A stretch of 64,000 nt of DNA. Source: Psococerastis gibbosa. Lineage: Eukaryota; Arthropoda; Insecta; Psocodea; Psocidae. Below, piece after piece: positions 1 to 64,000 of this stretch. The stretch lies in the NCBI GenBank assembly GCA_963971405.1, contig OZ020484.1, positions 13,144,001-13,208,000 on the forward strand, read 5' to 3'. Position numbers and translations under genes: made by a program. Each line of letters starts with the position of its first letter. Positions within the stretch are counted from its first letter, which is position 1. Under the pieces are notes generated by a model. The model was not told the DNA's origin, ran no database searches, and saw only the letters and a list, made by a program, of their open reading frames with translations.

Positions 1-2270
1 TACGTACGTCTGCTGTGCTGTGCTAGAAACCTGGAAACAATGGTGTAGCAACCCGGGTGGCCAGAACGGCCCAGGCCAGGGATGTCAGAGCCAAAGGGCG
101 CCAAAAACTACAAAAGAATAATAAAAACAGTTAATTCATGTTCAAATTTTAAGTTTAAAGTTGATTTTAAAACTTAAAAAAAAAAACTCTCTACAACACT
201 GCCTAGAAATGTAACCCTGTGGAAATAAACGGCACAAAGGAAAACTTTTGTGTTATTTGGTTTAATATGACCTTGTAGAATCAGAAAACAAGATGTACCT
301 GAAAAGCGCAACCTAGCTTGCTCACAAAATCATGTGACGTACCATAAAGGTTCAAAAACAAGTTTTATCTAACAAAGAAAAGATACAATGGGTGATGGAG
401 ACAAGCTGTCTGGTTCCTAGGAGCCAGACTTTTTGGGTACGCAGCATGCTAGAGTGCAGGTAGGCTAGTGGGCACAATAGATAAATACATTAGGGGAATT
501 TACAATAGAAGATCGCTCAGTATACCCTGTAACAGGTGTTCTTGGCCCAAATCTGCCCAAACAATACATTATACGATAGTTTGTTCCTCTACTGTTCATT
601 TCAGACATGAGCTGCATTTACTTATTTGCGTAAACTGTAAAAAGATTGAGTATTTAGTATTTAGTTTGCATGATAATCGCCCATTATTCAAGTCTAGGAA
701 AATTAAAAACAAGTTTTTTGTTAATCCAGCGTGTTACGCACTTGGGCAGCTGCCCCATTAGAAGACTGATTTCATGTTGTCTGTGCTCTAAGAAAATGTA
801 GTCTTTTAATATTGACAGACTTTAGGGCTGGATATCAATTCTCATTATTTATGGAGAAGTTTGGGAAGAGAAAAGGGCTGATTGTTGGTAGATGAGGGGC
901 ACTTTGGGCCCTTTTGACACTCCCACGCAGCGTGGCTATTGATGTGGATGCTCAAGCTCGGATTTGGATGTATTTTTTGTCCCCCTTTATCATCATCTTG
1001 GGTCTGACGTCCGTTCTTTTAGTTAGATGTTTAGATAAACTTGTGTTTAATTATGCTTCATCAAAAGAACATGTCCCATGTCAGCTCGTAAACACATTAT
1101 AAATATAATATAGTATACAGACTTACTGCGTACGGTAGAGTTTGATCGAGGCATTTCATGTTACATAATGTACGACATGTTGTTAATCCCTAGGTACGCT
1201 AGATTTACAAAGTTTAGGTGCAGAAGCCATCCTTATGGGTCCCCTTTTTCTTTTGGCTCAAGTGACTTGAGGATAGTGAAAGAAACTATGGAATGGGTCG
1301 TGGTTGGTCTGAAAAATGTTCAGTCAACATCGGCGGTCGACAGTTTCAATGGAGTGTCCGAGACACGAGTTCTACACTTCTACGTAGTGCCAATGAAGAT
1401 GTCAACTGAATATTTCGACGAAATGTATGGATATATGCGCTTTCAGATAATCCGTTTCATAATGTGACTCAGACCGTGCAGCTTTTGCATTATATATGAT
1501 TGGGGAAACTTCATTAAAACAGCTTAAAAAATTGATTATACTATAAATAACGATACAGTCAATATAGTTACTGGTTAGGCTATTACGTGGGAGAGCTGCG
1601 AGCTTCCGATGATCCACTTTACAAATACAAATACGGACAATTTTTCCGTGGGGTCAAAATGTAACACAAATTTGTCTGAGTCAGTTGGTTGAATTGAAAT
1701 TAACAAAACTAAAACGAAACTTAATCAAAGGAATAAAATTTCACTTCCATGAAATGACAATTAAGTCACAAATGTAACAGCGACGTTTTATCACGATTCA
1801 CCCACGCTTCCTTACTCACCCATTTTACGGTAAGCATTCATATTGCATATCACCTCCCGTAAACCTCGTTGAATTCCTACATATCTCAAGTGCAACAACA
1901 TTTTGAATTAGTGTAAAGTAACTCAATTAGGACCTGTTATTCCACTCTTCCACAAAAATGGTCCATTGTTTGTTAATTGCTGACTCAGCCACACAGTGAT
2001 GCGTGGTATTGGCTAACTGCAAAATGCAAGCTGCTTGCAAATATTGGGGCAATGATCAACTTGTGTTTGCAGAGGACTCGGAAATGAGTAAAATTCGCAA
2101 TATTGTGTTGTGTTGACGTTGTGTTGTTTTAAATTGCCTCAATTGGGACGGCACGCACTTAATTTGCCCTGGGGATCACACTATTGCCTTTTATTACATT
2201 TATCCCTCTAAACTATCTATAACGCAGCAGTGCAGCACTACCACATTTGTGTAAATACCAAAATGCTGTG
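1..2270. other. No gene supported; AT-rich intergenic or intronic DNA
   Basis: Only short ORFs under 100 codons occur here, none resembling a known family, and they sit in AT-rich sequence with poly-A runs. I see no RNA gene, no clear TIR pair and no repeat matching the rest of the window. Confidence 0.5.
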
Positions 2271-2273
2271 AGC

Positions 2274-2709
2274 CGGCTATTCCACTTGTCAATATTTCGT
2301 CATTTGTGAGTCAATAATTGATGAGATTTTTGTTTTACTCTGTGTCATTGTCCTTTTTAACTTCCGCATGTTAAAATTTAACAATGATCATAGAGTAAAA
2401 TCACGCTTTGCAAACAATAACAAACTAAAATTAAGCAATGGCGTCGTCTGGAGATGATAAATAATAATAATTAATTTCTTGAGAACGAACGAATTATTTC
2501 GTAATTTAAATCATGACATTTTTGTAGATTATAAAATTTAAAGATCTAGATGGCGGACAAACTTACAAAATTCGCAAAAAACTCAATACAAAAATAGTAA
2601 ATTATTAAAGACAAGCGGAATGAGGTGCAAAAATATAAATGCAACATTGATGATATTTCCGTCAATGACATTATCAAAATTGAAGAAAAACTGACAAGTG
2701 GCATAGCCG
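2274..2709. mobile_element. MITE, Harbinger-like, diverged copy
   Basis: The two ends are inverted copies of CGGCTATTCCACTTGTC, with one mismatch. The interior shares a stretch (around 2388-2450, with a 'catagagtaaaatcacg' core) with the better-preserved MITE at 23497-23898, so both belong to one family. No coding capacity and no clear TSD remain. This is an old non-autonomous DNA transposon. Confidence 0.6.
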
Positions 2710-3585
2710 ACCAGAAAAACAGTTACAACGGTGGATTTTCAATTTCAGCAGTTTAGCGGTAGGTATCCGTTCGGTCCGTTTACTAAATAAACATACATGT
2801 ACGACATATGGTCAGTTGCTCAATCTGCTGTATATCAATGCAGCCCTACCTAATCCATTGACAAGACAGCTATTGGGAACAAAGCAATGGCAAACTCATG
2901 CCCGCCTTATATGAAACTAACGTCAAAGAGGGACTGTGACCATAAATAAGTCAAACTATGAAAAGGCCTCGACAAAAGAAAGGTTGAGAACACAGAGCTC
3001 CGTTCAAAGGCTATTTTTAATTAGAAGCCCATTTAAACAGAGCATCCGGTTTCCCGCCATTTTGCTCGGCAGGATTTTTCCATTTTTCTGGAAAGCGGTG
3101 GGAACACTGTATAGGGTGAATGTTGAGCAACGGCAGCATTTTTAGGCCGCGATGTTTGTTGAAACCAAGGGTTGGAGACATGACCATAATATAGGGGAAA
3201 TGTGCTACTGGTCGCTTCTTCAACCATTCTGCATTATATTCTTATTTTTCTTGGTATTTTTTACTGCTCTCCCTTCCAATGAAACGAATTTTCGAGAATT
3301 AGTGCTGTGAGCTAACGTCACTGGTATACGAGTTACTAAATTCGAAGCTGGTTCAAGTCAACGAATTGCTGTCTTAGATCGCCAATGAACAGTGGACAAT
3401 GATCACCATACCACCCGACAAACTTTCTAGTAAAATAATGGGATTGACGGACTAGGGTATAGATACATTGTTTTGAATTAAATAACAGAAGTTTTCCCAA
3501 TGTTTATCGTAAGGCAGACGCGGTTACAGAGGGGGGGGGGGGGGCGGAGCGAATAAGTCTAAAAGTAAGTACAATTATTACTATA
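2710..3585. other. No gene supported; contains a poly-G run
   Basis: Short overlapping ORFs on both strands between 2936 and 3227 are not recognisable and lack any homologous copy in the window. A run of 13 G occurs at about 3532-3544, just left of the Tc1 element. Confidence 0.45.
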
Positions 3586-3739
3586 CAGTTATGGAAAAAA
3601 TAATAAGAACGCGGAGCTTTTCACTATTTTCTCAGAACCTATTTCATTTGTTTGTTTGTATTTCAACGCCTGCTTTCAGCATTTCTGCAACCCTGTCAAC
3701 CTGGCTGGCGGAGTGAGTCTGTTAACTTGAGTCACACTA

Positions 3740-4010
3740 AGGGCAGACTCCTTCACCTCAGGGAGAAGGGGAGTTGACTAACAGGGTGGACCTCCTGATA
3801 ATAGTGGATTCCGAACCACTTGGAGAACATGGTAAAGTCACACAATTAACACGGAGGTGACCAGGACTCGACACGTACGTAGACTGACTGGTATAGTCTC
3901 AGCGCGTGATCATGTCCCAACATGTTCCCCAGCCAACGTTGTGCCAAGTTTGCTGCAGGTTGAAACATGCTCTGCTCTTATGAATTCAACTTGGTACGGC
4001 CGTTGCGTTG
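3740..4010. repeat. Dispersed repeat inserted in the Tc1 element; shared with 39014-39246
   Basis: This stretch is a diverged copy of the 233-bp insert at 39014-39246. Both contain 'gtggattccgaaccacttgg', then 'ggaggtgaccagga' and, further on, 'attcaacttggta'. It breaks the Tc1 transposase and so arrived later. Its class is unknown: no A-tail and no coding domain I recognise. The edges are approximate. Confidence 0.6.
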
Positions 4011-4234
4011 GTCCAGAATTATTTGAGATAATGGCATCCAATTCAACACCCCTCCCTAGGGATACTTCAAAGCTGTCAACATCAGTTATAACTTATAAGC
4101 AATGCTTACTTCTTCAAAAATTGTAGAGTGAACCGAGTTTTGACCGATTGCTCATTAGAAAGTCGAAGGCGACCCCGATCGAAGGTTTGGAAGTTATTGA
4201 GACCTGATAAAATCTTAAACGTTCTCATCAAGGA

Positions 4235-4447
4235 ATGAAGCATTGTTGCTTTGTTGCACGGTTGCTTGAAGCCTCCCCAAGAAAGGTTCCACTTCTATCT
4301 AAGAAAGACACCAAAGACCCTCTTGCCTTTGTGTGTAACAACTTTGATTGGAAGACATGGCGCAACGTGTTGTCGTTGAAACAAAAGTTAATATCTTCGG
4401 TAGGTACCGTTAGAAAACGAGTTTCAGATACCCTAAAAAGACCATAA
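4235..4447 (+). pseudogene. Tc1-type transposase fragment
   Basis: A 70-codon open stretch inside the TIR-bounded element at 3586-4902. It reads like the part of Tc1 transposase just before and including the second catalytic region: basic 'SPRKVPLLSKKD', an aromatic 'FDWKTWRNVL', then a serine/leucine-rich segment where the family has the DE-[ST]-F motif. That acidic pair is lost here. Further degraded transposase-like sequence follows to about 4790 in other frames. It cannot make active transposase. It could have been overlooked as a chance ORF, but its position in the element and its residue pattern support the call. Confidence 0.6.
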
Positions 4448-4904
4448 AGTTCGGTGGTGTGTTTCACTGTTTCTCCTACTACGTTACATCGCACAGAAGA
4501 TGTCATGGCGAAGGAGAGTTACAAAAACACACTCCAAAACCCTGTACTGACAAGGAAATGCCCAGTAAAATGAGTCTTTCAGCTGAACAATGAACCCAAC
4601 AAATAGTAGTTTGTGGACAGCAGAGTCGACATTTTACCACTGTCAGCGCAGCGCTATTCCATGAAAAACTTGGAATAACTTGATGAGCCGTCTACCAATG
4701 AAAAAATTTCGAACAAGGACCTACTGTGGCTTGGATATTTTTGCCAGCAAAATGCCAACTATCTTAATTTTTTAAAGAATGTTAACAGTAATGAGGTACC
4801 TCTATGAAGTGGTGTTCATACCCATTTCTGGTGCAATTATCTGAAATAGTTGTGCAGAAAATAGTGAAAAGCTCCGCGTTCTAATTATTTTTGCCATAAC
4901 TATA

Positions 4905-5783
4905 TGTACCCACGGAGGCTACGTATGAAAATCGGAGAAAATAATTATATTTGCCAGACTGCTCGCCAACAAAAGGACTCCTCTTAAATTTTTGTATGAA
5001 GACAGCAGAATGGATATATACTGTGTATCTACAGATCCATATTCCATAACATATGCCAATTATTGCTTTGTCCCTTTTCTAATTACTACACGCTCTCATA
5101 ATCTATTGTTCAGGCGTACAGGCCTCGCACCGGTGAGATGGACATTCAGGAAATGAAAAGAGGGACTATTTGACGAAGGGATGATGACTATGGACGCAGA
5201 TGTCCCTTGTTACATCTGTATTACCATTAGTACAGGAGTAAAAAAAAAATGCCAGAGGGAAAAATTTTGATACAGATAAAACCAGTGTCAACAATGAAAT
5301 CAATTTGAAAATGAAAAAAAAAACTCGGGTCCGATAAAGCCGGAGCCTGTTGAGCATTAATGCAGTGTTTGCTTATGTCTCGATCTGACTCGCGAATATT
5401 TGTGTATTGAGCTTGAGGACTGGTAAAATATGAGTTTTGCATATTTACAGGGTGTTATTTTGTTTGATCGGGGTTATTACACCCATACAAATATTTATGT
5501 GTTTTCTGGATTTAAAAATGGGACATGCGTTTGCATTTGTTTTCTATTTAAAAATGGGTGTGGCTATCATATGCTATTGACTATTTATTAAATTAAATTT
5601 TAAGGGGTATAAAAACAAATCTACTAATGCATTTTTGTTTTTAAAGATTATTCGCATACAATTTAATGAATGTACCCTAATTACCTCTTCAGTCGCCTCT
5701 GTAGGTAATACCTGTTTTGAATTACGACAGGTCACCAATCACCGATGTGTAAAGACTCACCCGAGTACGAAGTACGAACTAGC
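4905..5783. other. No gene supported
   Basis: AT-rich sequence with short ORFs on the minus strand (5166-5442) made mostly of low-complexity F/I/L codons from poly-A and poly-T tracts. No family recognised. Confidence 0.45.
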
Positions 5784-5787
5784 TATA

Positions 5788-5984
5788 GTCCACGCAAAAT
5801 GAGAAAAGTATGGACATGGAATGTTATGATCCTGTGCAACACTGTAAAAATATTCTTTGCACAATTTTTGTTATGCCTTGCATCCAATGCAACAAGGTAA
5901 CACAAAATTGTGCAAGAAATATTTGTACAGTGTTGCACAGGATCAAAACATTCCATGTCCATACTTTTCTCATTTTGCGTGGAC
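5788..5984. mobile_element. Fold-back MITE, near-perfect 197-bp hairpin
   Basis: Two arms of about 90 bp are inverted copies of each other at roughly 94 percent identity by eye, separated by a loop of about 17 bp. The ends are GTCCACGCAAAATGAG and its complement, flanked on both sides by TATA (5784-5787 and 5985-5988). The TA-rich duplication suggests a Tc1/mariner-type MITE. A transcript across it would form a long hairpin. Confidence 0.8.
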
Positions 5985-6085
5985 TATACCACTATGCTAT
6001 AGAAGTCCGTATATAAAACAGGTTTTCAAATATTGCCTATTGTAGCATATACTTGTATTGGAGACCCCCACAGACATGTAATTAC

Positions 6086-6379
6086 AAAGACTTTCACGGC
6101 AGGAGTTACATGATGAAACATTATAATCCAGACTGATAGGCCATGGCCAATCTGAAAGAGTACTTCCAAACGTTTCATTAACATTTGTGGTCCACATCTT
6201 CAGTGGCACTGAGTTGCCATGGAGCCTCCAGGCTACAATATTAGAAGTCTACGCAATACCACTGAAGGTTTGGCCCACATATATTGGCGAAACGTTTGGA
6301 AGTACGCTTTCAGATCGACCACTGCCTGTCTGCCCGGATTCTATTGCTTCATCATGTAACTCTGGCCGTGAATGTCTTT
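6086..6379. mobile_element. Fold-back element with about 120-bp arms
   Basis: The left arm (6086 to about 6205) and right arm (about 6262-6379) are inverted copies; for example, TACTTCCAAACGTTTC on the left matches the complement of GAAACGTTTGGAAGTACG on the right. Divergence is greater than in the neighbouring hairpin at 5788-5984. No TSD is clear. It is likely a non-autonomous DNA element. Confidence 0.7.
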
Positions 6380-6389
6380 AATATTATAT

Positions 6390-7149
6390 ATTGACAATTT
6401 ATTATTATGCACCTAAGCCGACTGCGTAATTTATAATTTTTGGGGACTTTTTTCCTCTATATTTAATCAGAATCAGCCATCTGTTGTAGGTAATTCGTAA
6501 TCGTTAACGCTTCGTATAATCAGTTAAACAAATAATCCAATCAAAATGTAAATTGATTACATTTCAAAGCAAATCATAGAAATCAATGCTGATCAACTAC
6601 ATAAAAAGCACCACCATGAAAAAGCAAAAAATGTCACCTGCAACAGATACGATCTAACAAAAACAAAACCCAAAATCTACAAAAAAATAGGTTCTTTGTG
6701 GTGAACGTAGTGAAAAAACGGGTGTTGTATACTCTAATTGAACAGTTAGGGGAAGAAACAATCGAGACTGAGAATCAGGTGTAAAGAAAAGGGTTGTAGG
6801 TAACAAAAAGTGGCTAGAGAAGCAACCAGGGGTAGTAGAAAAGTTTTGGGCTGACTTTATTACGGGATTCTGCGGGCTTATTATATGCTGGTTAATACAA
6901 TATTAACTTACTGCAGGTAAGAATATAATCCGTTACGATAAAACTCAACTTAACTGGCTGATTTAGAATTAGGTTGTTGCTGGTTTCATCGATATAGGAT
7001 AATTTTTGTGACTGGCTAACTATAGATTTTTCATAGATCTTTTTTTTTTTTAAAGTAAAAATTGATCGCGTTGGTATATACAGTATATCTTACAGTGGAA
7101 ATATTAGGGATTATGTAACATCAAGAGGCAATCCTTAGCAATGTAACAG
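6390..7149. other. No gene supported
   Basis: AT-rich, with no ORF of interest and no repeat recognised elsewhere in the window. Confidence 0.45.
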
Positions 7150-7274
7150 TAGTAAATAAAGTAAAATATCTTTGCCAAGTATTACTAAAATATATTAAAT
7201 ATTAAATACCGGTATAAATTTTTTAAAAATGTATTCTAGTAATAGTCGGCAAAGATATTTTATTTTATTTATTA
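7150..7274. mobile_element. Small inverted-repeat element
   Basis: Arms of about 45 bp, around 'aaaatatctttgcc' on the left and its complement 'ggcaaagatatttt' on the right, surround an AT-rich core. No coding capacity. It is a probable MITE or fold-back. Confidence 0.5.
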
Positions 7275-8416
7275 TGACGATGTATTTCAAAGTGTTGAAT
7301 GTGGAAAATATTACTGAAAGTAAGTCTCAGTGACAGGGTTAGTTTCAGGAAACTATACCCACGTGGGGGCATCATTTTTTATTTTGTGAGTTTAAAAAAC
7401 TAATTAATTTGACATGACTGTGTTATGCTGTGCTGTGAGGCCATTGGCTATTGAAGGTTGGGGCTTTGGATAATTTTGGTAACTTTTGGGCTCCGGAGGA
7501 GTTGTAATCCCCCCCCCCCCCCCCCCGAGGGGCACCTGAAAGAATCGCTGCTCAGTGACTGCATCTATCCAAACTGGGCACTGGGACTTGACAAAAATAT
7601 CACCAGATTTGTGGGCTCATCAGTTGAGCATAAGAACATGACTCATCAGGAATAGATGCATATACTTTTCGACGACACTTACATTAGGAACTATGGGAAG
7701 GGTTGCGCCACATGGGTTTAGCTCGGCTGGAGCCCCTTTTTTATGTAGAGGCTACAGAAGCTCAATATCCGATGCTATATCAGTACAATATCGCACGTCT
7801 ATGCAACCCTAACATGCTACAAAGTAAGTGAATAGTTCCTTGTTAGTGTTGCTTAACAATAGTATCTAATTTTGCTATTGTTTACAGTATTGCGGCGGCA
7901 CCAAAAAACTGGAAGACCTTCTTCACAGTTTTCAATCATGAAACGTCACACAGCAGCAAATATAAAGTCATGGACTTGAGAAAAGCAAATTAAATTTTAT
8001 TTATTTAATAGAAGCGAAGTTGCCACTATAAATTTAACGAAGCGATTGAGTACGGAAGATCACAAAAGAGTGTCCGAGATTTTTATTGTATACCTACTTA
8101 ACATCAGAATCATAAAAAGGCAATAGAATTTTGAAAGGTGTGAACAGTGAAATCCATATAAGTCGTTGCTGTCGTATGGGAACCAATAAACTCATGGGAA
8201 TCATAGCCACCTATTCATTTTTAGCAAAGCCATAAAAACTGTACCCATCTTCATCAAATAACTTAGATGCGTAATAAAATAACAAAGGGATAACTATAAA
8301 ATATTCATGGCAGGGTGAAGTGCGGTATGAAAATAATAAAAAAGTGGTGCTGACAAAAGTCAAAGATTTCAGTTTTATGTTACACAAGTGAGAAACATTT
8401 TTCACTGTCCTCTCCT
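7275..8416. other. No gene supported; poly-C run
   Basis: A run of about 17 C lies at 7510-7526. The ORFs here are short and not recognised. Confidence 0.45.
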
Positions 8417-8584
8417 GTCGACACAAGTTAAAGAAAATGTCACCCTGAATTGGGACTTGGTTTTTCAGTACTGTATAATAGCAAATATGCATATGTAAAT
8501 ATACAGTATATGTATATTAATGTTATACAGTACTGCACAACTAACACCCAATTCAGAGTGAAACTCTCTTTAACTTGTGTCGAC
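8417..8584. mobile_element. Inverted-repeat MITE, 168 bp
   Basis: The ends GTCGACACAAGTTAAAGA and the complement form TIRs of about 63 bp with a core of about 45 bp built on 'tatgtaaatatacagtatat'. A related 'ctaaattgggacttagtta' stretch at 36160-36180 hints at another degraded copy. Confidence 0.65.
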
Positions 8585-9663
8585 CGTACTTTTCTAAATG
8601 TTAGTTTAAGAAGTTGACACTCGCATGACCTCGTCGAAAATTGGAAACTGAGTTGAACGCGAGTTGATAGTCCGTAGATGGTGGAGTGTTGTACAAAATC
8701 GCGATGAATACATGAGTGCAAAGCTCATTAAGAGCCAGAAGAGGAGGAAGAAGACGAACCACAAATACTTTGGAACTCATAAAACAGTTCAATTGAAGCA
8801 ACCATATTTTTATTTTTATTACTGGTAACTTATACTGTAATATATTAATGTATAACAATATTACAATATATTGTACAACTTCTTATGTATGTTTACATAG
8901 TGGTAAAATTTGTCGGTCACATGGAATCGGAACTTGCCCATGCAGCGGAGGGGACACTTCAACGTCTGACCATTGCTTTCGGGTTGATTTTGTAGGGTAC
9001 TCATTTTTATAAAAACAAAAAAGAAATGTATTTTCGTCATGCTATTGCTCTTGTAATTGTCGGCAAGTCTCAAAGACGTGGCCAAGTTATTGTGTTGTCG
9101 AAATAGGGGCTGCGTCGGGGTCGCTTTTAACCAATGGGGAATCGTCTATTGTCGGCTATGTCACAGGTAAACTACTGGTAAAGTGTGAAATGCTTTCGAT
9201 GTATCATAACCCAGAAAGCCCCAAACTGTCACGAAAATACCCGTAAGTACTGTATTCTTTTCAGCACTGTTCATTTACGCATGATAATAATGCTTTGTTT
9301 GACCATACCGCGGTACCGTTGCTGCATGTCGGCACATTTTGGTCAGATGTGTCGGTAAATGTCAAAGGCGGGTATATACAGTGACTAAAAAAGGGTAAAT
9401 GATCAATAACATACAAGCATAATCGTTTTCTAGGTACTAGTCCTTTCGGCTTTTAACACTGATTCTTATAAACATAGATGATATAATCTTGTTATGTTTG
9501 GATTTTGAAGCGCTGATAGAGTTATGGGAAAGATTCGCTTTTTGAATACCTGGTGCTCCCCGCCAGATCTTTTTCGATCATTGTTTGGTCAAGGAAGAGG
9601 AGCGGTAGGTGGCACCAGAAATCCAAAAAAATGTTTTTGCGGCAGTGAATGCCCCTCTATATT
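8585..9663. other. No gene supported
   Basis: Short minus-strand ORFs (8440-9085) are not recognised and have no domain-like pattern. No repeat call. Confidence 0.45.
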
Positions 9664-9667
9664 AGGG

Positions 9668-10010
9668 GTATTCACTGTTTTTGGTTTACCCTAAGCCCTA
9701 AGGAAAAGAAGGAAACTGAGGGAAAATTGAAAAAATTGAACACCAGTTTTTCTACATAGAAAAATAATGCCAAACGTGCTTCTCTATATTCCCACTTGGG
9801 GAATGGAAAACGGCCATATTTGTTGTTGTTTTGCTTTTGAATTTTTATTTTTATTTTTATATAATTTTAAAAATGAGCTCTGCGACAGAAATTAATAAAA
9901 AAGCAACAAAAGGAAACATGTGGCAAGAGGTGGACTACATCAGATATGTTCGTAAGTTAAAAGGAAATGGCAAAGATGGACCGTGGCCCCACCAACTTTA
10001 CGCCCCTGAC
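9668..10010 (+). mobile_element. DNA-transposon remnant with GGGGTATTCACTGT terminus
   Basis: The left end GGGGTATTCACTGT is the same TIR as the complete copy at 30097-30557, and the interior matches that copy in reverse, including 'gagctctgcgacagaaatta' near 9875. A short reading frame in it resembles the start of a Myb/SANT-like DNA-binding domain (K-R-W-T-T), in a frame broken by stops. The right end is lost. The autonomous parent probably carried a Myb-like gene, as Harbinger elements do; that is inference. Confidence 0.55.
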
Positions 10011-10584
10011 CCTTATAGAACACAAGGCGCTGCCCTCACTTGAAACGTCTTAACTGAAACCCCTACGTTTACCTGCTTCTATAATGAAAATGGGGTGCGA
10101 GCTTCGGAAAACAATACAAGAGCTGGAAATTGTGTGTTGACATTTCCTTCTATCAATTACGTTAAATTGATTGAATAACAAGGGTCACAAAACAGGGCAG
10201 TGGTTGTGACATTTTAAGCTTTGCATTTGTCCCAGACAAAACAGACATTGTCCATGGTAAACTGTCTGGTTTTGATTTGGAAATGAGGCTTTTGTCCTTT
10301 CATCTTGGCTTTTGTACTGGAAGAAGTGGTCTGCTTGGAGAAGGGAATAAGAAAACATCCACCTCAAACAGCTCCTGTTTGTGTTTGGTCTCCGAATTCG
10401 GCTCAGGGGGTGAATTGGCGATGAGACTACATCATAATAGTCCAACCCTTTTGCCTCTTCATATTTGAGGCTGTCGCCATCCATGAGGGAAGACAATGAA
10501 GTTAAGTTCACTGAGCACTAATGCATAAAGAACGGGAATCAAGCGCAGTTTCAGCCTTCAGACAAATTTTACTTACTCAATCCT
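10011..10584. other. No gene supported
   Basis: Overlapping short ORFs on both strands (10185-10511) show no family pattern. Confidence 0.4.
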
Positions 10585-10762
10585 CCCTATTACACACTCG
10601 AGCAATATTCGATCCAAAAAAATGGACCCAAGAAAAATTCGAATGTGTAATACCTAAATTCAGAATGAAATCGTATATACTTCATTTAATTATAAACATT
10701 CCAAATATTACTTCGATCGAATAAATATTAGGCCGAATAAATATTCGAGTGTGTAATCAGGG
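10585..10762. mobile_element. MITE, 178 bp, CCCTATTACACACTCGA termini
   Basis: Left CCCTATTACACACTCGAG and right end CTCGAGTGTGTAATCAGGG-like sequence form TIRs of about 25 bp around an AT-rich core. Its superfamily is not determined. Confidence 0.6.
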
Positions 10763-11094
10763 CCATTGACTAAAAATTTAACTATATATTTAAGTATTAT
10801 TAGAATTAAAGTAAAGAGATTGAAATGCTTTGTAAACAAACAATAGAAGGGACGAGATCCACAGCCACAAACCTAGAAAATAGCATTTGCAGTAAATTTG
10901 CATTTTCTCGCCTAAAATACAATATTACTCCTCTAAATAGTACGATAAATTGCATTATACTGACTTGATAGATAGCGGGGTAAATAGTATGCGTCTTGAG
11001 AAATTTTGAGAAGATGCTAGGGGCCGTGGTTAATTAATTTCTCTAAAACACCCCTTGTTTACAAAAACGCGCAGGGTCGCCAGAACGGCAGACC

Positions 11095-11420
11095 CACTTC
11101 AACGTCGTCCAGGTCATCCCTGGTCGTCGCTTTCTCCCTTGGGGTACCTTGTGTAAGGCTGCTCTTGTTGCCCTATTGTCTGGCATTCGTCCCACGGGCC
11201 CTAGCCACTGATGAGGGCTCTTTTGATTTCGGCTATTATTATCGTAGGTTTTTGGTCTACCATGTAGAGCTCATCATTTCTACGGATAAGGCACTCTCTT
11301 TTTCCCTGATTTTGCACTGGTCCATACATCATTTGTAGTATTTTACGCTCCCATTTTTCAAACAACTCCTCGCTTCTCCAAGTCATAACCCAAGTCTCAC
11401 ACTCATAGGTTACTATACTG
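11095..11420 (-). pseudogene. RTE-like LINE fragment (C-terminal end of ORF2)
   Basis: Read on the minus strand from 11420, this gives a block with 'RSEELFEKWERKILQMMYGP' and then, after a frameshift, a 'GPVGRMPDNRATRAAL' block that matches the W.GHV.RM region found near the C-terminus of RTE-type endonuclease/reverse transcriptases. The same two blocks occur at 43966-44400 on the plus strand. No catalytic RT or endonuclease domain is left, so it is a 5'-truncated dead copy. Clade assignment rests on family knowledge of these C-termini. Confidence 0.75.
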
Positions 11421-11424
11421 GTCC

Positions 11425-13710
11425 GATTATCGCTCGATATATTATTTCCACAGCTGTACAGGTATTCGCAATGTCTGAATTAATTCTCTAATGCATTTCC
11501 TTTTGTTGTTGTATTTGTTACAACTCCAAAAGTAGCATAATTTCAGCTGAAACATGGGGAGAGGCGCCGGGATGAGGGTGTGTATGAGTAAGCTGAATAA
11601 GGTATTGCAGGATACTTCGTTTACGCCATATTGATGCATTGCAAACTCAGTTTTTGGCCCTTTGTTCTTCGTGGACAAAATTCACATGAAAATCGAATGT
11701 ATCATATGTACAGGATAAAGCGTTGTATGTTGATTTGCATGAAGAGAAATCTCATCGAGGGTTTTACTTCCGATACGCGTCAAAATCACGCGGCGTCATC
11801 CATCACGTTTAAGCTTGGTCTTAACCGTTAATCGGCGTCACTATAACGAGCCCATAATGACGTATTTACATATCCCAAACCTCATCTACCCCAAAAACTT
11901 CTCTTTGTTCGACGATCCCTAAAAATTTACATGTAAAACTGTTAATGTGCGTCAATTTATATTTGGGTACTTTGATTGCAAAGACTTGTATTATTAATAA
12001 TTTGAAATGGTTGTTTTGGAAATGACAAAAGAAATCGATCTGTCAAAATTTTTTATCGATTTCAGTCTCATGCAATTAACAATGCTTCTTTGATGGTGAT
12101 TTTGAAGTATTGACGGGTCTGTGACCACCAGCTGGTATTGCAACTCAGCTGCATATTATTCACTTATTTTACCTGCGACTGTCAACTAGCTATTTTTCTT
12201 CAATTGTTTTACTAAGTACTTGTCTAGCGTTTGGAAACCCTTTCGTCTAAAATTCTATCAGAATTATTTTAAATTCTGTCTTGTTAAAGACGCTTCTCGG
12301 CTTGATATAATTTCATGTTTAAATAGATTTGATATTTTTACTATTTCATCCCGCATGTTTAGGAGGATAAACTTAAAAAAATAGTTGAGACTTGAGAGGC
12401 TGCACTGCAGCTAAATACTACCTAAATTTGTTTTAAAAATAATGTTACAATTTGTAATTTCCTACCAAACATGGCCATCAGCATAGCTTCAGCTTGTGGA
12501 TTTGTGGAAACACAGAGAGGAAATCGGAATCTCTAACTTAGAACTACTTGCTAAAATGAACAATTAGAACATGGTGCACCCTACTCCAGCAATGTTTGAT
12601 GGTCTCATCAATGACTACGTACATGCCTGGGCGTCACTAGTACAACCTAAATTATTGCTAATAAGCGTTCATAGTGCGCACTGAATTATCGACTCCATAA
12701 CTGTCAGAACTACTAGTATGTTGTGGGTCACAACTCAGAGAATGTGAACTGAACCGATTTGAAACAATTCTGGTAATCGAGCAAATATACAAGTAACTAC
12801 CGTACCTAATTCAAATTTCGTAAAAATTTGTAAATTTGAAAATAAAGGAGCAAAACCCAGCGGATGTATACCTATTGATGCATTAAAATTGCAAATTTAC
12901 ATTTTACAACAACTAGGAAAATTTAACTCTATGAATTTAGTAACCTTTCTGGAATCGCCCACAGAGCAGTCAGGTATTCTATTAACTTTTAATTTTTTTC
13001 ACAACCTTGCAAGTTACCATAGCGACTGCGACGCTCACCTATATATGATGAGGTATAGATGCTCGACTGTCTATCCGATAAGTATCGTAACTTCATTAGA
13101 GGATATTTCGGATGTACCACTATTATTCGTTGTTAGAGATACTGAGTTGCTAAAAACGAAAAAGTGGAGCATGCCCCCTGCTGACATCTAGTCATTAACG
13201 ACCTGACACCCCGCCCTTCTGTTTATTGCCCTTTTTATTACCTCAGAAAAATAAAATTGTAATCTGATTGATTTATTTGGAGCCACAAATAATTTTCACA
13301 TGGTCACAAGGTCGTTAAATATCCCCTTTATTATTGTTTTCCACTGGCATTAGAACAAATTTTTGTCATCGCTTTTAAATTTTTCTACTTCCCAATAATT
13401 TTATTTTACAACAGAGAAGTCTCGTTTTTTTGGATGTCGTATATCTTTCAGAACGATCGTTCGTCACGGTCCAATAGGTGGGGTTCGCCAGTTGGGATTA
13501 GAGACAATTACTTCAAAGGCAGGCACACAGATGCTGTTAAATTGTTTGCATTCTTATGGGGATTACGAGTTTTACGAATTTGGTAAAATTGACTTTTCTG
13601 GCAGATCGAAATCGGAATATTTCGAAATTTACCCTAGTTGCTAAAAAGGTTTGCCCTTGATAGAAGGCTGTGGAAGCGCATAATTATGTCGTACCGACCC
13701 CGGGGATATG
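11425..13710. other. No gene supported; one unexplained 100-codon ORF
   Basis: The ORF at 12889-13191 (plus) is the longest and matches no family I know; it has no neighbouring promoter or duplicated copy. The rest is AT-rich with no TIR pair seen. Confidence 0.4.
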
Positions 13711-14229
13711 GTGCGGAAAAAGTAAAAAAGGTAACGTAAGGTTTATAAATATCCCATGGGAAAGCCAAGTCAAATTTAAAGGGAGAAAGAACGTATAAAA
13801 ATTAATCGTACAAGCCATAATTTCCAATTTTCCATCTAATAATTATTGTATACGCAGTCTATCTAAACAGAGTAGGTATAGCAATGACGATAACGGAAAA
13901 AGTAAAAAGTTAGTAAGATGCTTATATAAACATACCAAGTCAAATTTAAGGGAGAAAGAAAGAGCGCATTAAAACTAATCGTACAAGCCATAATTTCCAT
14001 CTAATAATTACATGCAGTCTATATCTAACAGGGCAGGTACATAGCGATGACGATGACGGTGACGGAAAAAATGAAAACTTAAAAAGGTTCTTTCATAAAC
14101 ATCTCATGGGAAAAACAAGTCAAATCTAAGGGAGAAAGAAAGAGCATATACAAATTCATCGTGTAAGCCATTATTTCCATCTAATAATTATATGCAGTCT
14201 ATCTAAACAGGGCAGGTATAGGGATGACG
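13711..14229. repeat. Tandem repeat, three units of about 170-180 bp
   Basis: Units begin near 13714, 13894 and 14063 with 'cggaaaaa'. Each contains 'agccataatttcca', 'tctaataatta' and 'gcagtctatctaaacag'. Unit spacing is 180 then 169 bp. No coding signal. It is a short minisatellite-like or satellite-derived array. Confidence 0.85.
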
Positions 14230-14234
14230 TTAAG

Positions 14235-15620
14235 CTTCAGTGACAGATAGGGTTTCCTCGCTGTTTTGACAACACCATGACAATCCGCGAATTTCAATCA
14301 AATTTCCATATCAAAATTATCAATTCATATCCGCCATGATTGACTTATCTAATGTGAGAGTAATGTGTTGGATCCCGCTGAGTCATAGGCCTATTGGCAA
14401 AAAGTTGCAAATTAGATAATTATGCACGAAAAGGGTTAGGGCGGACCGATTACCTTTAAATAAGGTCGCTATGAATTTGTTATTAAAGTAGCCTACCTGT
14501 CATGAGTACAATTTCTCTAATATGGCTTGTGAAAACGCAGTGCGTCTTGTTGGAAACTCTAACGTGCAGCACATATTGCAAAAAGGAGGGAGGCAGCTTT
14601 GAACATCTTTTATGATCTGTCCGAATTTCAGCATTTCAAGATTTTTTTTTTTTTTTTGCAGAACAGCACAAAAATATAAAATTAGTGCCACTTTCCCCCG
14701 CCAATTTCAAAAGTTTTTATAGTTTTAATTTTATTGCTCTCTTTTAGATTTTTTTCTGCTTGCGTCTATCGTGGAGGCCCTTTTTAACGGATTTTTTGTG
14801 GGGCCCCGAGGCCTGGGCCACATGGTTAATCCGGCACTGAGTGTACCAATATATACTATTGTTAACTTGGCACATCCGTTACGATCCGTTACGTTTAGTT
14901 CACTAGCTGTGTTACGGTACGTTAATTACTTTATGAACCGGTCCTTGCGTTGTCACACTGAACAATCCTATACAGTTCTCCGTTGTTGATGTGGAAGATT
15001 ATAAAGGTGATTATAAACAAGGTAATTTAAAATTTCACTAGCAAACGAAATTTTGAATTCTCAACGGACAAAGCGTAATTTCACGCAGCCCCAGAATTCG
15101 AAATGAAAAGCTCTACTCTGTTCCGCGCTCCTCCTGTATTCCCCAAACACCCCTAAATCTCAGATTAAAATGTAATCATTTCCCAGCAACTTTTTTTTCA
15201 AAATTTCCGAAGAAATAAAACCTATCACCGTATCCATCGATGAAGTTAGACTAAGCTGGAGGTTTCATTTACGTTTGACCAATAGAAGGAAGAGTCTTTG
15301 TTGACTAAGAGCAAATATCCAAGGGACTGGCGTGTCAGCCACTGACGGGGGTTGGAAGGGTACAATAGCGAATTCTTTTGGCAGAGTTATGGGCCCGTTG
15401 CGAGTAACTTATCTCGAAAAGGATCGTAGGTCGGGAAGATTGACCGCAATTTTCGCTGTCCAACAGGTTAAGACAGTTACGTTAAAATAAAATTCTTTCT
15501 GGCTCTCTTGGGGGTTTCCTCCAAAGCTACTTTCTTAACGCGGGAATAGAAAGAGAACTTGCCTACTTTTGTTCAACACAGAATATTGGTCCCTACCACA
15601 CGACCATTTATTCGTCCTAG
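14235..15620. other. No gene supported
   Basis: AT-rich with a T-tract at 14641-14658. Short ORFs are not recognised. Confidence 0.4.
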
Positions 15621-15624
15621 AAGC

Positions 15625-15795
15625 ATGGACGGATGCAGGGGGTAGCTGCCCCCCCCCAATAAATTTAGTAAATCCATTGAAGCAAACAAATAAATAAATA
15701 TTGACTTTTTTGTTCTATTACTAAGTCAACCTAGTGGAGTTACGGCTATAAAGCCCTCTCTTACACTCAACTAGGAAGGCCCGGGACCGACTGCT
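15625..15795 (-). mobile_element. hAT MITE end plus tRNA-Glu SINE 3' half
   Basis: A partial hAT-type end (15625 to about 15675, 'ggacggatgcaggg' then a C-run) abuts the 3' half of the SINE also seen at 51868-52085, here on the minus strand: 'aagtcaacctagtggagtta' and 'ggcccgggaccg'. The 5' tRNA-like half is missing. Confidence 0.6.
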
Positions 15796-15801
15796 TTACA
15801 T

Positions 15802-16069
15802 CAAGGGCGGATTTAGCCTCTAATTTAGGGGTGGGGGTGGATTATAACATTAAAAAACATTATTATTTTTAATTCCCACTGTAAATCCACATTATCTAGT
15901 GTAAGTTCATTTAATTTGTTTGGGAGGGGGGGGGGGGTGGGGTTCAGAACTACATGTCCTGTAAGTTAATTTAATACGCTCCAATTTAATTGATACAACA
16001 CATCTTTGTTCTATTTTGACCCACAACAACCCCCCACCTCCAAAACAAAATAGCCTGGATCCATCCCTG
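15802..16069. mobile_element. hAT-type MITE, palindromic form
   Basis: Ends are CAAGGGCGGATTTAG and CTGGATCCATCCCTG, matching the hAT TIR consensus seen in the other copies in this window. G-rich and C-rich tracts lie just inside the ends. The interior has parts of the AAT-rich core in both orientations. No TSD is convincing. Confidence 0.65.
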
Positions 16070-16074
16070 CCCAG

Positions 16075-18495
16075 CAGCGGTAGACAAATTATTTCCTAGC
16101 AATTTTTTTTTTTTAACTGAAGGCTAAACAAAATGGACAATGGTCATAGAATTTGGGGGAAAAAAAATTAGTGGTGTCAGTGGTGCTAACTTGTATGGTG
16201 CTCGGGGTGTTTATAAGCATCCCCAACTTTCATGAGAAAGGTGCCTAACACCCCCGCACTGACGGGGCCTACGACTATACATTGTGTTACATACGATATA
16301 CAGCTTCTTGGCTCTTAGGTACTTTGTTTGTTTTAAGATGAAGTATATGCTAAGTATGTACAATACAGTATATTATTTTGTTAGATGTAAGGAAAGCATT
16401 TACCTACCTACGCAGATGATTTGTATCAGTCATGGATAGAGTCAAAAGAATGTTTCTAACGACTGCTTTCAGCATTTCTGCTTTAAGCAATCCTGTCAGT
16501 CAAAAGGATAAGCCTATACTTTATATTTTGCCTTCAGGTACGGGGTACGGTACCTAGCGTACAGCGTAGTAAACTACATAACAGTATACAATACACTGCA
16601 TGCAACCTAAGAGTAGTTACCGCCGTGCCTGGGCATAGCAAATTGATTACTGCCTTAGCCACAAGTCGCAATCCGAAACCATAATTTGTAATCCATCAAA
16701 ATAGGCTTATTATGTATACGTCCCTACATCATTATGTGATATGTCAGTTTCCTTGACAACCGAGGAAAATTAGCTTGTGAACATTATCCGCATGCAGATC
16801 TGATGCTGTCACAAGCTAGGGTTACCTTTTACCTCCTCCAAAACATTTGGAATACCCGTTATCAGTGCCATGTCATTCTTTCTGATTAAAAAACAACAGA
16901 GTAAGCCCAGGATTTTTTTGGGACATCCTTAGAAATTGACGCTCTTATAAATGCATCGTTAAGGGCTTCTACACGGCACTTCCCACATGTTTTTGAGTGC
17001 ATGGGGGGGGGGGCATCCGGTATTCCTTATCGGGAGCTTTTTCCAAAGAGTGGGGGGAACCAAGTCGGTTTATAGATAAAGCAGTTTCATGTGGTCAGTA
17101 AGCCATGAGTCAATTTGATTTTACGAGTGGTTTCAAATAAAAATAAACTGATAAAAATGGCATAAGAATTAACACTGCTCAATGTCGTCCGAATTCAAGT
17201 TATTGTTATTTTATAAGACTTGAGGCGCAACATTTCTTTTGATTAAAACAGTTCTACTTATGGAATATAAATCATAACCTTCCGACCCATGAATCACTGT
17301 ATACCAGGGACGTTCGGTATTTAAGTTTCTGCCGAACTGCGAACTTTCCGTTGGGTGTTGTAAAATGGGTTAATTGTGAGATGGGTCAGTTGTAACAGTG
17401 GACCGAAATGCTCAAAATTCACCCATATGGCCCATATGGGAAATAAAGACAATTGTTTTTCTTTCTTTTAAAAATATGGTCCATAGAAAGTCTTCAGGAC
17501 GTTATTATCTTTATTGCCGCCCTTTGAATTTTCCGCTCTAGTAGCGCAGTCCGCGCCTATTCGGAAATACATCACTACTGTATATACCGTGTATACATGC
17601 GAGGTCGGGACATCTGCACAAATCCAAATCACTTAGGTAGCTTATATCAAACGAAAAATAAATTAAATGTCTTCAATCTATTAAAGTACCTAATCGAAAG
17701 TTTCATTTCCTGGCTATAATGAGTCACAATTTGTGAGGCATATTTGAAGGGCAACTGGGCAAAAGAGTGAAAGACCATGGCTCTTATCGACTCAGATAAG
17801 AGCAGCTAATAACAGAATGAGTAACACCAGGGATATTCAATCCGTTTACAGCTATTGTTGTAGTGTAGCAGTTATGGCTCACTATTTTAGTATTGTATTT
17901 ATGGATTGCACTTAATAAAGGAACAAGTAGAATGCTCAGTGACTCACCATGTTACCATGGCCTATTTTAAAACACTGAGCAGAGCCGGCCAGACAATTTA
18001 CGGTGCAAGTAAGACCGTAGCCAGACATTTTTTTTTTTTTTTGGGGGGGGGGGTCCGTCTGTCGTCACCGGAGGTGAGGTAACCCCAATATAGTTTAAAC
18101 CCCATTCTATCTCGTGTCTCACTGCAAATATTTGGAGGGGGGGGGGGTAAGGATTAAGAAACATACATTATGTATTCTATAGGCGTATTTCCTCCATGGA
18201 TGCGCATCTAAGTAGTAATAACTTCTTTTTCTCTAGTCGCAATCTATCGATTGGTTTGCAGCAAATCTTTCCAACTTTCTATCCATTCTGTCCTGGGGCA
18301 TTGTTCTCTTGAGTTCCAACCGGGTATTTAATGAAAGTTACTATTTTGTGTACATTCGTTAAAATGTGAAAACTAATAGTACGTATTATTTAATTGAATC
18401 TAATTTTCAATATACTTTTTGCAGCTGCCGTCCCCCTGGCTGGCAACGTCCATCAGTATTATAATTCAATGAATAACTACAATACTATTGTATTA
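16075..18495. other. No gene supported; homopolymer tracts
   Basis: Contains G-runs near 17004 and 18045 and a T-run near 18030. A 20-bp piece at 16463-16483 ('ctgctttcagcatttctgc') is shared with 3670. No gene family recognised. Confidence 0.4.
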
Positions 18496-18502
18496 TTGTA
18501 TT

Positions 18503-18747
18503 CAGTGGTGGATCCAGAGGGGGGCCATGCCCCCCCCCCCCCCCGAGAAAAATTAGCGTACACTATATAAAATAGGACATTGTAAACGAAAACTTTAGTG
18601 GTAACATGAATCATGAGTATGTCCAACTGTAAATTAATGTGCCTCACTTCGCTAACAGACACACCAATTGCACAATCGCTAAAAATTAATTTGGCTTCGT
18701 AGCCAACTCCCACTTCTCCCGGAAAATCTGTCCTGGACCCGCCCTTG
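18503..18747. mobile_element. hAT MITE with perfect 8-bp TSD
   Basis: The ends are CAGTGGTGGATCCAG and CTGGACCCGCCCTTG. ATTGTATT flanks both sides (18495-18502 and 18748-18755). An 8-bp TSD plus a CAG-G TIR is diagnostic of hAT. A long C-run sits inside the left end. It has no coding capacity. Confidence 0.85.
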
Positions 18748-19033
18748 ATTGTATTATACATGGAGTCATGGATGATCAGAAACAGTCCAGTACGTAGAGA
18801 ACTGGACTATGAAAATTATAGTTCAGGTTCAAGACTCATCGACATAAAAGAGAAGATGCTGACAGATGCACACAACCTTAATAGGTCTCACCTAACCTTT
18901 ACGGGTAGCCAGTAGGGGAAAACAAGGCTGCCAGGCGCCAAGACGGTCTAGGCGCCAGGTTGACCACACCCTTCCTAATAGATTAGTGGACAGTGATCAA
19001 GAGAGGACCCTTCACCAGTCCCAGGGATTTTTG

Positions 19034-19227
19034 CAGTTGTGGATCCACTGAGGGGGTCACAGGGTCATGACCCCCTCAAGGGACAAAATTAGACAGATTT
19101 AATAACAATACATAGGTGCCGTACTTTTAATTCTAAAAAAAACAGTACACCGATCTAACTATGTTTTAGCAAAGGGAGCCAATTTTGGCAATGACCCCCT
19201 TCAAATAAATGGCTGGATCCGCAAATG
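19034..19227. mobile_element. hAT-type MITE
   Basis: Ends CAGTTGTGGATCCACTGAG and GGCTGGATCCGCAAATG with 'gaccccct' tracts just inside resemble the other copies. The TSD has decayed. Confidence 0.6.
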
Positions 19228-19257
19228 AAATGGACTTATAAGACTGGGGCGAATCGC

Positions 19258-19577
19258 CCGCGGATTTAGCCCATTTAGGGGGGGGGGGTAGCTGAGGGTC
19301 AAAATAGGAAAAACTTATGTAGGATCGACTAAATTAGAGCGTAATAACTTAATTTACAATAGATTTACCAAATTTTGGGGGGGGCAGATACCCCCTACCC
19401 CCCCCCCTGTATCCGTCCTTGGGGGGGGGGGGTGGGTGGGTGTAGTTGTCGGTCTAAATAGAACAAACATATGTATGTAGTATCGATTAAAAAAGAGCGT
19501 AATAAATAAACGTACAACTGATTTACTAAATTTGGAGGGGGGCAGCTGACCCCTGACCCCCCCCTGACTCCGTCTAT
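19258..19577. mobile_element. Two hAT-type MITE copies in tandem
   Basis: Copy one (19258-19421) and copy two (19422-19577) both carry the core 'gagcgtaataa', 'gatttac', and end in a C-run followed by a CCGTC motif. They lie head to tail, sharing a G-run at the junction. This may reflect local duplication or insertion into a copy of the same family. Confidence 0.65.
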
Positions 19578-20814
19578 GCTAGTAGGGTAGTTTTAAAAAT
19601 CTTTTACTATTTAAAACCTAGTGTATTATACAATAAATGTGACATTTTGTATAAAGGACCACAGCTCATGATTGAATGTTAGGTGTTTACTGTTCATATC
19701 CATTCAGAGGGGCCTAGGGCACAAGATAATATGTGCAAGCGTTTAATTTCCCGCCAATTTCAAAACATTGCTTGGACATTGTAAGCAACTTTCACTTTTT
19801 TTATTTAATAAAAAAAAAAAAAAAAAAAAAAAAGTTCTCGTCTGTGGCGCGTGGGACCCGGAATTTTAGGCATTTTTGTGAGGACCGTGAGCCCACTGGC
19901 TGATTAAACAAAAAGTTTTGGGAGGGATGGACGGCAATTTGAAGCTTTGCTATTACAACCCAGTCAACAAAAAAAAACGTAAAAACGTGGCAAATAGACA
20001 CTTGTAGACAGTAATCGACATTTTCGCGCCAATTCCTTTTTTTTAAACTAATGTGCGAAATTATTTGTTTACTCTATGTGATTGGAAATGCTTCTTTATT
20101 TATAGCTTTAGGTGCTTTGGGAGGGGCGGGGGGGGGGCGACCGCTTTAATCCGCAGCTGCGTGGGCCTGTGCCCCAAGTACCCGTGGGTTAATCCGGCAC
20201 AGTATAATCCGTTTGAGTGGTTAACTGGTGAGTTTAGGAAAGGAACTGTGCATTTACAGAGAAGGCGTTGCAGCAAAGCTTATGCAGCGGCATGTACCTC
20301 ATTGTTTACATACGCTTGTTGATAACCAGCTGAACTGATAAAAGCTATTGTGTGCATAGCGCGGCGGCCACCAGACAGCTTGGCGTCGACAATCACGCCA
20401 CTTCCTATCACATGTCGTCGTGTACAGTTACCACGTGCTCCAGCTCTAGTCTTGCTTATTTGGCGATAACGACTTTTTTCTTGAAATGTAAACAATGCTT
20501 TGATATCAGATTTATTCATAATGACAGCACATTGTGCAATCTCTCAGGAAACTGGAAAGTTATTATGGTTAATTCTGTAATGTTTATATATTGAGCGGCG
20601 AGTTGCATTATTAATTAAAATAAAGTCATAAATTTACGCTTTTAAATTAAGGCGCGGTATTTGAAATATTGACTCGTACACGCGCAGTAAATTGCTAAGT
20701 CCGGCTTGTCGCTTGTTGCAACGTGTCAATGGTAATAAGCGTGATACCAGCCACTTCGCAGCCAGTGTAGGTGGACGTCAAGCCTACGTGTCAGTTTGCG
20801 AAAGGCCAAAATAT
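19578..20814. other. No gene supported
   Basis: A-tract at 19810-19833 and a G-run near 20128. Several short ORFs have no recognisable product. Confidence 0.4.
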
Positions 20815-20912
20815 ACAGGGAACAAAACTAATGATGCCCAAAAATTAAGAGAGTCGATACAACTAGGCGTAGATCGTGGGTTCGAAACCCGCCAAGTCCA
20901 GTTTTTCCAGAT
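20815..20912 (+). repeat. tRNA-related SINE fragment
   Basis: A Pol III box B match, GGGTTCGAAACCC (20878-20890), is followed by 'gtccagttttt', a T-run able to act as a Pol III terminator. Two further copies share this tail (49265-49360 and 28965-29065). The 5' half does not fold as a full tRNA, so it is called a SINE rather than a tRNA gene. Confidence 0.55.
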
Positions 20913-20929
20913 CCTCTAATTTCGGTTAT

Positions 20930-21685
20930 GTTATAACGACTAACGAGGAGGTTATCTCTTCAACCAAAGTTAATGTAATGTAACTGTTATATATACCATA
21001 TCCAATAATACTGAGATTATAGAGACTATACATCGAAATGGCCATTGGGCCTTGGGGTGCTCCCATTTGCTCATAAATGTACAACCTTTAAATAAGATAG
21101 GCCTACCTTACTTATGCATAAAAAACATATCTTGAACTCTTGACATTAGTGTTATGGCACTCGTAAGTCGTATGTGGTTAAGAGAACAATGTGTTTAGTA
21201 TAAGCTGCGAAAATGTCCTTCAAAAGGCTGTGCAATTTTCAAAGGGTTTTTGTCAAGGTTTATTGATTTGCTTGTATATCTCCTGTTGAGTCATTTGGCC
21301 TCTAAACCCTGCAGCGCAGCCAAGGGAAATCCGGCCAGTCATCACGGACTTCTTCCGCTGCAGTGAACATTTCAAGGTGATAAGCTTACACCAATATTCT
21401 TAAATCTTAATTACGAGGGCAGCCAACAGCATCAGATTATGCCATGTCTACCATTTACAGGTCCCCGATAAGACGGCAATTTATTGCAATACGATATAAG
21501 TATCTCTCGCTCCCGTGTACTTCTAGGTGCCATTACTTTGTATTGTCTAGACTCGTAGACCAAGGGGCCGGGAACTCCTTTGGAGCCAATTTTCACGGTT
21601 CTAGCGACTCACAAACCTTTTGAGAGCCATACATATTGAAATCAAATAAAGCAGAGTAAGCATTTTAAAGCTTCGACACAATAGA
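20930..21685. other. No gene supported
   Basis: No ORF or repeat recognised. Confidence 0.4.
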
Positions 21686-21687
21686 AG

Positions 21688-21845
21688 GCGTCAACCGACC
21701 TGGGCGCCCGAGAAAAGAGTATCTGCAGCCAGTTATGGAGGATGTCAATACATACTTGGAGCTGAAGAGGGCGTGCCAGGATCGAGGGGAGTGCTGGAGG
21801 CATCAATGCCAAATGTTGCTACCAACCAGCCAGCCCGCTGTAAAT
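21688..21845 (+). pseudogene. LINE C-terminal fragment
   Basis: Codes for a block with 'EGVNRPGRPRKEYLQPVMED' then 'ELKRACQDRG' and 'LLPTSQP', ending in a stop at about 21845. The basic GRPR segment and the KRACQDR block are typical of the extreme C-terminus of endonuclease/reverse transcriptase LINEs. A second copy, on the minus strand, is split by an insertion at 51300-51800. Nothing upstream encodes RT, so it is a short 3' remnant. Its clade is uncertain. Confidence 0.65.
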
Positions 21846-21849
21846 TGAA

Positions 21850-22345
21850 GAAAGAAAGCGCAAAATCTAGCCTACGTGTTCAATGCCTATAGAACGTATT
21901 AGTAGTAAAGTTTTTCATGTTTCTATTTTATTTTATGTTTTTAAATAGGAATTAGTAATTTGTATTTATTTCCTGTGGAAGAGTAGGCATCTAGCCTTAG
22001 CTGAGTGGAGACACACCCGAAGTCCTTCGGGGCCAGGGGTTCCCGACCCCTGGTCTAGACACTAGACATAAACTTCACGCAAAAATAATTGTGCAGTTAG
22101 TGGCGAAGCGTGGGATAATTAACTGCGAGTGTAATGCTTACAAATATTTATTTATGCCGTTAAAAACACGCATCATGATACAGTATATATAGGCCTATAT
22201 CATGTTCTATCTTCATAAAAAGTAAAAATTTGAAAGCAAAAGAGAAAACTTTTAAATTCAACGTGACGAGATTCTTAATTTTGCTTAATCATGCTCATAT
22301 ACAATCTTATTTGCTCGCGCCTTCCTATATAGAATTCAACGAAGC
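21850..22345. other. No gene; part of a dispersed repeat
   Basis: The segment 21985-22060 ('cttagctgagtgga', 'ggggttcccgaccc') is shared with 29990-30030 and 30700-30760, where a hAT MITE has landed inside it. Confidence 0.5.
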
Positions 22346-22439
22346 TCTTAATACATTCTAAGGATTTGTTGAGTGTAATGCGGCATTACATGCGCGGTCC
22401 GCCTCTGAGTACAGTGCATATGCATAGCCACTTTCTTGC

Positions 22440-22720
22440 GAAGACTTCGAATGTAAAATACACTACTTACTAGCCAACACCCACCCTTGGCATGTCGGCC
22501 GTTTGGGTGACACGCCGACCAGTAGCAACGTGCGATTTTTTGGAACTCGTCTTGGTGTGTGGTCGATCGCTGGGCACGACGCGAGGTGTTCTGCGTCCGT
22601 CCGGGGACGTCCACATAGGTCGCATTGTCGCAAGCGCAGGAATCGCGGACTCCAATGCGGTTGAGGTGTGCAGCGAGGTAATCATGGCCCGTCGTGGTCA
22701 TGAACGCCGCAATACAGATG
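22440..22720 (-). pseudogene. I/Jockey-type LINE C-terminal fragment
   Basis: On the minus strand a frame reads 'TGHDYLAAHLNRIGVRDS' and then an acidic/Cys region matching the tail that follows the RNase H domain in I- and Jockey-group LINEs (..DYL..HL.RIGV..S..C..C..). The fragment at 33335-33600 has the same motif. Frame breaks follow within about 30 codons. It is non-functional. Confidence 0.6.
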
Positions 22721-22724
22721 GACT

Positions 22725-23493
22725 GCGTGGAATTGGTTTTAGTAAAATCTGTAAAATGTGTAATTTATGTAAAATACAACCTACTTTCCATGAGTTACAG
22801 CTGTAGGTACCCAACTACTAAAGGTTGACTACGCTGAACAATAATCACTGTTAAGGATGCGCCCTCGCGACATTTGTTGACGTAATCTGTAGCACCATTA
22901 ATTACACAACTGATACTCAGTTTGTCAAATCCTCCTCTACTCGTCTTTACACGCTCCATCATCTTCCCCAGAAACACCACAATTTCTTCAGCGATGCTGA
23001 TTGAAATCTATGCTCGGCAACGTTCAAAAATTGTTGATAAACTTGGGGAAAGGTTTGGAAAGGTTTTTTCTAAACGTTCAGCCGTTAGCTGTGAATATAA
23101 TGAAGTGTTGAAGACGTAGCAAAGGCAAGGCGTGATCCATCTTTTTCCACGTCTTGCAAGCTCGTTAATCACGTTTGTCAAGCCTGCTTTGACGAGTAGC
23201 TGAATGATTTTTCTGTCATCTACAGAAAGTTCAATTTCAAACTTGTCTCGTTTAACTCTTCACCTTTCCTTTTGTATTTCGTCTTGTTCCTTTTTAGTGT
23301 TCCTTTGTTACTAATTACGTAGGAGTTGAGAGAAAGGCGACAAACAAATATAAATGTTAAGGGCGAAAAGACTGAAATCTTATCGATCAATCTGAAATTC
23401 CAATTCACAGCGGCGATGGTAAATCGGGTTCTCTCTTTTTGCGTTGCAATTATTTATTGCAGGTATCGCGTTGAAAAGGGCCAAAAACTGTAC
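22725..23493. other. No gene supported
   Basis: No ORF with a family pattern. Confidence 0.4.
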
Positions 23494-23496
23494 TAA

Positions 23497-23898
23497 GGCG
23501 CTTATTCCACATACGTCAATAGTCAATAGTAAATATGGTATTGACGGACATTTCAATTTTACTCTATGCCATTGTTAAAATTGATCATAGAGTAAAATCA
23601 CGCGTTGCAAACAAAAACAAACTGAAATTGCGTCATGGGACATGTTATGTACAAACATTTTCGATCGATCGGTGAAGGTCGATCATACTTCGGATCTCCT
23701 ACTATTATTAGGTTTTATTAAAAATAATAAGTGTACGAAGAAAACAAATACAAACAAATTTCAAAAATTTGGCGCATACGTGTCAGTAGAAGAAAAGTGA
23801 TCAATAGTTGAAAAAAAATGTGGAATGTAGTGTATCAATGAAATTTTCCGTCAATACCATATTTACTATTGACTATTGACGTATGTGGAATACGCGCC
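23497..23898. mobile_element. Harbinger-type MITE with TAA TSD
   Basis: TIRs of about 55 bp start GGCGCTTATTCCACATACG on the left and end CGTATGTGGAATACGCGCC on the right. TAA flanks both sides (23494-23496 and 23899-23901), the 3-bp TWA duplication of PIF/Harbinger. The interior is non-coding. Copies or relatives are at 2274-2709 and 26336-27411. Confidence 0.85.
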
Positions 23899-23904
23899 TA
23901 ACGG

Positions 23905-24425
23905 AAACTAGCTGCTGTAGGTAACTGATTACCTGCATACCCTAAGGAGTTGTTTGGAATTCACGAGCACTGCTGATTCGCTAACGCTAATTCCGCATGG
24001 TTTTTGTTATTGCCATACCGGAATCCGTCGCAAACGTTCACACTTCCCACACGGGCACCGAATCCAAACAGTAAAGACGAAGCGTATTTGGCGACATTGA
24101 CAGCACTTTGGAACTGACCTGAACCAGCTAAATGTGTGAGCGATATTATCTCTTTGTTTTCCATAATCTCCCTATCAATTTTGAAAATGACCACTCTGCT
24201 GCGTATTATGGAACTCGGATTTGAAACAGTAGCAGCAGTTAATTTTTAAATAACCGGAGTAACAGTGTATTGTATCTGTACTATTGTAGTATTATGCAAT
24301 ACGAGATACAAATGGTCATGCAACCTTAAAACGAGGATGTAATAATAAACCTGGATACGGAACTTGCTTTGATGTGCAATGCTAAGCAGACGCGCAAGAT
24401 ACATTTTTATGACCGTTGCCGCCAT
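23905..24425. other. No gene supported
   Basis: One short minus ORF, 23961-24194, is unrecognised. Confidence 0.4.
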
Positions 24426-24429
24426 TGTG

Positions 24430-24720
24430 TCGTACGATTCTTCAGATTCAGAGGTCAGGGTGAATCTGAGGTACCATATAACAACTAAATCTGCTATATA
24501 TATAAGGACTTTGGGACTTAACCTAAAGACGAAGACAAGACTTATGAATTAATTCTACGTGAATTTCTTTTGAAACGGCACGCGCAGACTAAGATCTTCG
24601 CCCTCCGGGTTGCCATGGTCCCTCCGAGCCTGGTTTTGTCTCTTCGTCTCTAACTCCGGCTGTACAATGGCACCAACTTGGTTCTCCTTGTAACTTGTCA
24701 GTGGTCGTCAGTGTCGTTCG
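24430..24720. repeat. Dispersed repeat shared with 49780-50130
   Basis: Near-identical 'gattcagaggtcagggtgaa' plus 'tctgaggtaccatataaca' occurs here and at 49800-49840, and the two copies then run on with weaker similarity ('cagtggtcgtcag' here, 'cagcggtcgtcag' there). Minus-strand translations of both show a 'TT.D' and 'C.AGIR/VR' pattern, which suggests a transposon coding remnant of unknown type. Confidence 0.5.
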
Positions 24721-24724
24721 TTTT

Positions 24725-25530
24725 CTGGTTTCACCCAGAACCTTTTTGGGCTACAAAGTTCAAAAGCACTCAACAATAAATTGCTATATTGCTCTAATAG
24801 GAAAATGGTTAATTTGTTGGATTATATCCATCCTAAAAGAAAGTTCTCCAGTGCACTAAAATTATATTAAAAATAAACGAATTATAGTTGTTATTATTAT
24901 ATTTAACCAATGGGAGGAAACTCGGTTAGATTTGGGAAGCATTTCCCAAATTTTCTGTCAGCGAAGATAATTTGTTACGAGATAATAACGTGTGTAAAGG
25001 AAGCACCCCCTGGGAGCTCCCGCCCCAATCCCCATGCATAACCTTACTCCTCCATGCATATCAATTCTCCTGTCGTCTTATTTTCATTAATAATATTTCT
25101 CCTTCTTCTGATTGTCGCGTCCTTGTTTTCCATATCTGAAAACTGACGATGAGAAATTGTAAAATGCCTTTAGGAGCGAACGACAGAATTTCATCCAAGT
25201 AAAATGTATTCCATGTACACAGAGGCTTTCCACACATAGGAATTTATATGGTTGTCACGGAAAACTGAACGAAATCTTCATATTAGGCAATAAATGCAAA
25301 TTGATAGCTTTAGCGATTTCACCCAGTTTCCCCGCGTTTTTTGGTTAGACGTATGAATTTTTTTATGAATTATTGGAGTTTCATAATAAAAATAGCATGT
25401 TTAAATTGAAAATTGAGTGTACTGTACCATATACTACAATACATAGCCTGCAGTGTCAAAAAGTACACTGCTGGATATTACTAAACAAATGGATGGGTTC
25501 AGGGGGGGGGGGGCAGGAGCAAGGATCGCG
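24725..25530. other. No gene supported
   Basis: No recognised ORF or repeat. Confidence 0.4.
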
Positions 25531-25535
25531 AGGAG

Positions 25536-25714
25536 CAAGGACGGATCCAGCCCATTTTGAGGGGGGGTAGTGGAGGGTCAAAATATAAGAAGCATATGTA
25601 TAGTAGGTATCAATGAAATAAGAGCGTAATAAATTAACTTTCAATAGATGTATACTATTTTTTTGGGGGGGGGGGGGCAGCCATCCCCAGCTCCTCCACC
25701 TGTAATCGTCTATG
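25536..25714. mobile_element. hAT-type MITE, family A
   Basis: Starts CAAGGACGGATCCAGCC, has G-runs inside both ends, the 'gagcgtaataaatt' core, and ends near 25714. Flanks GCGAGGAG and GGTAGGAG agree at 6 of 8 positions, a decayed hAT TSD. Confidence 0.65.
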
Positions 25715-25719
25715 GGTAG

Positions 25720-25853
25720 GAGGGGTAGTGAATCTGTTGTTAGTTAATTTATTACACTCCCATTTTAATCGATACTACATTATGTTCGTACTATTTTGAC
25801 CCACAACTACCTTACCCCCCCCCCCCCCCAAATGAGCTGGATCCGTCCCTGCC
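25720..25853. mobile_element. hAT-type MITE, family A, inverted partial copy
   Basis: Same family in the opposite orientation: 'ttattacactc', 'ccacaactacc', a C-run, then GCTGGATCCGTCCCTG at the right end. The left terminus is missing. Confidence 0.6.
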
Positions 25854-26253
25854 TATACTACGCGTAAAATGCTTGTAGCCGATTATATACACGTATGACT
25901 CACGTGTCATGAACCGTAGAGATGATTCATATTGTTGTTATTGTAGACTGCACACAAATTGCAAAGAAATGACTGAATTACATGCCTAATTATACAACCA
26001 AAACCCATCGAGAAATTAATTTTTGTGGCTCCGGTACTGTGAGTGAAACTACAGCTGTCCCACGTTCAAACCACTGTAGAATGACATATACAGTAGCTTC
26101 ATGGTTCAAAATTTGACCGCGTATTTTTTTACGAGTCTTTTGGCCATTTTTATGGAAAAATGTATCACGATTAATTGAATGTGTTCCTCAGAGGGTTAAG
26201 AATTAAGATCGTACAATAGCCTTATCCAATGACTCAAAGAACAACATCCCGAT

Positions 26254-27806
26254 CTGCAGCCTGGTCATGGCGATTATAATACCGGGGTTAATTAAATACC
26301 ATGTCACGTGATGGGATTAATTCAATTGTTTGTAAGGCGCCCATTCCACATACGTACAACGTCAATGAAAATTATGAAATTGAAGGACATTTCAATTTCT
26401 CATTGATGGGGGCCATTCCAAATGTTTTTCAAAAATTGACAATTTTCAATTGAAGCGTATGCGCCAAATTTTTGAAATTTGTTTCTTGAAATTGTATTTG
26501 TTTTCTTCATCGCCTTATTATTTAATCCTTATTATAATTCTTATACAGAAATGCTGTCTTTTTAGAGAAATCAATTTAAATAGTTGTACTTGTCATATCA
26601 CATGACGCCATTTTTTAATTTTAGATTGTTTGTTTCATTGTTTGTGATTTTACTCTATTAGGCGCCCATTCCACATACGTACAACGTCAATGAAAATTAT
26701 GAAATTGAAGGATATTTCAATTTCTCATTGATGGGGCATTCCATATGTTTTTCAAAAATTGACAATTTTCAATTGAAGCGCATGCGCCAAATTTTTGAAA
26801 TTTGTTTCTTGAAATTGTATTTGTTTTCTTCATCGCCTTATTATTTAATCCTTATTATAATTCTTATACAGAAATGCTGTCTTTTTAGAGAAATCAATTT
26901 AAATAGTTGTACTTGTCATATCACATGACGCCATTTTTTAATTTTAGATTGTTTGTTTCATTGTTTGTGATTTTACTCTATTAGGCGCCCATTCCACATA
27001 CGTACAACGTCAATGAAAATTATGAAATTGAAGGACATTTCAATTTCTCATTGATGGGGACCATTCCATATGTTTTTCAAAAATTGACAATTTTCAATTG
27101 AAGCGTATGCGCCAAATTTTTGAAATTTGTTTCTTGAAATTGTATTTGTTTTCTTCGTCGCCTTATTATTTAATCCTTATTATAATTTTTATACAGAAAT
27201 GCTTTCTTTTTAGAGAAATCAATTAAAATAGTTATACTTGTCATATCACATGACGCCATTTTTTAATTTTAGATTGTTTGTTTCATTGTTTGTGATTTTA
27301 CTCTATTATCAATTGATCATTGATCAATTTTAACAATGGCATAGAGTAAAATTGAAATGCCCTTCCATTTCATAATTTTCATTGACGTTGTACGTATGTG
27401 GAATGGGCACCTAATAAATGAAAAGCAAATTGCTGAATTTTTAAATTGTAATGTTGGAAATGCTAAACAACTGAACTGACGTGACGCTGCCGTAGCAAAT
27501 ATAAATAACACATCGCCCTAGAAATAAACAAGTTTTAATATTTTGAATTAATATATTAAGGATTATAAATAATTTGTCTAAATCTAAAGCAGAAAAAACG
27601 AAGAAACCCACTAAAAATATAGCTGAAGATAATTCAATTGTTTACATTTGAATTTTCCGCGCTTAGCACTGCGACGATTACCAACATCAAAAATTAAAAA
27701 AATCTGAAATTTGCTTGTCTTTTATTTTAAACAATTGAATGAACCCCATCGCGTGACATGTTATTAAATGAATCCCGGGATTATAATCGCCATGATCAGG
27801 CTGCAG
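26254..27806. mobile_element. TIR element containing a nested MITE
   Basis: Outer TIRs of about 78 bp: CTGCAGCCTGGTCATGGCG at the left and CGCCATGATCAGGCTGCAG at the right. Related ends bound 46455-46854. The interior holds the whole Harbinger-type element 26336-27411, so this element was there first. There is no transposase ORF. Superfamily unknown. Confidence 0.75.
26336..27411. mobile_element. Harbinger-type MITE with internal triplication
   Basis: Ends GGCGCCCATTCCACATACG and CGTATGTGGAATGGGCACC, flanked by TAA on both sides (26333-26335, 27412-27414). The left TIR plus body is repeated three times, starting at 26336, 26661 and 26984 (spacing 325 and 323 bp), before a single right TIR. 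The copies are almost identical, with only scattered substitutions, so the amplification is recent relative to the element. Confidence 0.85.
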
Positions 27807-27807
27807 A

Positions 27808-27954
27808 GGCCCTACTATGGCGATTATTTTTAATCTTAACCTGGGATTAAAAATGTAAACAAGATAATTTTACAATGGAAAGTGCTATTCAAAATTGTTT
27901 TGTTTACGTTTTTGACCCCAGTATCAAGTTAATACTAAACGGCATAGTAGGCCC
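27808..27954. mobile_element. MITE, 147 bp, GGCCCTACTATGG termini
   Basis: Starts GGCCCTACTATGGCGATTA and ends CGGCATAGTAGGCCC. It abuts the right end of the 26254-27806 element. A related copy lies at 28407-28653. Confidence 0.6.
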
Positions 27955-28406
27955 TTATTATAGATTACAGAACCAGAAAATGGTTGAATGAAATAACATC
28001 TTGTAATTTCCCCAAATGGATAAAATCAGATGGCAACGACTGTAGCGTGATAATTTCTTAGTCAATGTTCCGTGTCGACGTCGTTTTAATGGGTTTCGCT
28101 GCCGAGTATTTATTGTATCAGTAGGTAGCATAATTTTCCATCCCAGTCATAAAGGCAAGGGGCAATGACGGACGGACGCATAAAATACAAGACTTTATCC
28201 CCTAGTGTGGGAGTTACTGCAGGTGGTTATTACTGACCCTACACCCTGAGACTTACTTCACACTTGATGGTTCAACAATAATTTCCTTTTATTTATAGTC
28301 TTGATTTTCAGTGTAAAAGCAAATTATTATGTACGTACTGATTTATTGCAACATTTACAATTTACAGTACATAGGGAGCGAATTAAGTATGGTTTTCAAT
28401 ATCCCA

Positions 28407-28653
28407 GTGGGCCTACTATGGCGATTATTTTTATTCTTAACCTGCGGGCATACTATGGTGATTATTTTTAATCTTAACCTGGGAATACAAATGTAAACAA
28501 GATAATAATTTTTTGAAATGATATTGTATGTGTATGTAATTGCAATAACTAATTGGTTGATTGATTGAAAATTTTTTAGGATAGAAAATGATATTGAAAA
28601 TTGTTTTGCTTTCATTCTTAACCCCAAGAATATATTTAAATAGTAGACCTCTT
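28407..28653. mobile_element. MITE related to 27808-27954, with doubled left end
   Basis: The terminal block 'ctactatggcgattattttt' appears twice in a row (about 28409 and 28449). The right end 'aaatagtagacctc' is diverged. The short minus ORFs across it (28355-28724) are chance. Confidence 0.55.
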
Positions 28654-28964
28654 GATTGATTGTTTTCTAAGCAACTTCTACGCTGAGTAGAGTAGGCTCG
28701 GTAGTATTGTGTTACACTTGCCAACTTAACATGTCAGTAGAAGTTTTTGTGTTTGCTGCTTATCATGAAACAATTCAATTCGTAAGGTAAGCATTGCCCC
28801 GCAGACATAAATGTATATTTATTGATTTTATTTATTTATTATTATTATTACTAATTTTATCTCATTTATTTTATCCTTTGGTCCATGTAAATCAATATCG
28901 TATATAACAGCAATAAACAACAAATAGAGGTACTGAGTACAAATTTAACATTGTCGAAAGCCTG

Positions 28965-29065
28965 TTCAGGCAGACGAACTAAATAAAGGAAGACACGGAC
29001 AAATAAATGGTCGCAATACCACCCCAGCAAGATGTTGACACGGGCTCGAATCTCGTATCTGTTCA
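28965..29065 (+). repeat. tRNA-related SINE fragment
   Basis: Box B-like GGGCTCGAATCTC at 29043, followed by 'tgttcagttttt', the tail shared with 20815-20912 and 49265-49360. Confidence 0.45.
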
Positions 29066-29069
29066 GTTT

Positions 29070-29690
29070 TTCATATCAATCACGTCTAAACCTTCTTTTA
29101 ATTCCAGCAATTAACAAAAGGATCCAAATACTGTACTACTCGTACTAATGTGCAATACGTTAAACTGAACCACACACTATACACTTGTTTTATTTTGTTT
29201 AATTTGTACAAGCAAGGTTCTATAGGAAAAAAAAAAAATAGGGACCGAAAGCTATCACCGAACGCACGTTTGCAGCAGAGAAGAATGGCGGCATTTGGAT
29301 GAGCAGAAACCCTGTGGCAAGGAATGTAATTAAACTGCATAATGAACGGTCGGTGCAAGGTGCCAATCATCCCCCCCCCCCTCCTCCCCGACTGTCCTGT
29401 AGTGCCCGCAGCTAGCGCGGAATGTGCTACTAATAACGCCACCCCCAAGTCCTGTCGCTGATATGCATTTTTCATGTCACTGCATTACGCGACCCACCTG
29501 GGGCGGTGCAGCCCCCACCCCCCTCCCCCCGCATGTCCGGCCTCGTGCCCCTCTGGAAATCCTTTGTGAAAAGTTTTAGCGGCGATACTGTCTAGTCATG
29601 ACACTCAATGAAGCTCATTGTAGGGAGAAGAGTGATACCATTAAAATATAAATTACACTCATCGCCTCATATATTTTAATTTAATAATTT
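29070..29690. other. No gene supported
   Basis: The 125-codon minus ORF (29098-29475) has no family resemblance and spans a poly-C run (29371-29380), so it is treated as chance. A pair of C-rich runs follows to 29530. Confidence 0.4.
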
Positions 29691-30029
29691 CTTAATAATT
29701 TACTGTAGGCCAGAGGTCGGGAGCCATTTTTTTTCGGTTCTAGCGACTCTCAAACCTTCTACATAGTGTAGCATATTCAAATCAAATGAAGCAGAGTAAA
29801 CATTTTAAAACACAAACCCTACGTGTGCACTACTAGGGCCTGGTGAGTATTAGTAGTAATTTTTGAAGTGAAACTTCTTTGGGCGCACCAGATACTGATC
29901 TTAGCAGGGCAATACGATGGGCTGGGCCCCCTGTTATGTTATGTTTTCTTGTTTTTATTTTTATAATAATTATTTATTTTCTGTGGAAGCGTAGGTATTA
30001 GGCTTAGCCGAGTGAAGCTACACCAGAAG

Positions 30030-30693
30030 CAAGGACGGATACAGGATACAGGGGGGGGGGTAGGGGGGTAGCTACGTAATAAATTAATTTACTATAGGGG
30101 TATTCACTGTATTTCGATTTCCTTAAGGGAAAGTAGGAATAGAACTCAATTTTTTCTACGGTAGAAAAATAATTGCCATGGAAACGTAATGTATATCTCT
30201 AAGTTTCCGACTTTATCCGACCTAACCTAACCTGCTTCCAAAGTTTCTTTGCCTTCGCTTAACTTATGAACATCTGCTGTAGTCCACCTCTTGCCACGAT
30301 GTTGTTGTTTTTTAATTAATTTCTGTCGCAGAGCTCAGTTTTTAAATTAAATAAAAATAAAAACCAGAATTCAAATACAAAACAACAACAAATATGGCCG
30401 TTTGGCGTTTTCGATTTCCTAAGCTCAGTTTACCCAACCAAAGTAGTTGGGGAATGTGGGGAATGTTTTGAAATACATTTCCTTATGGCATTATTTTTCT
30501 ACCGTAGAAAAACTGGAGTTCTATTCCCTTAGGGAAATCGAAACACAGTGAATACCCATAATAGCTATTTACCAAATTTGGTAATTCTATTGTAAATTAA
30601 TTTATTACGCTATGATTTAATCTATCCTACATATGTTTTTCCTATTTTGACCCACAACTACCCCCCCCCCCAAATGGACTGGATCCGTCCCTG
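30030..30693. mobile_element. hAT MITE with perfect 8-bp TSD, itself interrupted
   Basis: Starts CAAGGACGGAT and ends ATCCGTCCCTG; ACCAGAAG flanks both ends (30022-30029 and 30694-30701). It is palindromic: a family A core reads in from each side. The middle holds a second element, 30097-30557. Confidence 0.85.
30097..30557 (-). mobile_element. MITE with GGGTATTCACTGT termini, nested
   Basis: TIRs GGGGTATTCACTGTATTTCG and CGAAACACAGTGAATACCC; ATA flanks both sides. On the minus strand a short frame reads R-G-K-R-W-T-T-A-D-V, like the start of a Myb/SANT-type domain, then stops intervene. The same family is at 9668. It is probably derived from a larger element with a Myb-like gene. Confidence 0.7.
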
Positions 30694-30784
30694 ACCAGAA
30701 GTTCTTCGGAATCGGAGCCATGGTTGGCTCCTGTGCCAGGGGTTCCCGACACCTGCTGTAGGCTATCTATAATGGACAATAATT

Positions 30785-33330
30785 CTTACAGAAGTATTGT
30801 TCACTTTGATCTTGCCTACCTTAGGTATTAAAGTCTGATTTATATATATATATATAAATTTTTTATACATTTTAATAAGGTTCCACAAGCGTGCTAAATT
30901 CCACTGTGCCCATAATAATCTCTACATACTGTATATACAATAGATACGACCCTAGCTAGGAATTTGTTTCGGAGGGGTCAAATTTGCATCCACAAAACCT
31001 AATTTTTAATTTTTAAAACCTGTAGGTTACACAGGGAGTTTATAAGTAGGTAGGTCTCCCACGGTGGAAAATGTTTCAAAATTTAGGTGAGGAATAGTGA
31101 GTTTCTAAGTATTTCTACAATTCTGCCAAGATCATTCATACTGGACATGTCATACATAAGAGGACTGAGCGATATCACTGCACATTTTGTTTTGAAAGTT
31201 TAGAGTGCTGGAAATATCAAATAGTGGCATTTCAGGCATCTAGAATCGATTACCAAATCGATTAATTAGCTTCCAGTTATTATATAGCGGCGAAAACTAG
31301 TGTAGCATGTGTAGCTAGTCTCAAACCATATTGCTCACCTAATGGCAATGAAAAAAAGATCATGCATAAGGCGTATATATTTATATATTATATATTATAT
31401 ATTTATATATTGTAGAAGTTCTCTGGACTTTTATTTTTCTGTTCCAATTACTGTCTTGAGTGTCTTGGGACTTGGATAGAGACAATCATACTCCATTGGG
31501 TCTAAAAAGCAAATATTCAATATTTGTTGGGCAAGCTGTTTTAGACGGTCCCTGGGCATCCTCGTTGTCCAGTGAGCTCCCGATAGCAGTCTTGCCGGAT
31601 GGATTTGGTAATGGCTGTATACCCTTAAGCAAAAAAAAAAAATCATCAATATATTAGCCACAAAGGGCCAAAGGGCTACTTTACTGACCAATGGCGAGCG
31701 TCAGACAAACTATCGACGATGAACACCTTTTAAGGGATGTAAGTCAACAATAGATTATACACCAGCAGGTAGTTGGAACATGAACAGGTTCAGAGTCATA
31801 CACTGGAAAAGAAGCATCAACTTCAATCTTTGAAGAAGTTTGAAAGGGGAAGAGAAGACAACCAGTTCTTCTTATTCTATTATCCTCACTCCTCACCTAG
31901 TAGGGTTCTAGTTCTAGTTTAGACCATACTTGATACATCCAGTATATTTTTACCAGCAAAAGATGATATGTCCTCGTAAGTCACCCCCAAAGAGAAGCAC
32001 CCTCGAAAACTACCCCACATTTGAGATCCGGTCATTTTTCCTTAATTCACGCAAGTAATCATTTCACAATTTAATGACCAATTCAGTTTCCCGTTTCCAT
32101 GGATCTTTTTTTTTCGCTTTGTATTCTTCATGTTTTATCCGACCGAGATTATAGTTACTACTTTGTTCCCCTATTGCTCATCCGTGCTTTCCTTCCGCAA
32201 TTACGGGTACTTTCGTTTTTTTCCTCAGTCGCGGTCCATTATTTCCTTTTATATGGACAGATGTATTGATATCAGAAAGCTCTATTTTTTTTTGTTCCTC
32301 TGTCAACGGGGGATCTGGCTCTAATTATGTTGTTTCATCTCAATTTTTGTTTCTTTTGGTTTCTTTATTCTAGAGAGCGACTCGTAGGTACCCAAACTTG
32401 GTGAAGTCATGCTTACGCCTCGTATATTAGTGGTCTTCACAGTGTTGGTGTTATCGAGTTAGATGTGATATCCAAGTTAACACACAATCGTGAGTGGACC
32501 TCGGGAGTGAGTTATCCTGCTATATCAAAAACATTTAACATGGTAAAAAACGTGGTAGTAGTCAGACGTTCGTGGCACGGTTTTAAAGAAAGTGGCAGAA
32601 CTCTATTCGAGTGTCACATTTGTTTATTTTTTTTTTTCATTTTGGTTATTATAATTTTAAGAATTTACGGTAATTGCTTGTGATAATAGATTAATAGCTT
32701 AGATTGATTGAGATTGAATCAACACTGAGCTCCAAACTTGAAGAAGAATCACAATTACCTACGAAGATAGATGTCAACCTCAACCATCCTTCAAAGTTGA
32801 GGTCATGACCGTAATGTAATCAGGGGGGGGCTTACTGGGTTGCAGTTAAAATAAATGAGTAAGCCCCCACGATAACGCGTCTATTTTTTTCAAACAATTT
32901 CCCCCGGGCGAAAACCCCCTGTTCACAGTAAAACAAGGCTAAAAACATAGTATTATGAATATGTCTTCCTCTGTAAGCTTTGCAAAGTTTAAACTTTATT
33001 GCTGTTTCTACTACTATACTCTACAGTCTTCACTATTTCGCACCTATATTTTCCAATTTTACCCCCGGGGGAGACCCCCAGGCCCCTCATTAAGGGATAA
33101 TGGCAATATGACTATTTCCGAAGAATCTAGCCAGTCGGAATAGTAACATTATGCTCAATTCCGCATTTCCCCAAAATGTTATCTGCCTATGTCCGCACCA
33201 AAGCTAACTCCACCACTGAATACATTAGCTGTATACTTGACTTTTGATGAGCCTATGCTCTCATATGCGAGTAACACCATAACTGGTTTTTTTTTTTTAA
33301 TTACACCATAGCACTAGGCTTCCGCCATCA
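30785..33330. other. No gene supported; TA microsatellites
   Basis: TA-rich microsatellites at 30838-30856 and 31376-31410. Short ORFs at 31431-31691, 32130-32324 and 32465-32683 are unrecognised. No LINE, SINE or TIR seen. Confidence 0.4.
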
Positions 33331-33334
33331 GCTT

Positions 33335-33625
33335 TCATGCAGTCCAATACAACACATTATCTGGTGAACCTCTGCTACTGGCAAGAGCCTGGCACGTCTT
33401 AAGATGATTTCCGTCCATCTCTTCCCGGGTGTCGCATAAAGGGCAGAAAGGCTCCGCTGCTACACCTATACGGTGGAGATGTTTCTGAAGGTAGTCATAA
33501 ACCGTAGTTAACCTAAATTCCGCAACTGACTGGTATCTGGATTGGTTCTTTGGCGGCCTGTCTTTCTTCTGCACTAGTTTTTCCCATGTTTTCCAGCGGC
33601 GTCGGTCCTGTGAGCTGTCTCGCAC
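33335..33625 (-). pseudogene. I/Jockey-type LINE C-terminal fragment (sense part of an inverted copy)
   Basis: A 96-codon frame with 'AEFRLTTVYDYLQKHLHRIG' followed by the zinc-knuckle-like 'CPLC', then H and C (CPLC-x(10)-H-x(4)-C). This is the tail that follows RNase H in I- and Jockey-group LINEs. The matching RNase H part lies just beside it but on the opposite strand (33663-33869). This fragment may represent the last part of ORF2; no poly-A tail is visible to its left. Confidence 0.75.
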
Positions 33626-33662
33626 TTAACCTGAAAGAATTCTTTGGTATGCCTCTTACAGT

Positions 33663-33869
33663 AACTTAAGGTCATGGGCTTGTCAGGATGTAGCTAGCTA
33701 CGAACACAACGAGGACTTTGATATTCTACAATGCAGGAAAATCGTGAGCAATCTCATCCGCACTGGCTGCACCATAGTACTACAATGGATCCCTGGACAT
33801 GCTGAAGTCCATGGAAATGAGAAAGCGGATAGACTCGCCAGAGAGGGAGCTGGTACGGTACAACCATAA
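33663..33869 (+). pseudogene. LINE RNase H fragment
   Basis: Sixty-eight codons open from 33663 encode the end of a type I RNase H domain: 'VLQWIPGHAEVHGNEKADRL' is the classical WIPGH..V.GNE.AD motif, including the last catalytic Asp. The stop is at 33867. The remainder of the domain and the RT are absent. In the intact element this part would precede the fragment at 33335-33625, but it is inverted relative to it. Confidence 0.8.
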
Positions 33870-35909
33870 GTTGTAAACAATACGCTGGATACAACTGAGT
33901 TCGCAAGAATTTTTTTTTACGTGAGTTACGATCACAGTCAAAACAGCCCCCTCCCCCAAAGCAAATCCTGGCTACGCTGGCCTTCCAATGCATAATGTGA
34001 CGCAATGTAATAATACGAAACCAGTACACCCTGCCAACATAAGCTGAGGTCACTAATCGACGCTGGAACCAGTCTTGTCGAGATGATCCCCCTCGACACG
34101 GAGTTGGAGCGCCTCGGGCGATGCACCTGGTCGTCGCGCCCACTTGCAGCAGACACGAGTGTACGGCCCGGGGCGGAGCAGGTCCTTACTACGGGCCTAC
34201 TCCAGACTCGCCTGGCGCCAAACTGTTTGCTGAGGTGACGCAGTCATCGCCGATTTCGGCCACTGCACTGTGCCTACAGGTTCATTAGCCGCTTCTAATT
34301 GTAACCTCCAGTAGCGGTTATGAATATGAGCTTGTTTCAAGTTCAAGGCCATCTATTATTGTTCCTATTTAAAAGATTGGTAGCTTGATAATATTAATGG
34401 GAAAGACTTGTTTTTCATGTCTAAACGTCATTATTGAAACGATTGATTCTTCCCCGTTGTATTCGAAGGAGACTCGAAGCTCAGTTTCTGATTAGTTAAA
34501 CTATAACTCCACTCCTAGTCCTATGTTTAACAATAGAAGTAGCCTATACAGCTTCCTAGTGGTTGCCAGCTCAACGAATTTAAAGCCGAATAAGACGTAC
34601 TGCATATGTTGGTCATTTGCTGACTTCAAAGAAGTCAAGGACGTTATATACAATATTAAAAAAACAGTTATTTTTTGCAACGTAATCACAATAAACAAAG
34701 TCTAGCCAAGGCCAGGGTGTCCACTCTGAGGGGATCATGAAGGTCCAATTCAATATGAAATGGATTTACATTACCTAGGGACTAGGTAGATAAAAATAAA
34801 CTCGAAGTTGAAGATAAAGATAAATGAAGTGCATAAACTGAAACAGAAACTTTGTTAAAACGCATTTTTTATAGGTACGGTAGGAATTAGGTACCTAGGC
34901 GGTTGTAATGGTTCCCCACCGTTGCCACTAAATGTTTTTTTTTACCCTGTAGGATGCTATACTCAATAAATTAACTTATGATTAATATAATATACAATAA
35001 TTAATTAATTAATTAATTAATTAATTAATTATAATACACTATCAATGCGTAGTTTACCCATCTTGCAGCCGCTCTCTCTCAATCTCATGTCCTAAGGATC
35101 CCGAAAAGTTTGACGACCACCAATCCGATCCTGAGCCAATGTATGTAGACTCGCCAAAAGCCAAAATATCCATTTTCTCTATAGTCAGTATTACTTGGCT
35201 TGCCTACTTCTAATTTTCTATTTATGGTAGACCACCGACCACCCTACAACAGCATTAGGAATAAATAAACCGTCCATTTTAACCTCCCCAGCTCAATTTT
35301 AATCTTTAATTAAAGGGAACTTTTGTAGTCTCACTGTATCGAAGTTGTGTAAAATTCTTGCTACTTTTGGTTGGAATATATTTACAGTCCATGCCTGGTT
35401 TCTGAGGAATTATCATTTTCATAGCCAGAAAGGCAATCTCCATTTGAGTAGTATATTTCTCTCGAGTCCTCTGTAATTTCCTGCTGCGGGTCCGCCCCCG
35501 CCCATATGGAAGCGACATTCCGTGCAGTAATGGACAGTTCGCACCACACGCAACGCGCTCTCCTGCAGCCGGGCTCCGTTCCAACAAAGTGACTCAGGGG
35601 GTCGCCCGCCGTGCTTCTCACCGCATATTTCTTCCAACTGTCACCACATCAAAATATCAATACTGTTGTAGTAAACACGCCCTTGACCTCGTCGATGGCA
35701 GCTTTCTTTCGAAGGCCAACTGGCTTCTCGTCAACTAACCTCTAAACACAACGAAGTGTTAACTCCTCAGATAATTTTTTATTGTTACATTTAGAAATTG
35801 ACACACAGTTTCAGTCGTAACTCGTAGCCGTTTTATCTGACCAAAGTATAAAAAAAACTATTAATTAAAATAAACTATAAAGTATACACTAAAGAATGAA
35901 ACGCTAGCT
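33870..35909. other. No gene supported; ATTA microsatellite
   Basis: A GC-richer stretch at 33940-34330 has overlapping minus ORFs (33754-34156) that are shadows of the LINE piece and not recognisable. An (ATTA)n microsatellite is at about 34995-35030. Minus ORFs at 35306-35637 overlap each other with no family match. Confidence 0.4.
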
Positions 35910-35917
35910 GTAAGTAC

Positions 35918-36120
35918 CAATGGCGGATCGGATCCACGGGGGGGGGGGGGGGGTCATGACCCCCCCCCCCTAAATAAGTTAATTAATAGTAAATTCATAA
36001 CATACCTAGTAAAAAAAATTGAATAAAACTAAACTTTTAAACAAAAAAAATTACCTTATAAACTTACAAAAAACTTGTGTGACCCCCCCCCCCCTAAATT
36101 TTCGGCTGGATCCGCCCTTG
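35918..36120. mobile_element. hAT MITE, family B, perfect 8-bp TSD
   Basis: Starts CAATGGCGGATCGG and ends CTGGATCCGCCCTTG. GTAAGTAC flanks both sides (35910-35917 and 36121-36128). The interior has long G and C runs at the ends and the family B core 'cttacaaaaaacttgtgtga'. The same family is at 40351-40555 (other orientation). Confidence 0.88.
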
Positions 36121-36129
36121 GTAAGTACA

Positions 36130-37510
36130 GCAGTCGCCGCAATTTCTTAGGGCCGACTCACTCTAAATTGGGACTTAGTTATTCAATGCTGTGTAGTGTG
36201 TAACATAAATTAAATTCTATAATCTTGTTTTGCCTTTCCCAATGGCAATTCCCTATGGCAATACAAGAAAGCAGCACTCGGGACTGTTTTGTTAGAATGT
36301 TGTATGCAAAACCACTTGGCTTCTGAATTTTTAATTAAATGCAAAAAGTCATCAGTGGATAATTAGTAATTTCGACTTTGGCAAGGTGGTAACGTGCTTT
36401 TTACTTGTGCGAGTCTTTACGCATCTTGTGATCGGAGACGCGTCGTAACTCGACACAAGTGCCTATTAGGTTACATAGAGAGGAGATTGAAGAGGTTATC
36501 GGATACATTCATTAAATTGTTTGTCCGCGATTAACCATTAAAAAAAAAATGGATTGCGAAATTTATTAACAAAAGTTATTGGGTTTCAGTTCCACATTTG
36601 AGGCCATTGGTTGTAATCGAATGGTCAGGAATGGCCCAGTTGCTGGTTTTTTCTAATAATCAATAGATTAGGGTCTCCGGTCTACCTATGGATAACGGCC
36701 ACCAATTAACTTCATTTGCGGACATATCTTGCCTACGTTTTTTTTTACTTTAAAAATACTAGTTTTCAAGAATATAAGCTATATCTTAGTTATAAAACTC
36801 AGCTTTCCATACTAGTTGTCTGTTCTGTTTTGGCAGTATAGCTGCATGATAAGTAGTGTGATGCAAACCAGATTTTTTGTTCCCTCCAGGACGATGAGCA
36901 ACACTCAATTATGCAAAGAAAACATGAATTTGGATGCAAGTGGTTAGGTCTCAGGGGGGTGATCGGACTCGGAAAGAATTCAGATTTGAGTGATGGATGT
37001 GTCGTAAATTTTGATTCCCCCTCAGATTTACACAAGTAGTTTGTTTCCCCTGTCATTTGTTTGTCATTTCCCCTACGTATGGCTGAGGTGAAAGGTTGCT
37101 TGGGATGGATAATTGCAGAAACTTACTAGGTTCCACTTCATATGCTAAAAACATACTAAAAAGGCTTGAGGACTAATAGAGGATCATCTCCCATGACATT
37201 ATTGCTTTCCTATTTATGCGAAGTATAATAATAACAATAATAATATAATAACAATTCGTATATTTTTCTAAAATGATTGGCGTAACAAATTATTTTGTAG
37301 GCCCCCTTAACCTGAAGGTGTGCGGGGTACCTACCAACTCAAGTTGACAAAATTAATTATAATAATGAAGTAATTAAAAAATAAAAATAGTAATATAAAT
37401 ACAATAATACAACAATACATATTTATACCCTTTAGTTATTATATATATAATCAGCCAAGTAGGCAGCATTAACTGACAGCAGTGCCTCTGGTATACTCCA
37501 ATGCGGCCCT
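36130..37510. other. No gene supported
   Basis: A degraded relative of the 8417-8584 MITE around 36160. The phrase 'gcgagtctttacgcat' near 36408 recurs at 39728. One unrecognised minus ORF, 36799-37056. Confidence 0.4.
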
Positions 37511-37514
37511 TATA

Positions 37515-37900
37515 ATAATAATGAAAACTTTGTAATGGACGAAATTTTTTATTCCGTGATTTCAACGGATTTACACGTTTCGAGGTCACAGGAACCAAAA
37601 AAAGTGTTATATGCGAAATGTCAGTCTGTCTGTTTGCCTGTTGATCGATTTGCAGGCAAACTACTCATTGGATTTTGATTAAATTTGGCATGTAGGTTTA
37701 AATCATAATGATCATTAATATTTTTTATTATTTTGGGTTAACTCAGTTTTGGGGGATTTTACCCTAAAAAAAACTAAAAAAACAACGGCTAAAAACAATA
37801 TTTCTTAAAAATGGCTCCAACGATTTCTTTTAAATTCACATACTGTAGTTTGTAGTCGTTACCCGCTTGCCCCTTCATTGTTGACTTTTGGGGTAAAAAA
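37515..37900 (+). repeat. Dispersed repeat family (copies at 50190 and 53960)
   Basis: Characteristic pieces: 'gatttcaacggatttacacg', 'gtctgtctgtttgcctgt' and 'gattttgattaaatttggca', in the same order as in the other two copies. The next section ('aatggctccaacgatttctt') also matches the 53960 copy. No TIR or tail seen. It resembles widespread invertebrate repeats of unclear class. Confidence 0.7.
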
Positions 37901-37904
37901 TATC

Positions 37905-38011
37905 TATTATTAGTTAATTTATTTAGCTCTCATTTAATCAATACTACATATTTCTTCTATGTTGGCCCACGACTACCCCCCTCACGCCCAAATGGGCTGG
38001 ATTCGTCCCTG
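37905..38011. mobile_element. hAT-type MITE, family A, right half
   Basis: 'ccacgactaccccc', then GGCTGGATTCGTCCCTG at the right end. The left end is missing. It abuts the end of the repeat 37515-37900. Confidence 0.55.
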
Positions 38012-38014
38012 AGT

Positions 38015-38825
38015 ATACCATGTTATTGATACCCAATTGGGAGGTGCAGTAGGGCTTACTTATCTTCTAGATAGTTTTATTAAGTCATAAACGTTTAAAC
38101 TTGTAGATAGTGAGTGATTATAATGACTCAATATTCATGTTTTTGCGTCAGTTTGTTGTTCTCTGACACCATTAGCAGCTTATACGAGTAAAGCTATGTA
38201 ATAAATGATAGAGCTAATTAAGAATTAACCAATTTACACTGTCTAGCTTCTACATTCACCATAACATCTAAAATATCAATTATTTACCATAATAAACCTG
38301 CTGGTAAAACGGCTCGGTTCTCATGTGCATCGCTTATGAGCTCATTACATGTTTATGACCCAATTAGCCTGAGTTATTGGCACTTTGTCCAGACAATGCA
38401 CTTCTAACATGCAACTTCCATCTGATAGCATTATGAAGATTTAACTGGAAAATGTGTAATTCCTGTCTTAAATATGTCAGCAATGCAATGATAACCGTGT
38501 GGACACATAAAACAAAGGCTTTGGCCATTACTTTTTATATCACTCCTGCCCAACTTGCGTGGAGAATTGCTTATTATCACTTATCAGGGTATATGGTAAA
38601 AGTCTGCGGGGACCTCCTGGTGTCTGAGCATTCAACACTCCTCGTTAATCGCATTAAGCGGGGGGAAATTACTTGAAAAGGCATTTAAAAACAAAAGGAG
38701 AATACGAAATTTTATTCAAACGTGCACGTGCACTTCCGCCCTCGTGGTAATGGTCGGGTTACCGACCATAATGTTTCAACATGTCGCGTGCTGGCGGCCC
38801 TGATTCCCGCCATTTCCTCTGTGTA
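38015..38825. other. No gene supported
   Basis: AT-rich; one 74-codon plus ORF (38452-38676) is unrecognised. Confidence 0.4.
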
Positions 38826-38829
38826 GCTG

Positions 38830-39375
38830 TCGTGGCAGCAGCGGTCCCACCTGTCCTGTAATATACAAGTAGTCTTAATTCAATTTCCTAAAGGCATGCG
38901 GGCTGTGTTTTTTCGACTCGTATCTGTACTTGGTTACGTCATGCTTTCTTCTGTTTCATTGCATCAATGGTAAGCTTGTCTCAGCTTGTTCATTGTCGCT
39001 TGTAGCTGGTGTAGTAGTATGGTTGGACACAGTCCCAGGCCACGGTGTGGGCCCATAGGACAGGGGACCTCCTGATTATAGTGGATTCCGAACCACTTGG
39101 GAAACACAGTGAAGTCACACGATTAGTTCGGAGGTGACCAGGACAAGTCCTACTATGTTTCCCTACCGGCACTGTGCCCACTACCAAGTTATCTGCATCT
39201 TTGAACCTGCTCAGGTCCGCTGGATTCAACTTGGTAAGGCGGCCGGCTTGTAGCTGGTGTAAGTTGACATCGAGAACGTATACCAGTTTGCCAATGGCCA
39301 AAATTCATACGGAAACAATACAAATAATGTCTGAAATACATGGGGTCATTGGCATTGGACAAGGGACCTATGGAC
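38830..39375 (+). repeat. Dispersed repeat interrupted by a 233-bp insert
   Basis: A diverged, inverted copy lies at 54620-54960 without the insert. Shared pieces include 'cgactcgtat', 'gtttcattgc' and 'gtcattggcattggacaagg'. The interrupting sequence is 39014-39246. Identity of the repeat unknown; coding frames across it are not recognisable. Confidence 0.6.
39014..39246. mobile_element. Short retroposon-like insert with 15-bp TSD
   Basis: A perfect 15-bp direct repeat, CTTGTAGCTGGTGTA, flanks it (38999-39013 and 39247-39261), and the paralogue at 54620-54960 shows the unoccupied site. A TSD this long and of odd length points to target-primed or other endonuclease-nicked integration. A second copy is in the Tc1 element (3740-4010). 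There is no poly-A tail or Pol III box I can see. Confidence 0.75.
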
Positions 39376-39379
39376 CACG

Positions 39380-40340
39380 TATAGGGTTCACAAAAAGTCC
39401 TTCAGAACATTATTTAAAAAAAGCTATTTCAGTGTCTTTCTGTGACACGAAACGTGATGACTTTCCAGGCAAGAGGTATTTTACTCTGCGAAGGAAATTT
39501 GTTGTGTCACGATTCAAAACCCGCGTGAGCCGTGAACGTAAAAGCTGAGCTAAGAAAAAAAGTACAAGAAATTTAAGCAGTGTATGATTTTTTAGCATAA
39601 AAGTCTCGTTTGTTTGTTTGTTTGTTTGAACACATTGATTCATCCCAAATTAAATTATAAGGATGAACCCTTTCCATCCTGTTTGGTACTACTCTTGTAG
39701 ACTTCGATGCGTGCTTGCACTTGTGCGAGTCCCTACAAGCTATGCAATCGGAGACGTGTCGTTACTCAACTCAACTCAACTCATAAATTGTTTTTTTTTA
39801 AAGAAAAAAAAACTTAGTATTCTAAACTTGAATTGAATGATGAATGGGTGAATCGTTTCCCTAGTCCCCAAGTGCCCTTGTGCCTCATTTAGTCAGGGTT
39901 GCCTCGTCCAGGAACGAAGGCTTCGGGCTCCTCGCCTTGATAGGTTTTACAGCCAATAACTTAGCGTATCTAGGAACCCACTATTATGCGCCTGCCGCCT
40001 GTTTATTAAAAAAAAATTCCTCCCCCTCCCTTCCGTTTGCAGTTTTTTGAATAAGTTTTCGTTTGTAAAATTTAAATAAAGAGTTCTGCTGTCAAAATGC
40101 GTCCAAACCTACTGGGTCCTTTTCCCATCTGTATTTTAAACGAGGAAACCCCGGGCCCCCTGTTTTTTGGAAAGTCTTTAAATCAAAACATTGTTGTTGC
40201 CAAAATGGTTAAATCTCCCCTATTTCGGGACTTCGGGTTTATTTTTTCAACAACAAAAATATCCCCCTGGTGCCACTACGTACTTCAAAATTAGTTAAAT
40301 ACTTTGGGCGGGGGGGGGGGGGGGGGGTGGCTACATTTGG
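39380..40340. other. No gene supported
   Basis: (GTTT)n microsatellite at 39607-39627. ORF 39174-39548 runs from the repeat into this stretch and is not recognised. A run of about 17 G is near 40311-40327. Confidence 0.4.
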
Positions 40341-40350
40341 GTAACCCAAG

Positions 40351-40555
40351 CAAGGGCGGATCCGGTGGAAAATTTAGGGGGGGGGGGTCACAAGTTTTTG
40401 TAAACTTAAAAGGTAATTTTTTTGCTGAAAAGTTGAGTTTTTTTATATTTTTTTTTACTAGATATCTTATGAATTTAAAATGAATTTACTCATTTAGGGG
40501 GGGCGGGGCGGGTCATGATCCCCCTGACCCCCCCCCCCCCGTGGATCCGCCATTG
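40351..40555. mobile_element. hAT MITE, family B, inverted orientation
   Basis: Starts CAAGGGCGGATCCGG and ends GTGGATCCGCCATTG. Flanks AACCCAAG (40343-40350) and AACCCAGG (40556-40563) match at 7 of 8 positions. The core 'tcacaagtttttgtaa' is the complement of that in 35918-36120. Confidence 0.82.
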
Positions 40556-40644
40556 AACCCAGGGCAACACTGACCCTAAATACGCCTCTGGCTGCAGTAA
40601 CAGTATGCTAAAGATCCCTTGCCCCTGAGAACCATAAATAAAAT

Positions 40645-40710
40645 AAATAAATTAATATTGACTTTTTTGTTCTATCATTAAGCCAACCTAGCGGAGATAG
40701 GGCTATAACC
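40645..40710 (-). repeat. tRNA-Glu SINE, 3' fragment
   Basis: 'aagccaacctagcggaga' and the AATA-rich tail match the 3' half of 40776-40990. A separate partial copy. Confidence 0.6.
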
Positions 40711-40775
40711 TATAAGGATGAACCCGTCCATTCTATTTATCAGTACATATACACAGGTAAATGAGGAGGGCCACC

Positions 40776-40990
40776 CATAGCAAATAAATGTAAATTAGGA
40801 CTTTTTGTTTTATTACTGAGCCAACCTAGCGGAGTTATGGCTATAAAGCTTTTACATTCAACTAAGAAGGCCCGGGACCGCCTGTTTTAAATGCCCTCCG
40901 AAGCATGGCCAGAAAATGTGTGGAACTCGAACCAACAATCAGCAATTGGGTGAAAGTCGGAGTCATTACCACTACTCTACAGGTCCTGAC
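40776..40990 (-). repeat. tRNA-Glu-derived SINE
   Basis: Minus strand, 5' to 3': box A-like 'tagagtagtggtaatga', an anticodon-region 'gactttcaccc' as in tRNA-Glu(UUC), box B 'ggttcgagttcc', then the body 'cttcggagggcat', 'ggtcccgggcc', 'ctccgctaggttgg' and an AATA-rich tail. The same structure is at 51868-52085. Confidence 0.8.
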
Positions 40991-40999
40991 AGTATACTG

Positions 41000-42385
41000 T
41001 GCGTACCGCCATGTTAAAATCGTGGCTTCCGGTAGCTTCCGATCTTATTTCAATTAAAAGTGCGGGCTCAACACATCCTCTTACTTTTGTTCCCCCTAAT
41101 TATGCAAATCTATTAATTTACATTAACATATATTATGACTCACTCGTGGTCTGTAGGCTACAGTGCTACACTGTACACATGAGCGACTAACGCCGGTTGT
41201 TGTAGCAAAGAACGTGTCATGGCAAATATCCGGCGTTACCAGCTGAAGTTCACTTTCATAGTTTCATAGCGTTTGATCTGACTGCGTTGACTCTTTAACA
41301 AGTAGCTCATCGCTCGTAAACGGCCCGAAAGTAAAGGGTATAAGATAATGCATTATGTAATAGTAATGAATGTAAAGTAAGATATATACATAGATTGTAG
41401 ATAGGTTGATTATTTATAGATAGACAGATAGTATAGTAAGAAGTATAGAATGTAATAGTAAGATAAGAATAATGGTTGTGTCCAATAAATAAAGCATTAC
41501 CAATACAATCTAATGAGGTTCAGGAACACTGGTGAGGATTGAAGCATGTAACACGCTTTTTGCAAAAAATAAAAGAGGGAGGGGGTGCTCTATCTTAGTA
41601 ACTATTAGTCTACCTAAAACACAAAAATAGGGCCGGTTTCGAACTTATGTTAATGTATTTTCGAATGTTTTTTGTACATTTGCAATGGATGACCATATAC
41701 CAGGAAATAACTTCCAATCTCAATTTAATTATTTCTTTTACATGTGTAACTGGTTTGGAGGGTCTACCTGTACAGATATAAAAATAAATATAAAATAAAA
41801 TAGTAATATAATGTTGTACCATCAAAAATACCAACCTGATTCGAAAATTACGTCCTTATCGAATTAGGAAACGCGATTAAGTAGGTAACTTTATTCATGA
41901 CTGATTAGGTCAGTATAATATCAAAGCTATAAAGCGGTTGAATGAATCACAGCGATATCTACAGTATAAGTGTTATGAGAAAGAGAAACATGATCGATTC
42001 GCTCACATGTGACACATTGCAATGCGTTGATAATAATTTTTATGACCGTAGGTAATTCAATTGCCCACCCGCACAGCTTGATATGGAATCGGTTCTCAGT
42101 GCAACCGGAAGCAGACAAATTTATAGGGCAGCCAGTCAACCGGGGAGTCTGACGCCTCCTGGCTCCTGATGACCTACCTGAGAAAATCTTCGTGTAATGA
42201 TGAAGATAGGCCTAATTTGAATTCTGTTATATACACGAGAGCCGTCAAATAGTCGTCACCCATTACCCCATTTTCGTCTTCAACACCCCGTGTATAATTA
42301 TTCAATTTCAATGGTTTTTGGTAAAAGGGTAAGTTAACTAGATGCTGCAGGGAGGGAAGAGGTGGAATCCTTATTAGAGATAGTG
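41000..42385. other. No gene supported
   Basis: A TAGA/GATAG-rich stretch at 41350-41470 and short unrecognised ORFs. Confidence 0.4.
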
Positions 42386-42393
42386 GCCTAGAC

Positions 42394-42566
42394 CAGGGAC
42401 GGATCCAGTCCATTTGGGGGGGGGGGGGTAGTTGTGGGTCAAAATAGGAAAAACATACACATGTAGTACAATTAAATCAGAGGTTAATAAATTTAACTAC
42501 AATAGATTTACTAAATTTTTTTTTTGGGGGGGGGGGCAGCTACCACCCCCCCTGTATCCGTCCACG
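42394..42566. mobile_element. hAT MITE, family A, full-length
   Basis: A 173-bp copy from CAGGGACGGATCCAG to GTATCCGTCCACG, with G-runs inside both ends and the 'gggtcaaaataggaaaaaca' core. Flanks GCCTAGAC and ACCTCGAC agree at 6 of 8 positions. Confidence 0.75.
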
Positions 42567-42613
42567 ACCTCGACTTAGACTATTGGTAAAGGTTAATGGC
42601 AATGGTGTAATAC

Positions 42614-42795
42614 TATTTAACAAAGGGTTAGTTGGACTTACATTGCCTACTGTATTAATAGTCATTAGAGGCATTGGCGTCATAGTCACCCTTCCCCTGA
42701 CAATGGGCTACGTCCTAATTGTTCGATTACAATAATGTCTCTCATGACTATTAGCACAGCAGGCAAAGTAAGTCCAACTTACCCTTTGTTAAATA
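42614..42795. mobile_element. Inverted-repeat element, 182 bp
   Basis: Left 'tatttaacaaagggttagtt' and right 'aacttaccctttgttaaata' arms of about 50 bp surround an unrelated core. Probable MITE; superfamily unknown. Confidence 0.65.
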
Positions 42796-43126
42796 GGCTG
42801 AGACTATGTGTTATGTGAGATATGTTATTAATGCGTGCACGTTTAGTTTAATAGTAGCGTGTTCAATTTATTTTAATTTTTAAATTTGTATAATATTGTT
42901 AAATGTGTTCCTAGGGCGACTACAAAATTATTGTGTATTAATTTAATTGTTTACTGTTTCGATACACGTTTACTTACTTTATTACTTGCTTATTAGTTTT
43001 GTACATGAAATACTTTAGAAGGGAAAACTATTCTTTTCTTAAGAGGGCATGCTATGAAAGAAATTAGCACCCACCCCAAAATTTGTTATTTTTATCGACT
43101 TTTTTTTTAAATTAATTAACAAAGGA

Positions 43127-43335
43127 AGTTATTAAAGATGTAAAAGACTACTTCATGCATCATATAATAGGAAATATTAAATTTTTGGTATTATCATAAA
43201 AACCTCTGGGGACTAAAATTTCGGGTAATCTAGAATTTTTGAAAAAACTACAAAACTGAAAAGTAAAAATACCCAATTATATGATGCGCGAAGTAGTCAC
43301 CTACAGCTCAAATGTGCCGAATTTTTAATAACTTG
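43127..43335. mobile_element. Imperfect inverted-repeat element
   Basis: 'gactacttcatgcatcatat' on the left is mirrored by 'atatgatgcgcgaagtagtc' on the right, with 'agttattaa' and its complement further out. Poorly preserved. Confidence 0.45.
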
Positions 43336-43339
43336 CTGA

Positions 43340-43945
43340 GTTAATGAAAAATATATTTATTTAATTTTGGAGTACCTACCAATTTTCTACTTAGCATATC
43401 CTCTACAGAGTTATAGACGATAAGACGATTGGTCTATTAGTCTGTAGAGACCTTTCATCATAATCATCATCAACAACATCATCAAAGTGACAAAACTTTA
43501 CAAGACTGTCATTAGTGCCAAACAATAAAAATATGTTTATGTCGCTAGCTGATGGCATCTCTCAATTTTTAATGGCGGCCTACTATGTTGGCTGGCACAT
43601 TAGTGCTCGTTATCTATTCTGCATGAGTGGCTCCCCGTAAGTGTACGGCTCTCCCTCAGCCTGTACCTACACTGTCATGACTTAACCAACACTTTGATTT
43701 GCATTTAAAAAGACTTCAGGCCACTTATAAGACTACCTTGTCGCATTTATTGATGATGTTGCCATAAATAATAGTAGGTTGTGGTAAAGTGTTTTTGTTT
43801 AGGAGTTTTTGGACTAGCTTTGTGAACGCTATATGGTGATGAATTGGCACTTTTCTGAGTACCCTTTTATCAGTTACTAAAATTATTTTCGTCGAAAACC
43901 CATTATGACTGTGCAAACATTGTATGCTTACCTGTCGTAAGTCGT
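43340..43945. other. No gene supported
   Basis: AT-rich; one short minus ORF (43725-43916), unrecognised. Confidence 0.4.
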
Positions 43946-43949
43946 AGCC

Positions 43950-44400
43950 TACGAGACTATGAGAAATGGGTTATGGCTCGGAGTAGCGAGGAGCTGCTTG
44001 AAAGGTGGGAGCGTAAGATACTCCGAAAGGTGTATGGACCAATCCAAATGGAGATCCACATCAGGGAGAGAGGAAGGGACAGAGAGATTGGCGTATCTGT
44101 AGAAATCATGAGCTATATGAGCATATCTATGAGCGATGTACCAAGAACCTACGATAGTAGCAGAAATCAAGAGTACCCGCATCAGGTGGCAAGGGCACGT
44201 GGAATGACCATAGGACAACATGAGCGGCCTTACACAAAGTACCCCAAGGAAGAAAACAAGTGGAACGACCACGGATGCGATGGCTAGATGACGTCGAAGT
44301 GGATCTGGTGACCCATGGCGTCGATGACTGGCGAAGGAGAATATAAGACAGCGCAAGCTGGCGCGACGTGGCAGAGCAGGCTCTTCACGGGCAGTAGCGC
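43950..44400 (+). pseudogene. RTE-like LINE 3' end
   Basis: The first block reads 'RSSEELLERWERKILRKVYG'; after frameshifts a second reads 'PRMRWLDDVEVDLVTHGVDD' followed by WRRR, a stop, then 'SASWRDVAEQALHG'. This order (ERWERKILR..., RPR.RWLDDVE, DR..WR..AEQA) is the C-terminus of RTE-type endonuclease/RT proteins. It ends close to (GAATGGAT)n-like repeats at about 44430, a typical LINE tail. Only the last 140 or so codons are present. The 187-codon minus ORF over it (43949-44512) is a shadow. Confidence 0.85.
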
Positions 44401-44590
44401 CAAGAAGTAACTCAGTACTAAGTAAGGTTGAATGGATGAATGGATGACATTTCAAGAAAGCCTCTAACTTATAGACGATCTTATATTGTATTATATTCTT
44501 TACAAACAACACATTTTAAGATTCTATGATTTAATTTAAAGTTTAATGTCTTGAAAAAAAAAAATAAAAATACAAAAGTAATTCAAATAA

Positions 44591-44738
44591 GGGTAGCGCC
44601 CCCCCCCCCCCAAATTTAGGAAATCTATTGTAAATTATTTTATTACGCTCTGATTTAATGATTTAATGGATCCTACATATGTTTTCCCTATTTTGACCCC
44701 AAACTACCCCCCCCCTCCCCAAATTAGATTCGTCCCTG
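44591..44738. mobile_element. hAT-type MITE, family A, inverted
   Basis: C-run, 'taaattattttattacgctc', 'cctattttgacccca', C-run, then CGTCCCTG at the right end. The left TIR is gone and the right TIR lacks the CTGGATC part. Confidence 0.55.
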
Positions 44739-44744
44739 TCTACG

Positions 44745-45084
44745 TATTGTACTACTTGGCATTGGTAATAACGTCATATCTTCAATTGTCAAATAGCGGA
44801 AGTTGCCGTTGATTCATTTAGAAGGAAACGTTACTTACGGTACGTTATCAAAGTCTGAAGCCCATAAACTATTCCGTATCCCCCATAAATTTTGGTAATT
44901 GCCCTGCAAAATAATCTGAATTACAATTACACATAGGCAGCAGACTCGTGCATTCTCACCAAAATGCAACTGCCAAATACCAGCAGTTGTCAAAACCTAC
45001 AACTGATTCCCATTTGATAAGATTGACACCAGTTGCTTTCGCATTATGCAAGCAATGAAGTGTCTCCATATTTTTGAAGTAAAA
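44745..45084. other. No gene supported
   Basis: No recognised ORF or repeat. Confidence 0.35.
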
Positions 45085-45632
45085 GTGCATTTTGCAAATG
45101 CGATATATAAGGTATGAGTAGATAAGTCGGCGGAAGTGTATCAGACATGACATGAGCTAATGACGTTAAGATGCATGCGGTGTGTTTATTATTTCTGTGA
45201 CTTTGAAATTTATTGTTATTGACTTTTTATGGCGATTTTCTTCTTTTTCATTTTTTTGAGGGTGGCAGAACTGTGAACTTGAAGTAATGCATTGCATAAT
45301 GAAATATATTATTCTATTTGTGGTCACACTACACTATTATGCTACAATGTATTAGGCTACTTGAATTTTTTTAATTTTAAATTTAGTTATACAAAATACC
45401 AAACTTTGAAGTGCATTTTGCAAAGGCGATATATAATATATGTAGATAAGTCGGCGGAAGTGTATCAGACATGAGCTAATGACGTTGAAAAGCATGTGGT
45501 GTGTTTATTATTTCTGTGACTTAGAAATTTTTTGTTATTGACTTTTTATGGAGCTTTTTTCTAGGATGGCAGAAGTTGAACTTGAAGCAATGCATTACAT
45601 AACGGAAATATAGTACGGTATTCTATTTTGCG
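45085..45632. repeat. Direct repeat, two units of about 230 bp
   Basis: Units at 45085-45320 and 45411-45632 (326-bp spacing) share 'agtgcattttgcaaa', 'gataagtcggcggaagtgta', 'gtgtgtttattatttctgtg' and 'ttgttattgactttttatgg', separated by about 90 bp of unique sequence. No coding signal. Confidence 0.8.
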
Positions 45633-45649
45633 GATAGATAATAAAAAAA

Positions 45650-45752
45650 ATGAATACAACTCAACTTTTCAACAAAAAATATTATATTTTAAAAGTACAA
45701 AAAACTTGTGACCTCCCTTCCCCCTAAATTTTCCGCTGGATCCCCTCTTGGT
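45650..45752. mobile_element. hAT-type MITE, family B, right half
   Basis: 'caaaaaacttgtgacc', C-rich run, 'ctaaattttccgctggatcc' at the right end as in 35918-36120. The left end is missing. Confidence 0.55.
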
Positions 45753-45754
45753 TC

Positions 45755-46450
45755 GATATAACTAAAAAAAAATTCCTACTTTAAAGTTGAAAGTATAATA
45801 TGGTGAAGGATGAACCCCCAATTTTTTTGCCAATTGGTTGTTGTCTGACAGCTTAAAAAAAAATAGAGTTTTGAAGGGTATCTTGGACTGGTAAGCAAAC
45901 CATCATTTTCTGCTTTCTTTCAATATGACTAAGATTGCAAGCCACAGCTGGGAAACTTATAATTTTAAACCAAATAGCCTACCTATTAATATTGGAACGG
46001 GGGCCCTCAGAGTTGAAAGACCAAAGGGGGACGAGAGTGGCGTGGGGGCTCTATCACTGAATGGCACAAAAATGAGTGGAACCACACCTTGAGCATCCCA
46101 TCTGCCACCAGTAGGTAGCTGATTTTGTATGCACCCTTTCCCCCAAAACCAATTATATAGTCAGATTTACCAACAAATGTGAAATCTGGCCGCCTGTCCA
46201 TCATATTACATTTGAGAGTTCGTATTACAGCAGGTGACCTTTAACTGTCTGTAACAGAAATCCCCCTAATACATCAATTACTAATTTATTTCAATCTACC
46301 TCTATAGGGGTAAGTTTGAAGTATATCATAGCAAAAGTCAATAAAGCCAACTTGAAAGAGAAAATTATTATGAAACGGAAGGTCGCAGCCCGAATACACA
46401 TAAATGGACAAATGTTTTCCTAGTATAGTGTTAGATTCATCCACGCTGGT
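45755..46450. other. No gene supported
   Basis: One short minus ORF (46007-46204) is unrecognised. Confidence 0.35.
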
Positions 46451-46454
46451 TGCA

Positions 46455-46854
46455 CAGCAGCCCGATCATGGTGATTTGGGATTATTATATATTCATATTT
46501 TGTTTTAAACAAATGAGTGTGAAATGCGCGGAAAAGTTATAAAATAAAATAATAGAATATTTTTGGTGAGTTTTCAATTTTCTCTCGCTTAAGTCAGAGA
46601 TGCAGGTATAAACACATTAATTAAAATTCTTATTATCTTTCAACATTCTACCTATATAGGTATAAATTTTATTGTTTATAAGTATTTACTTCAAATATTA
46701 AACAATGCATTCTCAAACCATTCACTTGTATTCTAATAATGTATCAATTTGAATTTCCCGCGCATATTTTAAGTTTTAACACCATCATGTGACACCTTAC
46801 TACTGCGGTATTAAAAAATAAACCCCGGTATAAATTGCCATGATCGGGCTGCTG
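46455..46854. mobile_element. TIR element related to 26254-27806
   Basis: Starts CAGCAGCCCGATCATGG and ends CCATGATCGGGCTGCTG. The interior is non-coding and AT-rich. It shares the outer TIR core (CAGCC-GATCATGG) with the larger element and has no nested MITE. Confidence 0.7.
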
Positions 46855-46859
46855 AAACG

Positions 46860-49010
46860 GAAACGCGGCTTTGCTTATTAAACTTAATGGGGATGTTGGT
46901 TTCCCTGATGCGATATTGCCGTCTAATAATGGGAAACGCAGCCTTAATAATTTTTTCGTCGGAGAATTCGAAATTTTTTTTCCATAATAGGCTAGGCTGC
47001 TATATAATTGCTACTAGGAATATCCAGTAAAGTTAGTATCACTATGAGTAACTTGCCTTTTCTAGTGCAGCCGGTTTATTACACAACGGTACTCGGTAGC
47101 CATATTATCGGTAAATTTTATGTAAAACAGTGGTACATTGCCAATCTAAAACAGTTCAATTAAATATTACCTATTTTCCTTCTTTTACTGTACTGTATAT
47201 GTTCATTTTAATTGTATTTTTATATTTAAAGAAAATCATCATTGCATTATTGTTATCAGATTCCCAGACTATTGGATGCGGCTCCCAAATGTCCAAAAAC
47301 TTAATTTATTTTCTTCCCACAATTTGGACTGATTGTCGTTAATGGTGCGTCGCATGCGTGCGTTTTCCTTGTAGTGTGACATGCGTGCCCCTTGACACGC
47401 TTCCGTTGGCGTTCCAGGAACGCATGTCCCGTCTTCAATTGCCCTTCTTGTTTACATAAGTGAACACAAGTCTCTCTAAAAACCAAATAACCCGGTACAT
47501 GCACGCAAGTAGCGCACCGCCTCAGGCGAGTCCGATGCAAATGACCTACCAGTCCCACTAGATGGCAATAATTAACAGAAATTTGTTATATTATGCTTTA
47601 TTATGCACGCAGTTACCCTGTTGACAGCCCCATCTACAAAATATATAATAACTAATTTATTTTGTTTTGTATACGTATAATAGTATTAGTAGCCTATCAT
47701 GTACATATACCGTATACGTGCTTCTAGAGACCATGTAGAACAATTTTGCAAATACATACAACTCTGTTTCAGTTCATGAATATTTTAACAAGTTTTTCCT
47801 TCAGGACCGATTGCACAATCTTGAAATAATTACAATTATTGTTACTATTTAATTTTTTAATGATGCAGTTGATGCAGGCAGGGATTCCAAAGACATAACT
47901 TAATACACCAATTAAGCAATATAACGCCATTCTTAATAAAGTACAGTCTACAGTGGGTGGAGGGATGCACGAGGGATGACCTATGGCAGGCCAACAGGCA
48001 ACAGTGCTGCCTACGACTTCACCCGATTTTGGGATGTTCGCCTGGACACGAAAAAGTAAAGTAAGTAAGTGGATGGAGATAGAGTCTTCAACAAAAGGCA
48101 TGCATATAGGCTGGAATTTTTGACTAAGAGATGTGGTGAAGTTCTTCTTTGTTTTTCTTGTTCTCTGCAACATCCGCGTCACTGCATGTAGTGCCATCTT
48201 TGCTGATGACGGTGTGGATGGTTTCAACATGTTTTTTAAGCGGCAAGCCCGGATGGGCCCTGCTACGCTATTTCGACTGAGAAATGGCAACGTTCAATTC
48301 AGTGCCACTCTATACATTGGAACTTGCTCTGATGATCCTCCTTTTTGTCGTTTTTCCTCTGTTAGATAATGTAAGTGCTATTAAAGGAGTCAGCGGTCAT
48401 GACTTCATGCTCACATAAAAGTGATCAAGCAGCTCGTAGAAAACAAACTGAGCGGGAAAGAAACACGTAAAAGTAAAAAAGATAAAGTTATCAGAGATCC
48501 ATAAGGGAAACCTTTATGGCGGAAAACTTCTCACCCGCGGAGGTTGAAAACCGCACTAACCTGCAACTGTAATTCAGTAAGATAAGAAGCTTATGACATA
48601 ACGGTCGATCCGATATTAAAACACCCGACATAAAAAGGGTCTACTTTAGAATTTTGACGCTGGTTAATGTCTCTGAATGGGTACTATTTTATGTAAGTGC
48701 ATAAAATGTAACGACGAAGACAGAATGAAGAAGAAGAAATCGAAAGATGGTCGTTAAATTTAACGATGCACAGGGAGGGTCCAAACATGTTGACCAGCGA
48801 GCGAGGGTGCCTTCCTTGGTGTGCTTCTTTGTTTGGCAACCCATATTTTTTGGGAATAAATCCGATGCTGAATAAAATAGGTGACATTATGTTTATTTTA
48901 TATGGTGCCCTGCTGCCAGTTGCCTCAGCTCAACGAACACAGGGGTGCTGACTTCATGGATGGCCACCCTCATAAATTTTCTACTGGTAAGCTTTGGTTT
49001 GAAACAAATC
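46860..49010. other. No gene supported; one 173-codon minus ORF
   Basis: The minus ORF at 47769-48290 is the longest in the left 55 kb but I cannot match it to a family. Its C-terminal third is a run of I, N and K from AT-rich sequence, which argues for chance. Other ORFs here are shorter and unrecognised. Confidence 0.4.
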
Positions 49011-49059
49011 CGAATTAAATTGAACCAACTATGGCAAAAGTACCTATGTATTGTGGGTG

Positions 49060-49227
49060 CAATTGAGTACCAGACTTCGTTGCGTACTTCTCAATAGGTA
49101 CTTCCTTACTTACTCCTTGGCACCATGGCCCGTGCAGGGCTTTGGCCTTTTCTGCGACATTGCACCAGCCTGCGCGGTCCTGCGCTCTTAGCCAGTCATC
49201 GACGCGTAGGGTCACCAGATCCACCAC
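49060..49227 (-). pseudogene. RTE-like LINE 3' end
   Basis: Reads 'VTLRVDDWLRAQDRAGWCNV' then 'AEKAKALHGPWCQG', the same C-terminal signature (DDW.R.AQDR..W..VAE.AKALHG) as 43950-44400. It is 5'-truncated at 49227 and its coding stretch runs past the expected stop into unrelated codons. Confidence 0.75.
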
Positions 49228-49264
49228 CTAAATTAGATAAATAGCTGGGCCAACCTGCCTAACA

Positions 49265-49360
49265 ATATCAATCTTGTCAATGAGGATCACAGGTACTAAC
49301 CTGGCAATGACAAACAAACAAAAGATCGTGGGTTCGAGGCCCGTATTGTCCAGTTTTTTC
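49265..49360 (+). repeat. tRNA-related SINE fragment
   Basis: Box B GGGTTCGAGGCCC at 49330-49342, then 'gtattgtccagttttttc' with a Pol III-type T-run. Matches 20815-20912. Confidence 0.55.
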
Positions 49361-49779
49361 TTATTGATCTCCTATTTTCCGATGTCTTGTCCCGAGGAGT
49401 TTGCCTCATTAACTGTCAATTTTATATTATTAAAATTCTGGTAGAAGAAACCGATTATATAGTTATCAACCTGTAATCTGAATATCTAGGCTATACAATT
49501 TTGAAAACGACAGAACCATTATGAAACATAAAGTTTGTTTACTTCCTGTGTATTTATAGTGGGCAATATATTGTACAAGTGATTACCGGCCATTATTTGA
49601 TATCAAATAGAGACCTAGGTTTAATAGTAAAACGTGTAACACGGCGGTGAGTAATTGTGTCAGTTAGAGATAAGCGTGACCCAGTTTGGCTGAACGCCAA
49701 TGCGAAGCTATCAACTTAAATTTTCAGGGTTAATGAAGGATATGGAACATAGATATTTGTCGCCCCTGGATCACCCAAA

Positions 49780-50130
49780 AATCTGTCGTATGATCCCTCA
49801 GATTCAGAGGTCAGGGTGAATCTGAGGTACCATATAACACCTGATAAAATTGATAAAACTTACCCTATGAAAGACAAGACCTGATCGATTGATCTCAGTT
49901 GTATTGGAAACGTATAGACCTCGATGTCCGCCCCTGGATCTTCCCTGGGTCTGGCTCGTGCTTCCTCTCTCTCTGATGCCCGCTGAACAATCCTTACACA
50001 CTAGGTACTCATTGTCAGCGGTCGTCAGCAGGTTCAACACACCAGGCCCAAAGTAGGTCAAGCCATCCAGAGGCGTACCGCTGCCATCGGCGTACACTTC
50101 ATGCCAATATGAGTGCCACATTTGTTACTT
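49780..50130. repeat. Dispersed repeat shared with 24430-24720
   Basis: Starts with the shared 'gattcagaggtcagggtgaa' block. On the minus strand a frame (49804-50121) reads 'VYADGSGTPLDGLTYFGPG' then 'LLTTADNEYLVC', which looks protein-like but I do not recognise it. It may be the coding tail of an unidentified transposon. Confidence 0.5.
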
Positions 50131-50189
50131 TTGTTAATTCATACTAAAAATCAGTCAGTTTATGTTTTTTGCTTTTCTATTTATATGTA

Positions 50190-50400
50190 AGTTAAGTATA
50201 AGGAAAGCTCTGTGATGGCCGAAATGTTTGATTCCGAGATGTCAACGGATCTACACGTTTTGAGGTCCCAGAACCCAGAAAAGTGATTTTTACGAAATGT
50301 CTGTCGGTCTGTCGTTCGTCTGTTCGGCAATTTGTGGGAAAACTACTCGGTGGATTTTGATAAAATTTTGCGTGTAGAGTTAAAAACATACTAATTATTT
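50190..50400 (+). repeat. Dispersed repeat family (copies at 37515 and 53960)
   Basis: 'tgtcaacggatctacacgtt' and 'ggattttgataaaattttgc' mark the family. Only the first half is present. Confidence 0.65.
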
Positions 50401-50409
50401 ACCATGGAA

Positions 50410-51300
50410 ATATTCAAATTATCCATCTGGGTACCCATACTATATGGGTCCGTCTACTACTAATTAGGTCAGGTCTACTATTTATAGGTCCGTGACTTCC
50501 GTATAACTCAGTACATGTATGAGATAGAGTACGATAATCAGATACTCTGATTTAGAGTACGGTTGGCAACCCTACCAATATCATCTACGTTTCACTTCCT
50601 TATATAAGTTTTGTCTACTGTACTAGTGGCAGCCAGAGTCCACAAGGGTAGTTTTCCCAGTATGCAGGATGTTTTACTTATCACTAAGGTGCTACAACTA
50701 CTAGTAGATAGATATGCAGATATTTTATATAGTCTAATAATAAAAATAATATCTATCTACATATTAAAGCCAGTATGAGTCAGACATCCCAGCCGACTGC
50801 CATGCGTGGGAAACCCAACCTTTGGGCAGCAGCTTCGAGACTGGGCGAACATAAACACGGACATTAAACATTAGTGCATCTCTTCAACTATAAATTTCCG
50901 CGACTCGTTTCTATCGAAATTCATTTCCGCTATAAAAATTTATGATTAGGAAAAGAAGAAAACATTGAGTTAGATGACCAGGGGGGTGAAAGGTTATTGA
51001 ACATAACCGGAGGTCATCTTATGGTCGAAATCAAGGACCTACCGAATTGGATTCGTACAATAAAATAACGAGGGGTCCCTTGATAAATCAATTAATATCA
51101 CGTTGATCTCCGCCATAAACCAAAGGCGTTCATGCACTGTTTTCCGCCCCCAAAGCTGATCGAATTCTCTAGGGGCAACTGTGGCTCACCAGCACCAATT
51201 TACGATATTGATTTGGGCATGAAGATGTACTGTATGTACATACAATTCATGGTTGCCCATGCTTTTCTATAATTTTACTGTATTTTACATAACATGGCTG
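50410..51300. other. No gene supported
   Basis: No ORF above about 60 codons and no repeat seen. Confidence 0.4.
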
Positions 51301-51800
51301 AACATTTCTTTTCGTAGTCTTTTTCTTCAAGTTCGGCTGGCTGGTTGGCAGCAACATGTGGCTTCAATGCCTCCACTCCCACTTGGAATTCCCTGACTGA
51401 CGAAACAAGGACCGAGAGCAGCTTGGGGAGATTTAAGGCAGCCTGCCATCAATTTCTGGGGAATGTTGTGTGCGAGTAAATGAGTGAGTGCATGAATTTT
51501 TCTTTTCTTATGTTGTTTAGGCTATCTTTTTTTTTTTTACAGGAAAACTATCTTTGTTCAAAAAATTTAATGTAAACAAAAAATTGTGCAGGTTAGCTGG
51601 AAGAGTAGCCCTTCGGGGCTAAAGCTCACCTGAAAATAAAGACGATATTTCATTTCATTTCATTTCATTTTACTCCCCTTGATCTTGGCACGCCCTCTTC
51701 AGCTCCACGTATGTATTGGTCCCTACATCTTCCAGTACTTGCTGCAGATACTCTTTTCTTGGGCGCCCAGGTCGGTTCACGCCTTCTATGGTTCCCTCGA
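51300..51800 (-). pseudogene. LINE C-terminal fragment split by an insertion
   Basis: The minus-strand pieces 51800-51678 (a 'GVNRPGRPRKEYL' and 'ELKRACQDQGE' block) and 51380-51310 ('LLPTSQPAELEEK') are consecutive parts of the fragment also found at 21688-21845. They are separated by the 291-bp insert at 51381-51671. Confidence 0.75.
51381..51671 (+). mobile_element. 5'-truncated CR1/L2-like LINE with 6-bp TSD
   Basis: It begins in frame with 'TWNSLTDETRTESSLGRFKA' (residues W-N-S-L-x-D-E and then GRFK), the ending of CR1/L2-type ORF2, and stops at about 51479. A 3' UTR and an (ATTTC)n tail close it. ACTCCC lies on both sides (51375-51380 and 51672-51677). The insertion disrupts the older LINE fragment on the other strand. 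Confidence 0.8.
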
Positions 51801-51867
51801 TGATTTATTTATAGATTATATATTATTTATAGATTTATAAGTTGTCGTGTCGAAGCAAACGTCCAAT

Positions 51868-52085
51868 CAGGACATGTATCGTAGTGGTACGGACTCTGAC
51901 TTTCACCCGAAAGGTTGTTGGTTCGAGTCCCACACTGGCTACATTTTCTGGCCATGCTTCGGAGGGCATGTAAAGCAGGCGGTCCCGGGTCATCCTAGTT
52001 GAGTGTAAGAGAGGGCTTTATAGCCCTAACTCCGCTAGGTTGGCTTAGTAATAGAAACAATAAAAAGTCCTTATTTATTTATAAT
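51868..52085 (+). repeat. tRNA-Glu-derived SINE, well preserved
   Basis: Box A region 'atcgtagtggtacgga', anticodon region 'ctgactttcacccg' as in tRNA-Glu(UUC), box B 'ggttcgagtccc', then 'cttcggagggcatgtaaag', 'ggtcccgggtc' and 'ctccgctaggttggcttagt', ending in an AT-rich tail. Copies on the minus strand at 40776-40990 and (partial) 15690 and 40645. Confidence 0.85.
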
Positions 52086-52089
52086 CTAG

Positions 52090-53955
52090 TGACTAGTGAG
52101 CTCTTCGTGTACTTATCAATGCAACCAGAGTTTTTCTTCCGCTTACTCTGGTTAGAACCTCCTCACTTGTAGCATTTTTTCCTAGTATAAAAAAAAACTT
52201 TGACGAAAACAAACGAATACCATACATTATGTAACTTATACTAACCATACGTAGGTAACCCGTACTACGAGTACTGATTTGCTGCCTTACAGAACAAAAT
52301 CCATAGTCGTATTAAGTACCTAGGGGCTAGGGGGCCCAACACGGGCTAAATATATCTTATAGAATTCATTCATTGTAAAAATTGTGAAGGAAATAAATTG
52401 ATTTCTTATTATATACTTTACTTACTATTGAACAGAACTGTACGCTATGCCTGCCACACAAATGCCACAAAAATCAACGGTGCGCGAAATGTTCCATTAA
52501 GAGCTGATTGACCCCCCCCCCCCCATTACATGTTTTTTCAAATTTGCCGCTAAATTCCGATCCTAGGGCCTTAGAATGCACCTCTACATTTTAATACAAA
52601 GTATGTAGTCTGCACTGGTGTCATGTATTAAGGTCAGTGCCGGCTGCCTTATTTATCTTAAATGCAGATGAACATTTCTTCTACTCTTAGTTATGACTCT
52701 ACGATAGATTTTTATGAGAAATGTTACTTTGAACAAAAAACGTCTAATAGGGTGTGCGATTGTCCCATAAATACACAATATTATTAACTATGTATTGCGT
52801 CTGTTATACAAGCAAATCATTATGTTATCTTTGAGACAAGAAAACAAGTTCCTCTTCAGTTTTCACGTTTGCTAATTTTCCGTCCAATAGCGTGAGAGAC
52901 GGCCTGGAAACCTGAAACCATGTCATTATTTAGGAAACTAGTAATTACGGCCGGATAGCAATATCCGAGGCAGCCTAGACTGCCAGGTTCCATTGAACCT
53001 GAGCTGGACCAATAAATTGGCCTATTAGGTGTGAACATTGTCCCAAGCAGTGTAGCAATTTAACCGCACATTTTGATTGGTTTCTTGTTTTAAACTGGGT
53101 GTCGGTTTGTGGTTTTGTTTGAATGTTTATGAGTGGACGTTAATTTGGCACTCTGATTGAATCGATTAAAAGCAAGCACGCGATGTCTTCTTCCAATTGC
53201 TTGTGGTTCTGATGAATAGATATATAAATCCTATTTATCTATTATTATATAGGTACCGTAATAAATGGAAAAGTTGCATAGTACCTGCATTTCTCATAAG
53301 GTTAAATTTCGACTCCTTCGATTTTTCCTACCCTACAAGCAGTTAGTGTTGGTTGGCCAAATAACGTTTATCAAAATTTAGAGGAACACTTTTCTATACG
53401 TCATGGACACAGTAAAATTGATACTATCGATATCTGTTTATCATCTGTGAAACATCCTCTTGAGTAAAAACAGTTATGCTTAAAAACAAATAAAATTACT
53501 AATTTTGGTTAAAATGAAATCTGTTAATTACGATGGTTGCTGATTACTGTTGTCGCGATGTCGTGAGATAGCCATACAATGGTATAAATGAAGTATGTTG
53601 TAGTAATTTCCGGGGGAACATTAAATCCGCATTAATTTTGTTTTTATGAAACGTGGAGGAGATTTCACTTAACGGACTTGACAAGGGGTGATTGATGTCC
53701 GTTTGTTCTAAATGTGCCCCATTCCCGTTCGTTATGGTCACCGCGTTTGGTTTACGTTTATCTGAAAAAAAAAGTCTGCTTACTTTTACGAAAATATGGG
53801 GGTTTTTATACGATAATTTTTCGATATTGGACACTGGTTCTGGTTGAGAGGCGGGTCGTTTCTGATGCTCATATAGTCTGTCCCAGTATACTCCCAGCAG
53901 TTGGCCATAATAAAAACAAAATAGGTACCGGTAATTTTTGCTTTCCAATTTATAC
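52090..53955. other. No gene supported
   Basis: The minus ORF 53544-53948 (134 codons) has no family match. A run of about 12 C is near 52513. Confidence 0.4.
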
Positions 53956-53959
53956 GTAG

Positions 53960-54430
53960 TTTAAGGAAAGCTTTGTGATGGTCAAAATTATCGATTCCGA
54001 GATTTCATCGGATTTACACGTTTTGAGGTCCCAGGAACTCAAAAAAGTGATTTTTACGAAATGTTTGTCTGTCGCTCTGTCTGTCTGTTCATCGATTTCC
54101 GGGCAAACTACTCAGTCGATTTTGATGATATTTGGCATGTAGGTTTACAAAAATAATATCTCAGAACCACTTTTTTTATTTTGGGGTAACTCAATTTGGA
54201 GGGGTTTTATTCTCAAAAAACTACAAAAAAAATTATTTCTCAAAAACGGCTCCAATGATTTCTTTTAAATTCACATATATTGTAGCCGTTATTAATGTTA
54301 AAAAAATGCGGTGAGTCACTTGCCCCTTGATAGTTTGCTTCTGGGGGTAAAAATAAATAAAAAAAAAATCAATTTTCATGCTAAAAATGACTAAAAAATA
54401 ATTTTTTCTGCGGAACCTTTCTATCGATGA
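53960..54430 (+). repeat. Dispersed repeat family, longest copy
   Basis: 'gatttcatcggatttacacg', 'gtctgtctgttcatcgattt' and 'cggctccaatgatttctttt' match 37515-37900 in order. It contains ORFs only by chance. Confidence 0.7.
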
Positions 54431-54434
54431 TTTC

Positions 54435-54615
54435 TGCAATCAGGTATGTTTTAGGTGTTAAATAGTTTAGTATAGAATTAGCGAATTGTGCCTAAGTAGT
54501 AATAGTAGGTTAGTACTTCAATAATCTATTTTACTGTAATTGTATGTATTTCCAGTATTATCCTGGACAGTTAGAATACAATATAATATAATATCATGCT
54601 AATTTTTGAAGTACT
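54435..54615. other. No feature supported
   Basis: AT-rich; nothing recognised. Confidence 0.35.
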
Positions 54616-54619
54616 TTTT

Positions 54620-54960
54620 ATGGACCCAGGCCCCTAGGTCCCTTGTCCAATGCCAACGACCCCATGGATTTCAGACGTTATTTGTATTGTTTTCGTATGA
54701 ATTTTTGGCCATTGGCACTTGGCAGACTGGTATGTTTTCTCGATGTCAACATATACCGGCTACAAGCGATAATGGACAAGCTGACATTGACGCAATGAAA
54801 CGGGGAAAAGCCTTAACCAAGTACAGACATACGAGTCGCATATACAATTTATATAAATACACAGAACCGTCTGGAAACGCCGTCTGCCGCCGACCCTACT
54901 ATATGAGGAAATGGCGCGGAAAAAGTAACAGTAAAGTAAAGTGTTGTGCGATATACACAG
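54620..54960 (-). repeat. Uninterrupted copy of the 38830-39375 repeat
   Basis: The minus strand matches 38830-39375 but lacks the 233-bp insert, so it shows the empty target site (about 54760-54775). Confidence 0.65.
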
Positions 54961-55024
54961 TATATATTTTTGTTTACCTACAGTGGGTGCGAGATGTACT
55001 AGTATATATGTGTATGTACTAGCA

Positions 55025-55802
55025 TTTACCTTAAAAGAAGTAATTTATTACAAGTGTAACAACAACATAACAGGTTGTTGAGGAGATGACATGCAAGTTC
55101 ATGTCCTGCCCCGCCTACAAGCTAGTAGCGCCATCACGTGTGAAGTCAAATTATAGCTGGACAAGGTACTGTATGCCATACATCAATTACATCGAGGCGT
55201 ACTACATAATGGATCTGATCCGATTTGTGTTCCTCGTATAGTAGCCTGGATCTGGATTTTTGACGTGACAACGTCTAATATCGATGAGCGCTCGTTGGAA
55301 CACTGGGTGCATGCACGGAAAAGGGTGACGCCGATGCGTGACACTCATCCGTTACGCTGATTACAACAATTTTTTTTTTTTTTACGTTGTCACGTTAAAC
55401 TATCGTCCGTAAACCGACTTTATAGACACCCAATTTTTTTTCTCTGGGTGGGAGAGCGGTTTTCATGCAACGATAAGAGATACGAGGATACTGCAGGTAG
55501 CATTGTAAATTGTAAATTGTCTTAGTATAACGAAAAACGCCGTGGCACGCCAACACATTGCAGGTCAAGGCGTTACCCAGAATACAGCTGAGAGAGGACC
55601 ATCTTTCTTGACAACTGCAGTCAACAACAGTTCCGGCAGCCGTGTTTTTCCCATACGGTATCCATCGGCCATCGGCATCGCTTGTGGAAACCCAGTGCTC
55701 CTTGTTGGAATCTTTGACTTCCAGCAACTTATCAACGTGAAAAATTTTAACACGGTTTCAACGTGTACATCATCGTCCAAGTGCCGCAGCAAAAAAGTAA
55801 GT
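55025..55802. other. No gene supported, flank of the Polinton
   Basis: Overlapping ORFs on both strands (55395-55898) look protein-like in places ('STSDADGRWIPYGKNTAAG' on the minus strand) but match no family I know. This is probably pre-existing host repeat DNA. Confidence 0.4.
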
Positions 55803-55816
55803 AGTATAGAAAGGGG

Positions 55817-56030
55817 GTTTCTGGCGCTTACCCCACCCCCCGTCGAGCTACCCCATCTACCCCACCCCCCGTCATGCTACCCCTCGTGGGTGGTCTGAGT
55901 TTCTGGCGCTTACCCCACCCCCCGTCGAGCTACCCCATCTACCCCACCCCCCGTCATGCTACCCCTCGTGGGTGGTCTGAGGTTCTAGCGCTTATCCCCC
56001 CCCCGTCGAGACCCGTGGGTGGTCTTTCTA
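55817..56030. repeat. C-rich tandem repeat, 82-bp unit
   Basis: Units begin at 55817 and 55899 and are identical or nearly so; a third, truncated unit begins at 55981. Each ends in 'cgtgggtggtctga', a phrase repeated again at 56188 and 56247. It is likely part of the terminal region of the Polinton. Confidence 0.85.
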
Positions 56031-56089
56031 TGGCACTATGATTGTTTTATTTTTATTTTTATAATTACTAATTTGTGAGATACAGAGTT

Positions 56090-56094
56090 TTTTT

Positions 56095-56137
<43 letters not shown>
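56090..56137. repeat. T-tract of about 45 bp
   Basis: One T-rich run, broken once near 56096. It sits between the 82-bp repeats and the first ORF. Confidence 0.8.
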
Positions 56138-56140
<3 letters not shown>

Positions 56141-56423
56141 GTGTTAATTGAATTAAAACATTTCTTTCTTCTTCTTCTTTCTTCTTCGTGGGTGGTCTTT
56201 GTACCCCGCCGTGCTTATCCCGTTGTCTATCTATCTCTGTACCAGGTGGGTGGTCTATGACGCACCCCCCCCCCCCTCCCCGTAGTACAGCGTACATCTA
56301 GAATGTTCCAAATGTGTCGTTACAAAAGGCATCGCCTTGGGTTGAGGAGCTTAGTTGAAGCCAAACCTTCATTCAAGACTCAAGTAATACCACTTTATAA
56401 GTAAAATTGTATAATCTTACAAC

Positions 56424-56729
56424 ATGACATCTCTATTCAATAAAGTTAATGCCATCAACCAAGTAGCCGGGCCTACCATATCAATGCGAAAACTAGTGAT
56501 TGGAGTTAAATACCTAATATTGAAAATAGTGCAAATCGAAAAAACAGAATATGGACCAGCTGTAAAAGTCATATTGCGAGGATTGGAAAAAGAAGTCGTG
56601 GAATGTTTTGTGCCTCAACAATATCTGCCAGCCTTTCAACAAAGTGAAGTTACTCCAGGAGCTGAGATGTATCTTATCGTTTCAAGCCATCGGGGAAAAA
56701 ATAGTGTCAACCTACAGATCATAGAATGA
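56424..56729 (+). CDS. Small OB-fold-like protein, candidate ssDNA-binding
   Basis: A 101-residue acidic-to-neutral protein, probably cytosolic or nuclear; no signal peptide or membrane segment. The pattern 'INQVAGPTISMRKLVIGVKY' followed by a strand, then 'EYGPAVKVILRG' and 'CFVPQQYLPAF', looks like a small five-stranded barrel of OB type: strand, tight turn with YG, strand, then a F-[VL]-P surface motif. Similar small proteins are common among invertebrate mobile elements and have been thought to bind single-stranded DNA, which would fit a protein-primed replication cycle; this is inference, and no DNA-contact residue can be named. ATG at 56424 is the first in frame. The 188-bp repeats separate it from the next ORF. 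Confidence 0.6.
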   Translation: MTSLFNKVNAINQVAGPTISMRKLVIGVKYLILKIVQIEKTEYGPAVKVILRGLEKEVVECFVPQQYLPAFQQSEVTPGAEMYLIVSSHRGKNSVNLQIIE

Positions 56730-56999
56730 ATATTTCATGATGTATTATTATTGTAAACTACAGAAATAATGTAAATATATGAATAATTTCTATATATATT
56801 TTGTTCTTGTTTTATTAATTTCATAACTAGTTTTAAGCTTACAGTTAGATGATGATGAGTATTAAAAACTAATGTTTGAAAGAAACAAGCTATTGCTTCA
56901 GTCATAATCGAGTACTTGAACGGTGAAGGGTTATCATAATCATAGACTATGAAATGATGTAAATCAAATAATTAAACGAGTACATTAGCTAATTTTAAT

Positions 57000-57610
57000 A
57001 AATCTATCCGAAGCATAGGTTTATGGGAAGTATTGATTTGGTAAATAGTTAACCGTGTGCAGGTTCAAACCTGTTGTGAATCACCAGGTGCATATAACTC
57101 TGTACAGCCGTCTAATGGTTCAGACAAACAACACATTAATAAATCTACCCCTCGCGGACAGTCCATTGTAAGCTAATGTGATTTTTGTTTTCGTAAATCT
57201 ATCCAACACTTATATTGAAGGGAAGTATTGATTTGGTAAACAGAGTGCAGGTTCAAACCTGTTGTGAATCACCAGGTGCATATAACTCTGTACAGCCGTC
57301 TAATGGTTCAAACAAACAAGCCATTAATAAATCTACCCCTCGCTGACAGTCCATTGTAAGCTAAAGTGATTTTTGTTTTCGTAGATCTATCCAACACTTA
57401 GGTTGAAGGGAAGTATTGATTTGGTAAACAGAGTGCAGGTTCAAACCTGTTGTGAATCACCAGGTGCATATAACTCAGTACACCCATCACACCAGGTGGT
57501 CCATTGTAAGCTAAGTGATTTTACAAATGGTGCTTACCCCCCCCCCCCCCCTCCGCACCGTACAAACACCTTCCCCTCGCCGACAGTCCATTGTAAGCTA
57601 AAGTGATTTT
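57000..57610. repeat. 188-bp tandem repeat, three units
   Basis: 'gcaggttcaaacctgttgtg' occurs at 57059, 57247 and 57435, exactly 188 bp apart. Each unit also has 'gaatcaccaggtgcatataa', 'cccctcg-gacagtccattg' and 'gtaagctaa-gtgattttt'. The third unit is altered by a C-run near 57538-57552. It lies upstream of the 57645 ORF, so the array is a possible promoter, origin or packaging element. Confidence 0.85.
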
Positions 57611-57644
57611 TGTTTTTGCATCAGTTGCAATCGGTCGTTAGAAA

Positions 57645-58346
57645 ATGAAGGGTGTCTTTACCACATATTATCCGCTTCGTGATGGACAAAGTGTTATTGT
57701 TGGATTACAATTCAAAACATCAGAATTCGAAGTATACGTCGTAGTTGTTGATAAAGATCAGGAAATTGCATTCAATATGATTGAATGGGAGTTCTGGTGT
57801 GCAACATTACCATTATTTCGATTATATCTCCGTAAGAAAACAGTGTGCTACAACGGAAATATACTATGGACACCTAATTTCATCAAATCAAACCTGACGA
57901 TGATGTTAACGAATGATAATGAATTGGAAATGAAGTCTCCATCATCACACATTAAGCTATCTAGAGTAAATATTGAGAACATACAAGCATTGAAAGCTAT
58001 TCTTCATATTGTATGCTGTGAGTTGGAGGAGAAGAAGATGCAGGCTAACTTCCACTTAAAAAATATCTTGAAAGACGTATACATGGACTTGGAAACAGAT
58101 GACGTTTCAATGGAAGCTTTTTTACAGTTTGTGCAATCACCAACTCCAATAGTAGCAACTATCGAGGATGTTCGTTGTAAACTAGTGTCGAAGAAGTATC
58201 GAAATCAATCAAATCGTATATATTTAGAAATTATAACCATCTATGAAAATGAATTGTGCTCTGTGATACTTAAGCACTGGTTGGAGCGACCTCAAGTCAG
58301 TATGAACCAGACTGTTGAACATGATGAAACCGCTGGGAATAGTTGA
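57645..58346 (+). CDS. Polinton orphan protein, unknown function
   Basis: A 233-residue protein I do not recognise. Residues 1-60 form alternating hydrophobic strands ('GQSVIVGLQFKTSEFEVYVV') that end at a tryptophan-rich stretch (IEWEFW); residues 115-135 form a likely amphipathic helix with paired cysteines (VCC). No signal peptide or transmembrane helix. ATG at 57645 directly follows the 188-bp repeats. It ends by overlapping the next ORF by 32 bp in another frame, which suggests a single compact transcription unit. A weak resemblance of residues 10-50 to PC4/p15-type DNA-binding folds is only an impression. Base composition and codon use fit the neighbours. Confidence 0.7.
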   Translation: MKGVFTTYYPLRDGQSVIVGLQFKTSEFEVYVVVVDKDQEIAFNMIEWEFWCATLPLFRLYLRKKTVCYNGNILWTPNFIKSNLTMMLTNDNELEMKSPSSHIKLSRVNIENIQALKAILHIVCCELEEKKMQANFHLKNILKDVYMDLETDDVSMEAFLQFVQSPTPIVATIEDVRCKLVSKKYRNQSNRIYLEIITIYENELCSVILKHWLERPQVSMNQTVEHDETAGNS

Positions 58347-58818
58347 GTTTCAAGGTTTCAAAGATAATGGAAACAATTTCATCATCAAAGAATTGGCTAT
58401 GGGCCCTGCATACGATGACCAGTATGAGCATTGGTTTTTCCGTCCACCCTTTCCATTCGCCAATCTTACAGCTCAAGTAAAAAGCAGCAACACATGGAGC
58501 ACAAATAATCTCCATAAACTTCGTTGGGAAGAGGGGAACGTGAACTACATTTGGCTAAAGAACATTTTACTTGAGTTTGCTAATCAGTATACTAGAATTG
58601 CTACTAAAGGAGGAGAGAAGCAAGTATGGCTTGCAGGAATACTAGAACGTGTTGTATATGACTTGGACTCTGTGGTTCTGGCAAGTTTTCAGAAGTTACC
58701 ACCTGTAGAAGCTAAACAATGCATTCACACGGGAAACTGCGCGTTGATAAATTTGAAGAAACTACAGAAATGGTTTCAAGATGTCTATTGTTTCATTGAT
58801 CATGATGAGGTTGATTAA
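58315..58818 (+). CDS. Orphan protein of DEDD-exonuclease-like pattern
   Basis: A 167-residue protein. The start ('GIVEFQGFKDNGNNFIIKEL') resembles the first strand of RNase H-like exonucleases, where an acidic D-x-E is usual; here E replaces the Asp. The centre carries 'WFFRPPFPFANL', then a 'YDLDSVVL' acidic motif at about residues 115-122, and the end has 'CIHTGNCALINLKKLQKW', where H-x-x-x-C-A-L resembles the last His motif of DEDDh enzymes. This pattern is known from many paralogous, uncharacterised proteins in invertebrate genomes. Whether it keeps activity cannot be told, as a catalytic acid seems replaced. It overlaps the upstream ORF and ends 13 bp short of the convergent integrase stop, with a poly(A) signal AATAAA at 58819-58824. 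Confidence 0.6.
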   Translation: MNMMKPLGIVEFQGFKDNGNNFIIKELAMGPAYDDQYEHWFFRPPFPFANLTAQVKSSNTWSTNNLHKLRWEEGNVNYIWLKNILLEFANQYTRIATKGGEKQVWLAGILERVVYDLDSVVLASFQKLPPVEAKQCIHTGNCALINLKKLQKWFQDVYCFIDHDEVD

Positions 58819-58852
58819 AATAAAGTTATATTTATAAAATATCAGTTTTATT
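58819..58852. terminator. Convergent poly(A) signals
   Basis: AATAAA on the plus strand at 58819-58824, immediately after the stop of the 58315 ORF. On the minus strand AATAAA lies at 58852-58847, inside the last codons of the integrase. The 3' ends of the two transcripts therefore overlap. Confidence 0.7.
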
Positions 58853-59746
58853 AATCCATGTAGGTTTCGGGAAACCAAGCCATTTCACATATAATTTATC
58901 CTTTGACTTTTTCAAAACTTTCTCCACCAAATATACATCTGGATGCTTGGTTTTCTGCAACTCTTCCATATACCATGAGCCCAAGATGGGTTCGCCATCC
59001 ATAGCCTCAAGGAGATAGGTGGTAGGTCGAGTAGGTTGTACTAGACGCACGCGAAATACTTCTGTAGACCAGTTCGGTTGGTAACCCTTCTCAAATAAGG
59101 CTTTTTGCTTGCTGATTCTGACAGGATCACCCTCTTGAAATTTCTGTTTGATAGTACCTTTCACATCAACAGCATTATACATGGATAATAATTTTGCTTC
59201 ATGTTCTTCTCGCACATCAGCAGGACACATGTTAATTGTCCTATGCTTGGTAGTGTTATATTGTTGCACTAGACGAGGTAGTAAATGCAACCACTTATAA
59301 TTTCCCTGCAAGCTGAATTCCTTCCACATTCGATTTTTCAGAGTGCGATTCCAGCGTTCAATAATTGAAGCTTTCAGTGTAGAATACGTAGCATAATGAT
59401 TAATGCTATATTGTTTTAGAAGACTTTTCATTCGCATGTTGAAAAATTCTAGTCCCATATCTGACTGGAGGTGAGCAGGAGCTTGTGGAGCTCTATTGAG
59501 AATTTTTATGAAAGCTTCAGTAACATTTTTCATAGATTTAGTTTTTACTGCTTCTGCATAACCGAATTTTGTGAATGCATTTATCACTGTTAGAATATAT
59601 TTATATCCTTTATTAATCCTTGAATATGGAATCATTTCCACTAGATCTGCTTGCCATAAATCATGCATTCCTTTAAGAGTCACATGACGTCGAGGATAAT
59701 TCCGTCGAGCAGGCCGATGAATTTCATCAACCAAAGCATGCTTCAT
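58832..59746 (-). CDS. Retroviral-type DDE integrase with chromodomain
   Basis: A 304-residue integrase. It would cut and join the element's ends into host DNA in the nucleus. The RNase H-fold catalytic core is at about 28-170: first Asp D34 in 'WQADLVEMIPY', second Asp D96 in 'LQSDMGLEF', Glu E130 in 'ASIIERWNRTLKNRMW'; D96 and E130 are 34 apart, close to the usual D35E. 'QYNTTKHRTINMCPADV' (about 177-193) is the conserved region after the core. A chromodomain-like module occupies 271-304 (VEKVLKK, then YVKWLGF, then the W of PTWI), as in many Polinton and Ty3 integrases. The N-terminal zinc-binding HHCC domain is absent from this ORF. Its ATG (59746) overlaps the upstream stop in an ATGA. 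Confidence 0.95.
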   Translation of the reverse strand: MKHALVDEIHRPARRNYPRRHVTLKGMHDLWQADLVEMIPYSRINKGYKYILTVINAFTKFGYAEAVKTKSMKNVTEAFIKILNRAPQAPAHLQSDMGLEFFNMRMKSLLKQYSINHYATYSTLKASIIERWNRTLKNRMWKEFSLQGNYKWLHLLPRLVQQYNTTKHRTINMCPADVREEHEAKLLSMYNAVDVKGTIKQKFQEGDPVRISKQKALFEKGYQPNWSTEVFRVRLVQPTRPTTYLLEAMDGEPILGSWYMEELQKTKHPDVYLVEKVLKKSKDKLYVKWLGFPKPTWINKTDIL

Positions 59747-60441
59747 TGAATAATATTTGCTTCTCGCAATTCGCTTATAATATCAATGATTTCGTTTTGA
59801 TGACTTGTATGTCCTGCAGCATGTGATGCATTAAGTAAGCGTAATCGTTCTACCAGTTCATTTGGATCGTTCCAATACCGGTATTCACCACCAGATTTTA
59901 TCCCAAATAGCTGTTTAATAATCTTTTGATATTTATAACGTTGACTGCCCCTCAGACGACCACTAGTGGTTAAATGAGCTCCAGTTCTTTCCAGCATATC
60001 TTTATAAGCTTGTAAATCTTCCGGAGTATAGTTTTCAGGCTTGTTCAAGGTTAATAATTCATATAAGCCCAATGTACCTTGCCATGTTTTATCTTCGATT
60101 GTGATTGAATCATCTTCATCATTGAAATGTACAGGGTATGAACCCAGCCTAAATATACCTTCATTACTTCGTGTTAGTCCATAGTATGTATCAATGGTTT
60201 TCCTATTATAATGATCAGGTATAAATAAGTCTAAATATTTGCTAACTCCGGGTTTATTTATTGTTTTTTCTGGTGCTGTCTGTTTGTTCAACTCAATTAA
60301 TTCTTGTAGTGGTTTCGAGACCGGTTTTAACTTTCGCTCTTGCTGAGCAGCCTCATTGTGTAGATCACGTTTAAGATTAAGGTACTTTTGCTGCAGAGCT
60401 TTGCGTATGTTGACAATATTCTTGATAACTTTAGTATCCAT
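59743..60441 (-). CDS. DUF8207-type Polinton protein
   Basis: A 232-residue protein of a family linked to Polinton/Maverick elements; function unknown. The N-terminal 75 residues are basic and helical (heptad-like 'QQKYLNLKRDLHNEAAQQE'), with predicted coiled coil. The conserved centre has 'YYGLTRSNEGIFRLGSYPVH', then 'DKTWQGTLGLYELLTL', and 'TTSGRLRGSQRYKYQKI'; the C-terminus has a His cluster 'NASHAAGHTSHQNEIIDI'. It lies between the ATPase and the integrase on the same strand, 47 bp after the ATPase stop, and overlaps the integrase by 4 bp. One possibility is that its C-terminal His cluster stands in for the missing zinc-binding end of the integrase; this is inference. Confidence 0.85.
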   Translation of the reverse strand: MDTKVIKNIVNIRKALQQKYLNLKRDLHNEAAQQERKLKPVSKPLQELIELNKQTAPEKTINKPGVSKYLDLFIPDHYNRKTIDTYYGLTRSNEGIFRLGSYPVHFNDEDDSITIEDKTWQGTLGLYELLTLNKPENYTPEDLQAYKDMLERTGAHLTTSGRLRGSQRYKYQKIIKQLFGIKSGGEYRYWNDPNELVERLRLLNASHAAGHTSHQNEIIDIISELREANIIQ

Positions 60442-60488
60442 ATCTACCTCACCGAGTCACAGTTGAATGAATAATGATGAGTTGAGTG

Positions 60489-61184
60489 TTAAGCAGAGTT
60501 ATTTATATCTTTGAAGTAGTGATCGAATCCCTGCCGATATCGTCCATCGTTTAATCCAAAATCTTTTGCAATAACTAGGAATGCATGTGACTCTTTCCAT
60601 GCTTCGGCGCAGAGTTTCATGAATGTCGCTAAATCCATATCCCCCGCAACATGGTCTCTATACACATTCTTTATATTAAGTAAATCCTGTTTGAATAGCA
60701 CGATAAAATTCAAATTGTCTCGCAACAAATGTTTTGGAATAGAGGTATAGGTCTGAGTGAGATAGAAGCAATCAATCCCTTTATGACGACCCATACAGTA
60801 GACATTTCGAATTTCCGTTTGTGATTCACATGAAACATCGTCGAATATTAGCACAGAGTTAGGTTTGATGTCAGAGAGTGGTGTAACCGAATCGCTTGAC
60901 CCCGTAAAAGTCATCCCACGAATAGAATTTACATTTGTCTCAAGCTGCTGGTATTTATGTTGAAACAATGTTTTGCAGAATAAGTATACATTTTCAAATC
61001 GTAGCCCAAACGGATGATATACCATACTGCATAGTAGGCTTGTTTTACCACAACCTGATGGGCCGCAGATTGCACCACGAATCGATCCGGGGAGTAAAGG
61101 TCCATGCTTTCTATTATTCCGTACATCTTCATCTTCTTGACTTAGAATCACACTGAACTTGTGTCTCTGTGGTACGAGCTTCAT
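60489..61184 (-). CDS. A32/FtsK-HerA-like DNA packaging ATPase
   Basis: A 231-residue P-loop ATPase of the FtsK-HerA type (poxvirus A32-like), expected to pump genome DNA into the capsid. Walker A is GPSGCGKT at residues 41-48, Walker B is VLIFDD at 111-116. A sensor-like 'YLTQTYTSIPKHLLRDN' follows, as in this family. I chose the ATG at 61184 ('MKLVPQRHKF') over an in-frame one at 61238, because the latter would add hydrophobic residues from the divergent spacer and cross the TATA-like box. The length is normal for Polinton ATPases. It is divergent from the PLA2-like gene and upstream of the DUF8207 gene. Confidence 0.93.
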   Translation of the reverse strand: MKLVPQRHKFSVILSQEDEDVRNNRKHGPLLPGSIRGAICGPSGCGKTSLLCSMVYHPFGLRFENVYLFCKTLFQHKYQQLETNVNSIRGMTFTGSSDSVTPLSDIKPNSVLIFDDVSCESQTEIRNVYCMGRHKGIDCFYLTQTYTSIPKHLLRDNLNFIVLFKQDLLNIKNVYRDHVAGDMDLATFMKLCAEAWKESHAFLVIAKDFGLNDGRYRQGFDHYFKDINNSA

Positions 61185-61250
61185 TATATGACTGATAAAA
61201 AAGTTATAAATACCACTGTATATATGTATTTTACTCATTCACATTTGAGA
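61185..61250. promoter_or_regulatory. Divergent promoter region, 66 bp
   Basis: Between the divergent ATPase and PLA2-like starts. TATAAATA at 61205-61212 lies 39-46 bp upstream of the plus-strand ATG at 61251. On the minus strand, TATATA-rich sequence (61220-61227) may serve the ATPase. Only two short gene starts share this spacer, so it is a plausible bidirectional promoter. Confidence 0.5.
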
Positions 61251-61976
61251 ATGTCTATGGTGAACAGCATAATTAATAAGTTACCATTTGAAGCACATAT
61301 CCCCGGCTATCAATTCTGCGGACCAGGCACCAAGTTAGAAAAACGATTAATTCGAGGAGATCGAGGGAGAAACAAACTTGATCAAGCTTGCCGTGAACAC
61401 GATATAGCTTATTCGCAGTCATCAGATATAACTAATCGACACGTAGCGGATATAAAATTAGCAGATCAAGCGTGGCAACGTGTTAAGGCAAAAGATTCAT
61501 CTATAGGGGAAAAAATTGTCGCTTTAGGTGTGACAGCTGCAATGAAAGTTAAACGAAAGCTGGGATTTGGGCTGAAGCGGAAAGTATCCTTCAGATCACT
61601 ATTGACTTCAGCGAAGAAAGCGATAAAGCTTGCAAAACCACCCACTGTGGCGGATACAATCAAGATTGCTTATAAATCTGTGAAGAAATCAAAGGGAAAT
61701 AAGGTGAAACTTCCCCGAATCATACCTATTGCCAAGACAGGTGGTATATTACCACTTATCCCGATATTTGCGGGGCTTTCTGCACTAGGCGCTCTCTCTG
61801 GCGGTGCTGCAGGAATTACATCAGCTGTTAATAAAGTCCATAGTGCACAGAAAAAGTATGAAGAAATGAAACGTCATAATCAAACTATGGAATCTATAGC
61901 TATTGGGAAAGGCTTGTATTTAGCGCCACATAAGAAAGGGAGTGGACTCTACTTGCATCCTTATTCAAAAAACTAA
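61251..61976 (+). CDS. PLA2-domain virion protein with hydrophobic segment
   Basis: A 241-residue protein (start at 61251 'MSMVNSIINKLPF', with M3 as an alternative at 61257; the in-frame ATG at 61161 would overlap the divergent ATPase). Residues 18-55 hold a viral phospholipase A2 motif: Ca-binding loop 'YQFCGPG' at 20-26 and catalytic H50-D51 in 'CREHDIAYS'. This motif is shared with parvovirus VP1 and acts in endosomal escape. A basic stretch (99-156) follows, then a 30-residue hydrophobic Gly/Ala-rich segment (164-193). The tail repeats 'GxGLYL-P' twice. The layout resembles a fused PLA2 and adenovirus pX/pVI-like membrane-active protein. An adenain-type site LSGG-A occurs at 182-186. It is 5 bp upstream of the protease gene. 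Confidence 0.88.
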   Translation: MSMVNSIINKLPFEAHIPGYQFCGPGTKLEKRLIRGDRGRNKLDQACREHDIAYSQSSDITNRHVADIKLADQAWQRVKAKDSSIGEKIVALGVTAAMKVKRKLGFGLKRKVSFRSLLTSAKKAIKLAKPPTVADTIKIAYKSVKKSKGNKVKLPRIIPIAKTGGILPLIPIFAGLSALGALSGGAAGITSAVNKVHSAQKKYEEMKRHNQTMESIAIGKGLYLAPHKKGSGLYLHPYSKN

Positions 61977-61981
61977 GTTGC

Positions 61982-62362
61982 ATGCCTCGGAACCGTCCAA
62001 TGACTAATGTGGAACTTACAAAATTCACCGCTAACGTTCCTCATTTTCGTGGTGTGTTCATGCGAAATGCATTGCCTCGCATACCATGGAAACATAATGA
62101 AGCTGGAATAATTAATTTAGATGATGCTATAGGACCTGGTACACATTGGGTTGCTTACCGCAAGATTAGAAACCGAGTTATATACTTCGATAGCTTCGGG
62201 GACTTACAACCACCATTGGAATTGAAACAATATTTCCACAACTGTACAATATACTACAACCATCAATCGTATCAAACCTATTCAACATCAAATTGTGGGC
62301 AGTTATGTTTAAAATTTCTCTACATGAAAGATCCATTTTCCATACTATTAAAAGTTATATAA
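61982..62362 (+). CDS. Adenain-like cysteine protease
   Basis: A 126-residue Ulp1/adenain-fold cysteine protease that would mature virion proteins. The catalytic order His, Asp, Cys is visible: H55 in 'GTHWVAYRK', D70 in 'YFDSFGDLQPP', C105 in 'TSNCGQLCLKFLY', with the Cys-Gly pair and nearby Trp56 typical of adenain. At 126 residues it is short for the adenain family, though it keeps all motifs. The start at 61982 is 5 bp after the previous stop, without a separate promoter, so they probably share a transcript. Intact, no frameshift. Confidence 0.93.
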   Translation: MPRNRPMTNVELTKFTANVPHFRGVFMRNALPRIPWKHNEAGIINLDDAIGPGTHWVAYRKIRNRVIYFDSFGDLQPPLELKQYFHNCTIYYNHQSYQTYSTSNCGQLCLKFLYMKDPFSILLKVI

Positions 62363-62390
62363 GTTATGAATATGTTTGATTTATTGCATT

Positions 62391-63086
62391 ATGTCGCTAG
62401 CATTGACATTGAGCGGTAACGACTCATTGCTAAGTAGCAACTACTTCCCACCGATTGTACTTGAGGGTGCATGGGAAATCGGCTTGCTTGACCTCGAAAC
62501 ATACAATTCAATTCCTAATCTCTCAAATGGTGTCGTTAAAATTGTAAACAATTCAATTCCTCCGAAGACTAGAATAATTGAAATACCAACTGGATCCTAC
62601 GAATTGTTAGATGTAGTCAAGTATATTAATCAAGTGTGGGGTTCTGAAATCATACGGATACGCGCAAATCGGAACACCCTACATTCGGAAGTTATGATAA
62701 TACATGAAGACTTTGAAATTGAAGTAAATGAAGAACTAGGATACCTGCTAGGCTTTGGTTATGATGTGATGACATTTTTCCCTGGGGAAAGATATGAATC
62801 ACCACATAGCATTAAAATATCCAAAGTCAATGCAATTCGAATTAATTGTAATATTACAAGTGGATCATATTTGAATGGTAGACCATCACATGCCGTTCAT
62901 GAATTTTATCCTAATGTACCACCTGGCTATCGGATTGTTGAAGCACCAAATACAATCATCTACCATGCTATAAATACGAATGTACTTACAAGTCTAACGT
63001 TAGACATTGTCGATCAAGACAACGAGACGGTTAATTTCCGAGGAGAAACTATTACTTTACGTCTTCATTTACGTAAACGACAATGA
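62391..63086 (+). CDS. Penton-type minor capsid protein
   Basis: A 231-residue single-jelly-roll-type minor capsid protein, expected at the fivefold vertices. The start 'MSLALTLSGNDSLLSSNYFP' and then 'WEIGLLDLETYNSIPN' is the conserved N-terminus of Polinton minor capsids; strands follow throughout and a conserved 'FYPNVPPGYRIVEAPNTIIY' block occurs near 179-198. I took the ATG at 62391 over the one at 62376, since five more residues (MIYCI) add nothing like the family. The gene lies 28 bp after the protease and overlaps the next small ORF by 4 bp. Confidence 0.9.
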   Translation: MSLALTLSGNDSLLSSNYFPPIVLEGAWEIGLLDLETYNSIPNLSNGVVKIVNNSIPPKTRIIEIPTGSYELLDVVKYINQVWGSEIIRIRANRNTLHSEVMIIHEDFEIEVNEELGYLLGFGYDVMTFFPGERYESPHSIKISKVNAIRINCNITSGSYLNGRPSHAVHEFYPNVPPGYRIVEAPNTIIYHAINTNVLTSLTLDIVDQDNETVNFRGETITLRLHLRKRQ

Positions 63087-63256
63087 GAGTATATATTGCA
63101 CAGCGGTATGCACCATACATCATTCCACATCGGACTTCCACGCAAGCACGTTATATTCGGCTCACTAACGAGAACAAGCAATATTTACAATCAATAGGTT
63201 TTAAAATCCACGATGACATCAATACTAAACGTGAAGGAGTCCATTCTCGTGGATGA
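63083..63256 (+). CDS. 57-residue small ORF between penton and major capsid
   Basis: Starts with the ATG of an ATGA overlap with the penton stop and ends 44 bp inside the major capsid gene in another frame. The protein is basic (MRVYIAQRYAPYIIPH to begin, '-SIGFKIHDDINTKREG' near the end) with no membrane segment. I cannot name a family. Its position, tight overlaps on both sides and sensible codons suggest a real gene, perhaps a small virion component. It is equally possible that it is a leader or a chance ORF. Confidence 0.5.
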   Translation: MRVYIAQRYAPYIIPHRTSTQARYIRLTNENKQYLQSIGFKIHDDINTKREGVHSRG

Positions 63257-64000
63257 GAGTTTAACGCGTTATGAATACCATAAGATTGCACCCTATTCAT
63301 CAAGTAGTCTAAATAATAATGATGAAATTCGCATACCAATCCATCAACAAGATATACTTACTCTACCATGTGAAAGCCGACTGTATATTGAAGGGGTGCT
63401 AGAAAAAGGTGTGACAACAATTGCTTATGAAGATGAAGACGGGCTTAGCGCTAATGCTATGGCACACTTATTCTCTGAAATACGCTATGAACTCAATGGG
63501 ATAACTGTTGATCATGTGCGAAACCCTGGTATTGCTACTCAGCTTAAAGGGTTAGTATCATTCACCGCTCAAGATGCACAACGTCTTACAAACAGCTCAT
63601 TTTATACCGATGCCAATAAAACAGAGAGGAACTTTAATTTTTGCGTGCCATTGAAAATGCTGTTTGGATTTTGCGAGGATTTTCGACGAGTTCTACTCAA
63701 CGTTAAACAAGAACTTGTGTTAGTGCGATCACGCAGCAATCTGAATGCCATGCGGGATCTTTCAAACACTAAAGACTTAACATTGAAACTAACTACTGTG
63801 CTGTGGGAAATACCTTTCGTAAGTGTGAGTGATAGCCAACGTCTTGAATTGCTGAGTGTACTAAGGGAAAACGTGCGGTTGCCTATTGGCTTTCGAACAT
63901 GGCAACTGTATGAATATCCAAACATTCCCTCATCAACATCATCAATTAATTGGCCTGTGCGCATGATTTCTTCAAGTGAAAAACCACGGTTTGCTATTAT
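63213..64000 (+). CDS. Double-jelly-roll major capsid protein, partial
   Basis: Opens at ATG 63213 and runs uninterrupted to the window edge, 262 residues of what would be a much longer protein. The sequence has the strand-rich features of Polinton/adintovirus hexons: 'EIRIPIHQQDILTLPCESRL' early, 'FSEIRYELNGITVDHVRN' (the conserved R-x-E-x-N-G block), 'ANKTERNFNFCVPLKMLFGF', and 'LKLTTVLWEIPFVSVS'. These match the first jelly roll. It is the fifth gene of the plus-strand virion block. The 3' part, including the second jelly roll, lies outside the window. Confidence 0.9.
   Translation, partial: MTSILNVKESILVDESLTRYEYHKIAPYSSSSLNNNDEIRIPIHQQDILTLPCESRLYIEGVLEKGVTTIAYEDEDGLSANAMAHLFSEIRYELNGITVDHVRNPGIATQLKGLVSFTAQDAQRLTNSSFYTDANKTERNFNFCVPLKMLFGFCEDFRRVLLNVKQELVLVRSRSNLNAMRDLSNTKDLTLKLTTVLWEIPFVSVSDSQRLELLSVLRENVRLPIGFRTWQLYEYPNIPSSTSSINWPVRMISSSEKPRFAI

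What the first reader, a model, noticed from the sequence alone, without database searches (positions are those of the whole stretch)
55803..64000. Intact Maverick/Polinton (adintovirus-like) integrated virus, virion module complete up to the edge
All visible ORFs are unbroken: integrase, packaging ATPase, adenain-like protease, PLA2-like virion protein, penton and the first 262 residues of the major capsid protein. Left of it, every transposon coding stretch is broken, so this insertion is either recent or under selection. The sequence shows the ORFs; their family roles come from established knowledge.
Basis: partly seen in the sequence, partly recalled or inferred. Interest (0 to 1): 0.75.

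Follow-up and report, generated by a model that had tools for sequence, protein, structure and literature searches.

The report
Left half of a Maverick/Polinton
This is the left part of an integrated virus-like transposon of the well-known Maverick/Polinton kind, with every visible gene unbroken but cut off by the window edge before the genes that would show whether it is complete; it is a good specimen of a known thing rather than a new one.

Summary
From 55800 to the edge lies the left part of a Maverick/Polinton: an (AGT)2-type end, DDE integrase, A32-type ATPase, parvovirus-type PLA2 protein, small adenain-like protease, penton candidate and the first 262 codons of a double-jelly-roll capsid protein, all uninterrupted. 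The ATPase keeps 54 of 55 near-invariant residues of 120 relatives.

The finding does not list four further ORFs: an ORF2-like gene between integrase and ATPase, and three ORFs (101, 233, 165 aa) between the left end and the integrase. These three have coding-like codon use; searches for two of them found no relatives.

Not reached: polymerase B, right terminal repeat, target-site duplication, rest of the capsid gene, copy number, host. The genome search did not complete (16 tries). "Intact" thus holds only for the visible 8.2 kb. The contrast with broken transposons is weak: 30 kb of flank holds one recognisable scrap.

Gene content matches published Spodoptera Mavericks, with the ATPase-ORF2-integrase block turned round. 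New member of a known kind; low interest.

The parts
55800..55805 (+). (AGT)2 terminal motif, proposed left end of the element
   Evidence: AGTAGTATAG is unique in the window, AGTAGT alone occurs 18 times on the + strand; (AGT)2 is the commonest end motif of vertebrate Mavericks (PMC8097293)
55817..56010 (.). C-rich 82-bp tandem repeat, 2.4 copies, in the presumed terminal repeat
   Evidence: extent of the terminal inverted repeat unknown because the right end is not in the window
56424..56729 (+). 101-aa ORF, function unknown
   Evidence: codon score 0.130, best in own frame; no homologue among 1 candidate; no Pfam match above cut-off
56993..57616 (.). array of 188-bp and related repeats sharing the TACCCCTCG motif with the end repeats
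57645..58346 (+). 233-aa ORF, function unknown
58321..58818 (+). 165-aa ORF, function unknown
   Evidence: codon score 0.054; no homologue among 16 candidates; no PDB relative; model pLDDT 47, unusable
58832..59746 (-). integrase, 304 aa, rve core with D-61-D-33-E; chromodomain-like tail 58856-58936
   Evidence: rve 1.4e-10; triad spacing; PFV integrase E 1e-4; tail weakly like Rhino/HP1 chromodomains E 0.26-0.76, no Pfam Chromo hit
59743..60441 (-). 232-aa ORF in the place of ORF2 of Spodoptera Mavericks; its stop overlaps the integrase start (ATGA)
   Evidence: no Pfam match above cut-off
60489..61238 (-). A32-type genome-packaging ATPase, 249 aa, Walker A 61041-61064, Walker B 60837-60851
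   Evidence: Pox_A32 4.3e-09; 1434 relatives; 54 of 55 near-invariant residues kept; motifs
61188..61976 (+). PLA2-domain protein, 262 aa; calcium-loop 61308-61328, HD pair 61398-61412
   Evidence: Phospholip_A2_4 5.7e-14; parvovirus capsid VP1 E 2.8e-4; motifs
61982..62362 (+). adenain-like cysteine protease, 126 aa
   Evidence: Peptidase_C5 0.0047, below cut-off; H, D, Q, C in expected motifs (motif meaning recalled); no PDB match better than 0.1
62391..63086 (+). penton (minor capsid) candidate, 231 aa
   Evidence: position directly upstream of the capsid gene, a published place for Polinton PX (PMC4028283); no Pfam or relevant PDB match; model pLDDT 33, unusable
63213..64000 (+). major capsid protein, first 262 codons, open at the window edge
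   Evidence: DJR-like_dom 1.2e-49, profile positions 3-187 of 316

Best explanation
The left part of an integrated Maverick/Polinton of the PLA2-bearing kind described from insects, most likely continuing beyond the edge with the rest of the capsid gene, polymerase B and a right terminal repeat. Working mechanism, inferred from the family: the integrase binds the terminal repeats and inserts a linear DNA copy, perhaps guided by its chromodomain-like tail; a protein-primed polymerase B copies the element from its ends; capsid and penton proteins, matured by the protease, form a particle that the ATPase fills with DNA; the PLA2 protein breaches a membrane on entry, as in parvoviruses. Shown here: gene content, open frames, catalytic motifs, gene order. 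Inferred: every functional step and the presence of the remainder. That it is Maverick DNA I hold at about 0.97; the figure below is for the whole statement.
For: rve, Pox_A32, Phospholip_A2_4 and DJR-like domains in one 6-kb stretch; ORFs far beyond chance; ten of ten ORFs score best in their own frame; 6135 of 6356 bases coding from 57645 to the edge; ATPase keeps 27 of 27 invariant and 54 of 55 95%-conserved residues of 120 relatives and falls in a 20-row group (itself and 19 relatives) with 100/100 support; same gene neighbourhood as Spodoptera Mavericks; (AGT)2 end.
Against: Polymerase B, right repeat and target-site duplication not seen. Protease below Pfam cut-off and penton without any match. 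Chromodomain only weakly supported. Host not identified, so 'insect-type' rests on gene content. Most vertebrate Maverick copies (96%) are defective (PMC8097293, passage).
Confidence: 0.62

Rival explanations
1. A truncated or partly decayed Maverick: the visible left part is open, but the right part is missing or broken, so the element is a recent fossil that cannot move by itself.
For: 96% of vertebrate Maverick copies are defective (PMC8097293, passage); the right half is unseen.
Against: Ten open ORFs with no break in 8.2 kb; conserved ATPase residues kept.
Confidence: 0.3
2. A different preplasmiviricot element: a virophage or a polinton-like virus (PLV) integrated in a eukaryotic genome.
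For: Those groups share a DJR capsid, penton, packaging ATPase and protease.
Against: Retrovirus-type integrase, PLA2 gene and gene order fit Mavericks; PLVs mostly lack this integrase and polymerase B (PMC11071308, passages).
Confidence: 0.03
3. A Maverick whose genes are kept open because the host uses them (domestication).
For: Open frames in a stretch whose flank has hardly any recognisable coding DNA.
Against: All visible virus genes are open, not one or two, and motifs of movement (integrase triad) are kept too; recent insertion explains this more simply.
Confidence: 0.03

Closest known systems
Sf Maverick 1 and 2 of Spodoptera frugiperda cells (PMC5803895, passages seen)
   Same: ATPase (228 aa), ORF2 (305 aa), integrase with chromodomain (310 aa), PLA2-bearing CAP (258 aa) and protease (133 aa) as neighbours in this order; here 249, 232, 304, 262 and 126 aa.
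   Different: In Sf Mavericks the eight small ORFs run in tandem; here ATPase-ORF2-integrase run against the PLA2-protease-penton-capsid block. That paper reports no PY-type capsid homologue; here the DJR capsid is clear. Sequences not compared directly. Polymerase B unseen here.
Vertebrate Mavericks (PMC8097293, section 7 and passages seen)
   Same: (AGT)2 end motif; core genes; accessory ORFs near the ends.
   Different: There ATPase goes with polymerase B and integrase with the capsid genes; here integrase and ATPase share one block. PLA2 not among the core genes listed there.
Drosophila-associated adintoviruses 1-3 (PMC8363768, passages seen)
   Same: 13-15 kb elements; adintovirus 1 has polymerase B, integrase, capsid, protease and FtsK-type ATPase among twelve proteins.
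   Different: Placed there by polymerase B, which cannot be seen here; sequences not compared.

Membership tests
Maverick/Polinton | Retrovirus-type (RVE) integrase | tested here: met
   rve 1.4e-10, D-61-D-33-E, PFV integrase 1e-4
Maverick/Polinton | A32/FtsK-type packaging ATPase | tested here: met
   Pox_A32 4.3e-09, 1434 relatives
Maverick/Polinton | Adenain-like cysteine protease | tested here: inconclusive
   Peptidase_C5 0.0047, 17.1 bits against a cut-off of 21.3; motifs present; no PDB match better than 0.1
[quoted passage not shown]
   DJR-like_dom 1.2e-49 over the visible 262 codons; the rest of the gene is outside the window
Maverick/Polinton | Penton (PX) next to the capsid gene | tested here: inconclusive
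   ORF in the right place; no sequence match; model too poor
Maverick/Polinton | Protein-primed DNA polymerase B | not testable with these tools
   no such gene among the visible ORFs; expected right of 64000; genome search did not complete (16 calls)
Maverick/Polinton | Terminal inverted repeats with (AGT)2-type ends | tested here: inconclusive
   left AGTAGT at 55800; right end not in the window
Maverick/Polinton | 6-bp target-site duplication | not testable with these tools
   needs the right junction
Adintovirus (Adintoviridae as proposed) | Polymerase B grouping with adintoviruses | not testable with these tools
   polymerase B is not in the window; the defining paper was not held

The most novel reading that the evidence does not exclude
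A complete, recently active Maverick lineage with its own architecture: the ATPase-ORF2-integrase block inverted relative to the Spodoptera Mavericks, and a left accessory arm of three orphan genes under a repeat array that reuses a motif of the terminal repeat.
Probability: 0.25. Interest if true: 0.4.

Novelty: new member of a known kind. Interest (0 to 1): 0.22.

Why it matters
Mavericks link transposons with DNA viruses, and most copies studied in vertebrates are broken; an unbroken copy helps to ask whether they still form particles and which accessory genes belong to them. This one adds three unassigned genes and a strand arrangement that differs from the Spodoptera elements. It does not change what is known about the group.

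Tried and rejected
Related DNA: the capsid piece, the integrase and a 22-row ATPase alignment found no related locus in viral contigs, nor did the ATPase alignment in prokaryote genome contigs.

Orphan ORFs: no homologue for the 165-aa ORF among 16 candidates or the 101-aa ORF among 1 candidate; that search needs shared 5-residue words, so it is weak for fast-changing proteins. Single-sequence models of the penton candidate (mean pLDDT 33) and the 165-aa ORF (47) were too poor, and no fold search was made. That the 165-aa ORF is an exonuclease and the 101-aa ORF an OB-fold protein were impressions from memory without any supporting result, and are set aside.

Host: no tRNA, no Rfam match at gathering score, no Pfam host gene in 25.8-55.8 kb; 1-25.8 kb was not scanned with Pfam. 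PHROGs gave generic transposase matches for the integrase and weak matches elsewhere.

Full report
What is there. The last 8.2 kb of the window is the left part of a Maverick/Polinton. Ten ORFs are assigned to it. From left: three rightward ORFs of 101 aa (56424-56729), 233 aa (57645-58346) and 165 aa (58321-58818); a leftward block of ATPase (60489-61238), a 232-aa ORF (59743-60441) and integrase (58832-59746); a rightward block of PLA2 (61188-61976), protease (61982-62362), penton candidate (62391-63086) and capsid (63213 to the edge). An antisense ORF of 120 aa inside the capsid gene (63602-63964) is taken as chance. Pfam supports integrase, ATPase, PLA2 and capsid above its cut-offs; the protease falls short of its cut-off, and the penton and the four other ORFs have no match above cut-off.

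More than chance. The visible element has 7 closed ATG ORFs of 165 aa or more, against 3 in 200 dinucleotide shuffles taken together; the 55.8 kb to the left has none above 153 aa. Codon scores are highest in the proper frame for 10 of 10 ORFs. The three left-arm ORFs score 0.130, 0.055 and 0.054, within the range of the seven other element ORFs (-0.051 to 0.148); of 27 ORFs of 70 aa or more in the first 55 kb, 2 reach 0.054. The two groups overlap, so this supports coding without proving it for each ORF. Coding sequence fills 6135 of 6356 bases from 57645 to the edge, and 6441 of 8201 over the whole stretch.

Is it unbroken in substance? The integrase has a D-61-D-33-E triad; the ATPase has both Walker motifs, the PLA2 its calcium loop and HD pair, and the protease H, D, Q and C in the expected motifs (motif meanings recalled). 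In the PDB the integrase matches retroviral integrases (best E 1e-4) and the PLA2 part matches parvovirus capsid VP1 (2.8e-4). The protease, capsid piece, penton candidate and 165-aa ORF have no convincing match there. The ATPase has 1434 relatives at E<=1e-3 among 1514 candidates; 120 were listed, the best eight at 68-74% identity. Against those 120 the window keeps 27 of 27 invariant residues, 54 of 55 that are 95% conserved and 65 of 67 that are 90% conserved. By the 95% measure it ranks 45th of 121 counted from the lowest. It lies in a group of 20 rows (itself and 19 relatives) with 100/100 support; its exact place inside is not firmly resolved. The rows bear almost no organism names, so this says nothing certain about the host.

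Left end. AGTAGTATAG starts at 55800 and is unique in the window. (AGT)2 is the commonest terminal motif of vertebrate Mavericks (PMC8097293, section 7 read). The hexamer alone is common, 18 times on the + strand of the window, so the boundary rests on its coming directly before the C-rich 82-bp repeats at 55817-56010, and it stays unproven without the right end. All five GTGGGTGGTC motifs of the window lie at 55886-56255. Of the four TACCCCTCG motifs, two lie in the 82-bp repeats and two in the repeat array at 56993-57616. The array may be a promoter or sub-terminal repeat of the element; that is inference.

Transcription plan (inference from order). The left rightward genes and the leftward integrase block converge at 58819-58847, where AATAAA occurs on both strands. 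The ATPase and PLA2 ORFs overlap head to head at 61188-61238. In the alignment, 15 of 21 relatives start at the methionine that is residue 19 of the window's ATPase, so the real start is probably there and the genes probably do not overlap. The 232-aa ORF ends in the ATGA that starts the integrase.

Comparison. The Spodoptera Mavericks have ATPase, ORF2, integrase with chromodomain, PLA2 'CAP' and protease in this order (PMC5803895, passages). Here the same neighbourhood appears with the first three turned round. In this window the chromodomain rests on its look and on weak matches of the last 53 residues to Rhino/HP1 chains (E 0.26-0.76); the whole integrase gave no such match in the PDB or Pfam. 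The penton rests on its place beside the capsid gene (PMC4028283, first of four parts read). Vertebrate Mavericks group ATPase with polymerase B and integrase with capsid genes, and most have accessory regions flanking the core, which is where the three orphan ORFs would fit. The adintovirus label was assigned through polymerase B in the paper seen (PMC8363768, passages) and cannot be tested.

The flank. Six-frame Pfam scans with stops as X of 25.8-55.8 kb gave one RNase H scrap at about 33738-33851, below its cut-off. The same method on the element's + strand found capsid and PLA2 but not the protease or penton, so it misses weak matches; the - strand of the element was not used as a control. 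The flank is rich in interspersed repeats and imperfect palindromes, as eukaryotic repeat DNA is.

What stays open. Polymerase B, the right end, the target-site duplication, the rest of the capsid gene, copy number and host were not reached.

Literature. Four searches were made. They were not aimed at whether this very element or its orphan ORFs have been published, so no claim is made on that. PMC11071308, PMC8363768, PMC4061559, PMC5803895 and PMC3671162 were seen as passages; PMC8097293 as passages and section 7; PMC4028283 as part 1 of 4.

Noticed in passing
window 59743-59746: The stop of the 232-aa ORF overlaps the start of the integrase (ATGA), suggesting coupled translation or a frameshift product. 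An HAAGH motif lies near the end of the first ORF (59809-59823), as if part of a zinc-binding integrase domain; no partner cysteine pair was seen by eye at the start of the integrase ORF.
   Followed up: partly
window 26335-27308: Three tandem copies of a 323-bp unit, 97% alike, with diverged relatives at about 23.5-23.9 kb and 27.3-27.8 kb.
   Followed up: no
window 5784-5988, 6086-6379, 7150-7274, 8417-8584, 42613-42796: Imperfect palindromes that match their own reverse complement over about 125-300 bp, like foldback or MITE-type elements.
   Followed up: no
window 33738-33851 (+): RNase H scrap, 38 residues, E 0.00034, below the Pfam cut-off; probably an old retrotransposon remnant.
   Followed up: no
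protein P0067: A relative of this ATPase is filed in public data as a Staphylococcus aureus protein; most likely eukaryotic DNA contaminating a bacterial assembly.
   Followed up: no
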